This document shows, one piece after another, positions 1 to 35,860 of a stretch of 35,860 bases of DNA. Numbering within the stretch: position 1 is the first letter of the stretch; every line of letters starts with the position of its first letter. A program made the position numbers and the translations under genes. This DNA is from Planctomycetota bacterium (GTDB lineage: Bacteria > Planctomycetota > Phycisphaerae > WQYP01), in assembly GCA_021785155.1 (NCBI GenBank), contig JAJYGE010000153.1:1-35860 (forward strand), read 5' to 3'. Under the pieces are notes generated by a model. That model saw only the letters and a program-made list of their open reading frames with translations, ran no database searches and had not been told where the DNA came from.

Positions 1-909
1 TGGGAACTTCCATCCATGGTTTGAAACGGGTTTTAGGCTATCGGCCGACCAATAGCGGGCATGGGCATAAATGCTGGTGTAAAGCGGTTTAGGCAGCGGT
101 TGAATGGATGGCAAATTAGCCCGTTGCGGGCCGGGGAATCCATCGGTGGAGTATTTCGTGAGTTTATTGAGACATTGATGCAGAAAATGCGTGACAAAGT
201 ACGCGATCAACGCATGGCCACGATCATTGGGATGCATATATCCAGGCTGATTTTTGGGTACCTGTATGGCACTCCACGCCAATTGTTTTGCCTTCAGCAG
301 CGGCCAAACGGCATTGCGATAGCTGATCATCGGAAGGTCATAGTGATAACCGATTTTTTCCTCCGGAACTTCTTCCGTGACTCCGTTATGGCCAAATATC
401 AGGAACAGTTCAATAACCGCCGGGTGATCAGGGGCGGAAAGAATATGCCGAATAAGCCCCTCGTAGGTTTCGGAATAGCTTTTTTGAGCCCCATCATTCA
501 CCGCAAATTCCACTATCACCAAATTCGGATGGTGCGATAAAACGTCATGCTTTACCCGCAGACAGCCATAATGCGTACCTGTTGCCCCGACGCCGGCATT
601 CACCAGTGAAACCTTCGCTTTGGGAAAGGTTCTGGCAAACCACTGGGCGACCAGACTGGGATAGTTGTATCTGGGCTTCGTGGCCATGGCACCCTGCGTA
701 ATGGATCCGCCAATCGCGGCAATCGTAACGTGGCGACCGGCCATTGCCCTTTCAAATACCCGATCCAGCCGCGCCAGATTTCCCTGACTGACCACGGATT
801 TGGGAGCCAGTGCATCGAGCGGATCACCTGCGCCGAAAGCCGATGAGGTCTGTGTTAAAAGTACGACACCTAACAACGTCAGCGCCATGATGAACTTGTG
901 AATCGACAT
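1..909 (-). CDS. SGNH/GDSL-type esterase, exported, C-terminus cut by window edge
   Basis: The frame is open from an ATG at 909 to the window edge (303 codons, no stop), so the C-terminus is missing. AGGAGA lies about 6 bases before the ATG. Residues 1-27 form a Sec signal peptide (MSIHKFIMALTLLGVVLL..., then a small-residue region). The SGNH blocks are visible in order: IGGSIT around residues 67-72 with the nucleophile Ser, VNAGVGATGTHYG with the block II Gly, VEFAVND with the block III Asn, and HPNDRGH with the catalytic Asp and His. Members of this superfamily include carbohydrate esterases that remove acetyl groups from polysaccharides. It is the last gene seen in the leftward mannan-type cluster, 57 bases after the GH5 gene, so an acetyl-mannan or acetyl-xylan esterase role is a reasonable inference, not shown. 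A lipase or other esterase is possible. Confidence 0.88.
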   Translation of the reverse strand, partial: MSIHKFIMALTLLGVVLLTQTSSAFGAGDPLDALAPKSVVSQGNLARLDRVFERAMAGRHVTIAAIGGSITQGAMATKPRYNYPSLVAQWFARTFPKAKVSLVNAGVGATGTHYGCLRVKHDVLSHHPNLVIVEFAVNDGAQKSYSETYEGLIRHILSAPDHPAVIELFLIFGHNGVTEEVPEEKIGYHYDLPMISYRNAVWPLLKAKQLAWSAIQVPKNQPGYMHPNDRGHALIAYFVTHFLHQCLNKLTKYSTDGFPGPQRANLPSIQPLPKPLYTSIYAHARYWSADSLKPVSNHGWKFP

Positions 910-966
910 TACTTATCTCCTGCATAAAACAAAACCCAGTTATACTTTATTGCGACAGCCGAATCA

Positions 967-2169
967 TTACCGCTGCGCACTTAAATTAATATTGGCGGCC
1001 TCAATGGCCTTGAGCATAAAGCTGCGGTCATTGGTCGGCGTGATGGAATAGTCATTATCACCGACCGTTTGATCTCTTTCATCAAAGGCCCACACCGCCG
1101 CCAGCGGCACTTTCGCCTTAAGAATCGAAGCTAATATGGCGGTGAAAAGCTTGCGGCTTTGAGCGGGAGGGCCGGGCGCGCCAAATTCACCCACAAAAAC
1201 CGGTTTGTGCCATCCTGCCGCCAGTGCCGCGACTCGGGCGATATTCGCCGGTGCCTGAGCACCGTATTCATGCACGCAGATGATATCAAAAGGGGCGTTA
1301 TCTCGCTTCAACATGTAGGCCCATTGCGCCGGCGTATCTTTCTTCCATACGTGGTACATCATATTGTGCCAGGAGTCCCCGCGCGGACGACTGTTGCCCG
1401 CTTCAATAATGTGATAAGGATCATACTGTCTTACCAGATGGACAAATCGCGCATACAATTCCCACATCTGGGCATGGGTGTAATCCCATGACGGCTTATA
1501 GCCGGGAAATTGCGTTTTGGCGTTGGGCAGATCCATCGCCAAGTTCAGTTCATTACCCATTTCCCAGCCCCAAATGGCTGGGTTATGCTCGTAACGTGTG
1601 ACCATCTGAATTGTATAATGTGTCCATAATTGATACGTCCGGCTTTTGGGGTTATTCCAGGCTCCCAGCCCCGGCTTTCCCGATAACGCATTGGGCCAAG
1701 GCGTAAAAAACAAACTCGGAATCAGTCCGACATGATATTTATTGGCGATGGCACAAAGCGTGTCCATGGCATGGAAGTACTTAATTGGATGATGGTAATA
1801 CATTTTATTTATATACGTGCGGCACTGGGCGGGGGTTCCCCATGCGGCCAACGCGGGAAATCTCACAAAAGGTATGTGATAGGCTTCCAGTTCCTTGAAG
1901 TCGCGCGGAACCGACGGATCATCAGGATTCACCAGCAGTCGCCGCAGGGCGCCGACAAAATTGGCCCCGATGCCACGATAGGGTTGGCCATGTTTTTCCA
2001 CGACACCCTGCGCATTGACCGTCAGGCCATGCCACTGAACCTGTAGCGCTGCGGTCTTATGCGGTTTGGCGGTGCAGGCCGTGTTAAGGGTCATGAGCAA
2101 TCCGCAAACCGCCATGCTGATCAACAAAATTCCAATATGTTGTTTTATTTTGATCATTTTTTTAATCAT
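967..2169 (-). CDS. GH5-type glycoside hydrolase lipoprotein (copy a)
   Basis: 400 aa. The N-terminus has a lysine-rich start, a hydrophobic stretch and a lipobox LNTAC with Cys at residue 32, so it is probably a lipoprotein. The rest is a single (beta/alpha)8 cellulase-like domain. WGWEMGNELNL carries the Asn-Glu pair (N206, E207, acid/base) and PVFVGEFGAPG carries the nucleophile Glu (E328); HEYG near 300 is another conserved active-site segment. GH5 enzymes cut beta-1,4 links in cellulose, mannan or related glycans. Next to a beta-mannosidase-like GH2 gene, endo-mannanase or exo-mannosidase activity is my preferred guess, but the exact substrate cannot be read from the motifs. It is a close paralogue of the gene at 2449-3627, sharing long identical blocks such as RRLLVNPDDPSVPRDFKELE. 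A 279-base gap separates the two copies. Confidence 0.9.
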   Translation of the reverse strand: MIKKMIKIKQHIGILLISMAVCGLLMTLNTACTAKPHKTAALQVQWHGLTVNAQGVVEKHGQPYRGIGANFVGALRRLLVNPDDPSVPRDFKELEAYHIPFVRFPALAAWGTPAQCRTYINKMYYHHPIKYFHAMDTLCAIANKYHVGLIPSLFFTPWPNALSGKPGLGAWNNPKSRTYQLWTHYTIQMVTRYEHNPAIWGWEMGNELNLAMDLPNAKTQFPGYKPSWDYTHAQMWELYARFVHLVRQYDPYHIIEAGNSRPRGDSWHNMMYHVWKKDTPAQWAYMLKRDNAPFDIICVHEYGAQAPANIARVAALAAGWHKPVFVGEFGAPGPPAQSRKLFTAILASILKAKVPLAAVWAFDERDQTVGDNDYSITPTNDRSFMLKAIEAANINLSAQR

Positions 2170-2209
2170 TATGTTTTAATTTCCTCACGATCCAGATATT
2201 CGTTGCGTT

Positions 2210-2383
2210 TCATTCCCATGCGTTAACTTCCACAAAAGGCGGTATCCGCAATGCAATCGCCGACGTCTTGAGCACCACGCCCGCCTGCGCTGTTGAGCGT
2301 TTCCGGGTAATCATCGCACCGACCAGCGCCGGTGCCATAACTTTGATAAACTTGCGACGCTTGCACATCTGACATCCACACAT
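2210..2383 (-). CDS. Possible small ORF with twin-arginine-like N-terminus
   Basis: This 57-codon frame sits in the gap between the two GH5 paralogues. It reads MCGCQMCKRRKFIKVMAPAL at its start: KRRKFIK resembles a Tat motif (RRxFLK-like) and is followed by a short hydrophobic stretch and a TAQA end that could be a signal-peptidase site. The frame then stops after about 23 more residues. An upstream GTG at 2395, preceded by CGGAG, is an alternative start. It may be the decayed 5' end of a Tat substrate, a short peptide, or chance. A different frame over the same stretch (64 codons) shows no recognisable motif. I do not recognise a family. Confidence 0.25.
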   Translation of the reverse strand: MCGCQMCKRRKFIKVMAPALVGAMITRKRSTAQAGVVLKTSAIALRIPPFVEVNAWE

Positions 2384-2448
2384 AAAAAAAGGTCACATAT
2401 CTCCGGCCCGCGTCCAACTGGCATGGAGTAAACGAAATAGCTTACACG

Positions 2449-3627
2449 CTAATGCCCATTCAGAAATTGTTCATCGGCAGTCTCAATGGCCTTGAGCATG
2501 AATCTGCGGTCATTGGTCGGTGTAATGGAATTGGCGTGTGGTCCCGATGATTTCAACCTTTGATCAAACGACCATACCGATGCCAGCGGCACATTATTTC
2601 TGAGAATCGAATCAAGGATAGCGGCGAAGAGCCTACGGCTCTTTGCCGGTGGTCCGGAAGCACCGAATTCACCCACATAGAGCGGCTTGTGCCACGCGCC
2701 CGCCAGTGCCGCCACACGGGCAATGTTCGCGGGAGCCAGCCCTCTATACTCATGCACGCAGATCATATCAAAGGCGGCATTGTCTTTTTTTAGCATGTAG
2801 GCCCATTGGGCGGGCGAGTCTTTCTTCCAAGTGTGATCCACCATGTTATGCCAGGAGTCATTGCGCGGGCGACTGTTGCCGGCTTCAATAATGTGATAAG
2901 GATCATACTGTCTTACCAGATGGACGAATCGCCCGTACAATTCCCACATCTGGGAATGGGTGTAACCCCACGCGGATTTATTGTTTGGCAATCGCGTTTT
3001 GGGCAGATCCGCCCTCAAGTTGAACTCATTGCCAAATTCCCAGCCCCAGATTGCCGGATTGTGTTCGTATCGTGTGACCATATGGATTGTATATTGTGTC
3101 CATATATGAAAAACGTGGCTCTGAGGATTATTCGCCGCCGCCAGGCCGTGGTGGTGGGACAGGGCATCGGGCCAAAATGTAAAAAATAAACTCGGAATCA
3201 GCCCAACGTGATACTCGTTGGCGATGGCACAAAGATTATCCATGGCCGTGAAGTAGCTGCCGGGATTATTTACATACACCCGGTCGAGGTACCGTCGACA
3301 CCGAGCAGGAGTTCCCCAAACGGCCAGAGCGGGAAATCGCACAAAAGGGATGTGATAGGCTTCCAGTTCCTTGAAGTCGCGCGGAACCGATGGATCGTCA
3401 GGGTTCACCAATAGCCGCCGCAGGGCACCGACAAAATTAACACCTATTCCGCGATAGGGATGGCCATCCTTTTCCAGATTACCGCCGGGGCTGACCGTCA
3501 GGCCGTGCCACAGTTGAACGGGTGCCGATACCGCTGATTGGACGCCGGCGGTGCAGGCGGCCACCCATGCTGTCAGCACTATACAAAAGCCAATTTCTAC
3601 CGCACTGATAACCGAACGATGTTTCAT
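2449..3627 (-). CDS. GH5-type glycoside hydrolase lipoprotein (copy b)
   Basis: 392 aa from the ATG at 3627. The frame is open upstream to 3810, but that part overlaps the GH2 gene and lacks a signal; starting at 3627 gives a normal export signal with lipobox VAAC (Cys 25) and an AAGGTG about 10 bases upstream. Active-site landmarks match the neighbour paralogue: WGWEFGNEFNL with N200 and E201 (acid/base), VHEY near 291, and LYVGEFGASG with the nucleophile E320. It begins 22 bases after the GH2 stop, so the two are almost certainly co-transcribed. It is probably an endo- or exo-beta-glycanase acting on mannan or glucomannan at the cell surface; the linkage is inferred from the neighbours. The two copies differ most in the loop around residues 150-175 and around 205-220, which could alter substrate range. 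Confidence 0.9.
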   Translation of the reverse strand: MKHRSVISAVEIGFCIVLTAWVAACTAGVQSAVSAPVQLWHGLTVSPGGNLEKDGHPYRGIGVNFVGALRRLLVNPDDPSVPRDFKELEAYHIPFVRFPALAVWGTPARCRRYLDRVYVNNPGSYFTAMDNLCAIANEYHVGLIPSLFFTFWPDALSHHHGLAAANNPQSHVFHIWTQYTIHMVTRYEHNPAIWGWEFGNEFNLRADLPKTRLPNNKSAWGYTHSQMWELYGRFVHLVRQYDPYHIIEAGNSRPRNDSWHNMVDHTWKKDSPAQWAYMLKKDNAAFDMICVHEYRGLAPANIARVAALAGAWHKPLYVGEFGASGPPAKSRRLFAAILDSILRNNVPLASVWSFDQRLKSSGPHANSITPTNDRRFMLKAIETADEQFLNGH

Positions 3628-3649
3628 AAGAATACGCACCTTTGACAAC

Positions 3650-6298
3650 TTATCCTTGCATGGCCGGGCACACATCGCGCACCGTTCGTACCCGCAGTTG
3701 CTCGTGGAATTCCCGCAGTGATAAATCTCCCGCCGGTGATACCATCCATTCGGTGGTGCTGTCCGGCATAAGATGCACAAAATTATCCGAGTACGTGGCG
3801 CTGATATCATGCAAATCCAGCCAGGTCCACAATGCGGGTTTGCGCGTGTGAACGCGCACGGTAAATCCTTCCCGGCTTTTACGGACCGTCCACGTCAGGC
3901 CCGGATCGGGCAGGTGGAGGTCTTTGGGTTTCACCAATGCCGTCATCATTTCAGAATCATTTATTCCGCCTGTCCGCAGTTCCGCCCACAACAGCAGTTT
4001 ATCCTTACCGTATCGGGCGGCGGCGGTGGTGAAATTCAAGCTGTAAACCTTACGGCTGACATGGGCCGGCAGGGCAACGTCCAACTCCCCGTTGCTTACC
4101 GTTGCGCCGTCAAGGGTGGTTATGCGCCACAACACTTGGCCATGGATGGCCCGCATCAGATCGTTGACGACGAATAAGTCGCATTGCCCGGCTTTAGCGT
4201 CAACCCGTGGGCTGATCAGTACGGGCGCAAAAAAGCGGCGGGAAGCATACATCAACGCCTTCCAGCGGTGGCAATAATCCACCATCGACCAGGTGGGGCC
4301 TGGCCAGCAGTCATTAAATTGCCAGATAAGGGAAGCCATGCTCCGCGGCATATTTCTTCGCCAGTGTTCCACACCGGTTTGAATTCCCATGGCCTGCATA
4401 ATCTGGGAAAGCCAAAGGGTGGAATCAACATCCTCCGGAGGCGTGCCAAAGTAATCGTTAAGGTAGTGCATGATATAATCAATGCCATGACCGCTTTGGC
4501 CCAATTCATGGTACCGCATAACCCGAGAATCAATGCTGGTGCGATCCGTACGGTCGGTGTATGTACGCACCGTTTGTGGAGCGGGGAAAGATTGAATGCC
4601 GAATTCCGTGACAAATCCTTCCGTGGCGTCGTAGGCGCTGAACGCGGCCAAATTTCCCCAGACTTTCCAGGTGTGGACATCTCCGCTGCCCGCGGCACCA
4701 CTGCCCGCCTCATAATAGGCTCCGGGGTTTAACTCATGGACGATACCGCCGATCGTGTCCTTGAATAATTGATCATATCCATTAAAAAAGGCTACCTCAT
4801 TATTACCGCTCCAGATGGCAATGCACGGGTGATTCCGGTTCTCCATGACCTGTTGCCGCACTTCCGCGCGGATGTTGTCCATCCACGCCACATCCAGTGT
4901 CGGGTAGGGGGCGTTGGCAAATTTGAATTCAAATTGCACCAGCAATCCCAATTCGTCGCATGCGTCAAATTGCGCCTGCGGCTCATAGTAACCGCCGCCC
5001 CAGAATCGCAGCATGTTAAAATGGCACTTTGCCGCGTCTTGCATGTACGATCGCAAAATCGCCGGCGTCACGCGGCTGGGGATATTATCCGCGGGAATCC
5101 AGTCCGCACCCTTGGCAAAAAACGCCACGCCGTTGATTTTCAGGCGCATCGCCTTTCCGTCTTTTGGCGGCAGGACTTCCAGGACCCGCAGGCCCGTGCG
5201 GCGATTTTTGGAATCCAGTATTACGCCATGCGAATTTACAATGTCCACATGCACGGTGTAAAGTGGATGATCTCCCATGCCGTTGGGCCACCAGAGTTGC
5301 GGATTTGCTATTTCGATCTGCTGGACACTCTGATCCGCTGTTATTGCCTCTTCCGCCGTGGCCACGTTTTGGCCGTTTAGCAGCACGTTGACTACGGCGG
5401 TCAATACCCGGTGCTGCGGGTTTTCCACCGTGGTGTGCACGGTTAACTTAACCCGCCCCGTTTCGCTGTGATCCTGAAAAATACCAACATCGGTGATGCG
5501 GGCGTCGTAGGCCAGCAGTTCAATGGGCTTCCATATACCGCAAGTAACCACAGTTGGGCACCAGTCCCAGCCCCACATATATGGTGCTTTGCGGATCCAG
5601 CTGCGCGGATTGCCCAACTGATTGCCGAAAAACGTATCGTGCGCCAGGTATGCCTCGTGCTCCTGCCGGTATTTATCCCACAAGTGTTTTACCAGATCGC
5701 TGCAGGGCTTGTTGCCGCTGTCAATTTCCGGATTGGCTCCGATGGCCGCAGTATTACCGCACGGCGAAAATTCGATGCGGATGAAATTCTTTCCCACCCG
5801 CAAATGCTCTTTAACGTCAAAAATCCAGTCCCGAAACATGTTTTCAGGCCGGCCAATGAGTGCTCCATTGATCCAAATAGTGGCCAGTGTATCGAGTCCC
5901 GCGCAGTGCAGCACCACGCGCGGTTGCGTCAAAAGTTCCGTTGTGACCGTAAAATCCCGATAATAGATCCAGGAAACCAATCCCACCCATTGGATCTTTT
6001 CATTATTCTCTCTGAAATTTGGATCAGGAATTCGCCCTGCCGCCAGCAAATCCGTAAAAATGTCACCCGGAACAGTGGCGGCGATGGGATCCTCTTTGCC
6101 CTTCTGCACCACCATCCAACTGCCGCCTCCCAAGTCCAGCGAACCGGCTGATCCCACGGAAAAAACGTGGGTCCTTTTGGCACGCCCATGTGAGGCATCA
6201 CTGCAGCCAGCTAATGCGCTCAACGCGGCGGTGCCCGCTGTGGCCAATAGAAAATCGCGACGCGAATGATTCGGCTTTCCAATCCGATGTGCTTTCAA
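3650..6298 (-). CDS. GH2 beta-mannosidase-like enzyme, Tat-exported
   Basis: 882 aa from a TTG start at 6298 with AAGGA seven bases before it. The N-terminus has the Tat motif SRRDFLLA (residues 12-19) and a possible lipobox ALAGC at Cys 32. The layout is that of GH2: sugar-binding jelly-roll (about 50-260), immunoglobulin-like domain (about 265-375), TIM barrel (about 380-720) and C-terminal beta domains. RFWGGGYYEP (431-440) is typical of beta-mannosidases. IAIWSGNNEVA holds the acid/base E501 and FVTEFGIQ holds the nucleophile E565. The family releases mannose from the non-reducing end of beta-mannosides. It lies between a pseudopilin (29 bases upstream) and a GH5 gene (22 bases downstream). 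Other GH2 activities (beta-galactosidase, glucuronidase) are less likely given the WGGGYYE motif. Confidence 0.92.
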   Translation of the reverse strand: MKAHRIGKPNHSRRDFLLATAGTAALSALAGCSDASHGRAKRTHVFSVGSAGSLDLGGGSWMVVQKGKEDPIAATVPGDIFTDLLAAGRIPDPNFRENNEKIQWVGLVSWIYYRDFTVTTELLTQPRVVLHCAGLDTLATIWINGALIGRPENMFRDWIFDVKEHLRVGKNFIRIEFSPCGNTAAIGANPEIDSGNKPCSDLVKHLWDKYRQEHEAYLAHDTFFGNQLGNPRSWIRKAPYMWGWDWCPTVVTCGIWKPIELLAYDARITDVGIFQDHSETGRVKLTVHTTVENPQHRVLTAVVNVLLNGQNVATAEEAITADQSVQQIEIANPQLWWPNGMGDHPLYTVHVDIVNSHGVILDSKNRRTGLRVLEVLPPKDGKAMRLKINGVAFFAKGADWIPADNIPSRVTPAILRSYMQDAAKCHFNMLRFWGGGYYEPQAQFDACDELGLLVQFEFKFANAPYPTLDVAWMDNIRAEVRQQVMENRNHPCIAIWSGNNEVAFFNGYDQLFKDTIGGIVHELNPGAYYEAGSGAAGSGDVHTWKVWGNLAAFSAYDATEGFVTEFGIQSFPAPQTVRTYTDRTDRTSIDSRVMRYHELGQSGHGIDYIMHYLNDYFGTPPEDVDSTLWLSQIMQAMGIQTGVEHWRRNMPRSMASLIWQFNDCWPGPTWSMVDYCHRWKALMYASRRFFAPVLISPRVDAKAGQCDLFVVNDLMRAIHGQVLWRITTLDGATVSNGELDVALPAHVSRKVYSLNFTTAAARYGKDKLLLWAELRTGGINDSEMMTALVKPKDLHLPDPGLTWTVRKSREGFTVRVHTRKPALWTWLDLHDISATYSDNFVHLMPDSTTEWMVSPAGDLSLREFHEQLRVRTVRDVCPAMQG

Positions 6299-6327
6299 GA
6301 AAAAATCCTTGCAGATGGTGGGTGGAG

Positions 6328-7356
6328 TTACTTTTTGAGAAAAAATGTAATGTATTCCATATAGCCCGCCGGGGAGTTAAAGTCATTGGTATTGTCGGGG
6401 GGGATGGCCAAATTTGCCATCGGCACGGTTTCCGCGTGGCCGTCCAAAAATGCGACGTTCATCTTTTTAAAGTTATCGTGTACCGCGTTGCCGGTCTGTC
6501 CCCATTGGTCAACGGCATCCGGGTCTCCGATCGGATTGCAATAATCACTGACACCCACACCGTCCTGCACAAACATCGTTTCACCGGGGTTGGCGGCAAT
6601 GGTCATGGCGGGACATTCCAGCGGAGTATTTTGGGTGTCGCCCGGATAATTTCCGGGCAATACATAAGGGTAATAATTGGTGTCGTCGTAAAGTGCGGGG
6701 ATATCCGCATTGCCCGGACCAAATACCGCCGAGGTAGTCTGGCCGACCACGCTCATGTTAAATTCGTACTCTACAAACCCGGCGTATTGAAGCCATGGCA
6801 ACTGTGCCGTCATGGCTGCCGGGGCCCAGGCGTCAGCCGGGCAAATAAACGCCGAAGCCGCAGTAATATAGCCTCGTGTCACCAGCACGCTTTGCCCTTT
6901 CCAAGACCAAGGGACTCCAAAGGGCGAGTTAACCCCAGTCGGGCCGGCTTCCGGGACGCCCTGCGTATTAAGAAACTGGCCAATGCCCGGCGTATTCGGG
7001 TTGCCATACGGGAGATATCCATAAAGCGCCGCCCCGGGCGCATGGCCCCGATGCTCATTGGCCCATTCCATTGTGGCTATCGTAATCTGCCGCTCATTGC
7101 TGGCACACACGATCGTATTGGCCAAATCCCGTGCCCGCGCCAAGGCCGGCAACAGCAGCGCAATCAAAATAGCGATGATGCTGATGACCACAAGTAGTTC
7201 GACGAGGGTGAAGCCCGCGCGGCGATGCCGCGAGGAGTTAGGAGTTAGGAGGAAGGAGCTAGAAGGATATGGAAGCGCTGCGCTTCGCTTTACCTCTTGC
7301 TCTCTGGATTCCGGATTCCACATCATACACCTTCTTTCCAAATTGTGACGTTTCAT
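6328..7356 (-). CDS. Type II secretion/type IV pilin-like pseudopilin with H-x-DG domain and long leader
   Basis: 342 aa. The start at 7356 is fixed by AAGGAG six bases upstream. The prepilin peptidase site is [13 protein letters not shown] with cleavage after G48 and the conserved Glu at +5 (E53), followed by an about 20-residue hydrophobic helix. The C-terminal part has [13 protein letters not shown], the family signature seen in the large planctomycete pseudopilin group. Two Cys (in IVCAS and FICPAD) lie as usual for this group. The 48-residue leader is far longer than the usual 6-25 and is encoded by low-complexity DNA. The gene heads the glycoside hydrolase cluster with only 29 bases to the GH2 start. 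Proteins of this family are abundant in Planctomycetota and their precise role is unknown; a surface or secretion-linked role is inferred. Confidence 0.88.
7228..7321 (-). repeat. Low-complexity repeat within the pseudopilin leader
   Basis: Tandem degenerate copies of an AGTTAGG/AGGAG-type unit occur at about 7230-7262 on the plus strand (gaggagttaggagttagg). A second unit, ATTCCGGATTCC, lies near 7306-7318. Read on the minus strand these encode residues about 13-45 of the pseudopilin, the Ser/Pro-rich leader. The same gag-tta-gga unit recurs outside genes at 34174-34190. Confidence 0.6.
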
Positions 7357-7695
7357 AAAAAACTCCTTGTTCCAGTGTTCAGTGCAAGGTATTCAGTTTT
7401 CAGTCCCGCCTGTCGGAAAAAGGGAAGGCCGAGAGTTCTAATCTCACCGGTCCTCCCGTTGCCCTACGTTACTGGCGGCAGCCCGCCCCGGATAACAGTC
7501 GGCCCAAAAACCGCATTACGGGGCCGAGCACATCCGACCAACGGCGGGTGAGACACCCGCCCCCCAAACTCACATAGCCACCGGCTCTGCCGGTGGTGCA
7601 ACGGGCGATTTCCATGGCCCACCGCGTCACAATATGGGCAAGATGCCCATGCTACGGATAGCGCCAGCGCAGATGATTATCAGGCCAACTGCTTT
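7357..7695. repeat. Intergenic region with three short perfect hairpins
   Basis: No gene is supported in this 339-base stretch. It contains three perfect short hairpins with three-base loops: 7543-7561 (8-bp stem GGCGGGTG, loop aga), 7578-7596 (8-bp stem CCACCGGC, loop tct) and 7634-7650 (7-bp stem ATGGGCA, loop aga). None is followed by a T tract on either strand, so they look more like small palindromic repeat units than classical terminators, although they lie downstream of the PEP-CTERM gene and could end or protect its transcript. Near 7370-7400 there is also a degenerate TTCAGTGTTCAGT-like repeat. Confidence 0.55.
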
Positions 7696-8442
7696 TCAGA
7701 CTGCCTTCCGGCGCTTCAGCAGCAACAAGCTCATTCCACCGATGGCCACCAAGCCCAGTGTGGCTGGTTCCGGAACCGGGGTTGCTGTTACCTGGACGTT
7801 GTTAAAGCCCAACTGGCCGGCACTTGTGGTGGTATTATAGGCACCGAGTACCAGCGTTAAATCACCGGAAACAGTGTTGCCGGTGGTGTAGGAAAGGCTT
7901 TCGATGTTGAAATCACCATTGGCGGAGATCGGGTTCGTCGTTGAAGTGGCAGTGGTGGTGCTGTTGTACGTAAAGCTGCTCAAAACGCTGCCCGCATCCG
8001 TGGTGCCATTGATTAATTCCAGTACGCCGTTCATACCGGTGGTTGCCGATCCGGAATTGAAGCCACTCTCTACGGTCATGGTGTAGGTGGTATTGGCCTG
8101 TAAGGCTCCAACATCTTGATACAAATCTGCTTGGATGCCGGTGCCGGCGGTACTTGGCAGGTCCGCAAAGCCAACATTTGTTCCGGTAACGCCCGTACGG
8201 GAACCAATATCGCCGACACCACCATAAAAACTAATGGTCCAGTCCGTGGCGACATTGGAACCTGCACCAGCCGTGTAGTACTGTTGCTGGTTATTTGAGT
8301 TGGTAAAGGGTAACTGTGGGGTGCTGTACTGAAAAATAGGATTCAACACCGTGACCACCGAAGCCGAAACTGTTCCGGCCAACAACCCGAAGGGCATTGC
8401 CGCGACCGCCACGGCAGGCAGAAACTTAATGATGGTTTTCAT
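7696..8442 (-). CDS. PEP-CTERM sorting-signal protein
   Basis: 248 aa from the ATG at 8442, chosen because AAGGAG lies seven bases upstream; the frame is open further upstream but that part lacks signal-peptide character. A Sec signal peptide covers about residues 1-29 (MKTIIKFLPAVAVAA... ending around SAS). The body is Thr/Ser/Asn/Gly rich and beta-prone. The C-terminus is a textbook PEP-CTERM tail: PVPEPATLGLVAIGG, a hydrophobic helix and KRRK. Such tails are processed by an exosortase, leaving the protein in or outside the envelope. No exosortase gene is in the window. The function of the mature domain is unknown; it resembles the many secreted beta-sandwich PEP-CTERM proteins. Confidence 0.9.
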   Translation of the reverse strand: MKTIIKFLPAVAVAAMPFGLLAGTVSASVVTVLNPIFQYSTPQLPFTNSNNQQQYYTAGAGSNVATDWTISFYGGVGDIGSRTGVTGTNVGFADLPSTAGTGIQADLYQDVGALQANTTYTMTVESGFNSGSATTGMNGVLELINGTTDAGSVLSSFTYNSTTTATSTTNPISANGDFNIESLSYTTGNTVSGDLTLVLGAYNTTTSAGQLGFNNVQVTATPVPEPATLGLVAIGGMSLLLLKRRKAV

Positions 8443-8558
8443 AACCATTCTCCTTAAAAATCTCCCCCTCATCAGGAGAGCTGCCAAGAATGCCAATATC
8501 CATTGCGAGCCCGAATAGACTCGCTGAAAAATGGAACTCGCACATTCTTTCAATAGTG

Positions 8559-8587
8559 ATTGTAGCACACCCCGCAATACAAAACAA
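8559..8587 (-). promoter_or_regulatory. Sigma70-like promoter of the PEP-CTERM gene
   Basis: On the minus strand the sequence is TTGTTT, 17 bases, TACAAT, with TGC just before the -10 box (extended -10). It predicts a start near 8552 and a leader of about 110 bases. Confidence 0.55.
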
Positions 8588-8627
8588 TGTCATTTTGCGA
8601 CAACATGGTGTCATTTTACGTCATTCT
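8588..8627. promoter_or_regulatory. Phased direct repeats upstream of the PEP-CTERM promoter
   Basis: Three direct copies of a GTCATTyT unit occur at 8588-8596 and 8609-8617 (both TGTCATTTT) and at 8619-8627 (CGTCATTCT). Spacings of 21 and about 10 bases place them on one face of the helix, immediately upstream of the -35 box. This is the layout of an activator site such as those of AraC-type proteins. The regulator is unknown. Confidence 0.4.
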
Positions 8628-8713
8628 GCCATCCGGGATTTAGGCTAACGGCACTGGCGCGGGGAAATCATAAACGCACCGGCTAAAGCACAAACGAAAT
8701 TCCCCCGCATCGC

Positions 8714-8742
8714 TTGACGTTTTTTCACGATGCGGATAAATA
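8714..8742 (+). promoter_or_regulatory. Possible promoter of the GH116 gene
   Basis: TTGACG, 17 bases, TAAATA. The -35 box is good, the -10 box is weak. It would start transcription near 8750, about 50 bases before the GH116 ATG. Confidence 0.35.
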
Positions 8743-8800
8743 CAGCTAAAAGGATGTCAGTTAGCAGAAGCGTTATGTTCTTGGAAAGGCGAAACTTACC

Positions 8801-11800
8801 ATGTCCAATTCAGAAATTGATCAAGTTAAAAGCGATATCTCACGCCGCGGTTTTCTCAAGGTGTTGACGGCCGCTTCCGCAGCCATGGCTCTGGCACCTG
8901 CTCCCAGCGCTACCGCGCAAGCCCATAGCGAGGATATTGGTGTGCCACTGCGCGGAGTCGATGGGAGAATTATTGTGTTTCATCCCCCCATGGCCTCGGG
9001 CATTCCGCTGGGCGGAATGGGAGCCGGCACGTTTGAACTGCGCGCCGACGGCGGCATGTATGAATGGCAGTTATTTAATAATTGGGCGCAGCGGCTGATT
9101 TTGCCCGATACCTTTTTTGCCATCCGGGCCACGGAAAACGGAAAACCCGCCATAACCCGTCGGCTGGAAACCATTCGCCATACGACTAATCCGGGCCAGC
9201 CGGTTAAGAATATTACCTATGAGGGTCGCGCACCGATTGCGCGCCTGCGCTATGATGAACCAGCTTTGCCGGTGGATATATCGTTGACGGCCTGGTCGCC
9301 GCTGATACCGCATCAGCCGCGTGACTCGGGCCTGCCTACCGCGGTTTTTACTTTTGAACTGACCAACCGTTCCGCCTCCGCTGTACAGGCTACGCTTCTT
9401 GGCAGTATGCGTAATGCGGTGGCTTTGAACAATGGTTGGACCGGCACGCAAAACCGCCTGGAACGGGATGCGGCCATGACCTGCATTCACATGAATGGAC
9501 GAATCGATTCGCGGCCATCGGTCATGAGCAAGCCGGTACGAGTGCTGGTACTGCTGGAATCCATGCCCAACCGTGTACAGGAGGTATTAAAAAATACGAC
9601 CAATCTTACGCTGGACACCAGTGTGAATGTCAATAATGCTCCCATCACGCTGCCCTTTGCGACGGCGGATGATCTGGCCAAAAATTATGATGTGATCTGG
9701 CTGGGTGAAATTCCCCGGGCCAGTGTAGCGCTGGGCCACGCCAACATGGCCTTGATTCGTGATGCGGTTCACAAAGGTGTCGGGCTGTTTGTCAGCGGCG
9801 GCTGGGATGCATTCTACGGTAATGATGCCACGCGCTGGGCCCATCTTAACGGTACACCCATCGAACAGGCCCTGCCGGTCACGTTCCGCGATGCTGTGGA
9901 TACCGCCAATGAGACAACCGGGGTTCATGTGGTAAAAAAAGCCGATTTTGTTCTGGGTATGCCGCAGTTACAAACCATCGGTGGATTCAGTCGTATCGCC
10001 GCCCTGAAGCCGCACGCCCAGGTTTTGCTTAAAGCCGATGATGGAACCCCCTTATTAATTACAGGCCATTATGGTAAGGGACGTACGGTCGTGTGGGCTT
10101 GCTCCATCAGCGGCGGCTGGCCTCCGGCCCAATGGACGCAGGCTCCGATGTTTTACGCGGGTTTGCTGGCGCATCTTGCGGGTACCACATTTGCGCCCGG
10201 ATACGGCGTGAATTCTTTTGACGCCTCCAGTGGTGATATGACCTTCGCCGCACTTTCCGCGGATGCTCTTGCCGCCACCCAATGGCGTGATAGTGCGGCG
10301 TTCTGGTCGGAATTTGAAAATCATGGCACGCTACTGGAAGAGGAAGTGGCACCTGACAATACCCGCAACACCGCCCTGGCCTTCGCGCTGAATCTGGCAC
10401 CCGGTGAATCCAAGAAAGCAACGTTTGTCCTGACCTGGTATTTTCCCAATCAGTATGACTATTCCAAAAATGCCAATTTTCTGGGTCATATCTACAACCG
10501 TTGGTTCCATAATTCTATGGAAGTGGCACGGGAAATGGCGGATCGCCACCCCGAACTGTTTCGTCAAACGGCGGCATTCCAGAACGCCCTATATGCCGGC
10601 AGCATGCCGCCGAAAATAAAAGATGCCATCAACGCCCAGCTTACCACCTTAAATAAGGAAACCTGGTGGGTCAAGGACGGTACTTTCGCCGTCTGGGAAG
10701 GCATGGGGTGCTGCGGGTTGCAAACGCTGGATGTGGCTTTTTACGGGTCCAGTACCATTTCTCTCTTGTTTCCGCACCAGCAGAAAACCTCCATGCGGCT
10801 TACCGCCCGCCATCAAAAGCCCGACGGTGAGATGCCTCATTTTTTTGCCGGTACCTTTGAATACCCGGATTCCTGGTTCAAAATTGATCTCATGCCCGCT
10901 TTTGCACTGATGGTTTACCGCGATTACCTTTGGTCCGGCGATCATGGCTACCTGAGGGAAATGTGGCCGGTGATTACCAAAGCCATGGAATATGATCAGA
11001 AAACCGATAAAAACAAAGATTTCCTGCCTGATGACCACGGTGCCGACAGTACCTTTGACGGCTGGCCCATGAATGGTACAACCGCCTATGTTTCCAGCAT
11101 CTGGTTGGCCGGATTGGCGGCGGGCATTCGTATGGCGCGGGTGCTCGGTGATACCAAAACAGAAGCCAATTACACACGATGGCTGGAAAAAGGAAAAAAG
11201 AGTTTTGAATCCGAATTATGGAATGGGCATTATTATCAGATGGCCCGTGATATCAAAACCGGAACCGAAAATACCGGTATTCTTTTGGCCGGTACCGTCG
11301 GCCAGTGGTTTGCCGATCTGTGTGACCTGGGAGATATTTTGCCGCGCGAACATGTCACCGCGCATAATCTGGCGGCCTTTCATTATTGCCGACAGAAAAC
11401 CCGCCCTGGAATGCCCTATGTTAATCCCCATGACGGCATTGCCTACATCAACGGATTCTGGCCACACGGCGGAACTCCGGAAGGTGAAGGCCAGTGGAGC
11501 GGCCCGTGGACCGGCATTGAATATATGTTTTCTTCATCGCTGGCCTATTTAAATCAAACGGATCTTGCCACCACCGTAACCACGGATGTATATGATCGCT
11601 ATGTCCATTGCCGGGCACCGTGGGATCACATTGAATGTGGAGAACATTATTTCCGTCCGCTAAGTGTCTGGACTGTGTTGCTGGGCTTGCAGGGGTTCCG
11701 TTGGGATGCCATCCGTCGCTCACTGGGATTTACGCCGCGCATTTCCGAAACCGATCATCGGTCGCTTTTCTGTACTGCCGCCGGTTGGGGTGAATACTAT

Positions 11801-12049
11801 GCCCGGACCACCGGTGGGCGGCGAGTGCATCGGGTGGTACATCAGGCGGGGCGACTGGCTTTGTCGGAATTTACCATTGGTCTTTCGCCGGCCGAGGGAA
11901 ATTCTCCGCTGACGGATCTTCAGGTTTTGCTGGACAACCAGCCGCTTACGGTGTCAGGCGCGGTGGTCCATAACCGTGCTGTGATTACTTTCAAGCATCC
12001 ATTGCGCATGAAAGAATCTTCGAGTTTGGTTATCTCCTGGAAAGCCTAA
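8801..12049 (+). CDS. GH116 (GBA2-like) glycosidase with inserted glutamine-amidotransferase-like domain, Tat-exported
   Basis: 1082 aa, Tat signal SRRGFLK at residues 14-20. The N-terminal GBA2-type beta-sandwich (IPLGGMGAGTFELRADG near 67-83) is interrupted at about 245-460 by a Rossmann-like segment (VRVLVLLE; YDVIWLGEIP; VGLFVSGGWDAFYG; GKGRTVVWACS) that resembles putative glutamine amidotransferases of the DUF1355 type. The sandwich resumes near 465 and is followed by the (alpha/alpha)6 DUF608 barrel. WEGMGC holds the likely nucleophile E633 and TFDGWPMNG the likely acid/base D753, by analogy with GBA2. Family members cleave beta-glucosides, beta-xylosides or glucosylceramide. The extra segment accounts for the larger size compared with about 800-900 aa bacterial relatives. 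It converges with the regulator gene, 29 bases apart. Confidence 0.9.
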   Translation: MSNSEIDQVKSDISRRGFLKVLTAASAAMALAPAPSATAQAHSEDIGVPLRGVDGRIIVFHPPMASGIPLGGMGAGTFELRADGGMYEWQLFNNWAQRLILPDTFFAIRATENGKPAITRRLETIRHTTNPGQPVKNITYEGRAPIARLRYDEPALPVDISLTAWSPLIPHQPRDSGLPTAVFTFELTNRSASAVQATLLGSMRNAVALNNGWTGTQNRLERDAAMTCIHMNGRIDSRPSVMSKPVRVLVLLESMPNRVQEVLKNTTNLTLDTSVNVNNAPITLPFATADDLAKNYDVIWLGEIPRASVALGHANMALIRDAVHKGVGLFVSGGWDAFYGNDATRWAHLNGTPIEQALPVTFRDAVDTANETTGVHVVKKADFVLGMPQLQTIGGFSRIAALKPHAQVLLKADDGTPLLITGHYGKGRTVVWACSISGGWPPAQWTQAPMFYAGLLAHLAGTTFAPGYGVNSFDASSGDMTFAALSADALAATQWRDSAAFWSEFENHGTLLEEEVAPDNTRNTALAFALNLAPGESKKATFVLTWYFPNQYDYSKNANFLGHIYNRWFHNSMEVAREMADRHPELFRQTAAFQNALYAGSMPPKIKDAINAQLTTLNKETWWVKDGTFAVWEGMGCCGLQTLDVAFYGSSTISLLFPHQQKTSMRLTARHQKPDGEMPHFFAGTFEYPDSWFKIDLMPAFALMVYRDYLWSGDHGYLREMWPVITKAMEYDQKTDKNKDFLPDDHGADSTFDGWPMNGTTAYVSSIWLAGLAAGIRMARVLGDTKTEANYTRWLEKGKKSFESELWNGHYYQMARDIKTGTENTGILLAGTVGQWFADLCDLGDILPREHVTAHNLAAFHYCRQKTRPGMPYVNPHDGIAYINGFWPHGGTPEGEGQWSGPWTGIEYMFSSSLAYLNQTDLATTVTTDVYDRYVHCRAPWDHIECGEHYFRPLSVWTVLLGLQGFRWDAIRRSLGFTPRISETDHRSLFCTAAGWGEYYARTTGGRRVHRVVHQAGRLALSEFTIGLSPAEGNSPLTDLQVLLDNQPLTVSGAVVHNRAVITFKHPLRMKESSSLVISWKA

Positions 12050-12078
12050 AAAGGGCGATCATATTGAATAAGCGGATA

Positions 12079-13230
12079 CTAATTGTCGCGAAATTTTCGT
12101 CGATAGGCACTGGCGGAAAGTTTCATTTCACGGCGGAAAACCACGGCCATCGTTCTGGCGTCACAAAAGCCCGATTGAATCGCCACCCGGCTTATTTTCA
12201 AAGTTGAGGTTCGCAGCAGCAGCTTGGCCCGCTCCAGGCGGCATCGACGAATCTCATCGGCGGGACTGCGACCGAGGGCTGACGTAAAACGTCGTTCCAG
12301 TGTTCGTCGTGACACGGGAATATCGCGGAGAAGCGTTTTCACGCTTAACGCTTCACCCGCCTTTGAATGGATCAGTTGCAACGCCTGGGCTACTTCCGGG
12401 TCCTCAATGGCGGTAATGTCCGTGGAGCGACGGGCCACAATTCTCAGCGGTGGAATTTGGATGGCGCGGAACGACGGTTGTTTCCTCTGCATCATCTTAT
12501 CCAGAAGGGCAGCCGCCTCATAGCCGATCCGGTCACAATCCTGCATGATACTGGACAGTGGCGGGGTAGCCATTTCGCATAAAATATCGTCATCATCGAC
12601 ACCCAAAACCGCCACCTGTTCCGGAACGTGCAGACCATTTTCCCGGCACGCGGCCAAAATATGACGTGCGGGCAGATCATCGCTGGCCATTACCGCCAGC
12701 GGTCGCGGGAGTCCAGCCAGCCACTGATGTAAACGCGGCATTGCTTTGTCAAGACTTAGCGTATGTGAAGCTTCTTGCGTGGCGGCGGTAAATCCAGCTT
12801 TTTTCAAAGCGCCGCCAAAACCGTTTTTCCGCTGCCGCGACCACCGAAATTGACTGGTTCCATAATAGGCAAAGTTGCGGAAGCCCTTATCTAGAAAAAA
12901 ACGGGCACCCATTTCACCGATGAGTAGATCATTGCTGCATACCATGGCAATTCGCTGGATCGGGAGACCCTGGTTGATTGCGACCACCGGAATGCCCATT
13001 GCTTGCGTAGTGCGCGCAATACGCATGTCAGCTGCATCGTTCAAAGCGGTAATTAACCCAGTGTATTGCAGTTTCAGCGGATGTGGAGATCGCGCCAACG
13101 GCATACCCTGATATTCCACGAAGTTCCATGCGGTGTGGGTTTGGCAGTAACGGATTATTCCCCGGACAATGCGCCGCTGTGCACCGCCCTCAATGCCAAT
13201 ATTTATAGCCACTGTGAACCGCCTGGTCAT
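12079..13230 (-). CDS. XylR-type transcription regulator (LacI-like sensor plus AraC HTH)
   Basis: 383 aa. Residues about 5-270 resemble a periplasmic-binding-protein/LacI sensor domain: RRIVRGIIRYCQ near the start, GARFFLDKGFRNFAYYG, PLAVMASDDLPARHILAACRENGLHVPEQVAVLGVDDDDILCEMATPPLSSI. Residues about 285-383 are an AraC-type double helix-turn-helix (VKTLLRDIPVSRRTLERRF; ISRVAIQSGFCDARTMAVVFRREM). This arrangement is that of XylR, which binds a sugar and activates sugar-utilisation genes. In planctomycetes many such paralogues sit beside glycoside hydrolase genes. Here the likely target is the neighbouring convergent GH116 gene or the PEP-CTERM promoter; the ligand is unknown. A hairpin terminator lies between it and the upstream HEAT gene, so its own promoter must be close to or overlap that hairpin. 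Confidence 0.9.
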   Translation of the reverse strand: MTRRFTVAINIGIEGGAQRRIVRGIIRYCQTHTAWNFVEYQGMPLARSPHPLKLQYTGLITALNDAADMRIARTTQAMGIPVVAINQGLPIQRIAMVCSNDLLIGEMGARFFLDKGFRNFAYYGTSQFRWSRQRKNGFGGALKKAGFTAATQEASHTLSLDKAMPRLHQWLAGLPRPLAVMASDDLPARHILAACRENGLHVPEQVAVLGVDDDDILCEMATPPLSSIMQDCDRIGYEAAALLDKMMQRKQPSFRAIQIPPLRIVARRSTDITAIEDPEVAQALQLIHSKAGEALSVKTLLRDIPVSRRTLERRFTSALGRSPADEIRRCRLERAKLLLRTSTLKISRVAIQSGFCDARTMAVVFRREMKLSASAYRRKFRDN

Positions 13231-13253
13231 AACGCTTGCATCCCTTTATACAG

Positions 13254-13287
13254 AAAAGAGCCGGAGATTTATATCTCCGGCTCTTTT
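13254..13287 (-). terminator. Strong hairpin terminator after the HEAT-repeat gene
   Basis: A perfect 15-bp stem (13254-13268 with 13273-13287, core GAGCCGGAGAT) and a four-base loop; the stem ends in TTTT followed by C and T-rich sequence when read leftwards. It lies 26 bases past the HEAT gene stop and 24 bases before the regulator start. AAAA/TTTT flanks make it potentially bidirectional. Confidence 0.8.
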
Positions 13288-13312
13288 CTTTTGAAGTATA
13301 TGGTCCGCTTTT

Positions 13313-15625
13313 TCAGCGAATCTGCTGGAGAATCAATTTCGACGCTTCATTGCCGGGCACATTTAACGCGCCCAGTGTTTCCGCCGCCGCGGACCGTATC
13401 TTGGAATTGGTGGCATGGGAGACTTCATGAATGAGACTGTCAATCTGCGAACGACTGAGATGATTGCCCAGATTGCGGGCTGATTGCGCCAAACTCATGT
13501 AAAGCGCATAACGAACCGCTTCCGGAGCGGACGGACTGTTAAGTGCCGCATGGGCCAGGAGTTGTTGCGCTTCCGGATTGTGAAACTGCCCCAACGTTTC
13601 CGCCACCGCGATAATGACGTTATTATCCGCAGACCGCAATGCCAGCTTCAAGGCGGGCATGGCCTTATTGACATCGTAGATGCAGGCCCGATTCATGGCC
13701 ATGCGTTTTAATTCGTGCGCTGCGCGTAATGCGAAAGCGGTGGATTGTTTACTGCTTATAACGTGGCTGCCCAATCGTGTCATAATGTCACTGAAGGCCT
13801 GCTGAATCGTGCTTGCCGTGGCAGCGGTTGGAATTTCACCGATGGTGCGATCATTGATAAATTCCGCCCGGAGCCGCGGTAAATCGGATGCCGATCCCAT
13901 GACCAGTGTCGGGGTGTATCGCAACCGATAGTCGGTGGCCGCATACTGCTGGTATTCCACCACCGTCTTTGCATCCGGCAAAATGACCAGGTCAATATAC
14001 GGTACGCCCATAGATTCGTTAACCGCTTGGGCCATGGTCGCGGCATCCATGACATGATAGCTCTTCCGCAGACGCGCTTTCATCTCATTACGGATCTGAA
14101 TATCGGCATCAACCAGTAGCAGTACCGGTTTGGTGGATTGGGCGATAGCTTCCGCGAGTGTGGGTATAACTTCATCTGATCCGACAAACGTCTTGCTGGG
14201 ATTGGCGTTGGCCAGAGCGCTGGCTGCTTCAAATCGCACGACCGGGTCCGGATACGCCAAAGCCCGAATCAGGGGAGTCGGATTTCTTCCGGCACCCACC
14301 ATGCCATCCAGACCGCTGGTCTGCTGCAGTGCGTCCAGAGTTTTGAGTACCAGGGGGCTGTTTTCCGCCTGCAAGGCGATATCAAGAACCGAATTAAGAT
14401 AACGCGGGCCGGCGGCTACGGCATAGTAATGAGCATCCGGATGCCCGGCCTTGATGGTTGGATCAGATGCGCCGGCGGGCAAATCAACTTCGCGCCGCAA
14501 ATTGGCCGCCAGCCAGAGGCTGATTGCGGCGGAATTACTCGGGTCCAATTTCAGCGCCGCTTCACAGGCTCGCATGGTTTGAATGTCTTTCCATATTGGC
14601 GTGGGCACCGGTACCCCCACCACATTGTTCAAGCCCGGATCGTAATACCATATCGGGTTGGTGGCTTCATTGGGGTAATTGGGGGCCATGGATGGTTCGT
14701 TGTGATAATAGGCCTCCGCCAGCCACAGATAAAGCTGTGCGGCATTGAGTTGGGAAAACCGCCCGGCAGGGTCGATTTTTGAAATGGCAATATCCGCGGC
14801 CTTTTTCAAATCCGGTGGAGAGGCCTTGGCGGACGCAAGTTGCTTGAGGTAAGGCAATGCCTGGGGATATCCGATGTTGCCAAGAACTTGGACAATTTCA
14901 ATTTTTTCAGGGGTCGAAGGGGTGGCCAATTGGCAGACCAGCGGATTAATCAACTGTTTGCCGATGCTGCTCATCATCTGCACAATCGGTGAGCCGTAGC
15001 TGGCATGGGACGGGCTGTTCAAATATTGAATAAAGAAGGGCGCTGAAAATTCGCCGGCGGCATATAGCCGCTGGCGGGAAACGACGAATGCACGCGGACT
15101 GTCTACCATAACTTTAATGGCTTGGACGATGCGCGCCGGATTACGCGCCACAGCCAGATGGCCCTTTTCCAGCAGAGCCGATATTGCCGCCGATATTTTT
15201 TTCAGCGGCTTGTTTTGTTGATTACCGATAAGGATTTCCGATACATCGCGCCCATTGGCGGCGGCATCGAAAACGTGCAGCGCTTCCACCGGCGATGGGT
15301 GGGCGGTTAAAAATGCCTCGCCGCAGTCATGCGCCAGTTGTTCCTTGCCCAGCAGTGAATAATGCAGGAATAGATCGGCGTCGTTGACCAGCTTGGCCGG
15401 CGGTGCGGATGCCTGCATCATGGCGGGCGCTTGTTGTGCCTCTGTCGGTACCGTGGTGGCGAACGCCGAGACGGCCAGTGCGGTCGTAACCGCCACCGCG
15501 ACGGCTATTCGCCGCATCATGCGATTTTTCCTGTCGCAACGAGGTGTTGGACATGCGGACGCCGCAGCGCCTGTCAGGATCTGGTAATGCTGTTGAACCA
15601 CTTGAGTAGACCGCGATTTGAGCAT
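13313..15625 (-). CDS. Exported HEAT-repeat protein with a receiver-like segment
   Basis: 770 aa from the ATG at 15625, which has GGAGG four bases upstream. A second start at 15520 (MMRRIAVAVAVTTALAV, AGGA eight bases upstream) would place a normal Sec signal at the very N-terminus and is equally credible. Helical HEAT/TPR-type repeats cover much of the protein (IVQVLGNIGYPQALPYLKQLA; VRFEAASALANA; VIIAVAETLGQFHNPEAQQLL; IRSAAAETLGALNVPG). Residues about 496-620 instead look like a degenerate response-regulator receiver fold: PVLLLVDADIQIRNEMKARL, then YIDLVILPD where the phospho-Asp is expected, then TPTLVMGSAS. HEAT proteins are scaffolds; the partner is unknown. It ends at a strong terminator and reads divergently from the helicase gene. 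Confidence 0.8.
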   Translation of the reverse strand: MLKSRSTQVVQQHYQILTGAAASACPTPRCDRKNRMMRRIAVAVAVTTALAVSAFATTVPTEAQQAPAMMQASAPPAKLVNDADLFLHYSLLGKEQLAHDCGEAFLTAHPSPVEALHVFDAAANGRDVSEILIGNQQNKPLKKISAAISALLEKGHLAVARNPARIVQAIKVMVDSPRAFVVSRQRLYAAGEFSAPFFIQYLNSPSHASYGSPIVQMMSSIGKQLINPLVCQLATPSTPEKIEIVQVLGNIGYPQALPYLKQLASAKASPPDLKKAADIAISKIDPAGRFSQLNAAQLYLWLAEAYYHNEPSMAPNYPNEATNPIWYYDPGLNNVVGVPVPTPIWKDIQTMRACEAALKLDPSNSAAISLWLAANLRREVDLPAGASDPTIKAGHPDAHYYAVAAGPRYLNSVLDIALQAENSPLVLKTLDALQQTSGLDGMVGAGRNPTPLIRALAYPDPVVRFEAASALANANPSKTFVGSDEVIPTLAEAIAQSTKPVLLLVDADIQIRNEMKARLRKSYHVMDAATMAQAVNESMGVPYIDLVILPDAKTVVEYQQYAATDYRLRYTPTLVMGSASDLPRLRAEFINDRTIGEIPTAATASTIQQAFSDIMTRLGSHVISSKQSTAFALRAAHELKRMAMNRACIYDVNKAMPALKLALRSADNNVIIAVAETLGQFHNPEAQQLLAHAALNSPSAPEAVRYALYMSLAQSARNLGNHLSRSQIDSLIHEVSHATNSKIRSAAAETLGALNVPGNEASKLILQQIR

Positions 15626-15947
15626 AAAGCCTCCGAAATATCCTGTGTGTTCTATATATGTATGGAGCCGGTGTTACCCGCTCCGCCTATTTAGCTTCCC
15701 CGGTTACATCGGCCTGACAGATCCGCGGCACGCCTGCCAACTGCCTACCTCATGGTGCCGTTCGCTCCAGCCGCAGCGCCATCGCGCCCGTTTGTGCCGT
15801 GGCCAAAAATGGAACCTTCCCTGCCACGACGGGTGCCGATTATAGACCACTGGTGCGGGGTGTCAAAGAAAAAAGCATGGGAGAATCCGAAATCTGGAAT
15901 CCTGGAAACCCCAATGCGGCCCCTTCAACGCCCCCGGCACTCCGGTT
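15626..15947. other. Divergent intergenic region, no gene seen
   Basis: 322 bases between the HEAT-repeat and helicase starts. No coding frame with family character. A short degenerate run (gaatccgaaatctggaatcc, 15893-15912) belongs to the same low-complexity type as the pseudopilin leader. A minus-strand ATATATAG near 15650 could be a -10 region for the HEAT gene but no convincing -35 box was found. Confidence 0.4.
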
Positions 15948-18146
15948 ATGCTTGAGAAAATGAATACCGATGCACGTCAATTTCTCTCTCCGGATGGCCC
16001 TGTAGCCCGCCGTCTAAGGAATTTTGAACTCCGCCCGGAACAGGTGGAAATGGCCGCTTCAGTGGATGAGGCCTTTGAAAATAACCGCCATCTCGTGGCC
16101 GAAGCGGGGACGGGCGTGGGAAAATCATTCGCTTATCTGATTCCCGCAATCCGGCAGGTGGTGGAACGCAACCGACGGGTGGTTATTTCCACCCATACCA
16201 TCAGTCTGCAGGAACAACTCATTGAAAAGGATATTCCATTTTTAAGAGCGGTGGGGGGGCAGGAATTTTCCGCGGTGCTCTGTAAAGGCCGGGGAAATTA
16301 TCTCTGTCAGCGCCGTCTGGAACAGTCCTTGTCAAAAATGGAAGTTCTTTTCCCCGATGTGCGGCAACGCGATGATCTGGAAATGATTCAGCGCTGGAGC
16401 GAAACCACCACCGACGGCTCGCTGTCTTCTCTGCCCCGACAACCCATGTGGCAAACCTGGGATAAGGTCGCCGCCGAGCATGGCAACTGCATGGGGCGGA
16501 GGTGCAAATATTATGACGGCTGCTTTTATCAGGCCAGCCGGCGGAGAATTCAACATGGTCAGATATTGATTTGCAACCACGCGATGTTTTTTGCCGATCT
16601 GGCCTTACGCCGTGTCGGTTCGGGCATCCTGCCAAAATATGATCTGGTGGTGCTGGATGAAGCCCACACCATGGAGGCCGTGGCCGCGGATCATCTGGGG
16701 TTGAAAGTTTCCGAGTCACAGATCGAATACTTGCTGGGCAATCTCCTAAGCGCCCGGCAGGATCGTGGCTTTCTCATGTCGCTCAATGCCATGCTGGCTG
16801 AAGGGGCAAAATTGTCCGTGGTCCATGCCCGCGCCGCCGCGGAATGCTTTTTTGAAAACCTCGCCCGGTGGAAAAAAGACAAAGCCCCCTCCAATGGCCG
16901 CATCCGAGATAAGGGCATTGTTGAAAATAATCTTTCATCGGCTCTCGATGCCCTGGAAAAATCGCTCCGCGTTATCCTCCATGAGCTTACCCGGCAGGGC
17001 AATTTTGAATTCTCTGAGGTCAGCGATGATCCCTCCGAGGGCACGCCCGCTACCGGTAAAAAGCAGCAAATTGAGCGCGATATCTTCGAGCTTACCAGTC
17101 TGGCCAACCGCTGCCATGCTCAGTCCGTTACCGTAAAAGCCCTGTTGGAACAGGAACAGCCCGAGTCCGTTTATTGGATTGAGGAAACCGGAAAGACCTA
17201 TCGGAAAATGGCGCTGAATTCCAGCCCCGTGGATGTCGCGGGGCATCTGAAAGCCAATTTGTTTAATTCTGATCAGATTAAATCCGTGATTCTCACGAGC
17301 GCCACATTGGCGGTGGGGCGGGGCGACAGTCAATCAAAGAGCAATCTTCAGAGATCAAAACAAAAGGATGGGGAATCAGAGGTGGAAGTGGAAAGTAAAA
17401 ATTCCGAATCTAAAATCTTAAATTCAAGATCTCAAATTTCAGACGCGGCCAAGCCGCCCGAAAAAGGCGAATCCCCTTTCGCTTTTTTCCGTAAACGTAT
17501 CGGCCTGGATTCCGGTGATGAAATTCAGCTTGGATCGCCCTTTGATTATCCTAATCAGGCCACGCTCTATCTGGAAACCAACCTGCCGGACCCGGAAGAG
17601 CCGGCGTTTCTGAATGCGGCTATGGATCGGGCGATGCACTACATCCGCCAAAGTCAGGGGCGGGCGTTTATTCTGTTCACCAGCTACGCCAGTTTGGGCA
17701 AAGCGGCAAAAATTTTACGTCCGGAATTATCCGCACTGGGATATCCCATGCTGGTGCATGGTGGAGAACTCACGCGCGGTCAGCTTTTGGCGCAGTTTAA
17801 GGCGGAAGATCACAGTGTGCTTTTGGGCACGGACTCCTTCTGGCAGGGTGTGGATGTTCCCGGCGAATCACTATCAAATGTCATTATCACGCGCCTGCCA
17901 TTTTCCGTTCCAGATAAACCCATTGTTGAAGCAAGGATCGAATCCATCAAAGCCGCCGGTGGCCAGCCGTTCAAAGAGTATTCCATTCCCGAAGCGGTGA
18001 TAAAATTCCGCCAGGGTTTTGGTCGTTTGATCCGCACACGGCAGGATAAAGGAATTGTGGTGGTACTGGACAAACGCATCGTCACCCGCAGCTATGGCCG
18101 ATCGTTCCTGGAATCTCTGCCGCCCTGCCGTGTCGTGCGGGTTTAG
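15948..18146 (+). CDS. dinG: DinG/XPD-type iron-sulfur ATP-dependent DNA helicase
   Basis: 732 aa. Walker A is [10 protein letters not shown] (51-60). Four Cys for a 4Fe-4S cluster are at 120, 181, 186 and 192 ([17 protein letters not shown]). The DEAH box is at 237-240 ([10 protein letters not shown]). Helicase domain 2 has [55 protein letters not shown] and the arginine-finger motif [22 protein letters not shown]. The family unwinds DNA 5' to 3' and helps at R-loops and damaged forks. About 47 residues between SATLAVG and FAFFRKRIG (about 459-505) are Ser/Lys/Glu rich, absent from the usual spacing there, and match intergenic repeat DNA. No clear Shine-Dalgarno at the ATG; an internal ATG at 15960 preceded by TTGAGA is an alternative. 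Confidence 0.92.
17325..17466 (+). repeat. Low-complexity repeat insertion inside the helicase gene
   Basis: This in-frame A-rich stretch contains aattccgaatctaaaatc, then aaattcaagatctcaaattt, then cagac. The last part closely matches the AAATTTGAAATCTCAAATTT core found in the intergenic repeats at 28951-28975 and 33868-33891. Its composition differs sharply from the flanking gene. Confidence 0.6.
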
Positions 18147-18191
18147 AGGAGCGTGGCAATTTTTTCGGGCGACCTCATCCGTGATGTTAGC

Positions 18192-18210
18192 CGGCACATT
18201 TAATGTGCCG
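18192..18210 (+). terminator. Possible hairpin after the helicase gene
   Basis: CGGCACA at 18192-18198 pairs with TGTGCCG at 18204-18210, and the loop bases can pair further. There is no T tract, so intrinsic termination is uncertain. It lies 45 bases past the dinG stop. Confidence 0.35.
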
Positions 18211-18323
18211 TCGCGGGTGTGCCGCCGCGGGCCAGTCAGACAGCGTTGCAGGATTAAACATCAGGTATTGACCCCGCCCGGAAAAATTGCCGCACCCGTT
18301 AAAGCCATCCGGTAGTGGATTCC

Positions 18324-18351
18324 TTGCATTTCGTCCGAGCTTGAAGATAAT
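18324..18351 (+). promoter_or_regulatory. Possible promoter of the tRNA-Arg gene
   Basis: TTGCAT, 16 bases, GATAAT. The -10 box matches 5 of 6. The predicted start is about 30 bases before the mature tRNA. Confidence 0.4.
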
Positions 18352-18389
18352 GGCGAATTCGTCAGTGGAGCCGGGAAGCACATTGACAT

Positions 18390-18463
18390 GCGCTCGTAGC
18401 TCAATTGGATAGAGCGTCGGCCTACGAAGCCGAATGTTGCAGGTTCGACTCCTGCCGGGCGCA
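18390..18463 (+). tRNA. tRNA-Arg (anticodon ACG)
   Basis: A full cloverleaf can be drawn. The acceptor stem is GCGCTCG with CGGGCGC (one T-G pair) and discriminator A at 18463. The D arm is GCTC/GAGC, the anticodon stem TCGGC/GCCGA with loop CTACGAA, giving anticodon ACG (A34 read as inosine, decoding CGU/CGC/CGA). The variable loop is ATGTT and the T arm is GCAGG-TTCGACT-CCTGC. CCA is not encoded. Confidence 0.96.
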
Positions 18464-18782
18464 CTTAATAGTCATGCAGGCATCTGCATGTATTGGCTCA
18501 TGATCGTAGAATACTTGATTTTCTTAAGTTCCGTCGTTGTTTTGTTATTCCATGCTTTTTGATGCGGGTGTGTACATGGCCGGTTTTGGGGCCGATGGGC
18601 CGGTGGTTTGTGTGGTTTGGCTGGGGTTTATGTGGTGTGTTCTTATCCTGTCGGGCATTTTTTTCAGGGGTATATAAGCGGCGAGAGAAAATTAGGGAGC
18701 GTCGAAAGCGCGGAAAAATAAAATCGGCGGCGTCAAAGTGGGACGCGTGGCACGTATCGGCCAGCCGGATAGAATTGCAGGT
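18464..18782. other. Intergenic region after tRNA-Arg, no gene supported
   Basis: 319 bases. A plus-strand frame of 97 codons runs through it, rich in Trp, Phe, Arg and Lys without a family signature or ribosome site; its low-complexity T/G-rich then A/G-rich composition suggests non-coding DNA. A short inverted repeat, ATGCAGGCATCTGCAT, lies at 18475-18490 just after the tRNA and may be part of its 3' end. Confidence 0.4.
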
Positions 18783-19328
18783 TTAGATGGTTTCCAGTTT
18801 CCCGGTCTCCGGATGAATCATCAGTCCATGCACCCGAATCTCTTTCGGTAAAAGTGGGTGCCGATGGATAAGGTTCACGCTTTTCCGCACCGCGTCTTCA
18901 ACTTTGCTGAACCCTTTAAGCCAATCTTCCAGATCAATGCCGGCATTGCGCAGTGTAGCGATGACATCCTCGGAAATGCCGCGTTCGCGCACTTTCTTCA
19001 GTACCCGGTCACTTTCCAGGCCGGTCATACCGCAATCATGGTGGCCGATGACCAGAATTTCCTCCGCGCCAAGTTCATAAACCGCCACCAGCACACTGCG
19101 CATGATGGAACCAAACGGATGCGCGACCACTGCACCGGCGCTTTTAATAAGCTTCATATCGCCGTTGCGCATATTCATTGCCCGTGGCAGCAGTTCCACC
19201 AGGCGTGTGTCCATACAGGTAATAACCACCAACTTTTTGTTGGGAAATTTGTCGGTCTTAAATTCTTCATAAGCTTTGGACGCCACAAATTCGCGATTAA
19301 ACGAAAGTATATCTTCAACGATCGACAT
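18783..19328 (-). CDS. Beta-class carbonic anhydrase
   Basis: 181 aa. It interconverts CO2 and bicarbonate in the cytoplasm. Zinc ligands and the catalytic dyad are visible: CMDTR (C38, D40, R42) and HHDC (H96, C99). The signature SAGAVVAHPFGSIMRSVLVAVYELGAEEILVIGH is typical of the short bacterial YbcF-like beta-CA group. A GGAG lies nine bases before the ATG. It stands alone between tRNA-Arg and the rhamnosidase gene, and reads away from the latter. Full length for the subgroup, nothing missing. Confidence 0.94.
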   Translation of the reverse strand: MSIVEDILSFNREFVASKAYEEFKTDKFPNKKLVVITCMDTRLVELLPRAMNMRNGDMKLIKSAGAVVAHPFGSIMRSVLVAVYELGAEEILVIGHHDCGMTGLESDRVLKKVRERGISEDVIATLRNAGIDLEDWLKGFSKVEDAVRKSVNLIHRHPLLPKEIRVHGLMIHPETGKLETI

Positions 19329-19717
19329 GCTGAACTACTCCACGTACGCTCTTGATCTAAAATCCTATTCCCGGTATCACCAGTAAGCAAGAGCATAACG
19401 ACAGCATTTTACTTCCGCTATTGAAATACCCAAAGTCCATAACGCCTTGCGGATTCCGGACCGGATCCTGGATCAATTATCGTGAGCACCTTGAAGTTCA
19501 TAAATCCGAAGATAAGTTAAAAATCCGGCCCAGTGCCCCGCGGTCAATAAGTCGCAGTATTCTCGTGTCCTCAAGGTGTAAAATACACTCTGTAATTCTG
19601 ATGGCCAGAAACAGCCACAGGCCCGCGGCATTCTCTGTCGTTGTGTTTTGTTTGTCAGATATAAAAATTACGCTTATAGTTACGACTTGTAATGTAGTTT
19701 CTTGCGGCGGAGTTAAT
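19329..19717. other. Divergent region between carbonic anhydrase and rhamnosidase
   Basis: 389 bases. The rhamnosidase frame is open through most of it, but the upstream part has no signal peptide, an odd Ser/Arg/Ile-rich composition and no relation to the family, so I treat it as non-coding. A degenerate ggattccggaccggatcctggat run lies at 19451-19473. No strong promoter for the plus-strand gene was found; an A/T-rich block at 19658-19680 is the best candidate area. Confidence 0.4.
19362..19390 (-). promoter_or_regulatory. Possible promoter of the carbonic anhydrase gene
   Basis: Minus strand TTGCTT, 17 bases, TAGGAT. The predicted leader is about 27 bases. Confidence 0.35.
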
Positions 19718-22594
19718 ATGACCCCTTGTACACAATATCACACGGCGGTGCCTTCCCGGATATCTTCCATGATGCGCGGATTTGGCTCGGCGATGGCGGT
19801 CTTGGCGGCGGGCGTCCTGGCCTCATGCACACAAAATGGTGCCACACCGGCGGAGCTGAATGCCACTGCGGCACCGGTAAACATGCAGTGCCAATTACGT
19901 GCCAATCCGCTGGCGATTAACTCGGTACACCCGCGACTGGGCTGGGTGTTGCCATGGAAAGGCCGCGGACAATTTCAAGGGGCTTATGAAATCCTGGTGG
20001 CGTCATCGCCCAAAGTGCTGGCGGATAATCAGGCCAACGTTTGGGATTCCGGCAAAGTACAGTCCGATCAATCCATTAATATTCGTTATGGCGGTCCGAT
20101 GCTCAAGCCACGCGAACGCTGCTTCTGGAAAGTCCGGGTGTGGAATCAGGCCGGTGTGGCAAGTCATTGGAGTGCGGTGGCCCAATGGCAAGAAGGATTA
20201 CTGACCGTCGGCCAATGGCATCACGCCCGGTGGATCGGCTGGAAACCAGCGCCGAAAATGGGTATTAAGCATCCATTGCCAGCCATTTATTTGCGGGATC
20301 AATTCACGATCACAAAGCCCGTCAAGCGGGCGGTGGCTTATTTCAGCGGCCTGGGTTTGGGGCGGATGTATATCAATGGACAGCGCACCAGCCATACGCA
20401 ACTTTCGCCGGCATTAAGCTGGTATCCCAAGCGGTGCTATTATGTGGCCCGCAATGTCACCACGCTGCTGAAGCCGGGAAAAAATGCTTTGGGCATTATT
20501 CTCGGTGATGGCCGGATGTATGGCATGGGTGGCGTGGCTCCTTATACCATCCACATTTCTCCACGCATGATTTTAATGCTGCACATTACTTACACTGACG
20601 GCACGACTTCCATTATCACCAGCAACACGCACTGGAAAATGACGGATATGGGGCCGATTCGGATGAATAATGAATACAATGGCGAAACATTCAACTTCGC
20701 CATGCGCATGCCGGGTTGGAACCAGGTTGGTTTCGCGGCCAGAGGCTGGAAACCCGCGGTAGCCGTGCATTCCCCCGGTGGCCGTCTGGTGGCGGAATTT
20801 CAACAGCCGATCCGGGTAACGCAGATACTCCACCCGATAAAGCTGGCGGAAATTGCCCCCGGCAAATGGATGTTTGATATGGGCCAGAACATGGTAGGCT
20901 GGTGCCGGATAAATATTCCCAATGGGCCGGCCGGCACCCGGGTCGTACTGCGGCATGGAGAAAGTCTGGTACGCAATGGCCAGCAGACGGTGGATTTGAA
21001 TACCGCCGGTAAAGGGCGTATTCATCTTTACGTCGCCAATCTGCGAACCGCCAAACAAACAGATACAGTTATTCTCAATGGCAAAGGCCCCGTTACATGG
21101 CATCCTATTTTTACCTATCACGGGTTCCGCTTTGTGGAAATGACCGGTTATCCCGGTACGCCGACACTTTCCACCATTGAAGGGCAGGAGGTTCATGACG
21201 CATTACCGGTCATCGGTGGCTTCGCATGTTCCGATAAACTTGTCAACCAGATTGTGCATAATTGCCGCTGGGGTATCCAAAATAATTACCGCTCCATTCC
21301 TACCGACTGCCCGCAACGTGATGAGCGCCAGGGCTGGATGGGGGATCGCGGTATGGAATCGCGCAGTGAATCGTTCCTGTTCAACACAGAACGTTTTCAT
21401 GACAAATGGCTGTGGGACATACAGGACGGGCAGCGGCCCAGCGGCGATGTTTCCGCGGTGAATCCTCCATACTGGGCGGTTTACAGCAAAGACGTTACTT
21501 GGCCGAGCACTTTTATCTATCTGCCCGGCACGCTGTATTTACAATATGGGCAACTATCCCCGCTTCGCGATCACTATGCGGCCATGAGTAAATGGATCAA
21601 TTACCAATTGGCAAAGGTCCATGGAGGAATTACCAAAGCGGATACATTCGGCGATTGGTGCTCCCCGGCAAAATCACCCAAGCACATTCATTCGCGCGAT
21701 CCGAATCGGGCCACGCCCAAAGCTATTCTGGCCACCGCGACGCTATATAAAGATCTCCATTTAATGGCCGGATATGCCAAGCTTCTGCATAACTCCGCCG
21801 GAGAAAAGCATTGGCTCTCAGAGGCCCATAAACTCTATATAGGCTTCAACAAGCGCCTCTGGAATGCTAAGGGGGGCTACTATGGCAACGGCTCGGATAC
21901 CGCGTGCATTTTGCCATTAGCGGCGGGAATTGTTCCGGAAAATCGCCGTGAACGGGTGATGAAACGCTTTCTATGGCGCATGCACGAACGTCAGGATGAT
22001 CATGTCGGCGTCGGCGTCATTGGCATGCAATGGATATTCAATGTAATGAGCCGCAACGGTCAGGCCGACCTGGCGTGGAAAATGCTCAATCAGACCACCT
22101 ATCCCGGATGGGGCTACATGGTCAAGCACGGTGCCACAACCATCTGGGAACTCTGGAACGGCAACACCGCCAATCCGGCGATGAACTCGCAGGATCATGT
22201 GATGTTCATTGGGGATATGTTGACCTGGCTGTTCCAGTACGTTGGTGGAATTGAAAGCGACCCCAGCGAGCCGGGATTCCAACATATTATCATGCAGCCG
22301 CACTTTCTCAAGGGCTTAAAATATGTGGATACATGGCATCGTTCGCCTTACGGCAAAATTGTCAGTAATTGGAAAATAGCGACCAACGGCACGTTCCGCT
22401 GGCATGTACGAATTCCGGCCAACAGTTTTGCGACCGTGAAAATTCCCGCGGCCCAGGCCAATATGGTGCGCCTCGATGGCCATAAGATCAGCGATAAACC
22501 ATGGATCAAATTCGTGGCTTATGTCCGGGGTCGGGCGATTTACATGCTGGAATCGGGCAATTACCGGTTCAGCTCCACATTGGCGGCGAAGTAG
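19718..22594 (+). CDS. GH78 alpha-L-rhamnosidase lipoprotein
   Basis: 958 aa from the ATG at 19718, chosen for GGAG five bases upstream and a signal peptide right behind it; lipobox LASC follows a hydrophobic stretch near residue 37. A second start just before MMRGFGSAMAVL is possible. Domains follow the GH78 order: Ig-like N-terminal domain (LRANPLAINSVHPRLGWVL), N-terminal carbohydrate-binding-like domain (YFSGLGLGRMYINGQRT), beta-sandwich (DMGQNMVGWCRINI), (alpha/alpha)6 barrel and C-terminal sandwich. The catalytic signature DCPQRDERQGWMGD is at residues 530-543 with the acidic residues D530, E536 and D543, and TIWELWNG carries E811. The enzyme removes terminal L-rhamnose from pectin-like or rhamnosylated glycans. 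It converges on pntB with a three-base gap. Confidence 0.93.
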   Translation: MTPCTQYHTAVPSRISSMMRGFGSAMAVLAAGVLASCTQNGATPAELNATAAPVNMQCQLRANPLAINSVHPRLGWVLPWKGRGQFQGAYEILVASSPKVLADNQANVWDSGKVQSDQSINIRYGGPMLKPRERCFWKVRVWNQAGVASHWSAVAQWQEGLLTVGQWHHARWIGWKPAPKMGIKHPLPAIYLRDQFTITKPVKRAVAYFSGLGLGRMYINGQRTSHTQLSPALSWYPKRCYYVARNVTTLLKPGKNALGIILGDGRMYGMGGVAPYTIHISPRMILMLHITYTDGTTSIITSNTHWKMTDMGPIRMNNEYNGETFNFAMRMPGWNQVGFAARGWKPAVAVHSPGGRLVAEFQQPIRVTQILHPIKLAEIAPGKWMFDMGQNMVGWCRINIPNGPAGTRVVLRHGESLVRNGQQTVDLNTAGKGRIHLYVANLRTAKQTDTVILNGKGPVTWHPIFTYHGFRFVEMTGYPGTPTLSTIEGQEVHDALPVIGGFACSDKLVNQIVHNCRWGIQNNYRSIPTDCPQRDERQGWMGDRGMESRSESFLFNTERFHDKWLWDIQDGQRPSGDVSAVNPPYWAVYSKDVTWPSTFIYLPGTLYLQYGQLSPLRDHYAAMSKWINYQLAKVHGGITKADTFGDWCSPAKSPKHIHSRDPNRATPKAILATATLYKDLHLMAGYAKLLHNSAGEKHWLSEAHKLYIGFNKRLWNAKGGYYGNGSDTACILPLAAGIVPENRRERVMKRFLWRMHERQDDHVGVGVIGMQWIFNVMSRNGQADLAWKMLNQTTYPGWGYMVKHGATTIWELWNGNTANPAMNSQDHVMFIGDMLTWLFQYVGGIESDPSEPGFQHIIMQPHFLKGLKYVDTWHRSPYGKIVSNWKIATNGTFRWHVRIPANSFATVKIPAAQANMVRLDGHKISDKPWIKFVAYVRGRAIYMLESGNYRFSSTLAAK

Positions 22595-22597
22595 GAT

Positions 22598-24040
22598 TTA
22601 TAGTTTTTCTAATTCCGCAATAATGTCCAGGATCGCCTTTTTTCCGTCGGCAAAATACATCAGGCAGTTTTTGGCGGCAAAAAGCGGGTTGGGAATTCCG
22701 GCAAATCCGGGGCTGAGGCTCCGTTTAATCACGATGACCGTGCGGGCCTTATCCACGTTCAAAATCGGCATACCCGCGATGGGACTGTTGGGGTTGTCGC
22801 GCGCATCGGGATTTACCACATCATTGGCACCGTTGACGATCACCACATCCATGTTCTCAAATTCCGGATTTATCCGATCCATCTCCATGAGATGGTCGTA
22901 GGGGATATTGGCTTCCGCCAGCAGCACATTCATGTGGCCCGGCATACGACCCGCGACCGGATGAATTCCGAATTGCACATCCACCGAACGGGATTCCAGA
23001 AGTTCAAATAGCTGGCCCACCGCATGTTGAGCCTGCGCCACGGCCAGACCGTATCCCGGCACAATGGCCACACGCCGCGCACCATCCAATATGGCCGCCA
23101 CTTCTTCGGCGTTGACACTTTTAATATTTCCGCCGTAAATGTCATCCGATTTGCCGGCTTTGGCCGCCTGCACCTGCCCGAAGAGCACATTAACAAATGA
23201 GCGGTTCATCGCTTTGCACATGATCATGGCAAGAATAAAGCCCGAAGAACCTTCCAGAGCGCCACCAATGATCAGGAGTTTGTTATTAAGCACAAATCCC
23301 ATGGCGGAAGCGGACAAGCCGGCATAACTGTTCAAAAGTGCAATCACGGTGGGCATGTCGCCGCCGCCGATAGGCAGAATTAACATCACCCCAAATAGCA
23401 GACACAATGTGACAAAAATCGGAAAAACCATCGCATTGGCGGGAATAATCACCACCAGCGCCCCCGCAATTACGGAGGCTAATAAGATGGAAATGCTCAG
23501 CACGTTCTGAAATGGATAATGCATCGGTTGCGTGGGTAATATTTCCTGCAACTTCCCGGCCGCCACCAGACTGCCGGTAAATGTCAGATAGCCCAGCAGC
23601 GACTCAAACCCGATGGCAATAAGCGTCGATGTTCCCAGCGATGAGCCGTGGGCATAATATTCCGCTGTACCCACCAGCGCCGCCGCCAAGGCTCCAAAAG
23701 CATGAAACAGCGCTATCTGTTGCGGTACGGCGGTCATGGGAATCAACAGTGCCATGGGGATCGCGGCAATAATCGCGATGAGAAAAGCGATGCCGATCCA
23801 GTCGTAATGCCGCACTTCCGGAAGAAATAGCGTGGCAATAATCGCCGCCGCCATGCCAATTTCACCGGCCAACACACCCCAACGTGCTGTTTTGGGGGAA
23901 CTTAACCACTTCAGTGACAGCGCAAAGAGCATGGCTGCCGCAAGATATATCAAAATGACATACGCCGGCATGACGGGATGGCGCGATATTTCCTCGGTGA
24001 CCGCAGCGATGGCCGGTACGGATAAAAACGAACTGATCAC
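22598..24040 (-). CDS. pntB: Proton-translocating NAD(P) transhydrogenase, beta subunit
   Basis: 480 aa, GTG start at 24040 with GGGAG seven bases upstream. The N-terminal half has about eight or nine membrane helices; the C-terminal half is the NADP(H)-binding domain III with the marker segments GYGLAVAQAQHAVGQLFELL, FGIHPVAGRMPGHMNVLLAEA, VIVNGANDVVNPDARDNPNSPIAGMPIL and VIVIKRSLSPGFAGIPNPLF. Together with the two alpha chains it uses the proton gradient to drive hydride transfer from NADH to NADP+, supplying NADPH. It is the last gene of the pntAA-pntAB-pntB operon, 56 bases after pntAB. Length is normal. Confidence 0.97.
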   Translation of the reverse strand: MISSFLSVPAIAAVTEEISRHPVMPAYVILIYLAAAMLFALSLKWLSSPKTARWGVLAGEIGMAAAIIATLFLPEVRHYDWIGIAFLIAIIAAIPMALLIPMTAVPQQIALFHAFGALAAALVGTAEYYAHGSSLGTSTLIAIGFESLLGYLTFTGSLVAAGKLQEILPTQPMHYPFQNVLSISILLASVIAGALVVIIPANAMVFPIFVTLCLLFGVMLILPIGGGDMPTVIALLNSYAGLSASAMGFVLNNKLLIIGGALEGSSGFILAMIMCKAMNRSFVNVLFGQVQAAKAGKSDDIYGGNIKSVNAEEVAAILDGARRVAIVPGYGLAVAQAQHAVGQLFELLESRSVDVQFGIHPVAGRMPGHMNVLLAEANIPYDHLMEMDRINPEFENMDVVIVNGANDVVNPDARDNPNSPIAGMPILNVDKARTVIVIKRSLSPGFAGIPNPLFAAKNCLMYFADGKKAILDIIAELEKL

Positions 24041-24096
24041 AATAATGCTCCCAGCGCAGGAAATTCAAAACACAACAGGTGCTCCGACGAAACAGG

Positions 24097-24390
24097 TCAC
24101 GATGACTTCCGCTTCTTAAACATTTTGAGCATACGATCGGTCATTAAAAATCCGCCCACCACGTTGATCATCGAAGCCGTCACGGCAATGGTACCCAGCA
24201 CCACAACCATGGTGGTGTTATGCCCCGCGCCGGTGACAACAATGGCTCCGACCACCGAGATGGCCGAAATGGCATTGGTAAGCGACATCAGCGGCGTATG
24301 GAGTTGTGGGGAAACTCGGCGCACCACCTCGTAGCCTAAAAAGGCCGCCAGCGCAAAAACAAACAGATTGGACTCCAGGGATGGATTCAT
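24097..24390 (-). CDS. pntAB: NAD(P) transhydrogenase alpha subunit, membrane part
   Basis: 97 aa with three membrane helices ([20 protein letters not shown]-type segment [47 protein letters not shown]). [14 protein letters not shown] is the hallmark of transhydrogenase domain II from the alpha side. Its separation from the NAD-binding part as its own short gene is the known three-subunit arrangement, also found in Rhodospirillum rubrum. AGGAGA lies eight bases before the ATG. 91 bases separate it from pntAA. Confidence 0.95.
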
Positions 24391-24481
24391 AAACGATATC
24401 TCCTAGAAAGCAATACTAACAAACCATTGGCGGCGGAATTGATTTCCTTTATGCCCGCCGCTCATGGCGATGTCAAACCGA

Positions 24482-25672
24482 CTAAACGATCGCACCGGCG
24501 GCGGAGGATGTTTCCAACGCCGGCAATTGCAACAACTCCCGCACCCGTTGATTGACAATAATTCCATCCTGCATCACCAGCATATCACGGGTAATCTGGT
24601 CCTGTTGATCCAGAATACATTCACCTTTTTTTGTCATGTGTTTTAAGACATTGAGCATATTATTGGCGTACATCTGGCTGGCGTGAACCGGCAGCGTGGC
24701 GGTTAAATTTGTTGGCCCCAGAATGGTCACGCCCTGATAGACAACGACCTCATCGGGACGTGTAAGCTCACAATTTCCTCCGCGTGACGCCGCCAGATCA
24801 ACGATAATGGACCCGGTTGCCATCGTCGCAACCATGTCCTTGGAAATGAGAACCGGGGCTTTTTTTCCCGGTACCGCCGCGGTGGATATCACCACATCCG
24901 CATCACCGACACTGTGGGTCATTAATTCACGTTGTCGCCGCTGTTCTTCATCGGTCTGTTGTCGGGCGTAGCCGGCGGGGGTTTGCGCTTCAGCCTCCTG
25001 CAGGGGCAATTCCACGAAGCGGGCACCAAGACTCTGCACCTGTTCTTTTACGGCCGGCCTGACATCAAACGCGCTGATCTGTGCTCCCAGCCGACGCGCC
25101 GTGGCGATGGCCTGCAACCCGGCGACACCGGCACCGATCACAAATACCTTGGCGGGCGTAATGGTGCCCGCGGCGGTAATCATCATTGGAAATATCTTGC
25201 CCAGTGCTTCGGCCGCCAGCAAAACCGCCTTATACCCGGCCAGACTGGCCATCGAAGACAGGGCATCCATGCTTTGGGCCCGGGTGATCCGCGGCACCAA
25301 TTCCATCGCCAACAGCGTGACACCACATTGAGCCAGTGTTTGCATGGCGGTTTTATCAGTCAGCGGATCCGCAAAACCCACAATGCGCACGCCGCGTTTG
25401 AGCGCCGCCAGATCCGCCCGTTGCGCTTCCGGATTGGATCCCAGTGCATGAACCTGTACGAGAATATCCGTCTGCCGCAATAACTCCGCGCGATCCGCCA
25501 CGATTGTGATTCCGGCCTTTTCGTACGCAGTATCCGGGAATCCGGCGGCGATTCCCGCGCCGGCCTCAATGCGCACGTCAAGCCCGTGCTTGACCAGTGT
25601 GGCCGCCGCCGCCGGAGTCAGTGCCACCATCCGTTCACCGGGCAAACTTTCGTGTATAGCCGATACAATCAT
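24482..25672 (-). CDS. pntAA: NAD(P) transhydrogenase alpha subunit, NAD-binding part
   Basis: 396 aa from the ATG at 25672. The frame is open to 25777, but that extension is unrelated to the family and MIVSAIHESLPGERMVALTP is the conserved N-terminus. It belongs to the alanine dehydrogenase/PntA fold: residues for NAD binding are in KVFVIGAGVAGLQAIATARRLGAQISAFDVRP, and DADVVISTAAVPGKKAPVLI and GSIIVDLAASRGGNCELT are typical. It binds NADH at the cytoplasmic face and works with pntAB and pntB. First gene of the three-gene operon. The weak ribosome site GGAAG lies about nine bases upstream. Confidence 0.96.
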   Translation of the reverse strand: MIVSAIHESLPGERMVALTPAAAATLVKHGLDVRIEAGAGIAAGFPDTAYEKAGITIVADRAELLRQTDILVQVHALGSNPEAQRADLAALKRGVRIVGFADPLTDKTAMQTLAQCGVTLLAMELVPRITRAQSMDALSSMASLAGYKAVLLAAEALGKIFPMMITAAGTITPAKVFVIGAGVAGLQAIATARRLGAQISAFDVRPAVKEQVQSLGARFVELPLQEAEAQTPAGYARQQTDEEQRRQRELMTHSVGDADVVISTAAVPGKKAPVLISKDMVATMATGSIIVDLAASRGGNCELTRPDEVVVYQGVTILGPTNLTATLPVHASQMYANNMLNVLKHMTKKGECILDQQDQITRDMLVMQDGIIVNQRVRELLQLPALETSSAAGAIV

Positions 25673-25696
25673 AACTGGACTTCCATATCTACAAAG

Positions 25697-25727
25697 ATAA
25701 TATGAACGCAACTCCGCGATTAAGCAA
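25697..25727 (-). promoter_or_regulatory. Possible promoter of the pnt operon
   Basis: Minus strand TTGCTT, 19 bases, TATTAT. The -10 box is good, but the spacing is long. It would give a leader of under 20 bases. Confidence 0.3.
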
Positions 25728-25765
25728 GTGCTGCTCACCCGTCGACTCCGCCGGGTGAACAGCAC
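25728..25765 (-). terminator. Hairpin between metallophosphoesterase and pnt operons
   Basis: GTGCTGcTCACCCG (25728-25741) pairs with CGGGTGAaCAGCAC (25752-25765), 13 pairs with one mismatch and a ten-base loop. Read leftwards it follows the metallophosphoesterase gene by about 140 bases; there is no clear T tract, so it is a likely but not certain terminator. Confidence 0.45.
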
Positions 25766-25905
25766 GTTTGTCCTCAAACCCTCAGATATGGCCCGACATC
25801 AGCCCGCCATTACCTCATAAATACCGCGATTTGGCGCTTTATTAACGCGTCATGCCCTAATTTAACCTGCCCTGTCCTGGCCCCCTCGGAGCGCGCAAGC
25901 CCGGT

Positions 25906-26661
25906 CTATGGATGAATCGCGGCCGAATCGCCACGTGCCGCACGCAAGGTCAACATCATGACTTGTGCCGGGCAGAACAGCCGCAGGCGCAACCCCGCCT
26001 TACCGATACCACGATTGACAATTAACCATGTATCCGCCACACGGCTTAGGCCGGTGCACATATTCGGAGGCAGAACATCATGTCCAATAATGGGGCTTCC
26101 GTCCGGCATACAAATCTGTCCGCCATGCGTATGCCCGGCCAGGCACACATCAACGCGCGCTGCGACGGCGGAGTGAATTAAGTCGGGATAATGCAGGAGC
26201 ATAACTTTGAAATCATCCGCGTGTACATTTTCCAGCGCCGCGGGAATATCCGTATCGCTGCGCCGATGCTGCGCTACACCGATAAGCGCCAATCGCTGAC
26301 CATCACGTTCAAATATCACCGATTTATTGGCCAGCGGCACCGGGCCGGAAGCGGCCAATGCCGGCCCCAGATCAAGCGAATCATGGTTGCCGAGAATAAA
26401 GTAGATGCCCAATGAGGCGTGAATGGCGGAAATAAGGCGTTGAACATTAGGTAGCGTTTTCTTCCATTTCCAACTGCGGTGTCCCAGATCGCCGGTGATG
26501 ACCGCAATATCCGGCGACAATGGTTCAATTTTCTCACGCCAGCGCTGCAATTCCCTGGTCCATCGGGTGATATGCAAATCCGAGAGGTGCAGAATCCGCA
26601 GACCATTAAAACTTTTCGGCAGGCGTTCAACCGCCAGTTCCAGATATTCCACTTCAGCCAT
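25906..26661 (-). CDS. Calcineurin-like metallophosphoesterase (YkoQ/YaeI-like)
   Basis: 251 aa from the ATG at 26661, which overlaps the nth stop by eight bases and has GGGGTG upstream; the frame is open to 26760, but that part is the out-of-frame nth coding sequence. Metal-binding motifs appear in order: LSDLH (D28, H30), ITGDLG (D58), GNHD (N92, H93), LLHYPD and LAGHTHGGQ. This pattern is that of cytoplasmic-side or membrane-linked phosphodiesterases, some of which act on UDP-diacylglucosamine (LpxI/LpxG-like) or cyclic nucleotides. There is no membrane helix in this one. The overlap suggests translational coupling with endonuclease III. The natural substrate is unknown. Confidence 0.9.
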   Translation of the reverse strand: MAEVEYLELAVERLPKSFNGLRILHLSDLHITRWTRELQRWREKIEPLSPDIAVITGDLGHRSWKWKKTLPNVQRLISAIHASLGIYFILGNHDSLDLGPALAASGPVPLANKSVIFERDGQRLALIGVAQHRRSDTDIPAALENVHADDFKVMLLHYPDLIHSAVAARVDVCLAGHTHGGQICMPDGSPIIGHDVLPPNMCTGLSRVADTWLIVNRGIGKAGLRLRLFCPAQVMMLTLRAARGDSAAIHP

Positions 26662-27355
26662 CGCCGCACCCCGTACCGGAATGAAACGCCGATGGGCATA
26701 ATGCCGCCAGATCGCAGTTTTCGCACGCCGGTTTCCGGGCGGCGCAGAGTTTGCGGCCATGGGAAATCAGCAGGTGCGAAACCAGGGTCCAATCCCGGCG
26801 CGGAATCAAAGCCATAAGATCCCGTTCCACTTTTTCCGGATCATCATGGCGTGACAAACCCAATCGCCGCGCCAGTCTGCCCACATGTGTATCAACCACA
26901 ATGCCGATTTGTTTTCCAAACGCGTTTCCCAAAACCACATTGGCGGTTTTTCTACCCACACCGCGCAATGCCGTAAGGGCTTCCATGGTATCGGGCACTT
27001 GACCGCCATGGGATGTCATAATTTGCTGTGCGGTCTGGTGAATGGATTTGGCCTTGGCACGGAAAAAGCCCGTGCTCTTAATTATGTGTTCGATTTCCGT
27101 TATGTCCGCGGTGGCGAACGACCGGGCGTCGGGAAAACGTTTGAAAAGCGCCGGTGTGACCATATTCACACGGACATCGGTACATTGGGCGGAGAGAATC
27201 GTGGCAATCAGCAGTTCCAACGGGGATTTATGATTCAGGGCGCAATGGGCATCGGGGTACATTGTTTTCAGCCGCGCCAGGATCTGGTCACAGCGTTTCC
27301 GCTTGGTAGAGGCTGTTTCCGGCCGGGAGGCATTTCTCTGGGCCTTTTTCTTCAT
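26654..27355 (-). CDS. nth: Endonuclease III (DNA glycosylase/AP lyase)
   Basis: 233 aa. It removes oxidised pyrimidines from DNA and cuts the abasic site by beta-elimination. The helix-hairpin-helix with the Schiff-base lysine is ALRGVGRKTANVVLG (K136), the catalytic Asp is in VVDTHVGR (D155), and the 4Fe-4S cysteines fit C-x6-C-x2-C-x5-C at 204, 211, 214 and 220. SPLELLIATILSAQCTD is the family's conserved N-terminal helix. A basic 20-residue extension precedes the core. GGAG lies five bases before the ATG. It is the middle gene of a three-gene leftward set, 39 bases after the DUF4149-like gene. Confidence 0.96.
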   Translation of the reverse strand: MKKKAQRNASRPETASTKRKRCDQILARLKTMYPDAHCALNHKSPLELLIATILSAQCTDVRVNMVTPALFKRFPDARSFATADITEIEHIIKSTGFFRAKAKSIHQTAQQIMTSHGGQVPDTMEALTALRGVGRKTANVVLGNAFGKQIGIVVDTHVGRLARRLGLSRHDDPEKVERDLMALIPRRDWTLVSHLLISHGRKLCAARKPACENCDLAALCPSAFHSGTGCGDG

Positions 27356-27394
27356 CGTGTCTCCGTTCGTCCATCATCACCCGCGGACGGCAGT

Positions 27395-28018
27395 TTATTT
27401 TGGCACCACCGCGGACGGCTCAATTAATTTTGCGTTTTGTGCCAGCGTGCGAATAAATTCCCGTCGCGTGGGATAATTAATGCCCCATCCCTGAACAAAA
27501 ACCAGCGCCAGCAACACCAGCATCTGGATCATGCCATTGCGTTCCGCAGCGGCATGGTCCCGTTGAAATTCAGCTTTGAACAGCGCCGCCTGCGCGACGT
27601 TGGTATCCACATATTTCACCCACAGCTTATGCTCCCGCCGCACCGCGGGATCAATTTGCAGCATCTGTCCGCCCAGTAACAGCGCCAGAATCAATACACC
27701 CCCGAGTCGCAGCCATACCCAGATGTTCATGGCATTGAGATGAAATGCCATTTGAAACAGCGTGGCAAAAAGCATCAGAAAGAGACAAAGTAATTGAAAT
27801 ATGGAAAAATATTGAAGAATATTGCCAAAAATCGCTCCGGCGAGTTCTTTCGATTGATTCAAGTGTGGGTTCATGGTTGTGGTGTGAACGCCGGCGATGG
27901 AAAGTGTATTAAAAATTTCCGGTGCTACCAGCAGCCCCAGAATCAGCAGGCCCCCACAATAAATGCTCAATCCCAGCCAGAACAGAACCTGTGTAAAACG
28001 GAATCCAGCCAATGCCAC
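27395..28018 (-). CDS. DUF4149-like (TMEM205-type) membrane protein
   Basis: 207 aa with about four membrane helices (VLFWLGLSIYCGGLLILGLLVAP; ILQYFSIFQLLCLFLMLFATLF; VWLRLGGVLILALLLGGQML; MIQMLVLLALVFVQG). The opening segment with GG and VAPEIF followed by GAIFG resembles the DUF4149 family, whose function is unknown. The start is unsure: GTG at 28018 is only two bases from a GGAG, so TTG at 28012 with eight-base spacing may be the real one. It starts just past the rpsD terminator and probably leads an operon with nth and the phosphoesterase. Confidence 0.72.
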   Translation of the reverse strand: MALAGFRFTQVLFWLGLSIYCGGLLILGLLVAPEIFNTLSIAGVHTTTMNPHLNQSKELAGAIFGNILQYFSIFQLLCLFLMLFATLFQMAFHLNAMNIWVWLRLGGVLILALLLGGQMLQIDPAVRREHKLWVKYVDTNVAQAALFKAEFQRDHAAAERNGMIQMLVLLALVFVQGWGINYPTRREFIRTLAQNAKLIEPSAVVPK

Positions 28019-28035
28019 ATCTCCAATACATCATA

Positions 28036-28064
28036 ATTGTAGCCTCAAAAAAAAGCCGCGCCAA
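28036..28064 (-). promoter_or_regulatory. Promoter overlapping the rpsD terminator
   Basis: Minus strand TTGGCG, 17 bases, TACAAT. The -35 box lies in the descending arm of the rpsD terminator stem and the spacer holds its T tract. It fits the very short leader of the DUF4149-like gene. Confidence 0.4.
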
Positions 28065-28086
28065 AACCTGAAGGTTTTGGCGCGGC
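28047..28086 (-). terminator. Intrinsic terminator of rpsD
   Basis: A perfect 14-bp stem (28055-28068 with 28073-28086, GCCGCGCCAAAACC) with a four-base loop, followed by eight Ts when read leftwards. It lies 30 bases past the rpsD stop. Confidence 0.92.
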
Positions 28087-28115
28087 GAATACATCTTGCC
28101 CCGTTAATTGGGAGG

Positions 28116-28712
28116 TCAACGATAAAATTCAATGATCAGACTGGGGTTAATCTGGAATGGAATCTGTTCCGGCATCGGCAGTGCCACAACCTTGGCCTCC
28201 AACTGAGCCGGGTTAAAATCCAACCATGCCGGAACCTGATGGCCGGCCATGGATTCCATATTTTCCCGCAGGAGTTTGGCGGTTTTCTCCCGGAAAGTGA
28301 TGGTCATTCCCGGCGTTACCTGAAAGCTGGCGATGTCCACCTTGGAACCATTGACCAGAATGTGGCCATGCGCGACAAGCTGTCGTGCCGCCCAGATGGA
28401 CCGCGCCACGCCCAACCGGCGCACCACATTATCCAGGCGCGTTTCCAGTATCTGTTGGAGGGTCACGGCGGTATTTCCCTTGGCCATCTTGGCCATGGCC
28501 ATATAACGGCGGAACTGCTTTTCCAGCACATTGTAATGCGCCTTCATGCGCTGCTTTTCCCGCAAGCGGATACCATATTCTGACAAGCGACGACTGCGAA
28601 ATCCGTGCATGCCGGGCGCAACAAATTCGCTTTTATTGTGTTTGGGAAGATCGGCAATTGCCACACCCAGACGGCGTGATAAACGAACCTTGGGGCCTAA
28701 ATAGCGGGACAT
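28116..28712 (-). CDS. rpsD: 30S ribosomal protein S4 (uS4)
   Basis: 198 aa. It binds 16S rRNA early in 30S assembly. The N-terminal part (MSRYLGPKVRLSRRLGVAI, YGIRLREKQRMKAHYNVLEKQFRRYM) and the S4 RNA-binding domain (LETRLDNVVRRLGVARSIWAARQLVAHGHILVNGSKVDI) are clear; the C-terminus ends in IPFQINPSLIIEFYR. The zinc-binding Cys found in some S4 proteins are absent, as in the C-minus forms. AAGGAG lies six bases before the ATG. It is monocistronic here, with its own promoter, a 120-base leader and a terminator, rather than in an alpha-operon with rpoA. Confidence 0.97.
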   Translation of the reverse strand: MSRYLGPKVRLSRRLGVAIADLPKHNKSEFVAPGMHGFRSRRLSEYGIRLREKQRMKAHYNVLEKQFRRYMAMAKMAKGNTAVTLQQILETRLDNVVRRLGVARSIWAARQLVAHGHILVNGSKVDIASFQVTPGMTITFREKTAKLLRENMESMAGHQVPAWLDFNPAQLEAKVVALPMPEQIPFQINPSLIIEFYR

Positions 28713-28741
28713 GGAGACTCCTTTTCAGCATCAAGGCGATA

Positions 28742-28757
28742 CCCCGGTTGGCCGGGG
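28742..28757 (-). promoter_or_regulatory. GC-rich hairpin in the rpsD leader
   Basis: CCCCGG-TTGG-CCGGGG, a six-bp stem, 30 bases upstream of the rpsD ATG and inside its predicted leader. S4 autoregulates through leader RNA in other bacteria, so this could be part of such a site. This is inference from position only. Confidence 0.35.
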
Positions 28758-28839
28758 CGTGGTACCTGATGCTATCAAAGCCGGCGTACCGGACTGACAA
28801 CGGTCAATTCGGCCTTCTCGGCGGATGTACAGGTGGATT

Positions 28840-28868
28840 AGAATACGTAAATAGACCGTTACGGTCAA
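28840..28868 (-). promoter_or_regulatory. Sigma70-type promoter of rpsD
   Basis: Minus strand TTGACC, 17 bases, TATTCT. Predicted start near 28833, giving a leader of about 120 bases. Confidence 0.65.
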
Positions 28869-28897
28869 GCGCAAGTGCCACGCGGTCACGCCAAGTT

Positions 28898-29063
28898 GTG
28901 TGCCAATACCTCCGAACCAGCGTACTGGGACACCCCATTCCCCCGCACAATCTGAAATTTGAAATCTCAAATTTCCCATCCCCATTCTACCCCACGGCCA
29001 AAATGACTTTGTTCAGGGGAACAGGCGAACAGGTGACCGCCGGTGAAGTTATTCGGCTTCTGT
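28898..29063. repeat. Dispersed intergenic repeat, copy A (uninterrupted)
   Basis: 166 bases that align with 33814-34021 along the whole length, about 87 percent identical by eye, apart from a 42-base insertion in the other copy. Landmarks in order: gggacacccca, the A/T-rich aatttgaaatctcaaattt, cccatccccattcta, cggccaaaatgactttgttcag, gcgaacaggtgaccgccggt. Both copies lie about 185-190 bases upstream of a minus-strand gene start. A minus-strand frame through it is not a credible gene. Confidence 0.85.
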
Positions 29064-29282
29064 GCAACAATCCGTCAATTTCTTTGTCGTGCGCAAAGAT
29101 TTCTTAAGAACCTTTTTCGGCACGGTCTTCCCAAAATTCGGGGAATTGTGGTAAACATTTCGCCGTGGTGAGCCGGTAAAAATCTGTGGATAAGGCGTTT
29201 TGGTTGCGGCGGAGCCACGATGGGATCTGCTGTTCAAGCTTCTATAATATATCGTTTCTACCTGCCCTATTCGCTCTCCGCT
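29064..29282. other. Intergenic stretch with one DnaA-box match
   Basis: Nothing coding is seen between the repeat and the membrane-protein stop. TGTGGATAA at 29185-29193 is the exact reverse of the consensus DnaA box TTATCCACA, but it stands alone. Confidence 0.3.
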
Positions 29283-30260
29283 CTAAACGCAACGGTATAC
29301 CTTGTTTTCCTCCGGATCCAGTTCCCCTTCCACAAACCGGTTCAGCACCAACAGGCTGAACTGCCACATCACCCAGATTTCAATGCCAAAGGACAGAAAC
29401 CCAAGTAGCCCCGGCACGGGCATTTCAAAATATCGGACGTGCTGCCACCAGCCCAGAAATGGCAGATGATACGTCCACTTGGCCAATGCCCAGTAATTCC
29501 AGAATTCCCACAGAAAGCCGCACGTTAAGCCGCCAAACATCAGCGAGAAAGTGCGACCCCAGCGCCCGGATCGCCAATCCCCGATAATACTGGGGCGGCC
29601 ACACCAGAAATTAACGGGATCCAATAGAAAAACCCAACTTACCCAAAGCATCAGATCCGCGATGGGGCTACGTTCGATAAATGGCCCGGCAAAAAATACT
29701 ATGCCCAGAAAAATTGATGCGATTTGCACCGGACGCGTGATGCGCACGCCACAGCTGGAATTCCAACGATTCAGCCCCATTCGCATCCATAATTCCGCCG
29801 TCAGCAGCATGGCCGGAGCAATGGCCGCAAAGGCCATCAGATACCCCGCAAAACGTTCTAACGGATCGGCGGGAATCCCATGGTAGTTCCAGGCGTGCAA
29901 GCCCGTGGCGGGATCCACCATGAAATAGAAATTGATCCAGTCAAAAAAACACCAGGCCGGAACCGACCAGAGCCATAAGACGGCCAGGCGAAAGCGATAT
30001 GCTTTCAGCCAATTGACGTTGTCCCAGCGGCTTAATGCGCCGAGAAGAAAAACGAGAAATGCCGACCAGATCAGGGGGGTAAAATTCACCCGGATCAACG
30101 TTCCAAATTCAGCATACGGCCCAGGGAGAATGTGTTGCGCAGAGAGAAATAGGATTAATTCCAAGAAAACGACAATAGCCAGACCGGTCCATAAGAACCT
30201 CCGGCCCGGGCGTTCCCCCGCGATCAAATATTTATCAGACGCTTGAGTGTACCGCACCAT
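29283..30260 (-). CDS. Polytopic membrane protein of unknown function
   Basis: 325 aa with about eight predicted membrane helices (for example LWTGLAIVVFLELILFLSA, LIWSAFLVFLLGAL, LAVLWLWSVPAWCFFDWI, IASIFLGIVFFAGPFI, LMLWVSWVFLLDPVNFWCG). The C-terminal third holds Trp/aromatic-rich conserved-looking blocks: FLWEFWNYWALAKWTYHLPF and RYFEMPVPGLLGFLSFGIEIW. I have an impression of similar unnamed proteins in other environmental bacteria but cannot assign a family. Its start has only a weak ribosome site. It is flanked by non-coding repeat DNA downstream and by the divergent small ORF/pseudopilin unit upstream, so context gives no hint of function. Confidence 0.8.
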   Translation of the reverse strand: MVRYTQASDKYLIAGERPGRRFLWTGLAIVVFLELILFLSAQHILPGPYAEFGTLIRVNFTPLIWSAFLVFLLGALSRWDNVNWLKAYRFRLAVLWLWSVPAWCFFDWINFYFMVDPATGLHAWNYHGIPADPLERFAGYLMAFAAIAPAMLLTAELWMRMGLNRWNSSCGVRITRPVQIASIFLGIVFFAGPFIERSPIADLMLWVSWVFLLDPVNFWCGRPSIIGDWRSGRWGRTFSLMFGGLTCGFLWEFWNYWALAKWTYHLPFLGWWQHVRYFEMPVPGLLGFLSFGIEIWVMWQFSLLVLNRFVEGELDPEENKVYRCV

Positions 30261-30466
30261 AACCGTTGTGGTATATCGGATTATCCCGGGAGACGCAATT
30301 TGGCTTGAAGATATTCTTCATGGGCCGCTTTTTACCGGACCAACTGCCGCGGCAAAATAACTATCGGACGCGGCCCGTGTGCAAAGCGATGATGCGTCAA
30401 AACATAAACGGATTTTTCAGCACTTTAAGTTATCCGCACACTCTGGTGTAGCCGAATGGATATGTG

Positions 30467-30496
30467 TTGACGTGACAAGGAGGTCGCCGATTTAAT
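30467..30496 (+). promoter_or_regulatory. Promoter of the small ORF/nested pseudopilin unit
   Basis: TTGACG, 18 bases, TTTAAT (five of six in each box). Predicted start near 30503, about 24 bases before the small ORF. Confidence 0.5.
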
Positions 30497-30526
30497 CCGC
30501 AGGATATTTTGAGAGGAGTAACAATC

Positions 30527-30727
30527 ATGGCGGCCTGTATTAAAATTGTTTTGTCCGGCAGCACTGCGGCACGAAATGCGAATCAGGCGAGTTTACCCAG
30601 TCAAACGGTGGTCTTCAGAAACGCGGAGCCGGGACGGCATCCGTTGTTCACCGATTTTACGATTCAGCGCGGTGAGACCGTTACGATGTTCATAAATCAA
30701 AAACATCGGCGCAATGATCTGGATTAA
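30527..30727 (+). CDS. Small hypothetical protein upstream of the nested pseudopilin
   Basis: 66 aa from the ATG at 30527, which has AGGAG eight bases upstream; a TTG 18 bases earlier lies in the same frame. The sequence begins MAACIKIVLSGSTAARNANQ and ends with the basic, charged KHRRNDLD. Cys at residue 4 is the only Cys; no membrane segment or known motif. It sits between a good promoter and the pseudopilin gene 147 bases downstream and could be co-transcribed with it. It may also be a remnant of a longer gene. No family recognised. Confidence 0.45.
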   Translation: MAACIKIVLSGSTAARNANQASLPSQTVVFRNAEPGRHPLFTDFTIQRGETVTMFINQKHRRNDLD

Positions 30728-30874
30728 CTGTATGAGCGGGCGCGGCGGTGCTGCTGGCTGGTAACGAAAAAGATTTGGCGGAGATAACGGCATGGATCGC
30801 AATTGGTCCCAGGCGGCGAGTATCCCAAATTGTCGAGAAGAGGTCGTAGCGTTTTCGCCCTGGAGAAATAAATT

Positions 30875-32218
30875 ATGCAAAAGACTGCGAAATCTTATGG
30901 CTTTTCGCTGACCGAATTGCTGGTTGTAATTGTCAGTATCATGATCCTATCCGGGATCACGCTGGCGTCTTTGAGCCGAGCCAAAGAATACGCCCGCGTT
31001 ACGGAATGTTTATCAAACCTGCATCAGCTTTCGCTGGCAGCCACTGCTTATGCGGTCAACAGCCGGGGAGCGCTTCCTTCAGACGACAACACTCCAGACG
31101 GTTACTGGTATCCGGAATTAGCCCGCTACGACACGGACATCGCGGCCAATGCGTTATGTCCCGACGCTATGCCGCCATCGGGCGGTATTGGTACGGCGTC
31201 ATTGGCCTGGGGCGTTGTGAACATGTCCGCCCAACCGCATCCGCCAGGTTATCCCTGGGCGGTCGGAACGACCTCCAGTTATGGCCTGAATAATTATGTA
31301 GACCCTGGAAATAACATATCCGGTATTTCAAGTTTCGGTTTTGTAAATCTCAGCGGTAATCAGACGTTCCATGGCGATGTTGCATCCGCCAGCGGTATTG
31401 TCGCCAATGGTAACGTCAGCGTGTACGGCAATTTGACCGCCGGGGGAAATATTACCGCCAATGGGAATGTTTATATCAGCGGCTCTCAGATTCCAAATAT
31501 GCCCGGTATACAACCACCGAGTGTCAGTGAAATATTTCAGCAGATTCAAACCAGCGACAATCCCACGACCGTAACAAGCCCACAAGTCCTCGACTTTACC
31601 CAAAATCCTTATCAGATCATTAACGGTAATTTTTCGCCCAGCGGCCAGATTCAAATAATCGGCAGCGGCACTCTGCTTGTTTCCGGCGATGTCACCATAT
31701 CCGGGCATTTCCCGGCCAACGGATCAGGCACCGCCAGTATCAACCTTGTGGTGTTGGGAAATATCAATATGTCAGGCCAGACGAACATTAATGGCGGCCT
31801 GTATGCGGGCCAGGGGATTTCCATCCGCGGAAAATACAATTTAAGCGGCGTGATGGTCGCCGACGGAGCGTTTAATAACAATGGCCGGGGCACCTATGTT
31901 CAAGGCGCACCACCAGCCTTTGACCCGCGTGTTCAGAATGGCAACCTGCTGGCCAGCCAGCCTCTTTTTGCGGACGCCATCTGGGTGGACGGCTCGCCCT
32001 TGTCACCTGATCCAGTGCCTGCAAACCTTCAGTACGGTAATTCCACTTTAAGCAGTAAGGATGACATGGGGATATTCTGTATCAACCGGCATATAGGGCA
32101 GGTGAATGTTTCGTTCACCGATGGCTCGGCACACACCGTTCCACTTGCGCAGTTGTGGCAATTGCGGTGGTCCTCAACATTTACACCCAAGAATGTCACG
32201 ATCCCGATGTCATGGTAA
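30875..32218 (+). CDS. Pseudopilin with beta-solenoid domain nested in H-X9-DG fold
   Basis: 447 aa, GGAG nine bases before the ATG. The prepilin site is KSYG|FSLTELLVV (cleavage after G9, Glu14), followed by a hydrophobic helix. The H-X9-DG family frame is visible on both sides of an insertion: TECLSNLHQLSLAATAYA, LCPDA and SSYGLNNYV before it, then ADAIWVDGSP, MGIFCINRH-x9-DGSAHTVPLAQLWQLRW after it (H406, D416, G417). Between about residues 145 and 345 lies Gly/Asn-rich beta-repeat sequence (GNVSVYGNLTAGGNITANGN; SGDVTISG; LVVLGNINMSG; NGGLYAGQGISIRGKYNLSG) resembling polymer-forming or DUF7305-like right-handed beta-solenoids found in other pilin-like proteins. Its stop directly abuts the convergent leuC stop. 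Confidence 0.85.
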   Translation: MQKTAKSYGFSLTELLVVIVSIMILSGITLASLSRAKEYARVTECLSNLHQLSLAATAYAVNSRGALPSDDNTPDGYWYPELARYDTDIAANALCPDAMPPSGGIGTASLAWGVVNMSAQPHPPGYPWAVGTTSSYGLNNYVDPGNNISGISSFGFVNLSGNQTFHGDVASASGIVANGNVSVYGNLTAGGNITANGNVYISGSQIPNMPGIQPPSVSEIFQQIQTSDNPTTVTSPQVLDFTQNPYQIINGNFSPSGQIQIIGSGTLLVSGDVTISGHFPANGSGTASINLVVLGNINMSGQTNINGGLYAGQGISIRGKYNLSGVMVADGAFNNNGRGTYVQGAPPAFDPRVQNGNLLASQPLFADAIWVDGSPLSPDPVPANLQYGNSTLSSKDDMGIFCINRHIGQVNVSFTDGSAHTVPLAQLWQLRWSSTFTPKNVTIPMSW

Positions 32219-33625
32219 TTACAACACCCCGGCCATGCCGGTCATAATCGGCGCAACCACATAGTCCCGAGGATCGGTGATATGGCCAGTCAATGCGCTG
32301 GCGGCCACGGTTAAGGGGCTTGCCAGATACACCGCTGCCTGCATGGATCCCATGCGACCGGGGAAATTACGATTGGTTGTGCTGATACATACTTCGGTGC
32401 CACCGAGGCGGCCAAAGGTATCCGGTGGGCCTCCGAGACAGGCGCTGCACCCGCTGGGGCCGACTTTGCATCCGGCATCAAGGAGAATATCTTCCACGCT
32501 TTTTTCATTCGGGCCTTTTTCCGCGCCCACGAGATTCAGACGCTTCATGTCGGAATGTACTTCGGTGGAACCCGGCACCACATACGTGGGAACTTTCACC
32601 TGCCGACCCTTAAGAATGCTGGCGGCGAAAATCATATCTGTTATTTTGCCACCGGTGCAACTGCCGATGTAGGCCTGATCCACTTTTACATCCCGGCAAT
32701 TGCGGGCAGTATCCCGATTGTCGGGAGAATGCGGCTTGGCCACCAGCGGTTCAATGGTTGAAAGATCCCACTGTTTCTCATAACAATATTGGGCATTGGC
32801 ATCATCGGTGAAAACATCCCAGTTCTTCATGCGGCTGCGGTGGCGCACATATTGCAACGTCTTTTCATCCACATCACAAACGCCATTTTTGCCACCGGCT
32901 TCAATGGCCATATTGGTCAATGTCATGCGATCTTCCAGCGTTAAGGAACTGATTCCTTCGCCGGCAAAGTACATGGTCTTGTAGGTGGCACCCGCCACGC
33001 CAATGTCACCGATGACCAAAAGAATTAAATCTTTGGCCGTGAGGTATGGCGGAATTTCGCCATGAAATTTGAATTTCATGGTAGGCGGTACTTTCAGCCA
33101 CGTCTTTCCAGTGCCTAATGTAAACGCGGCATCGGTATTGCCCACACCAGTGGCAAACTGCCCGAAAGCACCGGCGGTGCAGGTGTGGCTATCCGTGCCG
33201 AGAAGAATCTCCCCGGGGCGCACATGGCCTTCTTCGGGTAAGGCCTTATGGCATACGCCCTTGTACGTGGTTTTGTTGGGGTCTAAATACGGATTGGGCA
33301 TGCCCAGTTCATTTTTCACAAATTCCGGATCATAGTAATACTTCAGCCCCTGTTCGCGCACAAAGTCCCTTAGAATCTGCACGTTACGGTGGCATTTCTG
33401 ATCTGCCGTGAAAATGTAGTGATCTGGAATAATCACCACGCGTTCTTTGTCCCAAACTTTGGCGGTGCGGCCAAATTTTTCATGGAATATGCCAATGGTC
33501 CCCGGGCCGCAAACATCATGTGTCATAAGAATATCCACGTCGACCCAGATATTATCACCGGGTTGAACGTATTTACGGCCCGAATGTTTGGCCATGATTT
33601 TTTCAGTAATTGTCATTCCAGCCAT
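32219..33625 (-). CDS. leuC: 3-isopropylmalate dehydratase large subunit (aconitase family)
   Basis: 468 aa. With LeuD it isomerises 2- to 3-isopropylmalate in leucine synthesis. The aconitase-type landmarks are present: GTDSHTCTAGAFGQFATGVGNTDAAF, the first cluster Cys in YIGSCTGGKITD and the pair in SGCSACLGGPPDT, plus STTNRNFPGRMGS near the C-terminus. The length and the sequence style resemble the archaeal-type LeuC/homoaconitase group, so a homoaconitase or related dehydratase cannot be excluded. leuD is not adjacent: the gene converges on the pseudopilin with no gap, and the upstream side is non-coding. A GGAG lies about ten bases before the ATG; a second ATG three codons later is possible. 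Confidence 0.93.
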   Translation of the reverse strand: MAGMTITEKIMAKHSGRKYVQPGDNIWVDVDILMTHDVCGPGTIGIFHEKFGRTAKVWDKERVVIIPDHYIFTADQKCHRNVQILRDFVREQGLKYYYDPEFVKNELGMPNPYLDPNKTTYKGVCHKALPEEGHVRPGEILLGTDSHTCTAGAFGQFATGVGNTDAAFTLGTGKTWLKVPPTMKFKFHGEIPPYLTAKDLILLVIGDIGVAGATYKTMYFAGEGISSLTLEDRMTLTNMAIEAGGKNGVCDVDEKTLQYVRHRSRMKNWDVFTDDANAQYCYEKQWDLSTIEPLVAKPHSPDNRDTARNCRDVKVDQAYIGSCTGGKITDMIFAASILKGRQVKVPTYVVPGSTEVHSDMKRLNLVGAEKGPNEKSVEDILLDAGCKVGPSGCSACLGGPPDTFGRLGGTEVCISTTNRNFPGRMGSMQAAVYLASPLTVAASALTGHITDPRDYVVAPIMTGMAGVL

Positions 33626-33683
33626 CGCCAGGAATCTCCATCAGAACGCCAAGATGCCGCGACCATCCGCGAACGCGCCATTT

Positions 33684-33711
33684 ATTATAGTGGACTTGTC
33701 AATTAAATAAA
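33684..33711 (-). promoter_or_regulatory. Promoter of leuC
   Basis: Minus strand TTTATT, 16 bases, TATAAT (perfect -10). Predicted start near 33677 and a leader of about 50 bases. Confidence 0.5.
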
Positions 33712-33813
33712 CTTTCCGATATCACGCGGCCTTTTATGTTGAGACATCGCGACAAAATAGCATGAACAATGATGCGCAGGAATTTTGGCCGTCGGCAAGG
33801 CGATGGCGAAGGG

Positions 33814-34021
33814 GTGTGGCAATACATTCCAACCAGCTTACCGGGACACCCCATCCCGCTGCACAATCTGAAAATTGAAGTCTCAAATTTCCCATCCCCA
33901 TTCTAGTGCCCTGTTCCACCCGTAATTACGGATGGAACAGGGCACTAGCCCACGGCCAAAATGACTTTGTTCAGGAGATCAGGCGAACAGGTGACCGCCG
34001 GTGAAGTTGTTCGGCTTCTGT
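33814..34021. repeat. Dispersed intergenic repeat, copy B (interrupted)
   Basis: 208 bases matching copy A (28898-29063) from the gtgtg at the left end to the ggcttctgt at the right end, in the same orientation. The whole length difference of 42 bases is explained by one palindromic insertion at 33906-33947. The core conserved words are the same as in copy A. Short frames through it show the same pseudo-peptide as copy A, which reflects the repeat and not a gene. Confidence 0.85.
33903..33948. mobile_element. 42-bp palindromic insertion with CTA duplication
   Basis: The 46-base block CTAGTGCCC...GGGCACTAG is an inverted repeat with 22 pairs and one C/A mismatch (33919 with 33932). Copy A of the host repeat reads attcta-ccccacgg at this point, so 42 bases have been added here and CTA appears on both sides (33903-33905 and 33945-33947). 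It encodes nothing. It looks like a non-autonomous palindromic element or an excision footprint. No second copy was spotted in the window. Confidence 0.6.
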
Positions 34022-34173
34022 TTCAGTCCCGGCGAGGGGTCTGTTGATTTAATCAAAAATCTTGCTCGCAACTGGCCCTGGCGCTCTAAAAAGAGGGGTG
34101 GACTCGCACAAAACGGGGTTAAATCGACAGGGGGCCTGTGGCCACTTCTGCAACGCGGCGGCACCGCCAGCAT

Positions 34174-34412
34174 TTAGGAGTTAGGAGTTAGAAGACCTTG
34201 CGACTTTCAAGGTGCTCAAGATGCTCAAGTTCGGGGGGCAAGTTGCCCAAGTTGCGCAAGTTGATGGAAGCGTTGATTTTGGCTGGTTTGGTTCAACTTG
34301 CCCCAGATGCCCAAGATGTTTTTGGCCCCAGGGGGGGCGGCGGCCGAGAGCAGTGGAACAGGAGAAAGTTGAGCAGTAGAGCACATACCGGCAACAAGCA
34401 ACGGTCAACGAA
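34174..34412. repeat. Compound array of degenerate short repeats
   Basis: Three kinds of short-period repeat follow each other: ggagttaggagttag (34177-34191), a CAAGTTGC/CAAGATGC family at about 34208-34265 and again near 34289-34320, and a CAACAAGCAACGGTCAACGAACAACAG run near 34390-34420. The units have periods of about 6-9 bases and drift in sequence. Open frames through the array (97 and 108 codons) are products of the repeats. Confidence 0.6.
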
Positions 34413-34739
34413 CAACAGGGTTGCGTGGCAACAGTGTGTGCCGGTTGTCGTTCAGGATTCTTTTCCGCGATCACTGTGGCGGCATGTTATTTATTTGTCA
34501 AAGAACCTTGTTCAGCGGGTCTGAACTGTACTTCGGTAAGGCTATAGGATTGCAATAAGAGGGATAATGCGCAACGGCGTAAAAAAGTTAAGGATTTGGC
34601 CCCGAGAGACCTGGCAGAATCTGTCACAGGCCCCACCGCTGACGGTATTAAAATCTGGCGCTGCACAATTGCGGCAGCGACGCTATGATGCTGACACTTT
34701 TGTTAAGTTGGTTTAACGCTGTTCTTTTGAGCGCCCGAT
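34413..34739. other. Intergenic stretch before the GT-C-like gene, no gene seen
   Basis: About 330 bases with no coding frame of family character. GTTAAgttggTTTAAC at 34704-34719 is a small inverted repeat 20 bases before the next start and could be an operator. No convincing promoter was identified. The preceding stretch 34022-34173 is also without a recognisable feature. Confidence 0.35.
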
Positions 34740-35860
34740 ATGACTCCACTGCCACCAAGTGAACGTACCGTCGGCAACAGCGCACCGTCAATACGCAATT
34801 GGGCCCAACGCCATTGCACGTTCCTGGCGCTGGTACTGTATCTGCTGTGCGCCTCGCTGCTGCTGATTCCGATTCATTTCGAGATCGCAACGCGGCTGAT
34901 CGCCACAAAAAAGCCCCCGGATGCGATTATCGAGATCTGGTTTTTTCGCTGGTGGCCTTATGCCATAACGCACCAGATAAATCCGTTTATTTGCCATATA
35001 CTCTGGTGGCCTTATGCGAAGAATCTGACTTGGGCCAACGGCGAACCGCTGATGGGGATCGCATTTTGGCCGATTACCGCGGCATTTGGTCCGTTGGTTA
35101 CGTACAATGTGCTGGCCATTCTGACTCCGGCGCTCAACGCGTTCTTCGCCTACCTTTTATGTCGTGAACTGAAGGCTGATTTTTTCGGTGCCTTGATAGG
35201 TGGATTTATCTTCGGATTTTCATCCTATGCCATGGCGCAGCTCCTGGCGCACCTGTTCCTGGCAGCGACGTGGGCTTTACCATTTTTGGTCTGGATAGGC
35301 TTGCGATTTTTTAAGCAGCGGATGAGTTCCCGGCAATTTCTGATGGGAGCCGCGGCGGCGTTTATTGTTCAGTTCGGCATCAGCCTTGAGATCCTGGCGA
35401 CAACGATTTTGTTTGGCGGTAGCGCACTTTTGTTGGCGTGGACTCTGGCGGGTCCGGGTGAAAGCCGCACCAAACTTACCAAATTGATAAAGCTTACAGC
35501 ATTGGCCCTTATGGTCTGTGCGGCGGTGGTCAGCCCGTGGCTCTGGGTGATGCTCCATGCTTCTTCACATATCGAACATTCCATATTCAAGCCTGGAGAA
35601 TTCTCCGCCGATCTGGCCAATTTTGTTATTCCCACCAAACTCACCGCCCTGTTGGGCGCTTATTTCTCCCCTTATTCCGCCAACTTTAACGGTAATATTA
35701 CCGAGCAGGGCAGCTATCTGGGCCTTCCACTGATTATTATCTCCGGGCTGTTTGCATGGGAGTTTCGGAAAACACGAACCGCCAAACTTCTTGTGGCCAC
35801 CGCTCTGCTGACTTTCATTATGAGTCTGGGGCCGGACCTGCTGTGGCACCGGCACGTCCT
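34740..35860 (+). CDS. GT-C-like polytopic membrane glycosyltransferase, C-terminus cut by window edge
   Basis: At least 373 aa; the frame is open from the ATG at 34740 to the window end, with an in-frame TGA four codons upstream of the ATG. The ribosome site is weak. About eight to nine membrane helices are visible (FLALVLYLLCASLLLIPI; YNVLAILTPALNAFFAYLLC; FFGALIGGFIFGFSSYAMAQ; AATWALPFLVWIGL and others). Before helix 2 there is DAIIEIWFFRWWPYAI...NPFICHILWWPY, then GEPLMGIAFWPITAAFGPLVTYN: the acidic loop, the W-P motifs and the GFS-Y block resemble the large uncharacterised GT-C superfamily proteins that use lipid-linked sugars. A role in cell-surface glycan or protein glycosylation is inferred. 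The catalytic residue cannot be confirmed from the part seen. Confidence 0.75.
   Translation, partial: MTPLPPSERTVGNSAPSIRNWAQRHCTFLALVLYLLCASLLLIPIHFEIATRLIATKKPPDAIIEIWFFRWWPYAITHQINPFICHILWWPYAKNLTWANGEPLMGIAFWPITAAFGPLVTYNVLAILTPALNAFFAYLLCRELKADFFGALIGGFIFGFSSYAMAQLLAHLFLAATWALPFLVWIGLRFFKQRMSSRQFLMGAAAAFIVQFGISLEILATTILFGGSALLLAWTLAGPGESRTKLTKLIKLTALALMVCAAVVSPWLWVMLHASSHIEHSIFKPGEFSADLANFVIPTKLTALLGAYFSPYSANFNGNITEQGSYLGLPLIIISGLFAWEFRKTRTAKLLVATALLTFIMSLGPDLLWHRHV

Follow-up and report, generated by a model that had tools for sequence, protein, structure and literature searches.

The pseudopilin gene and its signature

The window, the whole 35,860-nucleotide stretch of planctomycete DNA that was analysed, carries a gene for a 447 aa pseudopilin in which a predicted β-solenoid is nested within the pilin-type core. 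Its features, and the evidence on which each is placed, are as follows.

30875..32218, forward strand: solenoid-bearing pseudopilin gene, an open reading frame of 447 aa; 35 other solenoid-bearing homologues, 47-66% identity
30875..30901, forward strand: prepilin leader, residues 1-9, ending at 30901 (sequence); cleavage before F10, mature Glu5 being E14
30908..31060, forward strand: long N-terminal pilin helix, residues 12-62 (AF2)
31277..31291, forward strand: SYGLN, predicted strand 2 of the pilin sheet and upstream border of the insertion loop (strand 136-139 of the P0038 core model)
31301..31930, forward strand: nested, predicted β-solenoid domain, residues 143-352 (AF2; fold matches; absent from P0037-P0039)
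31322..31486, forward strand: first set of coils, residues 150-204 (AF2 strands)
31523..31558, forward strand: helix 217-228 between the two coil sets (AF2)
31586..31909, forward strand: second set of coils, residues 238-345 (AF2 strands)
31910..31930, forward strand: exit linker PPAFDPR; the C-terminal solenoids of L164, L165 and L166 close with a linker of the same form, PPxFDPR
31961..31990, forward strand: PLFADAIWVD, predicted strand 3, with which the chain returns to the pilin fold (strand 177-181 of the P0038 core model)
32090..32125, forward strand: H-X9-DG motif, H406 to G417 (sequence; NCBIfam TIGR04294, 17.6 bits of 19)

The leader is short and basic (MQKTAKSYG / FSLTE) with the cleavage pattern G/FSLTE, and exactly nine residues separate H406 from D416-G417 near the C-terminus. 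A sequence-only reading of this DNA had proposed a prepilin cleavage site, a hydrophobic helix and an H-X9-DG frame; the first and last are present in the sequence and the helix is predicted at residues 12-62. The corresponding models score the protein below their curated cut-offs (N_methyl, 13.9 bits against 21.2; DUF1559, 20.9 against 23.3) and, since TIGR04294 (H-X9-DG) likewise remains below its cut-off of 19, the protein is filed as H-X9-DG-type and is no strict TIGR04294 hit. Across the 39 members of the family alignment A2, matches at E<=0.01 were found for N_methyl in 29, for DUF1559 in 36 and for H-X9-DG in 15, and the source names of some relatives include 'prepilin-type processing-associated H-X9-DG protein'.

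No pilin gene adjoins the solenoid pilin within the window. A second prepilin without a solenoid is encoded at 6328-7356 on the reverse strand (N_methyl 34.4 bits, over the cut-off); it has a related C-terminal motif, but with 11 residues between H and DG, and adjoins a PEP-CTERM protein (7696-8577) among glycosidase genes.

The pilin core and its insertion loop

The architecture of the core is best seen in P0038, an insert-less relative that was modelled in alignment with 101 others (pLDDT 89.9, pTM 0.84). The model has a helix at residues 12-62 followed by strands at 110-113, 136-139, 177-181, 223-228 and 233-237, and the least confident stretch within its fold, at about 141-170, is the position taken by the solenoid in other members. 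The underlying core alignment, A4, retained 102 of 140 proteins and 11 of the 36 solenoid rows, leaving out P0044, P0047, P0049 and ten rows that differ in their N-terminal part. With the insert-less core as query, Foldseek gave no matches at E<=0.001; a second aligner listed ten structural matches, nine of them type IV pilins with low Z (3.4-5.1), and in eight of these nine rows residue 1 of the solved chain aligns to residue 7-10 of the model. The pilin assignment thus rests on the rows of the second aligner together with the leader and the family alignment.

The distance from SYG.N to the next core motif is 28-39 residues in P0038, P0039, P0048, P0050, P0052 and P0107 and 51 in P0037, against 218-262 in the four solenoid-bearing proteins measured. 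The site is therefore a variable loop, here filled by a whole domain. Gly, Asn, Ser and Thr are abundant in the insert (45%), which in the window's protein is confidently predicted as a solenoid, with a mean pLDDT of 76-96 per ten-residue block over 151-350; its predicted fold is of the DUF3494 type, that is, a solenoid with a helix packed alongside. The sequence-only reading had placed a β-solenoid of about 200 residues inside the H-X9-DG domain, and structure prediction bears this out, at about 210 residues, with strands 2 and 3 of the core as its flanks. The arrangement in which one β-solenoid of the ice-binding or ComZ fold is set into the strand 2-strand 3 loop of an H-X9-DG-type pilin core is accordingly well predicted.

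Conservation and distribution of the insert

Among 43 proteins, the window's included, the insert is present in 36 and absent from P0037-P0039 (261-272 aa) and from four distant insert-less pilins (P0040-P0043); the set holds the candidates with most shared words, only these being scored, and the four distant proteins were excluded from A2 and from the insert counts. The mean insert length in the 36 proteins is 214 residues. Mean pairwise identity is lowest, at about 0.44, between the two coil regions; these have about 0.45 and 0.56, and the flanks 0.57 and 0.68. Because 36 of 43 proteins carry the insert, with 44-56% mean identity in its parts, it is no chance feature, and the same domain order is thereby found in other planctomycetes, where the sequence-only reading had suggested that it be sought.

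These observations bear on the simplest alternative, that the insert is an ordinary variable loop of H-X9-DG proteins, low in complexity and unfolded. The insertion site is indeed a variable loop of the family, but an unfolded segment would accord neither with the confident solenoid prediction, nor with the identity retained across 36 rows, nor with the homologous domains found on other proteins (see below). At the level of prediction this alternative is refuted, and we regard it as scarcely credible.

In public genomes 26 loci were recovered. All of L001-L024 were scanned and each has at least one insert (33 in total), while L025 is an insert-less locus and L026 a distant partial match; in the record titles from L001 to L025 the taxon given is Planctomycetota, Phycisphaerae, Phycisphaerales or Phycisphaera. 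Each of the 12 genomes searched with the family profile yields 16-65 matches at E<=1e-5; the number of genes may be lower, because one that lacks the insert can contribute two matches. Used as a query, the solenoid region 148-350 retrieved 17 proteins, all within the 43-protein set, in a search that could hardly reveal stand-alone solenoids since candidate lengths follow the whole protein. With the whole-protein profile at E<=1e-40, one of 294 genomes of the phylum was matched, G001 (the centre genome) itself, among the best five candidates at most per genome. A profile of 15 nested solenoids matched 25 of 397 genomes in the class of G001 at E<=1e-4, among the best seven candidates at most per genome; 11 of the 25 (G001-G011) were already in hand.

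Several loci carry more than one copy. L005, L006 and L008 each encode an array of three solenoid-bearing paralogues that share 51-64% identity with the window's protein, and L003, L007, L009 and L013 each have two full or partial copies; P0045 and P0047 seem to be the front and rear pieces of a single broken gene of this kind, or else two partial copies. Extra Gly-rich or Gly/Asp-rich stretches of about 30-100 residues are found at other loops in L024, P0036, L010-L012, P0015, P0018 and P0020; in P0036 the stretch precedes PWL, and in P0015, P0018, P0020, L011 and L012 it follows the helix within the solenoid.

Relationship of the solenoid to described families

For the window's protein, no described family claims the solenoid at its curated cut-off. 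In profile comparisons the insert was set against 10 rows of DUF3494, 19 of DUF7305, 7 of pAdhesive_15 and 13 of bactofilin. Solenoids score well even against reversed sequences, and for this reason probabilities alone were not trusted: the nested solenoids reach 96% against a reversed set of the tail solenoids described below, with a score of 65 against 257 in the forward direction.

DUF7305 (PF23981), to which the sequence-only reading had likened the insert, shares with it the placing of a solenoid on a pilus-type protein (with PilX-like or Tad-like N-termini). The family is over its cut-off in 42 of 199 planctomycete genomes, and several DUF7305 open reading frames start, by eye, with a hydrophobic PilX-like segment; L167:120-1307 (-), with a Tad-type N-terminus and a DUF7305 solenoid, is another pilus-type solenoid carrier. 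For the window's protein no DUF7305 match is listed at E<=10, and none of 12 genomes has one over the cut-off. The profile comparison gave 47% (66% for the second half) against 14% for the reversed control, and 52% against 50% once distant rows were included, and forward profile scores hardly exceed reversed ones (22.9 and 20.7 bits). The solenoid itself is predicted, but its membership of DUF7305 is not supported: the PF23981 cut-off is not reached and the comparisons are not clearly above the reversed ones. A distant relation to that family may exist.

Bactofilin (PF04519), the other profile that the same reading had put forward for comparison, was no more acceptable, scoring 11.1 of 27.9 bits for the window's protein and 17% in the profile comparison against 52% reversed. 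Six of the 39 members of A2 match this polymer-forming family weakly at E<=0.01 (best E 0.00046, 20.8 bits), which lends something to the idea, also raised from the sequence, that the protein is the self-assembling subunit of a fibre or polymer in which neighbouring solenoids stack end to end; we consider such a subunit improbable.

For DUF3494 (PF11999), no match is listed for the window's protein at E<=10, one of the 39 members of A2 matches at E<=0.01 (P0017, 18.6 of 28.7 bits) and the profile comparison gave 2%. DUF3494 proteins such as FfIBP (4nu2) have a similar fold, whereas here the solenoid is nested in a pilin. Among PDB sequences, eight ice-binding proteins are weakly matched by the family profile (E 0.054-1.4), the first coils of the insert being aligned to the last part of the ice-binding domain, a register that disagrees with the fold alignment; these matches may therefore be solenoid look-alikes. 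An ice-binding function was dropped as a claim, since a fold match says nothing on function. Stand-alone DUF3494 proteins are over the cut-off in 6 of 12 genomes (L062-L067, L070-L073), some with PEP-CTERM-like ends by eye.

The 'ice-binding-like adhesive' family pAdhesive_15 (PF20597) likewise has no match listed for the window's protein at E<=10. It matches 3 of the 39 members of A2 at E<=0.01, and the L001 orthologue is borderline, with 26.9 bits (cut-off 23.8) in the genome search and 21.7 when scanned as a 447-aa protein; the profile comparison gave 5% against 0.3% reversed. None of DUF3494, DUF7305, pAdhesive_15 and bactofilin was accepted, the comparisons being not clearly above reversed controls.

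A homologous solenoid on PilX-like proteins

The nested-solenoid profile does detect relatives on another scaffold. In L164, L166 and L176, from the same class, the solenoid forms a C-terminal tail behind a hydrophobic PilX-like N-terminus, and the same tail is present in L165, which starts at a contig edge so that its N-terminus is not in the sequence. Scores are 153.5 bits for L164 (reversed 28.4), 112.1 for L165 (29.8) and 74.8 for L166 (27.1); L176 scores 39.6, the best reversed control being 29.8 and that of L176 itself not listed. Judged by these profile scores, which lie above the reversed controls, the tail solenoids are homologous to the nested solenoid over the whole domain. Weaker hits, to other pilus-type or unclear proteins (L167, L168 and L169), were not counted as tail homologues.

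The scaffold differs, in that the solenoid is C-terminal to a different N-terminal part and in the window's protein is nested, while the PPxFDPR linker is common to the window's protein and to L164, L165 and L166. PilX_N scores 14.7 bits on L164, below its cut-off of 25.5, and has no match at E<=0.05 in L165 and L166 as scanned; the motif AAEAG is one that we take to be a PilX sign. We infer that one solenoid module is used by more than one pilin scaffold, carried as a C-terminal tail by PilX-like proteins and nested in H-X9-DG-type proteins.

Probable gain and losses of the solenoid

The gene order around the solenoid pilin, with a membrane gene of the 29283 type before it and leuC after it, is common to the window and to L001-L004. 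At L025 the same two neighbours (75% and 96% identical) flank an insert-less pilin identical in sequence to P0038, and the genome concerned, G012, has no full-length solenoid match among the matches listed. At the more distant L022 and L024, leuC (87% identical) is also nearby. The membrane protein (29283-30260, reverse strand), which has no Pfam hit at E<=0.001, is 75-78% identical in L001-L004 and L025 and lies upstream of the solenoid or insert-less pilin.

On the tree of the core part, the insert-less P0038 and P0039 fall inside the subclade of P0001 (98/99), and P0037, which keeps a remnant resembling the end of the insert, lies beside nine solenoid rows in another subclade (96/82). The solenoid label needs three changes on this tree, which are read as one gain and two losses because the outgroups used are without the solenoid. 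We therefore read the solenoid as having probably been gained once in this clade and lost at least twice, with the insert-less relatives keeping open frames. As insert-less forms persist, one of them at the orthologous locus, the solenoid is unnecessary for the persistence of the gene. The trees (54 rows in the first, 41 in the second core tree and 18 in the solenoid tree, chosen by hand) carried long-branch warnings in both runs, and deeper placements are unsure. L175, an H-X9-DG-type protein of divergent sequence whose solenoid (81.3 bits) is likewise nested, takes the side of the nested solenoids in the solenoid tree (91/99, under the tool's starred level) and gets no clear placement in the core tree; it may share the insertion event with the other nested solenoids or stem from an independent second insertion.

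ComZ and other modular pilins

The closest known parallel is ComZ of Thermus thermophilus (PDB 6qvi), described in PMC6561018 as a pilin with a nested solenoid of about 380 residues and also discussed in PMC8179133 and PMC13234629. Like ComZ, the window's protein has, in its predicted models, a solenoid of ice-binding fold nested in a pilin; at E<=10 the A2 profile matches 22 PDB sequences, and 6qvi is not one of them. The two differ in the length of the solenoid (about 210 residues here), in its insertion point (between the penultimate and last strand in ComZ, between predicted strands 2 and 3 of five here) and in the core, which in the window's protein is H-X9-DG-type, unlike that of ComZ; nor does its gene have another pilin gene as neighbour in the window. 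According to PMC8179133, modular pilins are in wide use for the display of functional modules, and S. sanguinis PilB, GspK and CofB, like the window's protein, have a functional module grafted on a pilin, which in GspK also lies inside the sheet; their modules (vWA, α-domain, and β-repeat and β-sandwich) differ from a solenoid.

The literature listed on pilin solenoids, the H-X9-DG name, DUF7305 and DUF3494 with pilin, mostly outside subscription papers, shows no such architecture, nor does that on planctomycetes with type IV pili and ice-binding or on Phycisphaerae with pilin or acid mine drainage. The H-X9-DG name led to a single paper, on mussel mitochondria, and DUF7305, like planctomycetes with type IV pili and ice-binding, to none. 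The claim of the sequence-only reading that the architecture is new can be kept for the H-X9-DG-type family and the insertion point, but not for the general layout, which ComZ resembles. The protein is a genuine new form of ComZ-like modular pilin that belongs to a different family, takes its insert at another point and comes with a natural control in which the insert is missing.

A proposed pilus-tip head

The reading that we favour, and consider probable, is that the protein is a modular minor pseudopilin whose solenoid, gained once and lost at least twice, serves as a ligand-binding or adhesive head at or near the pilus tip. Processing of the prepilin and incorporation into the pilus by way of leader and core are established for type IV pilins. 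Here the processed core would use its N-terminal helix to enter a type IV pilus or pseudopilus, and the solenoid, too bulky to pack inside the shaft, would therefore confine the subunit to a position at or near the tip, where it could act as the head. The tip location is proposed by analogy with ComZ, whose bulky, rigid domain is argued by the authors of that study to fit only at the pilus tip (PMC6561018).

The same analogy would suggest a ComZ-like role, with DNA bound by the solenoid. The kind of architecture and the solenoid fold are those of ComZ, and 12 of 12 genomes have both the PilT family and ComEC over the cut-off, with secretin in 11; ComEC is, however, widespread, being present in 10 of 14 control genomes (PilT in 5, secretin in 6), and no pilin gene adjoins in the window. 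The 36 inserts, moreover, have only 2-7 Lys+Arg each against 8-19 Asp+Glu, a scarcity of basic residues that does not favour DNA as the ligand. The genomes are MAGs presumably of acid-mine origin, to judge from isolate names. Low charge may also suit acid water, and the ComZ solenoid is itself described as being without a characteristic positive patch (PMC6561018). On balance DNA binding seems unlikely.

Rather than a pilus-tip adhesin, the solenoid could instead be a scaffold or polysaccharide-binding part of a secretion pseudopilus. The GspG and GspH pseudopilin models match the N-terminus of the window's protein weakly, glycosidase genes lie elsewhere in the window, and the gene alone cannot separate a pseudopilus from a pilus. 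The PilT family, found in all 12 genomes searched, points weakly to pili, and we think the secretion assignment quite unlikely. The preferred reading remains the tip-borne head.

A broader proposal, which we offer tentatively and at somewhat less than even odds, is that one homologous solenoid head has been exchanged between unrelated pilin scaffolds, the tail of PilX-like proteins and the nested site of the H-X9-DG core, and that on the latter it was gained once, duplicated to give as many as three paralogues per array and dropped on at least two occasions. If this is true then, taken together with ComZ, the ice-binding-like solenoid would be a recurrent pilus-tip head, and the H-X9-DG pseudopilins, which are abundant in these planctomycetes, would gain their first testable role, as carriers of interchangeable tip heads. 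With a separable head that also occurs on another type of pilin, and with a form at the same locus that naturally lacks it, both cargo and location would be directly testable by comparing the two natural forms.
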